This document shows, in pieces, positions 1 through 21,861 of a stretch of 21,861 bases of DNA. The position numbers were made by a program, and so were the translations under genes. This DNA is from Candidatus Latescibacterota bacterium (GTDB lineage Bacteria; JAAXHH01; JABIQT01). How positions within the stretch are numbered: the stretch's first letter is position 1; the number at the start of each line of letters is the position of its first letter. The DNA lies in contig JABIQT010000532.1 in NCBI GenBank assembly GCA_018667995.1, forward strand, positions 1 to 21,861, in the 5' to 3' direction. The notes beneath the pieces were generated by a model. It ran no database searches, had not been told where the DNA came from, and saw only the letters and a program-made list of their open reading frames with translations.

Positions 1-876
1 CTTCGGGGCTTCTAGCGGAAAGTCCTGGATAATCTGGACCGGCTCAAATTGGCTGCCGTACTGGTTTTCAACGAAGATGACCCAGCGGTCAGGACTAACG
101 TAGCTCTCGTGGAGAAACGTGGAAAGGATCATTCGTATTGAAAACATCTCATGTGCGCCCTTTGAATCCAGGTATTGAGATCGAAGGGATGTCAGCGCCT
201 CGATGCCAGTGATGGAATCTGTCACAGCGGTATGGGCGACCTCCGCCTCTAATAAGATTGAATCAAGAAGAGTAGCTGTCACAAAGAGCGGGAATCTCTC
301 CGTACCCGAGCTGTTGCCACCTGGGCCGAATACAATCGTGCGTTTCTCTTTGAGCTGATCGTAGGTCAAGCCATGCTCGGCCAGGTGGATAGATACGCGA
401 GTAGAAGGCTTGACGCCAAGTCCGGCAAATGTATCGCGACCTGACCGCATCATCAAGAACTCGAGCTCCTGCGGGGTACGCTGAAGATCAGGTAGTACGA
501 TCCGCTCGAATTTCTTCAGCTGATCGGCTGTCAATTCATCCTGAATCAGCAAGGCGATCTGCTGGATATTCGCGACGGCCTGCCTGCGCGCTTCCACAAC
601 CTCTGGAGTCACCATGATGTCTCGATCATCCACACGGGCCTGACTACGGCCATAGTCTTGACGCACTTGTCGGACTGTACGAATGTATCCTTCGACCTGG
701 GCAATCACCTGACGTGCGTGTCCAGAGACAACAGCCGTTTGTGCGGGTGTAAGATCCAAGTAGCGTCGCAATGCATCGAAATCGAGAAGTGACGTGGTCT
801 CATCACACCCCGTCCATAGAAGACATAGGGCGAGCGCAAGTGTTGCAGTTGCTCTGACTTGCCGGCGGGAATTCAT
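1..876 (-). CDS. Partial LTxxQ-motif lipoprotein (3' end outside window)
   Basis: The reading frame is open from an ATG at 876 to the window edge (292 codons, no stop), so the C-terminus is missing. The N-terminus has Arg residues, then a hydrophobic stretch ending in LLWTGC, a lipobox-like site with Cys24 as the likely lipidated residue; Trp at -3 is unusual. The mature part starts with an Asp/Glu/Thr-rich linker and is helical and polar. Two LTxxQ motifs, LTPAQ (residues 42-46) and LTADQ (115-119), sit about 73 residues apart, which resembles the CpxP/Spy periplasmic chaperone and metal-sensing family (Pfam LTXXQ). The part after about residue 150 is not recognised. Inference: an exported lipoprotein, possibly for envelope stress. 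It is divergent from rlmB. The Shine-Dalgarno is weak. The gene call is firm and the family call tentative. Confidence 0.75.
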   Translation of the reverse strand, partial: MNSRRQVRATATLALALCLLWTGCDETTSLLDFDALRRYLDLTPAQTAVVSGHARQVIAQVEGYIRTVRQVRQDYGRSQARVDDRDIMVTPEVVEARRQAVANIQQIALLIQDELTADQLKKFERIVLPDLQRTPQELEFLMMRSGRDTFAGLGVKPSTRVSIHLAEHGLTYDQLKEKRTIVFGPGGNSSGTERFPLFVTATLLDSILLEAEVAHTAVTDSITGIEALTSLRSQYLDSKGAHEMFSIRMILSTFLHESYVSPDRWVIFVENQYGSQFEPVQIIQDFPLEAPK

Positions 877-1194
877 GCCTGTATTCCGGTGATGGATTCG
901 AGAGATTGCACGAGCATGGGCACATCAGGAACGAGATTTTTGTACGGTCTGTCTCGGTAGTTGTGACCGCGTATTGTACCTTACGGGTATGGCACTGTCA
1001 AGATGTTGTTTCCCCGCTTTTGCCTTGCCGCCGGGGGGTGTTGCCGGTATGTTGTCGGACTGCTATACCAATGTCGGGCGACACGAGATCGCTGGCGCGA
1101 CCATCACGTGATCGCACTACAGGTTAGAATGGTATTTCGATTTGTTTTGTTCCTGTTCTCACTTCCACGTGTGACTCCAACCAAAGTTGCTTAA
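877..1194. other. Divergent intergenic region, no gene supported
   Basis: This 318-base gap separates the leftward lipoprotein gene from the rightward rlmB. Short open frames exist (for example 906-1127 and 1003-1194), but their products are rich in Arg, Cys and Pro, have no Shine-Dalgarno and overlap each other, so they are not called. Promoters for both flanking genes should lie here. A possible -10 (TAGAAT, 1125-1130) faces rlmB but has no matching -35. No tRNA-like fold or terminator was seen. Confidence 0.5.
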
Positions 1195-1953
1195 ATGACC
1201 GAATCGACCGCCGAATCAACCAATGGGACCACGCTATTCGGAAGAAACCCGGTAATAGCCGCCCTGCAATCCGAACGAAGCATCAATAAGATACTCATCA
1301 GTCAGGGCGCATCTGGTCCGGAGATTGATGCCATTAAAGAACTTGCCCGCGAGAATGGTGTTGTATATCAGTTCGTTGAGCGTCGCCAGCTGGATACGAT
1401 TGTGGACGGCAATCACCAGGGCGTCGCGGCCATGGTCTCCGAGCGACCCTATGTGGAGGTTTCCGACCTCCTTGATTTAGCGAAAGACCGGGGAGAGGCA
1501 CCATTCCTGGCTGTGCTTGATGGACTTCAGGATCCCCACAATCTGGGTTCAATAATTCGTTCGGCAGACGCTTCAGGTGCCCACGGTATCATAATCCCAA
1601 GGCGGAACGCTGTAGGCATTACGCCTACCGTAGTCAAAGCCTCCGCAGGTGCGGTGGACTTCATGCCGGTATCGAGAATACCCAATGTGAAGCAGACGCT
1701 GGACGGCCTCAAATCGTCCGGTGTGTGGTGCATTGGGCTGGAGGCCGATGGTGAGTCTACATTCAACCAGGCGGACTATACAAGCCCAGTAGCCATAGTA
1801 GTCGGGAGTGAGGGAAAAGGTCTACGTCCATTGGTTCGTAAGACCTGTGATTCTGTGGTGAGATTACCCATCGTAGGGCACACTGGTTCGTTGAATGCAT
1901 CAGTGGCCGCAGCACTGGTAATGTACGAGGTCTTCAGGCAGCGAAACCCCTGA
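1195..1953 (+). CDS. rlmB: 23S rRNA (guanosine-2'-O-)-methyltransferase RlmB (TrmH/SpoU family)
   Basis: A SpoU/TrmH-type methyltransferase of 252 aa, the usual RlmB length. The family transfers a methyl group from S-adenosylmethionine to the 2'-OH of G2251 (E. coli numbering) in the 23S rRNA peptidyl-transferase region. An N-terminal substrate-binding domain opens with LFGRNPVIAAL, as in RlmB. All three trefoil-knot SAM motifs are visible: NLGSIIRSA (116-124), VVGSEGKGL (about 202-210) and the C-terminal LPIVGHTGSLNASVA (224-238). An in-frame TAA directly precedes the ATG, so no longer start is possible; the Shine-Dalgarno is poor. The gene ends with tandem stops TGA TAA. TrmH-family paralogues acting on tRNA are the alternative, but the N-terminal domain favours RlmB. 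Confidence 0.93.
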   Translation: MTESTAESTNGTTLFGRNPVIAALQSERSINKILISQGASGPEIDAIKELARENGVVYQFVERRQLDTIVDGNHQGVAAMVSERPYVEVSDLLDLAKDRGEAPFLAVLDGLQDPHNLGSIIRSADASGAHGIIIPRRNAVGITPTVVKASAGAVDFMPVSRIPNVKQTLDGLKSSGVWCIGLEADGESTFNQADYTSPVAIVVGSEGKGLRPLVRKTCDSVVRLPIVGHTGSLNASVAAALVMYEVFRQRNP

Positions 1954-1961
1954 TAAAAGGG

Positions 1962-1990
1962 TTGACACAGTAGGTCCTTCTGAGTAAAAT
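1962..1990 (+). promoter_or_regulatory. Near-consensus sigma70 promoter for ppdK
   Basis: The -35 box TTGACA (1962-1967) is a perfect match. It lies exactly 17 bases before a -10 box TAAAAT (1985-1990), a 5/6 match. Transcription would start near 1997 and give a leader of about 110 nt before ppdK. The promoter begins just after the rlmB stop codons and is the clearest promoter in the window. Confidence 0.8.
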
Positions 1991-2106
1991 ATGCTCTTCA
2001 TCCGCAGGGTTCTAAAAAACTACAACCTGTTGAAACATAATGTGATGCGCCGACTTCATGTAGCTATATGAGGTGGGCCAGTTTAATTAGGGAGAAGGTC
2101 TAAAGT

Positions 2107-4809
2107 ATGTCGAAATATGTGTATTTCTTCGGTTCGGGCAAGGCGGACGGGCAGGCCAATATGAAAAACCTGCTGGGCGGCAAGGGTGCCAACCTGGCAG
2201 AGATGACAAATCTGGGGATTCCGGTACCTGCTGGCTTCACCATATCAACGGAAGTCTGTACCGCCTACTACGACAATGACAGTCAATATCCAGAGACCCT
2301 CGCCTCCCAGGTCTCTGAAGCAATCGCCCAGGTTGAATCCGTGATGGGAACCAAATTCGGCGACCATGACAATCCGCTCCTTCTCTCAGTACGCTCCGGT
2401 GCCCGGGCATCTATGCCAGGTATGATGGACACGATCTTGAACCTCGGTTTGAATGACACCACGGTTCAGGGATTGATCGCACAGTCCAATAATGAACGCT
2501 TTGCTTATGACAGCTATCGACGATTCGTGCAGATGTACGGTGATGTGGTGCTTGGACTCAAGCCCGAGAGCCAGGATGAGCATGATCCCTTTGAAGTCCT
2601 TCTGGACGCCAAGAAACAGGCCAGGGGGGTAGAGAACGATACGGATCTTACCGCGGAAGATCTCAAGGAGCTGGTACAGGAATTCAAAGCTGAGATCAAA
2701 AAGAAGACCGGTCATGACTTTCCGGAAGATCCTCAGGAACAGCTCTGGGGAGCCGTTGGCGCTGTATTCAGCTCCTGGAATAATGATAGGGCAATAGTGT
2801 ATCGCAAGCTGAACGACATACCCTACGAATGGGGTACTGCCGTTAACGTACAATCCATGGTCTTCGGCAACATGGGTGATGATTGTGCGACTGGTGTGGC
2901 CTTCACCCGTGACCCTTCGACTGGTGAGAAGGAGTTCTACGGTGAATACCTGAAGAACGCACAGGGGGAGGATGTGGTAGCAGGTACTCGGACGCCCCAG
3001 CCGATCTCGCAGCTGAAAGAGGAAATGCCGGAGGTCTATGCCCAACTCGGAGATATATATATCAAGCTTGAGAACCATTACAAGGATATGCAGGACGTGG
3101 AGTTCACGCTACAGCGCGATCGGCTATGGATGCTGCAAACCCGCACCGGAAAGCGAACGGGATTCGCCGCCTTTCGCATAGCGGTCGATATGGTTGAGGA
3201 AGGTCTGATAACTGAAGACGAGGCCATTCGGCGTGTCGAGCCCGACCAGTTGAATCAATTGCTACGCCCCATATTTGATGCGAATGAGAAACGTGCCGCA
3301 CAAGAGGACGGTCGCGTGCTGGCGACGGGGCTCAACGCTGGACCGGGTGCCGCCGCTGGAAAGGTCGTTTTCAACGCAGATGATGCAGAGACTTGGGCCA
3401 AACGTGGAGATCACGTGATCCTGGTTCGCGTGGAGACGTCACCTGAGGATATTCGTGGGATGTCCGCTGCTGATGGGATCTTGACAGCCCGGGGTGGCAT
3501 GACGAGTCACGCGGCCCTGGTAGCAAGACAAATGGGCAAGATCTGCGTGGCAGGATGTGGTGCTCTGCACATCGATTATGTGAAACGCGAAATGGTTGTC
3601 AGTGGTAAAACAGTAAAAGAAGGTGACTACATCTCCATTGACGGTACCACCGGCGAGGTGATTGAAGGTGCCATTCCGACAATCCCCTCTGAGGTATTGC
3701 AGGTTCTGCTTCAGGGCTCATTGGCCCCTGAGGACTCCGAATTATACCACTGCTACGATCGCATGATGACCTGGGCAGACAAATATCGTAGTCTGAAGAT
3801 TAGGACCAATGCGGATCAGCCCGATCAGTCAGCCACGGCCCGTGCATTTGGCGCCGAGGGGATTGGCCTCTGCCGCACCGAGCATATGTTCTTTGAAGAG
3901 GACAGAATCGAGTCGGTACGTGAAATGATCCTATCCGACGATGAGGCAGGCCGTCGAGCGGCACTCGCAAAGCTCCTCCCCATGCAGCGTGAGGACTTCC
4001 GGGGGATTTTTGAGGTAATGGACGGATTTCCAGTGACCATAAGGACGCTTGATCCTCCCCTTCACGAATTCCTGCCGCACGAGGATGATGCTATCGTGGA
4101 GCTTGCTGGTGTGATGAATGTGGCTCCGGATGCCCTGCGGCAAAAGGTGGAGGATCTCAAGGAGTCCAATCCCATGCTCGGCCATCGAGGCTGTCGATTG
4201 GGAATCGTATTTCCAGAGATCACCGAAATGCAGGCCCGTGCCATATTTGAAGCTGCCACAGAGTGCCAGAAAAAGGGCATCAAAGCACTTCCGGAGATCA
4301 TGATTCCCCTGGTAGGCCACGTGAACGAACTCAAGGCCCAGGAGCAGATCGTCCGATCTGTGGCCGAAGCTGTCAAAGGCGAAACAGGAATTACGATCGA
4401 GTACGATCTGGGGACGATGATCGAGCTTCCCCGGGCCGCTTTGACTGCGGACGAGATTGCGGAAGTGGCGGAGTTCTTCTCCTTTGGTACGAACGATTTA
4501 ACCCAGACGACGTTTGGACTATCAAGGGACGACGCAAAATTCCTACCTGACTACCTTTCTCAGGAGATCTGGCCGGAAGATCCATTCGTCAGCATTGATC
4601 GCAGTGGCGTCGGTGAACTAGTGAAAATAGGTGTCGAAAAGGGACGGACCACGCGGAAGAACCTCAAGGTCGGTATCTGCGGAGAGCATGGCGGTGACCC
4701 TGATTCCGTTGAATTTTGCCACCAGATCGGCCTGAACTACGTGAGCTGTTCACCGTACAGAGTGCCGATAGCCCGACTAGCCGCTGCCCGGGCTGCGCTA
4801 GCAGAATAG
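2107..4809 (+). CDS. ppdK: Pyruvate, phosphate dikinase
   Basis: A full-length PPDK (900 aa; family about 870-900). It interconverts pyruvate, ATP and phosphate with PEP, AMP and pyrophosphate, a reversible step used in gluconeogenesis or PPi-linked glycolysis in the cytoplasm. The N-terminal nucleotide-binding domain begins with the Gly-rich [13 protein letters not shown] and has [19 protein letters not shown]. The swivelling phosphohistidine domain has [13 protein letters not shown] with catalytic His468. The C-terminal PEP/pyruvate barrel has the CRTEHMFF motif and [10 protein letters not shown] with catalytic Cys858. The start is fixed by the GGAGAAGG ribosome-binding site at 2091-2098. 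It lies downstream of the strong promoter at 1962-1990 and is probably transcribed alone or with the next gene. No catalytic residue seems to be missing. Confidence 0.97.
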
Positions 4810-4815
4810 GCATAT

Positions 4816-4836
4816 CGTTCGACGGACGAACGTGTT
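4816..4836 (+). terminator. Weak hairpin after ppdK, possible terminator
   Basis: A perfect 6-bp inverted repeat, CGTTCG (4816-4821) and CGAACG (4827-4832), with a 5-nt loop, is followed only by TGTTTA. The stem is short and the T run poor, so it may attenuate rather than end ppdK transcription. Confidence 0.35.
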
Positions 4837-4893
4837 TACAGCGATCTCCAATATTCAGGCAAAGACCTCATCATACTACCCAGGAGGCGTGTC

Positions 4894-6912
4894 ATGACCA
4901 TTACCGGAAAGATCGGTGTGCGACGGATGGTGCAGGCTGTGCTTATCACCACAGTCCTATTCACCTGGCCCGTCGTGGCAATGACGCCATCTCGGATCGT
5001 CGCGATAGGCGACGTTCATGGAGACGTGGATGCGCTCGTTTCGATTCTGAAGGAAACAGGTCTCGTCGACGAAGGCCGGAACTGGACCGGCGGTGACGCT
5101 GTACTGGTCCAGGTCGGTGACTTGATCGATCGTGGCCTCAAGGATTCCGAGGTACTGGATCTTTACATGGCATTGGAGCAGCAATCCGCTGCTGCGGGTG
5201 GTCAGGTCGTTGTCTTGCTGGGAAATCACGAGGTCATGAACTTGATGGGTGATCTTCGGTACGTTTCCAACTATGCGCCATTTGCTGATGCGGCGTCCGA
5301 AGATCGACGACAGGCTGCGTACAGCGAGTATGCGAACTGGCGGGCCCATCGAGCAGAGGTCTTGGGAAAACCGGCACCGTCTTTGACCGCAGAAGACGAG
5401 CAAGCCTGGATGGCATCCCATTATCGCGGTTTCGTAGAAAGAGAAGCAGCCTTTGGTCCAGAGGGCAAGTACGGCGCCTGGCTCAGGGACCACAGTACCA
5501 TCGCCCGATTTGGAGATTATGTATTTGTGCACGGCGGTCTCTCACCGAGTCTGGCGGACCATAGTCTTGATTCGCTTAATGAGGAGATTGCTGGAGATAT
5601 AGATCGCTTTGACGGAATCAAGGCAAGTCTGGTCGAGGACGGAGTATTTCTTCGTACTTCAACACTCCAGGAGATGCTGGAGGCCTCTCGGCAAGAGAGA
5701 GATTTACTTCAAAGCAAATCCAGTTTGACCGATGGTGAGCGAGATCGACTTTCCGCCGTGAAAGACCTGCTGGGGCACATGAAATGGATGTCCTGGCGTC
5801 CCGATGGACCTACCTGGTTTCGTGGTTTTAATGACTGGAAGGATGCCAAAGCACAAGATCATCTTACCAAGCTGCGTGCAGCATATGGCGAGAATGTGCG
5901 ATTCGTCTCCGGTCATTCCGTTATGAAGAACAAAAAGATCCACGCTAGATTCGATAATACCGTGTTTCTAATTGATACCGGCATGTCGGCCATGTATTAC
6001 CGAGGTAAGCCATCGGCACTTGAAATCAAGAATGACGGAATTGCCGCTGTCTATCGGCTTTCGGGTGAGACCTTCATAGAACCCACCGTCATGGATGCGC
6101 CTCAGGCGACCCGGCCGCCTATCGCCGTGGTCCCCGCGGTGAATCCTCGAATCTGGTGGGATGCGAAAGGGCAGCCGCTACCTTTCAGGACAGACGCCGA
6201 GGTAATGGACTTCATGCGCACTGCTGATGTCGTCTCCATTGAGGATATTGGTGAGGGCGTCACCAAACCCAAGAAGCTCCTGCTCGAAAAAGACGGTATT
6301 CAGATGAATGCGATCTACCGGTACGTGAGCAAGACCTATACGGCCGGTGATATTGGACTACAAGAAGCCCGGGACGACTGTATATTCGAATGTGCCGCAT
6401 ATGCCCTGAGTGGGGTTTTAGGTATCAACAATATCCCTCCGGTGATTTCCAGGAGAATTGACGGCAAGAAGGGAACGGTGCAGATCTGGGTTGAGCACGC
6501 GATGACCGAGAAAGATCGCCGAAAGAAGGGAATTCAACCCTTTGATCCGGTGCGTTGGGCTCAGGATTGGCAGATGGTAGAGATGTTCGACAATCTGATC
6601 TATAATGACGATCGGAATACCGGGAACATCATCATCGATCAGACTTTTACGGTCTGGATGATCGATCATACGCGAGCATTCAGAGCATTCTCGGAGCTCC
6701 GTGAGTCCCCCGAGAAGTACCTCAAGCAGATAGAGGTGGGAGTGTGGGATCGCCTGCAGACCGTGGAAGATCTGTCCATCAAGGAGGCTCTTCAGCCTTT
6801 TCTGCAGAGCTACGAGATCGATGGGCTCTTGAAGCGTCGCCGGAATCTGGTGACGTTTATCAGCGGCCTCATTGACAAGAACGGCGCTGATAATGTCCTC
6901 TTTAAATGGTGA
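4894..6912 (+). CDS. Exported Shelphs-type metallophosphatase fused to a Fam20C/HipA/PI-kinase-like domain
   Basis: 672 aa. The start has a strong AGGAGG (4882-4887, spacer 6). Residues 1 to about 29 look like a signal peptide: basic residues, a hydrophobic VLITTVLFTW core and an Ala cleavage region. Residues about 34-380 form a PPP-type metallophosphatase with the ligand motifs in order: GDVHGD (39-44), GDLIDRG (75-81), GNHE (110-113), VHGG (212-215) and GHS (340-342). The VLLGNHEVMNLMGDLRYV context is typical of Shewanella-like (Shelphs) phosphatases. Residues about 420-672 look like a divergent kinase: Gly-rich GEGVTK (453-458), MNAIYR with Arg476 at the usual Lys site, a helix-C-like Glu499, catalytic-loop YNDDRNTGN (570-578) and DFG-like IDHTRAF (590-596). 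Inference: a periplasmic or surface protein that may both add and remove phosphate. Phosphatase activity is likely; the kinase substrate is unknown. Confidence 0.85.
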   Translation: MTITGKIGVRRMVQAVLITTVLFTWPVVAMTPSRIVAIGDVHGDVDALVSILKETGLVDEGRNWTGGDAVLVQVGDLIDRGLKDSEVLDLYMALEQQSAAAGGQVVVLLGNHEVMNLMGDLRYVSNYAPFADAASEDRRQAAYSEYANWRAHRAEVLGKPAPSLTAEDEQAWMASHYRGFVEREAAFGPEGKYGAWLRDHSTIARFGDYVFVHGGLSPSLADHSLDSLNEEIAGDIDRFDGIKASLVEDGVFLRTSTLQEMLEASRQERDLLQSKSSLTDGERDRLSAVKDLLGHMKWMSWRPDGPTWFRGFNDWKDAKAQDHLTKLRAAYGENVRFVSGHSVMKNKKIHARFDNTVFLIDTGMSAMYYRGKPSALEIKNDGIAAVYRLSGETFIEPTVMDAPQATRPPIAVVPAVNPRIWWDAKGQPLPFRTDAEVMDFMRTADVVSIEDIGEGVTKPKKLLLEKDGIQMNAIYRYVSKTYTAGDIGLQEARDDCIFECAAYALSGVLGINNIPPVISRRIDGKKGTVQIWVEHAMTEKDRRKKGIQPFDPVRWAQDWQMVEMFDNLIYNDDRNTGNIIIDQTFTVWMIDHTRAFRAFSELRESPEKYLKQIEVGVWDRLQTVEDLSIKEALQPFLQSYEIDGLLKRRRNLVTFISGLIDKNGADNVLFKW

Positions 6913-6940
6913 TCAGACTTCATAGACCTTACTAATATGC

Positions 6941-6976
6941 AGGGGCGTACGTGCACACGTACGCCCCTGTTTTTTG
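6941..6976 (+). terminator. Strong intrinsic terminator
   Basis: A perfect GC-rich stem pairs AGGGGCGTACGT (6941-6952) with ACGTACGCCCCT (6957-6968) around a 4-nt loop, followed by a run of six T (6970-6975). It ends the transcript of the phosphatase-kinase gene 28 bases past its stop codon. Confidence 0.93.
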
Positions 6977-6990
6977 TATCCTGATATCCT

Positions 6991-9750
6991 ATGATCCGTC
7001 TACTCGAACGTATTCTTCATCTCCAACAGGGCGACCTGATCCGGGGCTATCCCCTGGTTCTCTACAATTTTCTCGTTATCACCTGTCTCACTATGAGCAA
7101 GGTCGCTCGTGATGTACTTTTCCTCGACAATTTCGCTGCCGTCATGTTGCCGTATGCCGATCTATCGATCACGGTATGCGTTATACTCGTTATGGCCGTC
7201 TATCTACGGATTGGCAGCCATCCTCGAATCAATCTCTATTCTCTCGTAATCGGCAGTCTCTGGCTATTTGCAGTGGTGATGGGTGTATTCTGGTGGCTGG
7301 TTCACTATCACCAAAGCCTGTGGCTCTTTCCAGCATTCTATATCTGGATCGGGATTTTTGGTGCCTTAGCCACAAGCCAAGTCTGGATTCTTGCCAGTGA
7401 AATCTACACCACGCGTGAGGCCAAACGGGTCTTTGGCATTCTTGGTAGTGGAGCAATAGGTGGGGCCATCACCGGTGGTTTTTCATCACGAGGTGTGGTG
7501 GAACTCTTCGGCACGGAGAGCCTTCTCCTATTTGCCGCTGTATTTCTGATAATCTGCAGTGGACTGGTCTGGCATCTGACCCGTCATCCGCAGAATAGCA
7601 CAAAGCGGGATGATCGTTCGGAGGCCCAGAATAGTGACGAAACACCGAAGAATCTCACCCAAAACGTCCGGTTCATCTGGGATTCGACCTACCTGCTTGC
7701 CGTTGCCGGTGTGATATGTTTAACGGCGGTGGTGACCTCTATTATAGGATGGCAGTTCAAAGCCATTGCCAAGGAATTCATTCCAGAGAAAGATGATCTT
7801 GCGGCTTTTATGGGTACCTTCCTGGGTATGACCGGGCTGTTGGGTCTTGCTATCCAGCTTCTGTTGACTTCGCGGCTTCTGCGACGACTGGGCCTGGGGC
7901 TCACCTTGCTCTTTTTGCCCATAGCGCTCATAACCGGCTCCCTTGGTGTTCTGATCGCGGGTACGCTTGGCTCCATTGTCATGCTCAAAGGGGCTGACAG
8001 TATCTTTCGATACTCCATTGACAAATCCACAGTGGAAATGCTCTACCTGCCTGTTCCCTCTGACACCAAGTTTCATATCAAGCCCTTTATTGATACGGTA
8101 GTTCAGCGTTTTGGTGACGGTCTGGGCGGACTAGCTGTTCTGGTGTTTGCCACCTTTATCCACCTGACATCGTACCAATTGAGCTGGATTACGCTTATTC
8201 TTCTCGGCGTATGGTGTTTTGCTGTAATCATCGCCCGCAGGCACTACGTGGCAACCCTGGCCGAGAATATCAGAAAGCAGACTCTTGATTCCGAAGACTC
8301 CATGATGCCCGTCATGGATCGAAACGCGCTCGAAGTACTCGCGGCACGACTCAAAGCAGGCGATCCCAAGGAGATTCTCTATGCGCTTGAAGTGTTCGCG
8401 CTTGAGAACCATTCGGTTATACATCCAGCGGTGCGCGATTTACTAGCCCATCCAGCTGCAGAAGTTAGATGCAAGGCGCTATCGATTCTTAATATAGCCG
8501 ATGATCTGACGGTGATGCCACAGGTTGAGACACTGTTGCAGGATGAGGATATCGCAGTCCGAACCGAGGCCCTGCTATTCCTGTCTCACCATGCCCGGAT
8601 CGATCCTCTCGAGCGTCTGGAGGAGTTGGGTGATTTCCCCAACTTCTCCGTTCAGTCCGCCATGATTGCCTATCTGGCCTGGCCCGGACAGATGCAGAAC
8701 ATAGTCGCGGCTCAGACAATACTCGATGCCATGCTTATGCAACTGGACACACAGGACAATGAGACGAGACTTGAGGCTGCTCGGTTGATCGCCGTTTTAC
8801 CTGACCACTTCGATGATCAGCTGGAAGAACTGATCAAAGACAGCAACACAGAGGTTGCCCGGCAGGCTATCCGGAACGTGGGCAGCATGAAGAAGGTCAC
8901 GTTTCTGCCGCATCTACTGGAACGCATGCACGATCAGGCTCTTACGTCTGATGTTGTTGCGGCGCTTAGTGCTTTTGGCGACGAGATTGTTGACACACTG
9001 AATTCCAATCTGTCGAATCAGGACGTGGCCATAGAGGTGCGGCGTGAGATCCCGCGTGCCCTTCTCCTCATCGATACACCTTCGGCCCAGGAAGCACTGG
9101 TAGAGAGCCTGCTGGTCGCAGATACTTCTCTTCGGCACCAGGTCATCGCAGCCATCAACGGAATCTACGAGAAGCATCCGGGTTTTGCGATCGATTCGGA
9201 GATGATAGACACCGTTCTAATGGCGGAAATCGTCGGCCAATACCGCTCATTTCAGATGCTCGGCGTGTTGACCGAAACATTGAAACCGGAAGACTCGATG
9301 CTGCTGGCATTGCACGAATCGATGAATCAGCGCCTTGAACGCATCTTTCGACTGATGGCGCTAGAGTATCCAGGGTACAACATGATGAGTGCCCATGCCG
9401 GCTTTCTATCTAAGGACAGGGCACTCTACGACAATGCTCTGGAATTCCTGGACAATGTCTTGAAACCAGGGCTTCGAGGCTTGGTGATCGCTTTATTGGA
9501 TCGGGAAGTGACCGATGTCCAGCGTGTCAAACATGCCGATGAAATGTTGGGTGTATCCATGGACAGGCCTGAGGAAGCATTGGCCACTTTGATGGATAAC
9601 GAAGATCCATGGCTGAAATCCTGCGCCGTATACACAATAGGGATCTTGGGTTTACACGCGTTGGAGTCGGAAGTAGACCTCTGCCTGGACCATGAAAATC
9701 CGCTTCTACGCGAAACGGCACGCCAGGCCAAGTTGAGATTGGCACCTTAG
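6991..9750 (+). CDS. ATP/ADP translocase-like (Npt1/Npt2-type) transporter with C-terminal HEAT repeats
   Basis: 919 aa in two halves. Residues about 20-425 hold roughly 11-12 hydrophobic segments and resemble the nucleotide-transporter (NTT/TLC) branch of the MFS fold. Recognisable features are ARDVLFLDNF after the first segment, SEIYTTREAKRVFGILGSGAIGGAITGG in the middle, and a cytosolic linker rich in Asp, Ser and Thr near residues 205-225. Residues about 445-919 form an alpha-solenoid of repeated helix pairs with HEAT-like signatures, for example DEDIAVRTEALLFLSHHA and DSNTEVARQAIRNV. Classical NTTs exchange ATP for ADP or import nucleotides in intracellular parasites and plastids; HEAT-fused homologues occur in free-living bacteria and their substrate is unsettled. 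No Shine-Dalgarno is evident. The start at 6991 lies just after the terminator, so a promoter must be within the leader or transcription reads through. Confidence 0.85.
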   Translation: MIRLLERILHLQQGDLIRGYPLVLYNFLVITCLTMSKVARDVLFLDNFAAVMLPYADLSITVCVILVMAVYLRIGSHPRINLYSLVIGSLWLFAVVMGVFWWLVHYHQSLWLFPAFYIWIGIFGALATSQVWILASEIYTTREAKRVFGILGSGAIGGAITGGFSSRGVVELFGTESLLLFAAVFLIICSGLVWHLTRHPQNSTKRDDRSEAQNSDETPKNLTQNVRFIWDSTYLLAVAGVICLTAVVTSIIGWQFKAIAKEFIPEKDDLAAFMGTFLGMTGLLGLAIQLLLTSRLLRRLGLGLTLLFLPIALITGSLGVLIAGTLGSIVMLKGADSIFRYSIDKSTVEMLYLPVPSDTKFHIKPFIDTVVQRFGDGLGGLAVLVFATFIHLTSYQLSWITLILLGVWCFAVIIARRHYVATLAENIRKQTLDSEDSMMPVMDRNALEVLAARLKAGDPKEILYALEVFALENHSVIHPAVRDLLAHPAAEVRCKALSILNIADDLTVMPQVETLLQDEDIAVRTEALLFLSHHARIDPLERLEELGDFPNFSVQSAMIAYLAWPGQMQNIVAAQTILDAMLMQLDTQDNETRLEAARLIAVLPDHFDDQLEELIKDSNTEVARQAIRNVGSMKKVTFLPHLLERMHDQALTSDVVAALSAFGDEIVDTLNSNLSNQDVAIEVRREIPRALLLIDTPSAQEALVESLLVADTSLRHQVIAAINGIYEKHPGFAIDSEMIDTVLMAEIVGQYRSFQMLGVLTETLKPEDSMLLALHESMNQRLERIFRLMALEYPGYNMMSAHAGFLSKDRALYDNALEFLDNVLKPGLRGLVIALLDREVTDVQRVKHADEMLGVSMDRPEEALATLMDNEDPWLKSCAVYTIGILGLHALESEVDLCLDHENPLLRETARQAKLRLAP

Positions 9751-9992
9751 CACGGCAAACTCCCCAGCCAACAGCCCCCAACGCTCCCGATCAACAGTGA
9801 CAGGCGCCCATTAAACGCCCCTCACGACTGTTGGATGGAACAATGTTTCATTTGACCACTCCGTTAGTTATTCTTATCCCAGATAAAAACCCCCAAGATG
9901 TCCCCATGGTATGAACGTTTGCGTACCACATTTAAGCGGCTTGTCCTAGTGATTCATGGCAAATCCGCTATATAGATTCAGGAGACGTACAG
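9751..9992 (+). other. Intergenic leader of the dehydratase/activase operon
   Basis: 242 bases without a coding frame of note. The region should hold the promoter for the redox operon, but no pair of -35 and -10 boxes with proper spacing was found. TTGACC (9852-9857) is a candidate -35 without a good -10, and the AT-rich TATATAG at 9969-9975 is too close to the ribosome-binding site. GGAG at 9981-9984 is the ribosome-binding site of the next gene. Confidence 0.4.
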
Positions 9993-11777
9993 ATGTCATC
10001 AGATCATGATCTAAGTGAAGGGTTGTTAGCCATTGCGCCATCGGTCGAAGATACGGTGGACCCCATTCAGCAGAAACTGGCTGAAGAGAAAGCCAGGTTG
10101 ATGGCAGAGGCCGGCTTAGAGCAGAAGAAGTCCAATCACTTTAAGCGGCCCCAAGAAAACCCGTTCACTAAGGATCAACGATCGCACACGACTCTGCTCT
10201 TCGGAGGCCTGACCTGGAAACATGAGCATCTACTACACGGTGCTTTTGAGGGTTTAGGATACAAGTGCGAGTACGTACCTACACCCAATGTAGATGCGTT
10301 TCAGCTTGGAAAAGAATACGGCAACAACGGTCAGTGCAACCCGACATATTTTACGGTCGGAAATCTGGTTCAGTATCTTCAGGGACTCGAAGAGGCCGGG
10401 CAGACCAAAGAAGAAATCATAAATAACTACGTATTTCTCACCGCTGGAGCTTGTGGTCCGTGCCGTTTCGGTATGTACGAGGCGGAGTACCGTTTGGCGC
10501 TCCGTAATTCCGGTTTTGACGGATTCCGCGTACAATTATTTCAACAATCGGGCGGTATAGATCAGGCAGAACTTGAAGCCGGCCTTGATATGAATCTCGA
10601 CTTCTTCATGGGGATTCTCAATGCCTTGAATGTGGGTGACATGGTCACGGGCCTTGCCTATCAGATTCGACCGTACGAAGTGATACCCGGAGAGACGGAT
10701 CGGGTGCTTGAAGAGTCCATTGACTATCTGCACGACGTGATGAAAACAAAGAAGCGTTTCCAGGTTGGAGAGAGTAAATGGGCCGGACTGATCAAACCGT
10801 TTCCGGGTTTCGAAAATAATGCCAACTTCCTGGGTAAATTCCTAGATCAGCTTTTCAGCGACGATTATGTAGAAGCGCTCCACCACGTACGGGATAAATT
10901 CGATGCCATTGAAGTTGACCGGCTGCGCGCAAAACCGATCGTCAAGATAACAGGCGAATTCTGGGCGCAAACCACGGAGGGCGACGGTAACTTCAATATG
11001 TTCAAGTTCCTTGAAGGTGAAGGCGCCGAAGTCATGGTCGAACCCATAGGTACGTGGATTATTTATATGCTTCATCAGGCCAAGCAGGCCGCGAAGGATC
11101 GTAAGGGTGTTAAGGGCGGCGAGGAGTTTGCATCGTGGTCCAATCCAGCCAGGCGACTGAATCAGGAACTGAAATTCAAGCAGAAGATCGGAGCGATGAC
11201 CATTGCCGAGGGTATCTTCAACCGTGAGTACAATAGGTTGATTGAGGCCATGGGAGGTACGGTCCATCATCTGGCCGATCAATATGAGCTCCAGCGTCTG
11301 GGACATCCTTTCTACAACTCTCGCGCTGGTGGCGGAGAAGGCCATCTGGAAGTGGCGAAGAATATCTATTACAGCAACAAAGACCTTGCCCACATGGTGC
11401 TTTCGGTCAAGCCCTTTGGCTGCATGCCCTCCACACAAAGCGACGGCGCACAGGCTGCGGTAGTGGAACAGTACAAGGATATGATCTACCTGCCGATAGA
11501 GACATCCGGCGAGGGTGAGATCAATGCCCATAGTAGAGTACAGATGGCATTAGGCGAGGCAAAAGCCAAGACCAAGAACGAATTGAACGAGACACTGCAG
11601 GAAGCGGGTTTGACGATTCAGGACGTTCGCGCCTATATAGACGCGAACCCGGAGCTGAAGCGACCTGTATTTCACGTACCGGAATACAAAGGTAAAGTTG
11701 GTCTCGCATCACGCACGGTCAAATACGTAGCTGAGAGATTGAAAGACGAAGGTGCTTACAGCGAGGCCGCGGGATAG
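9993..11777 (+). CDS. 2-hydroxyacyl-CoA dehydratase/double-cubane-type reductase component (COG3581-like)
   Basis: 594 aa, cytoplasmic, with GGAG (9981-9984) 8 bases before the ATG. The sequence resembles the large catalytic partner of ASKHA activases, the superfamily of HgdAB/FldBC dehydratases and double-cubane-cluster proteins. Likely cluster cysteines are Cys115 in NNGQCNPTYF, Cys154 and Cys157 in AGACGPCRFGMYE, and Cys477 in KPFGCMPSTQSDG; Cys92 is another candidate. Known partners receive one electron at very low potential from an ATP-driven activase and reduce their substrate. The activase gene follows 70 bases downstream, so the two almost surely work together. In some clostridia this unit is fused to the activase as one very long protein; here it is separate. 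No CoA-transferase or fatty-acid gene lies nearby, so a hydroxyacyl-CoA substrate is not shown; small-molecule reduction by a double cubane is equally possible. Confidence 0.82.
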   Translation: MSSDHDLSEGLLAIAPSVEDTVDPIQQKLAEEKARLMAEAGLEQKKSNHFKRPQENPFTKDQRSHTTLLFGGLTWKHEHLLHGAFEGLGYKCEYVPTPNVDAFQLGKEYGNNGQCNPTYFTVGNLVQYLQGLEEAGQTKEEIINNYVFLTAGACGPCRFGMYEAEYRLALRNSGFDGFRVQLFQQSGGIDQAELEAGLDMNLDFFMGILNALNVGDMVTGLAYQIRPYEVIPGETDRVLEESIDYLHDVMKTKKRFQVGESKWAGLIKPFPGFENNANFLGKFLDQLFSDDYVEALHHVRDKFDAIEVDRLRAKPIVKITGEFWAQTTEGDGNFNMFKFLEGEGAEVMVEPIGTWIIYMLHQAKQAAKDRKGVKGGEEFASWSNPARRLNQELKFKQKIGAMTIAEGIFNREYNRLIEAMGGTVHHLADQYELQRLGHPFYNSRAGGGEGHLEVAKNIYYSNKDLAHMVLSVKPFGCMPSTQSDGAQAAVVEQYKDMIYLPIETSGEGEINAHSRVQMALGEAKAKTKNELNETLQEAGLTIQDVRAYIDANPELKRPVFHVPEYKGKVGLASRTVKYVAERLKDEGAYSEAAG

Positions 11778-11810
11778 TTCACATCCGATAGCATGGACGC
11801 TGACGATAAC

Positions 11811-11822
11811 GGGGTGAACCCC
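11811..11822 (+). other. Small GGGG-TGAA-CCCC hairpin in the operon spacer
   Basis: A 4-bp all-GC stem with a TGAA tetraloop lies between the dehydratase-type gene and the activase gene. There is no T run, so it is not a terminator. It could affect mRNA stability or the ratio of the two products. This may be coincidence. Confidence 0.3.
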
Positions 11823-11847
11823 ATGACTAAGCCTGAGAGGCGAATAA

Positions 11848-14800
11848 ATGAGTGAACAAGATCGTCGCATGATGGTTGGGCTGGACGTAGGATCAACGAC
11901 CGTAAAAGCGGTGGTAATCGATGCCCAGACCGATGAAATTCTCTGGCAGGATTATCAGAGACATGACACGAAGCAGCCGGAAAAAGTGCTGGAGTTCTTG
12001 AAACAGATTGAAGACAAGGTTGATCTGCCGCAGGACCAATATCGCGTTTTTATTACGGGTAGCGGTGGTTCGGGCATTGCACCGAGGATTGGCGCCAAAT
12101 TCGTTCAGGAAGTGAATGCGGTGGCCCTGGCCGTGGAGAAACTGTATCCGTCGGCTGGTTCCGTCATTGAACTCGGTGGTCAGGACGCGAAAATCATCAT
12201 TTTCAAGGAAGATCCGGAGACTGGTAAGAAGAAGAAAATCCCCAGCATGAATGACAAATGCGCCGGTGGCACGGGCGCAGTGATAGATAAAATCAACGCG
12301 AAATTGCGCATACCAGCCGATGAGTTATGTGAACTGGAGTACTTCGACATGAAGCTCCATCCTGTCGCCGGTAAATGTGGGGTTTTCGCCGAGACCGATA
12401 TCAATAGTCTCCAAAAGATGGGTGTGCCCAGAGATGAACTTATGGCATCGCTCTTCGAGGCTATTGTGGGTCAGAATCTCTCTGTATTGACGCGCGGCAA
12501 TACGCTTCGACCAGAAGTCCTCCTCTTGGGCGGACCAAACTGCTTTATCAAGGGCATGCGGGACGCCTGGCGGTATAACATCCCCAAAATGTGGGAGGAG
12601 CGTAACGTACAGCTTCCCGAGGGTGTTGACCCCATGGATCTCATCAAGACACCCGAGAATGCTCAGTATTTCGCGGCAATCGGTGCGGTCGAGTTCGGTA
12701 AGGATGAGAACGACGATATCGGGGTCTATCAGGGATACGAGAATCTAGAGTGGTACATCAACGAAGGACGTCTCGAAGAGAAGAAGAAGGCAGGTGGATT
12801 CGGCCTGAGCAAGACCGACCATGAATTAGTAGCCTTCAAAGAGAAGCAGAAGGGCGAGGCATTCGTCGAGGCCACTTTCAAGCCAGGTGAAGTCGTGGAG
12901 GGATTCGTTGGCCTGGACGGTGGCTCCACTTCTACGAAAGCCGTACTCCTTGACAAGAACAGGGACATACTGGTTAAGGCATACCAGCTTTCCAAAGGCA
13001 ATCCCATTGAAGACACCATGGAGATGTTCCAGGAGCTGCGCGATAAGGTGGAAGCTCAGGGCGCCACCCTGCAGGTCATGGGGGTCGGAACTACGGGGTA
13101 TGCCAAAGATATTCTGAAAGACGTACTGGCTGCCGATGTAGCGTTGGTAGAGACGGTAGCGCACACAGAAGCTGCTTTGCACTTTTATGAAGATGTGGAT
13201 GTGATCTGTGATGTGGGTGGTCAGGATATCAAGATCATGATCCTCAAGAATCGGCAGGTCAAGGACTTCAAATTGAATACCCAGTGTTCGGCAGGGAATG
13301 GCTACTTCCTGCAGAGCACCGCAGCCGATTTCGGCTTTGAAGTGACGGAGTACGCCGATGCGGCCTTCAATGCAAAATCGATGCCCATGTTCGGTTATGG
13401 GTGCGCTGTATTTATGCAATCCGATATTGTAGACTTTCAGCGCCAGGGATGGCAGCCCGAAGAAATCATGGCGGGCCTCGCCAATGTATTGCCAAAGAAT
13501 ATCTGGCTCTATGTATCACAGATTCCGAATCTGGCCGCGCTTGGTACCAACTTTGTACTTCAGGGCGGGACGCAGAACAACCTCGCGGCCGTAAAGGCTC
13601 AGGTGGATTTCATTGAGTCACGATTCAAGGGAAAACCGGAACAGCCGAACGTTATCGTCCATAAGCATTGTGGTGAAAGTGGAGCTATCGGTGCTGGAAT
13701 AGAAGCTGTACGGCTGTGGGAGAATGGTAAGGAAACCGAGTTTATCGGTTTGGATGCTGTGAAGTACATTACCTATGATACCCATCGTAGCGAAGGCACC
13801 CGGTGCTTCTTCTGCAAGAATAAATGTCTCAGGACGTTTATCGATGTCAAAGTCTCTGAGAGTGATGAAATCGATGAAGCCAAGAAGAAGTCGAAAGTGC
13901 CTCTCGTAGCTGGACACAAGCGCTTGATTGTGGGCAATTCCTGTGAAAAAGGCCTGGTCGAAGATGTAGAAGACATGCGCGAGATCAAGAAGGGCTTGGA
14001 CGAGGTCATGGGAGCGAACATCAATCTTGTGGAGATCTCGGCCAAAAAAGTCTTCAAGTCTTTCAAGCCTGAAATTGTCGCGGATCAGCCTCCCAAGCCT
14101 AAGCTGGGTATCATGATGGAGAAGACACGACAGCGCAAGACGGCTATGGAGCAGAGAGCAAACATCCGCATCGGTATGCCCAGAGTACTGAATATGTACT
14201 CCCAAACGCCGCTCTTTACCGCGTATTTTGAGAGTCTCGGAGTTAGCCGGAAGAACCTCGTGTTTTCCGACTTTACGAATGAAAAACTCTATAAAGAAGG
14301 CGCCAAACGCGGTGCAATTGACCCGTGTTTTCCGAGCAAGCTAGCCATTCCGCACATTCATAATCTACTGCACGTGCATCATAAGAAGAAGCCTCTGGAC
14401 ATCATCTTCTTTCCGATGATTGACTGCCTGACAGGTCCGCTTGTTAACACACAGGCACGTCGTTCATGCCCCACGGTGGCGACAACCCCAGAGGCAGCCA
14501 AGGCGGCGTTCACCAAGGAAAGCAATCTCTTTGAGGAATTGGGGATTGTCTATCTGGATACATTCATAAATACCAGCGAATATAGGCACTTTGAACGCCA
14601 GATGTACGATCAGTTCAAGGACCATCTCGGACTGTCTTGGGAAGAGAATCAACGGGCTGTGGTAGAATCGTTCAAAGCACTGAACGCCTACAACGAATTT
14701 CTACTCCGGTCCGGCCGCGAGGTGATCGACCAACTGGAAGCGGAAGATAAGCTAGGTATTGTGATGCTCGGTAGACCTTATCACAACGATCCCGGCTGTA

Positions 14801-15402
14801 ACCACGAAATACTCGAGGAATTCCAGAAGATCGGATACCCCGTCTTCACCATGGATTCTTTGCCCATAGACGAAGATATCCTGACGCGTCTCTGGCAGGT
14901 TGACTACGACGCCTACGTCGAAGAGCATGGAAAAGAGCCTATCAACAAGGCAACGGGGGAAGTGCTCTCCGTAGCCGAATTTGCTCTTGATGTAGAAGAC
15001 GTATGGAAGAACTCGTATAGCGAGAATACTACGCGAAAAGTATGGGCTGCGAAATTCACCGCACGTCATCCGAACCTTGTTGCTCTGGAGATGTCGAGCT
15101 TCAAGTGCGGCCATGATGCGCCTACCTACACGGTCATTGAGGAGATCATCGAGCGGTCGGGTACGCCGTACTTCTCGTTCAAGGATATAGATGAGAACAA
15201 ACCCACTGGATCCATTCGTATCCGGGTGGAGACCATCGCCTATTTCCTCAAGCGTTATCGTGAAGACATGGTACATAATAATATGAAACGTAAAGAAATC
15301 GACCAGAAACTCCAGGAACTGGAACAACAGCTCCGCTCTGAGCAAGGTGCGTACGAGTATGAAGAGGGCGTGGCGGCTGCAGGTGGCGGGGGTGGCGGTT
15401 AG
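11848..15402 (+). CDS. Two-ASKHA-domain acyl-CoA dehydratase activase with DUF2229-type C-terminal region
   Basis: 1184 aa, with GAGAGG (11835-11840) before the ATG. Two BcrAD/BadFG ASKHA ATPase domains stand in tandem. Domain 1 (about 8-290) starts with GLDVGSTTVKAVV; domain 2 (about 351-640) starts with GLDGGSTSTKAVL. Each has its own pair of cluster cysteines: Cys138 (NDKCAGGTG) with Cys177 (KCGVFAETD), and Cys480 (TQCSAGNG) with Cys519 (GCAVFMQSD). Both pairs are 39 residues apart, as in HgdC, whose homodimer holds one [4Fe-4S] with two cysteines per subunit. A CFFCKNKC motif (653-660) and Cys699 may bind a further metal. Residues about 780-1130 match the DUF2229 (COG3580) region, with Cys827, 860, 874, 984 and 1087. 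The tail is acidic and ends AAAGGGGGG. Role: couples ATP hydrolysis to electron transfer to the upstream partner. Confidence 0.9.
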   Translation: MSEQDRRMMVGLDVGSTTVKAVVIDAQTDEILWQDYQRHDTKQPEKVLEFLKQIEDKVDLPQDQYRVFITGSGGSGIAPRIGAKFVQEVNAVALAVEKLYPSAGSVIELGGQDAKIIIFKEDPETGKKKKIPSMNDKCAGGTGAVIDKINAKLRIPADELCELEYFDMKLHPVAGKCGVFAETDINSLQKMGVPRDELMASLFEAIVGQNLSVLTRGNTLRPEVLLLGGPNCFIKGMRDAWRYNIPKMWEERNVQLPEGVDPMDLIKTPENAQYFAAIGAVEFGKDENDDIGVYQGYENLEWYINEGRLEEKKKAGGFGLSKTDHELVAFKEKQKGEAFVEATFKPGEVVEGFVGLDGGSTSTKAVLLDKNRDILVKAYQLSKGNPIEDTMEMFQELRDKVEAQGATLQVMGVGTTGYAKDILKDVLAADVALVETVAHTEAALHFYEDVDVICDVGGQDIKIMILKNRQVKDFKLNTQCSAGNGYFLQSTAADFGFEVTEYADAAFNAKSMPMFGYGCAVFMQSDIVDFQRQGWQPEEIMAGLANVLPKNIWLYVSQIPNLAALGTNFVLQGGTQNNLAAVKAQVDFIESRFKGKPEQPNVIVHKHCGESGAIGAGIEAVRLWENGKETEFIGLDAVKYITYDTHRSEGTRCFFCKNKCLRTFIDVKVSESDEIDEAKKKSKVPLVAGHKRLIVGNSCEKGLVEDVEDMREIKKGLDEVMGANINLVEISAKKVFKSFKPEIVADQPPKPKLGIMMEKTRQRKTAMEQRANIRIGMPRVLNMYSQTPLFTAYFESLGVSRKNLVFSDFTNEKLYKEGAKRGAIDPCFPSKLAIPHIHNLLHVHHKKKPLDIIFFPMIDCLTGPLVNTQARRSCPTVATTPEAAKAAFTKESNLFEELGIVYLDTFINTSEYRHFERQMYDQFKDHLGLSWEENQRAVVESFKALNAYNEFLLRSGREVIDQLEAEDKLGIVMLGRPYHNDPGCNHEILEEFQKIGYPVFTMDSLPIDEDILTRLWQVDYDAYVEEHGKEPINKATGEVLSVAEFALDVEDVWKNSYSENTTRKVWAAKFTARHPNLVALEMSSFKCGHDAPTYTVIEEIIERSGTPYFSFKDIDENKPTGSIRIRVETIAYFLKRYREDMVHNNMKRKEIDQKLQELEQQLRSEQGAYEYEEGVAAAGGGGGG

Positions 15403-15451
15403 TTCGCAAGTCAACGTTATTCAGGCTGGCATTAAATCCGGAAAGTGAAAG

Positions 15452-15733
15452 ATGCTCGAAACCAACAAAGTTATGTTTGAGATCTACCGGGAGAAAATGA
15501 CCGGAGAATACCGTGTCGTTTACTTCACCGAGTTGAACGATCATACGCGGGACAAAGAGATCGATAAGGCGCTTGCAGGCGATCATTTCTACGACGGATT
15601 TATCAAAGAGTTCAAGAAGGATGATGCCAAACAGTTGATCGAAGGCATTCTTGACAGGCTGAACAATGGTGAGTCAATAGAGTCGGAAGACTTGGAGATA
15701 GCGCTTGGAGATCATATCCCAGCGATTGTATAG
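15452..15733 (+). CDS. Small uncharacterised protein in the redox operon
   Basis: 93 aa, not recognised. It is charged, with no Cys, signal peptide or membrane segment. The N-terminal half looks beta-rich (MFEIYREKMTGEYRVVYFT) and the C-terminal half helical (DDAKQLIEGILDRLNNGE), ending in the hydrophobic HIPAIV. It begins 49 bases after the activase gene, and its stop codon lies inside the ribosome-binding site of the next gene (TAGGAG, 15731-15736), so it is translationally tied to the DUF1858 protein. GGAAAG at 15440-15445 is its own weak ribosome-binding site. Position suggests an accessory or docking subunit of the activase system. That is inference from context only. Confidence 0.7.
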   Translation: MLETNKVMFEIYREKMTGEYRVVYFTELNDHTRDKEIDKALAGDHFYDGFIKEFKKDDAKQLIEGILDRLNNGESIESEDLEIALGDHIPAIV

Positions 15734-15747
15734 GAGCTTCCATTAGT

Positions 15748-16215
15748 ATGGGAATTGCTGAGATTATTGCTGCTATAGCGTTGCTAATAGCAGGAGTTGG
15801 CTGGCTCAAAGTCGTGAAATTGCAGAAGGCCGTCGTCGATTCTAACGAGGAAATGACCTCGTTGCGGAGTCACGTGACAGCCTCTGCAAATATCGTTGAG
15901 CAGAAGATAGAAGAAGTGCGACGGACTGCGGCCAAACGCGTCACCACAGGGTCGAGCCGATTTCATGCCGATATGACGGTGGCGGAGGTCCTCGATTTTC
16001 ATCCGGATGCAGCTTCCGTTATGGCGAACTTTCATCTGGGTGGATGTTCCAGCTGTGCGATCAGCGATCATCACGTTCTGGGCCCCGCATGCGAGTCCTA
16101 TGATATAGACACTGATGCTCTGTTGGCCGCCCTCAATGGACTTCTTGAAGGCGGCCCCATTCCGGCTACGCAGCCCCGCGGTGAGAGTTTGTTGCAGATT
16201 GACGCCGACGTATAG
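15748..16215 (+). CDS. Membrane-anchored DUF1858-type redox-disulfide protein
   Basis: 155 aa. Residues 4-22 form one hydrophobic segment (EIIAAIALLIAGVGWL). Residues about 25-65 are a charged helix of coiled-coil type. Residues about 70-135 match the DUF1858 / hybrid-cluster-protein-associated redox disulfide domain: MTVAEVLDFHP, then FHLGGCSSCAISD with Cys100 and Cys103, then a helix ending in LLAALNGLLEG. Cys115 is a third cysteine. The short N-terminus suggests an N-out or tail-like anchor; topology is uncertain. AGGAG (15732-15736) overlaps the stop of the preceding gene, showing coupling. Family knowledge says the CxxC is redox active or binds metal. Inference: it could link the operon's electron-transfer pair to the membrane or to a thiol pool. 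It has a cysteine-free counterpart at 18592-19071. Confidence 0.85.
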   Translation: MGIAEIIAAIALLIAGVGWLKVVKLQKAVVDSNEEMTSLRSHVTASANIVEQKIEEVRRTAAKRVTTGSSRFHADMTVAEVLDFHPDAASVMANFHLGGCSSCAISDHHVLGPACESYDIDTDALLAALNGLLEGGPIPATQPRGESLLQIDADV

Positions 16216-16237
16216 CTACAGTTGAAAATCCAATGAC

Positions 16238-16276
16238 ACAAAGCCGGAGGCGTGTTCTACATGCCTGCGGCTTTGT
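16238..16276 (+). terminator. Long hairpin after the redox operon, probable terminator without a strong T run
   Basis: The left arm, 16238-16251, and right arm, 16263-16276, pair at 13 of 14 positions (one G-G mismatch) around an 11-nt loop. It lies 22 bases after the DUF1858 gene. The following bases TCTATTGT are only moderately T-rich, so termination may be partial, with some read-through into the next group. Confidence 0.55.
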
Positions 16277-16398
16277 CTATTGTGGAAAACTGGTACCCCG
16301 CCGTGAGATTACTCATGCTGATTGAGCCGTGTCTATCACCAATTCTGGCATGCGGGTGGTCTCGTCAGGGCCCTAATGATTCGCAGAGCTTCTGAAGT

Positions 16399-17052
16399 AT
16401 GGCAACCCGCATCCTTGGCAGGGCTTGCATGGATCCACTACCCTCTAAATACCGTGAAGTCCTGCTCCTTGTGGAACAGGAATTTAGCAGGAACGTCGAT
16501 CTGCATGGTGATAGGATGCAGTGCGGCCGTGGGTGCTCTTCTTGTTGCAGTCAGATGTTTCGCATAACCATGCTTGACTCATTTGTTATATCGGCGGCTA
16601 TCAACAAAATGGATGAGGAGTCCCGCGCCGCACTGCGGAAACGTGCACAAGACTACCGGCAGGAGCGTCAACGCCTTTTGGACGAACGGGCACACGAAAC
16701 CGATCTTCCTGACGATAGCGAGATACCTACGCATGGTCTTCGTCTGCCCTGTCCCGCATTGATAGATGGGGCTTGTGGTATTTACGACGCGCGACCCGTT
16801 GTCTGTAGAAAATGGGGAATTCCACTATTCGATCCCGATCAACCTGACCGTCTTCAGGCCTGCGAATTGAATTTTCCACCTGGCACTTCCATCGAAGACG
16901 AGGAACTGGATGAACTGCTCTTGCGTCAGTCGAGCATCCACGAACTTTGGCAGGCCGCGAAACATGAATTCAGAGCTCGGAGAAAACCCCAGCAAATGGC
17001 CACCACCATAGCAGAGGCCATGTTGGCGGACCATGAGGAGATGTTGACATAG
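16399..17052 (+). CDS. YkgJ-type CxxCxxCC cysteine-cluster protein
   Basis: 217 aa, soluble, no signal peptide. The family motif is clear: CGRGCSSCC gives Cys42, Cys46, Cys49 and Cys50, followed by CPALIDGACGIYDARPVVCRKWG with Cys118, Cys126 and Cys136. Cys155 follows. The x3 spacing of the first pair differs slightly from the usual x2. Members (Pfam CxxCxxCC) are predicted to chelate zinc or iron; a few act in flagellin N-methylation or metal handling, but most have no proven role. The middle is a long charged helix. No good Shine-Dalgarno precedes the ATG at 16399; an ATG at 16429 with GCAGGG in front is a plausible alternative and would shorten it by 10 residues. Its stop is 1 base from the next start. 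Inference: metal-cluster accessory factor for the adjacent redox genes. Confidence 0.82.
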   Translation: MATRILGRACMDPLPSKYREVLLLVEQEFSRNVDLHGDRMQCGRGCSSCCSQMFRITMLDSFVISAAINKMDEESRAALRKRAQDYRQERQRLLDERAHETDLPDDSEIPTHGLRLPCPALIDGACGIYDARPVVCRKWGIPLFDPDQPDRLQACELNFPPGTSIEDEELDELLLRQSSIHELWQAAKHEFRARRKPQQMATTIAEAMLADHEEMLT

Positions 17053-17053
17053 T

Positions 17054-17482
17054 ATGGCTACTCATGAAATGCATATGAGAATCGATAGAAGTGTTCCGAA
17101 AAAAAGGCTCCCGGGATTTCCACGTTTCATCAGCTGGGATGATGCAGACACGATGACGACCGGGGAAGGGCAGATAGCCGTCCAAGTGACCATGGAGGAA
17201 GATCTCATCAGTATATCGCCACGTTGGGAGGATACCTATGATTATGGTGTATCGACGGAGGCGGATGACGAGGGCAATCCCATATTCTCGGACTATCCCC
17301 AGGGGCAGATATCTGGCGATAACGGTGTACTTGTTTGCGACTTGGAGCCTGGTAAGAATTTCATTCTTTTCGAACGAACCGGAGGTATGGTTCGTGACTA
17401 CAGAAATGGCGCAGTGGTTCCAGCATCCATAGTATGGAGTAAAGCCAAAGTTTCCGGCTATCTGATTGTGGAAGTGGCTTAA
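17054..17482 (+). CDS. Uncharacterised beta-rich protein
   Basis: 142 aa, not recognised. The N-terminus has several Met and His residues, then a basic patch (VPKKRLPGFPRF). The rest alternates hydrophobic and polar residues as in a beta-sandwich, with acidic stretches (DYGVSTEADDEGNP) and a hydrophobic end (SGYLIVEVA). There is one Cys, no signal peptide and no membrane segment. The start codon follows the previous stop after one base, so it is almost certainly cotranslated with the cysteine-cluster protein. A GAGGAG at 17035-17040 is rather far from this ATG (13 bases); a later in-frame ATG at 17075 is possible. Function unknown. Confidence 0.65.
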   Translation: MATHEMHMRIDRSVPKKRLPGFPRFISWDDADTMTTGEGQIAVQVTMEEDLISISPRWEDTYDYGVSTEADDEGNPIFSDYPQGQISGDNGVLVCDLEPGKNFILFERTGGMVRDYRNGAVVPASIVWSKAKVSGYLIVEVA

Positions 17483-17585
17483 TTCAATGCAATCGGAAAC
17501 ATCTGCGACATCAGATCTGTAATGACAGTTATTCCACGATCAATTTGGCACCGATAACTATTGATTGCCCGAAAGAGGATGTAGT

Positions 17586-18194
17586 ATGCTGTTAGATGTG
17601 GAACAATCCCTAACTCGCTCTCAGTATCTGGGATGCCTGCACGCGTTCATAGGCCAATTTCAGACTGAGATCTACATGCTCCGGAGTTTGGCGATTCGCC
17701 TTCGCGGTCACACACGCCAAGAAGTTTTCGGATGGGCTGCTTCCCTCGACGAAACACGCTACCGTGCTTCTTTAATGCTCGACAGGTGGCGGTACTTCAA
17801 CGAGACGGCCTCCGAACGTGTTCTGGAATCCGCCACGGAGACCGCACAGTTCTCCCCAGATCCTACTATCGATCACGAGTCTCATGTTTGTGCCGAACTG
17901 ATGGACATGCTGAGCCGGACAAATATGTTTATTGATTCTCTGGAGGATTTCTCTCCGGATGACGTCCGTATGATAGGGGAGATGGTCGAAGCTTTGGACC
18001 GGGAGATTCAACAGGACCGTGAGCATATATCAAGGATAGCTCTGGAATTGGAAGAGGCTGCTGGCGTTACTGTGACACCGGATGACGAGACCGGATTGCT
18101 GATGATAGACGAGCCCACTGCTATCGCTAATTCTGCTCAGCAGTTCGCCGAAGCACGCGAACAATTTGCTGAACATCTCCGGACGGGTTGTTGA
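17586..18194 (+). CDS. Uncharacterised helical protein
   Basis: 202 aa with an excellent AGAGGA (17574-17579) 6 bases before the ATG. An upstream in-frame TTG at 17565 would add seven residues but lacks such a site and is rejected. The protein is mostly alpha-helical with many charged residues, in the style of a four-helix bundle, but no ferritin-type EXXH motif is seen. Hydrophobic positions and a QTEIYMLRSLAIRLRGHT stretch suggest a helical bundle. Near the C-terminus, DDETGLLMIDEP (166-177) resembles the tail peptide of the cysteine-free DUF1858 protein at 18592. It ends in Cys. The next ATG follows its stop after one base, so the two are coupled. Function unknown. Confidence 0.7.
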   Translation: MLLDVEQSLTRSQYLGCLHAFIGQFQTEIYMLRSLAIRLRGHTRQEVFGWAASLDETRYRASLMLDRWRYFNETASERVLESATETAQFSPDPTIDHESHVCAELMDMLSRTNMFIDSLEDFSPDDVRMIGEMVEALDREIQQDREHISRIALELEEAAGVTVTPDDETGLLMIDEPTAIANSAQQFAEAREQFAEHLRTGC

Positions 18195-18195
18195 A

Positions 18196-18582
18196 ATGGG
18201 CAACACAGATGCTCGTAAAAAGGGTTTTTTTCGTCGTCTTGCTGAATTCGACGTGGATTACGATGTAAAACGAGCAGTTGAATCGCAGGTGACTGTGAAT
18301 GTCCAGTACCCGGAATTTGCTGAGGGTGCCTATAATCTTGGCATACTTTACTATAGCCAAGGCAAGGTCGAGGCCGCTATAGATGCCTATAAGCATGCGA
18401 TCAAGCTGGATGGCTCCTATGCCAAGGCGCATAAGAATCTGGGTGAGATATATATCATCCAGGAACGATACGACTTGGCTTGGGAGCATGCCCGCGCAGC
18501 TGAGCAGTCTGGTAATACAAAACTGGTGGAGATGATGAGTCGTTACGGGATAACACAGCGGCCAGTATCGGAGAAATCTTAG
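18196..18582 (+). CDS. Small TPR-repeat protein
   Basis: 128 aa from the ATG at 18196, which follows the previous stop (18192-18194) by one base; GGACGGG at 18181-18187 could serve as ribosome-binding site. A TTG at 18166 in the same frame is rejected. After a basic N-terminus (ARKKGFFRRLAEF) come two TPR units, about residues 41-74 (AEGAYNLGILYYSQGKVEAA) and 75-108 (AKAHKNLGEIYIIQERYDLA). TPRs bind peptides or protein partners, so it is likely an adaptor for its operon neighbours. No signal peptide, Cys or membrane segment. Its stop codon overlaps the next gene's ribosome-binding site. Confidence 0.82.
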   Translation: MGNTDARKKGFFRRLAEFDVDYDVKRAVESQVTVNVQYPEFAEGAYNLGILYYSQGKVEAAIDAYKHAIKLDGSYAKAHKNLGEIYIIQERYDLAWEHARAAEQSGNTKLVEMMSRYGITQRPVSEKS

Positions 18583-18591
18583 GGGAGTGGA

Positions 18592-19071
18592 ATGATTTAC
18601 TTTTTGATCGGACTATCGCTGGTGGCCTTGGTGGTTTCTTTTCTCGCCTGGCGTCGTTCAAACAAGCTTCAGGTAGAGCTAGTCAAATTACGGAGTCTCG
18701 TATTCGACCTGAGCCGAGGTGTGCGGGAGATCCGTGAAGAGCTGAAAGAATCACGGCGCCAGGTGCACCTCATGATGCAGCACGGCGGAAAAGTGATGCA
18801 GATTGAGGCCACGACCCAGGTCCGCGACGCAATGGCTATGCATCCAGGTATTCGAGACGTATTTGCGAGCATCCACATGCGCAGCGGCTCAAAATCCGCC
18901 ATAGGCGATGAAGATACCATAGCCCAGGTTGCGGCTGGGCATGAGAAGGATATCAACCTGCTCCTGGGCGTTCTCAATGAAGTGCTGGAGAAGAGCCCTG
19001 ACGAACCTGTGGTGCAGAATTCGGATGACACCGGCCTAATACAGATAAGTCCGATGCCCGAGAGTGACTGA
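18592..19071 (+). CDS. Membrane-anchored DUF1858-like protein lacking the redox cysteines
   Basis: 159 aa, with AGGGGAG (18581-18587) overlapping the preceding stop. The architecture copies the protein at 15748: a hydrophobic N-terminal anchor (residues 2-19), a charged coiled-coil helix (about 24-65) and a DUF1858-like domain (about 70-135). Matched positions include MHPGIRDVFASIHM against FHPDAASVMANFHL, then AIGDEDTI against AISDHHVL, and LLLGVLNEVLE against LLAALNGLLEG. In the redox loop Cys100 and Cys103 of the first copy are replaced by Gly99 and Ser102, and this protein has no Cys at all. Inference: a divergent paralogue that keeps a structural or pairing role, perhaps as hetero-oligomer partner of the Cys-bearing copy. 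The call as DUF1858-like rests on this alignment by eye. It is the last gene before a strong terminator. Confidence 0.72.
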   Translation: MIYFLIGLSLVALVVSFLAWRRSNKLQVELVKLRSLVFDLSRGVREIREELKESRRQVHLMMQHGGKVMQIEATTQVRDAMAMHPGIRDVFASIHMRSGSKSAIGDEDTIAQVAAGHEKDINLLLGVLNEVLEKSPDEPVVQNSDDTGLIQISPMPESD

Positions 19072-19096
19072 TCCCTGGTAACTCAAGGTAGACCGA

Positions 19097-19127
19097 AACC
19101 CGAAGGCCTTCCGCCTTCGGGTTTTTT
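19097..19127 (+). terminator. Strong intrinsic terminator
   Basis: A perfect 11-bp stem, AACCCGAAGGC (19097-19107) with GCCTTCGGGTT (19113-19123), a 5-nt loop and a T run (19122-19127). It ends the 16399-19071 gene group 25 bases past the last stop. Confidence 0.95.
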
Positions 19128-19282
19128 GTTTGAGCTCGGTGCCACTTTGGACATAGCAGCTTGGGATTGATAATCGCAGGTGGAAAAACGCTGTCCATGT
19201 CTTCGTCATGCAATAGCTTGAATACATCATTCTGACATAAGTGTGGCCGTTCGCGACTTTCAGCCTTTTCAAGGAGAGGTAG

Positions 19283-19681
19283 ATGTCAACTTCAGATAGT
19301 GTCGGCCTGTCCCAGATTGGTCAAATAGCTATAAACGTACATGATCTGGAAGAAGCCGTCACCTTCTACAGAGATACTCTTGGAATGACCTTCCTGTTTC
19401 AAGTCCCCGGTATGGCATTCTTCGACTGCGGAGGCGTTCGATTGATGCTGGGATTGCCAGAAAGGGAAGAGTTTGATCATCCAGCCTCGGTGATTTACTA
19501 CCGAGTGGATCACATAGAGAACGTCTACGACTCTCTGCGTGAGAGAGGCGTTGCATTTATCGGTGCACCACATAAAGTTGCATCGATGCCGGACCACGAA
19601 CTATGGATGGCCTTCTTCCTGGACGTGGATGAGAACGTATTGGCGCTTATGGGCGAGGTACCTCTACCCATCTCTGAATAG
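19283..19681 (+). CDS. VOC-fold (glyoxalase/bleomycin-resistance) family protein
   Basis: 132 aa with a strong AAGGAGAGG (19271-19279). The N-terminal module reads IGQIAINVHDLEEAVTFYRDTLGM, the standard VOC opening; the second module (about 70-130) has VIYYRVDHIENVYDSLRERGV and ends FFLDVDENVLALMGEV, where the family usually has FxDPxGN. The usual first metal His (as in GHV) is replaced (QIA), while Glu near the end is also uncertain, so a classic metal-dependent lyase or dioxygenase activity is doubtful. VOC members without metal act as binding proteins or resistance proteins. It stands alone between the terminator at 19097 and the sigma-factor gene. No partner is evident. Confidence 0.85.
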   Translation: MSTSDSVGLSQIGQIAINVHDLEEAVTFYRDTLGMTFLFQVPGMAFFDCGGVRLMLGLPEREEFDHPASVIYYRVDHIENVYDSLRERGVAFIGAPHKVASMPDHELWMAFFLDVDENVLALMGEVPLPISE

Positions 19682-19787
19682 TTCAAATATGCTGTATTCG
19701 TAACATAATTGGCAACTCCACGGCCTAACATGGCTCTTAGAGAATATAACGTCGTGCAAGCCAATGCTATCAGCTACGAGAATCCAT

Positions 19788-21551
19788 ATGAACGAAGTTC
19801 AATCGTTAGTGCGGATTGCGCAGTGTCCTGAGACTTCGAGACTCGAAAGACACCGTGCATTTGGGGTGCTGGTAGGTCGATTCCAGGATATGGTCTACGC
19901 CTATAGTTTCGCTGTGTTGGGGGATTTTCATCTGGCTCAGGATGTTGCTCAAGAGACCTTTCTAAAAGCTTATCAGGAGCTCGATAGACTTGAAACCGCT
20001 GCCGCGTTTCCCGGATGGCTTCGACAGATAGTACGCACACAATGTAATAGAGTCACGCGCCGAAAGCGGTTGCCGGTCGTGACCCTCGATGAGTCGGTAG
20101 ACCACATTCAGGATCCGGAAGCTGATCCCTCTGTTATCGTCGAGCGGCGTGAGTTGCAGCGCCAGGTCATGGATGCGATACAAGCTCTACCCGAGCATGA
20201 GCGAACGGTCACCACGCTATTCTACATCGATGGATATGCGCAACAGGATGTGGCGGACTTTCTCGAAGTCCCCGTAACGACAGTACAAAAACGCCTTCAG
20301 TACGCCCGCAAGAAACTCAAGCGCACTATGATCAGTCAGGTTCGTGAGAATCTATATGAACAGCGCCTCTCCCGAAATACGTCGTTTGCCTCCCGTCTTC
20401 ATGACTTGCTCAGGACGAAGACGATTGGGGATGTGCAACAGGTGGAGGCCCTGCTGAGCGAAGATGGCTCCCTAGCCACGGCAAGGGGGCCTGCGCAAGG
20501 CGCGGCGTGGCTCTGGGGCCAGGAGAATTGGACGCCGTTGCACAGGGCAGCGATGCAACTGCATCAATCGGCGGAAGAGCACCACCATATCATCGATCTC
20601 CTGCTGGCAAACGGCGCCGATATTAACGCGCAACTGGGCACATCGGGCTGGCGACCATTGCACATGGCGCTGGCATTCGGATCTCGTGCGCTAGATGGTC
20701 GACACCATGCGCTGGCGAGTTTCATGATTTCACGAGGCGCACGAATCGACGCCTATACAGCAGCAGCGGTGGGAGATGTGGACCAGCTATCATGGTTTAT
20801 TGAACATGGAAAAGGGGGCGCTCAGGCTATCGGTCCAGACGGCGCTATGGCGTTACATTTTGCCGGGTCCGTGCGCGCCTCGCGTATGCTATTCGATGCA
20901 GGCGCGGACCTGAACCAAAAGGATGCAGTTCATGGCGGCACTCCGTTACGGTGGAGAGTCGGACTTCGCTGGCGGGACCGGCCAGAGCATAACGCCGTGG
21001 CCCGGCATTTAGTGGAGATGGGCGCTCAGGTAGATGATGTGTTTCTCGCCTGTGCCCTGGACGACAGGGATCGGGCTACCGATCTAATCAGGAAATCGCC
21101 TGGCTTGGTAAATAGCAGGACACATCAGCGTGATATGCTGCGTGGGCATGTGACTCCTCTACATATTGCCGTGTTCTGGCGTTTGCCCGAAATGGCCGAG
21201 TTACTCTTGAATCTTGGAGCGGATATAGATGCGGTCGGCCACAACGATATCAAGCGCCCTCTAATCACCGCGGCATTCAACGGTTCCATGGAAATGATCA
21301 GACTCCTGCTTGATCATGGCGCCGACGTAAACGCGACGGATGCTCCCCATGGTGGTACGGCACTTCATTGGGCCATATACGGTGCGGAATTCTGGTGGCA
21401 GGATCATGAAAACAGAAACGCCGTCATAGAAGCTCTTTTGACGGCGGGTGCGGATGTGACGGCTTCGAACGCACAATGGAATACGCCACTCAGTCTGGCC
21501 AAGCGGCTGGACAGGTCGGACCAGGTCGCTCTGCTAAGAGGGAGCTATTGA
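19788..21551 (+). CDS. ECF-type sigma factor fused to C-terminal ankyrin repeats
   Basis: About 587 aa from ATG 19788 (an ATG at 19764 would add eight residues; neither has a strong ribosome-binding site, and ECF proteins usually begin near MNEVQSLV). Sigma region 2 is seen in VGRFQDMVYAYSFAVLGDFH and AQDVAQETFLKAYQELDRL, with FPGWLRQIVRTQCNRVTRR after it. Region 4 is IQALPEHERTVTTLFYIDG with the helix-turn-helix QQDVADFLEVPVTTVQKRL. From about residue 200 to the end come some eight ankyrin-like units, the clearest being TPLHRAA with LLANGADINAQ, TPLHIAVFW with LLNLGADIDAV, and TALHWAIYG with LLTAGADVTAS. Ankyrin repeats bind proteins, so the tail may sense a partner and control the sigma domain. 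No anti-sigma gene is adjacent. Confidence 0.9.
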   Translation: MNEVQSLVRIAQCPETSRLERHRAFGVLVGRFQDMVYAYSFAVLGDFHLAQDVAQETFLKAYQELDRLETAAAFPGWLRQIVRTQCNRVTRRKRLPVVTLDESVDHIQDPEADPSVIVERRELQRQVMDAIQALPEHERTVTTLFYIDGYAQQDVADFLEVPVTTVQKRLQYARKKLKRTMISQVRENLYEQRLSRNTSFASRLHDLLRTKTIGDVQQVEALLSEDGSLATARGPAQGAAWLWGQENWTPLHRAAMQLHQSAEEHHHIIDLLLANGADINAQLGTSGWRPLHMALAFGSRALDGRHHALASFMISRGARIDAYTAAAVGDVDQLSWFIEHGKGGAQAIGPDGAMALHFAGSVRASRMLFDAGADLNQKDAVHGGTPLRWRVGLRWRDRPEHNAVARHLVEMGAQVDDVFLACALDDRDRATDLIRKSPGLVNSRTHQRDMLRGHVTPLHIAVFWRLPEMAELLLNLGADIDAVGHNDIKRPLITAAFNGSMEMIRLLLDHGADVNATDAPHGGTALHWAIYGAEFWWQDHENRNAVIEALLTAGADVTASNAQWNTPLSLAKRLDRSDQVALLRGSY

Positions 21552-21580
21552 GCCATTTCTTAATGATCCTTGTGTTTCTC

Positions 21581-21861
21581 CTAGGCACCAACTGCCGTCA
21601 TCACCTGCTCCACAAACATCTCCTCGGGTAGATTGCCCTCAAAGCTTGCCTCGTCATTAATGACTACCTTCGGGACCCCTCGAACCTGGTACTGAACAGA
21701 CATGTCCTGGAAGGTCGTCGCCTCCACCATTTCTGCCGTCACGAGATCACTCTCAATCGCGAGCTTATGTGCCATCCGCACAGCTCCGGGACAATGCGGT
21801 CATGTGGGGGTGGAAATTACCCGCAGGTGGACGGGTGTAGGCAGCTTCGTCAAGCGCTCTC
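21581..21861 (-). CDS. Partial thioredoxin-fold protein disulfide oxidoreductase, probable selenoprotein (UGA at 21800-21802)
   Basis: The leftward frame enters from the window edge and runs to TAG at 21581-21583, with one in-frame TGA at 21802-21800. Read as selenocysteine (U), the text is HLRVISTPTUPHCPGAVRMA, placing U exactly at the first position of a CxxC redox motif (UPHC; Cys codon 21793-21791). The sequence before and after the TGA is equally thioredoxin-like: a beta strand ahead (VHLRVIST), helix AVRMAHKLAIES, strand LVTAEMVEATTF, cis-Pro loop RGVPKVVIN and a final helix. This matches the C-terminal half of protein disulfide oxidoreductases (glutaredoxin/thioredoxin-like, usually TPTCPYCP). 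A GTG at 21781 would give only a 66-aa fragment without a redox motif and is unlikely to be a start. The N-terminal part lies outside. A point-mutated pseudogene is the alternative. It converges on the sigma-factor gene, 29 bases apart. Confidence 0.78.
21761..21786 (-). promoter_or_regulatory. Candidate bacterial SECIS hairpin
   Basis: On the minus-strand mRNA, 13 nt after the UGA, GAGC+UGUGC (21786-21778) pairs with GCACA (21772-21768) and, after a UAA bulge, GCUC (21764-21761). The apical loop GGAUG starts with two G and lies 22 nt after the UGA. Bacterial SECIS elements lie inside the coding region just after UGA, with a loop G near the start and about 16-37 nt spacing, so this fits. Folding was done by eye. 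Confidence 0.65.

Follow-up and report, generated by a model that had tools for sequence, protein, structure and literature searches.

Lists of selenoprotein families of prokaryotes include, under the entry 'homolog of AhpF N-terminal domain', the protein disulfide oxidoreductases (PDOs) of the NCBIfam family TIGR02187 that carry a UxxC motif (PMC9312934, PMC13188914, PMC1794560). The family is also listed under the name 'Grx-like domain protein', with ABB15282.1 as an example (PMC9312934, PMC13188914), and a member from Carboxydothermus has been reported (PMC1794560). NCBI has named the respective model PDO_seleno_TRX. In the Cys-form PDOs, electrons are received from an NADPH thioredoxin reductase and passed on, for example to a peroxiredoxin in Sulfolobus (PMC7278568).

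Here, a gene of this family is described from the end of a contig of Candidatus Latescibacterota. The window, i.e. the whole stretch of 21,861 nucleotides that was analyzed, is the complete contig (C192) of a metagenome-assembled genome (MAG G000; 6.06 Mb, 1165 contigs, 85% complete, 4% contamination). All sequence evidence taken together, the gene appears to be a real selenoprotein gene. It is very probably the C-terminal half of a two-domain PDO, in which the nucleophilic active-site cysteine is a selenocysteine (Sec).

Reading frame and family assignment

The 3' part of the gene (21581..21861, minus strand) encodes a C-terminal thioredoxin domain of 92 residues, as recognized by profile matches, while the contig ends before the 5' half, which a search of the remaining MAG did not recover. 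Read from position 21859 on the minus strand, the frame gives ERLTKLPTPVHLRVISTPT-U-PHCPGAVRMAHKLAIESDLVTAEMVEATTFQDMSVQYQVRGVPKVVINDEASFEGNLPEEMFVEQVMTAVGA, followed by a TAG stop codon (21583-21581). It contains a single TGA at residue 20 (21802-21800, minus strand) and neither a further stop nor a frameshift before the TAG, and translation through the TGA yields ...VISTPT-U-PHCPGAVRMAHKLAIES.... In the alignment, this codon takes the first Cys position of the CxxC active site (UPHC), which is a Cys in the homologs L024 and L025 and a UGA in the homolog L023. The second active-site Cys is encoded by a TGT (21791..21793, minus strand) and forms an invariant alignment column. Opposite the UxxC motif, the codon at 21671..21673 (minus strand) encodes the proline of a GVPK loop, which corresponds to the invariant V185-P186 of L023 and, judged from the thioredoxin fold, would be the cis-Pro. 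Both GTG and ATG codons occur in frame 3' of the UGA, and a fragment of about 66 aa starts at the GTG after CPGA. A first-pass annotation of the sequence had proposed a UxxC oxidoreductase at this place, and its coordinates, frame, motif, cis-Pro loop, and 66-aa fragment agree with the minus-strand translation.

For family searches, the TGA residue was entered as Cys in the 92-residue query. The fragment matches positions 121-208 of 209 of TIGR02187 with an E-value of 4.3e-36, Pfam Thioredoxin_3 with 8e-18, and the C-terminal units of the PDO structures 1j08 and 1a8l with 3e-21 and 2e-20, respectively. The TIGR02187 score of 124 bits was reached by the C-terminal half alone, to be read against a curated cut-off of 185 for full-length proteins, which the full-length protein L023 exceeds with 262.6 bits. 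The columns of UPHCP and GVPK, i.e. the C-terminal UxxC with its following proline and the cis-Pro, are invariant. On the basis of these matches, the fragment is assigned to the second of the two thioredoxin units of a PDO. While the window holds the C-terminal domain, the AlphaFold2 model of L023 (pLDDT 86, pTM 0.81) comprises two thioredoxin units in tandem, and comparison of this model with the PDO structures 2ayt, 1a8l, and 1j08 resulted in E-values of 1e-22 to 1e-20 and a TM-score of about 0.75. The model places the UxxC directly in front of a helix, and in the alignment the cis-Pro loop shows no variation. A plasmid search returned chiefly AhpF-like relatives. With the TIGR02187 match running through the UGA and the UGA conserved in L023, the earlier proposal of a Sec-dependent disulfide oxidoreductase is supported.

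Several other genes of the window are encoded on the plus strand. Convergent with the selenoprotein gene, a protein of 595 aa (19764-21551) combines regions 2 and 4 of an ECF-type sigma factor with C-terminal ankyrin repeats. Two short apparent paralogs with an N-terminal membrane-like segment (15748-16215 and 18592-19071) have no Pfam match; the former contains the motif GGCSSCAISD, while the latter has RSGSKSAIGD at the equivalent place and has thus lost the cysteines. A gene pair at 9993-15402 encodes a protein of 594 aa that has no Pfam match, together with a BadF/BadG-type CoA enzyme activase of 1184 aa with DUF2229. A further protein of 919 aa (6991-9750) is a fusion of a TLC ATP/ADP transporter-like (MFS) membrane domain with HEAT repeats. 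An Rfam scan of the window gave zero matches.

Conservation of the UGA codon in a second genome

Among 16 genomes of the phylum, the same gene was found in one further genome (G001), which belongs to the same order but another family. There, contig CAJXCW010000224.1 (L023) encodes the whole protein of 215 residues (2632-3279) with exactly one UGA, located at the identical codon. Over the shared domain, the two proteins are 72% identical. More distant relatives have a Cys at the site, namely CPYC in L024 (Chloroflexi) and L053 and CPHC in L025. Thus, the site is occupied by either Cys or UGA in the homologs, as had been anticipated in the first-pass annotation. The N-terminal thioredoxin unit of L023 lacks a CxxC and has the sequence AVDPPQNSQ where L024 has CQYC; the UxxC is the sole redox motif left in this protein.

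In the comparison of the two UGA-containing genes, 38 codons differ synonymously and 25 non-synonymously. The differences lie on both sides of the UGA, with 9 synonymous and 6 non-synonymous codons in the 5' direction and 29 and 19, respectively, in the 3' direction, including the stop codon. As the differences are mostly synonymous on both sides, purifying selection is indicated to act through the UGA. This pattern bears on the reading of the UGA as a functional stop/start boundary, from which a short protein of about 66 aa would be made from the GTG and used alone. In-frame start codons 3' of the UGA are indeed available for such a product, but it would lack both the active-site residue and the initial strand of the domain, and it would not account for the conservation 5' of the UGA. 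We consider its existence extremely improbable.

The conserved UGA also bears on a technical explanation. TGA is one base away from both TGC and TGT, and the window stems from a draft MAG, so the gene might be that of an ordinary Cys-form PDO with a sequencing or assembly error. However, G001 keeps the UGA at exactly the same codon, whereas most other codons differ between the two genes in DNA sequence, and the MAG encodes SelA as well as a SelD with its own UGA (see below). Sequencing error, which had been named as a possible refutation of the selenoprotein, is thereby excluded for practical purposes.

Selenocysteine machinery and candidate insertion signal

The MAG encodes SelA (L005; TIGR00474, 487 bits at a cut-off of 268) and SelD (L016, 1393-2442, minus strand; TIGR00476, 373 bits at a cut-off of 125). 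Within the motif TCGUAAKISP, the selD gene has a UGA of its own in frame, at a position which we take to be that of the catalytic Cys. It is followed by the hairpin CAGUCC-GGUA-GGACUG, the loop G of which lies 17 nt 3' of the UGA. This SelD represents a second selenoprotein of the MAG, and SelD proteins with Sec are already known as a selenoprotein family (PMC1794560).

SelB was not found in the 85% complete MAG by family, protein, or DNA searches, and neither was tRNA-Sec. The best SelB-like matches that were inspected are GTPases of the CysN/CysNC and EF-Tu/EF-G types and hence not SelB, and the sub-cut-off matches of the tRNA-Sec model are tRNA-Ser and tRNA-Leu. In the phylum, SelB was found above the cut-off in 14 of the 16 genomes, and tRNA-Sec in 13 of the 16, counting only matches of 68-72 bits, as weaker ones near or below the cut-off may be of the tRNA-Ser or tRNA-Leu kind. 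At the two loci that were examined with ARAGORN (L026 and L047), the program called tRNA-SeC(tca). SelB adjoins tRNA-Sec in the relatives that were compared, among them G004, G009, and G015; in the case of G001, two contig ends each carry a part of the SelB gene, the C-terminal one of which adjoins the tRNA. Because selB and selC are neighbors in relatives and about 15% of the genome is missing from the MAG, one assembly gap may account for both absences. The complete machinery implied by the first-pass annotation was recovered in part: SelA and SelD are present in the genome itself, whereas SelB and tRNA-Sec are present in most genomes of the phylum.

The missing SelB and tRNA-Sec could be taken to indicate that the UGA is a genuine stop in a decaying gene. 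In such a pseudogene, however, codon differences from L023 would not be expected to be mostly synonymous 3' of the UGA, the frame is free of other stops and frameshifts up to the TAG, and the stop would have hit exactly the catalytic Cys in both genomes, which makes decay highly improbable. The same absences would fit a loss of Sec insertion, in which case a different tRNA would decode the UGA, e.g. as Trp or Cys. Against this stand the incompleteness and fragmentation of the MAG, the retention of SelA and a Sec-type SelD, and the selB-selC pairing in relatives, which allows a single gap to explain the absence. TGA is also the normal stop of 5 of the 15 ORFs in the window, so the genetic code has not been altered globally. 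Reassignment of the UGA to another amino acid has a negligible probability, and Sec remains the preferred reading.

A candidate for the apical hairpin of a bacterial SECIS element (bSECIS) is located just downstream of the UGA (21763..21784, minus strand). It has the sequence GCUGUGC-GGAUG-GCACAUAAGC with an upper stem UGUGC/GCACA and fits the published bSECIS model (PMC13188914), for which a stem of at least 4 bp, a loop of 3-9 nt, a G in the first two loop positions, and a distance of 16-37 nt from the UGA were used as criteria. The hairpins of the two UGA genes, UGUGC-GGAUG-GCACA in the window and UGUGC-GGUUA-GCACA in L023, are both within these limits, with the loop G 22 nt 3' of the UGA in each case. 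Of the ordinary codon positions in the window, 3.7% are also followed by a strict version of the hairpin. In the stretch of codons 21-30, 1 of the 9 comparable codons is changed synonymously, compared to 36 in 55 elsewhere (Fisher p 0.003), with a p-value of 0.09 for this signal in a scan-wide permutation. The stability of the hairpin is not exceptional (z -0.55 to -1.39). RNAalifold, applied to the two UGA sequences, favored another, competing hairpin and detected no covariation. The hairpin is therefore regarded as a plausible SECIS candidate and is not claimed as proven.

From the anatomy of the locus and the known pathway, SelD would provide selenophosphate, SelA would form Sec-tRNA, and SelB with tRNA-Sec, recruited by the hairpin, would insert Sec at the UGA. 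The selenol of UPHC would then attack the disulfide of a substrate, and the resulting selenenylsulfide would be resolved by the Cys in this motif. The reductant is probably an NADPH thioredoxin reductase, although both this partner and the direction of electron flow are deduced from the Cys-form PDOs. By analogy with these enzymes and their supply of electrons by NADPH thioredoxin reductase, the protein is likely a disulfide reductase that uses a selenol and passes through a selenenylsulfide intermediate. A more tentative suggestion, which we hold to be somewhat doubtful, is that the PDO of this lineage is a single-site enzyme that has lost the N-terminal CxxC and gained the C-terminal Sec; the loss is seen in L023, while the N-terminal half of the window protein lies beyond the contig. 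If this were true, one selenol site would replace two dithiol sites.

Comparison with known disulfide oxidoreductases

The N-terminal domain of AhpF has the same tandem arrangement of thioredoxin-like units as PDO, but it is part of a flavoprotein and matches far more weakly than TIGR02187. The Cys-form PDOs of Pyrococcus furiosus, P. horikoshii, and Aquifex (1a8l, 1j08, and 2ayt) likewise consist of two thioredoxin units with a cis-Pro. Their active site is TPTCPYCP, with a Cys at the position of the UGA of the window, and the Pyrococcus PDOs have an additional CxxC (CQYC) in the N-terminal unit.

Also among the closest systems is the described UxxC family of TIGR02187, which shares the model and the motif with Sec in first position with the window gene, and L023 is two-domain and above the cut-off. 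The window gene differs in its lineage, which is uncultured, and L023 may differ also in its N-terminal domain. The absence of a CxxC from this unit, as seen in L023, is the one unusual detail. The description of the gene as hidden is fair with regard to automatic annotation, and the locus is another case in which such annotation truncates a selenoprotein gene, but the family itself had been entered in selenoprotein catalogs before. Thus, the selenoprotein appears to be genuine but is not novel in kind, since family, motif, and insertion mechanism have all been described. It changes no concept; what it adds is an uncultured, Sec-utilizing lineage in a selenoprotein family that has been sampled sparsely.
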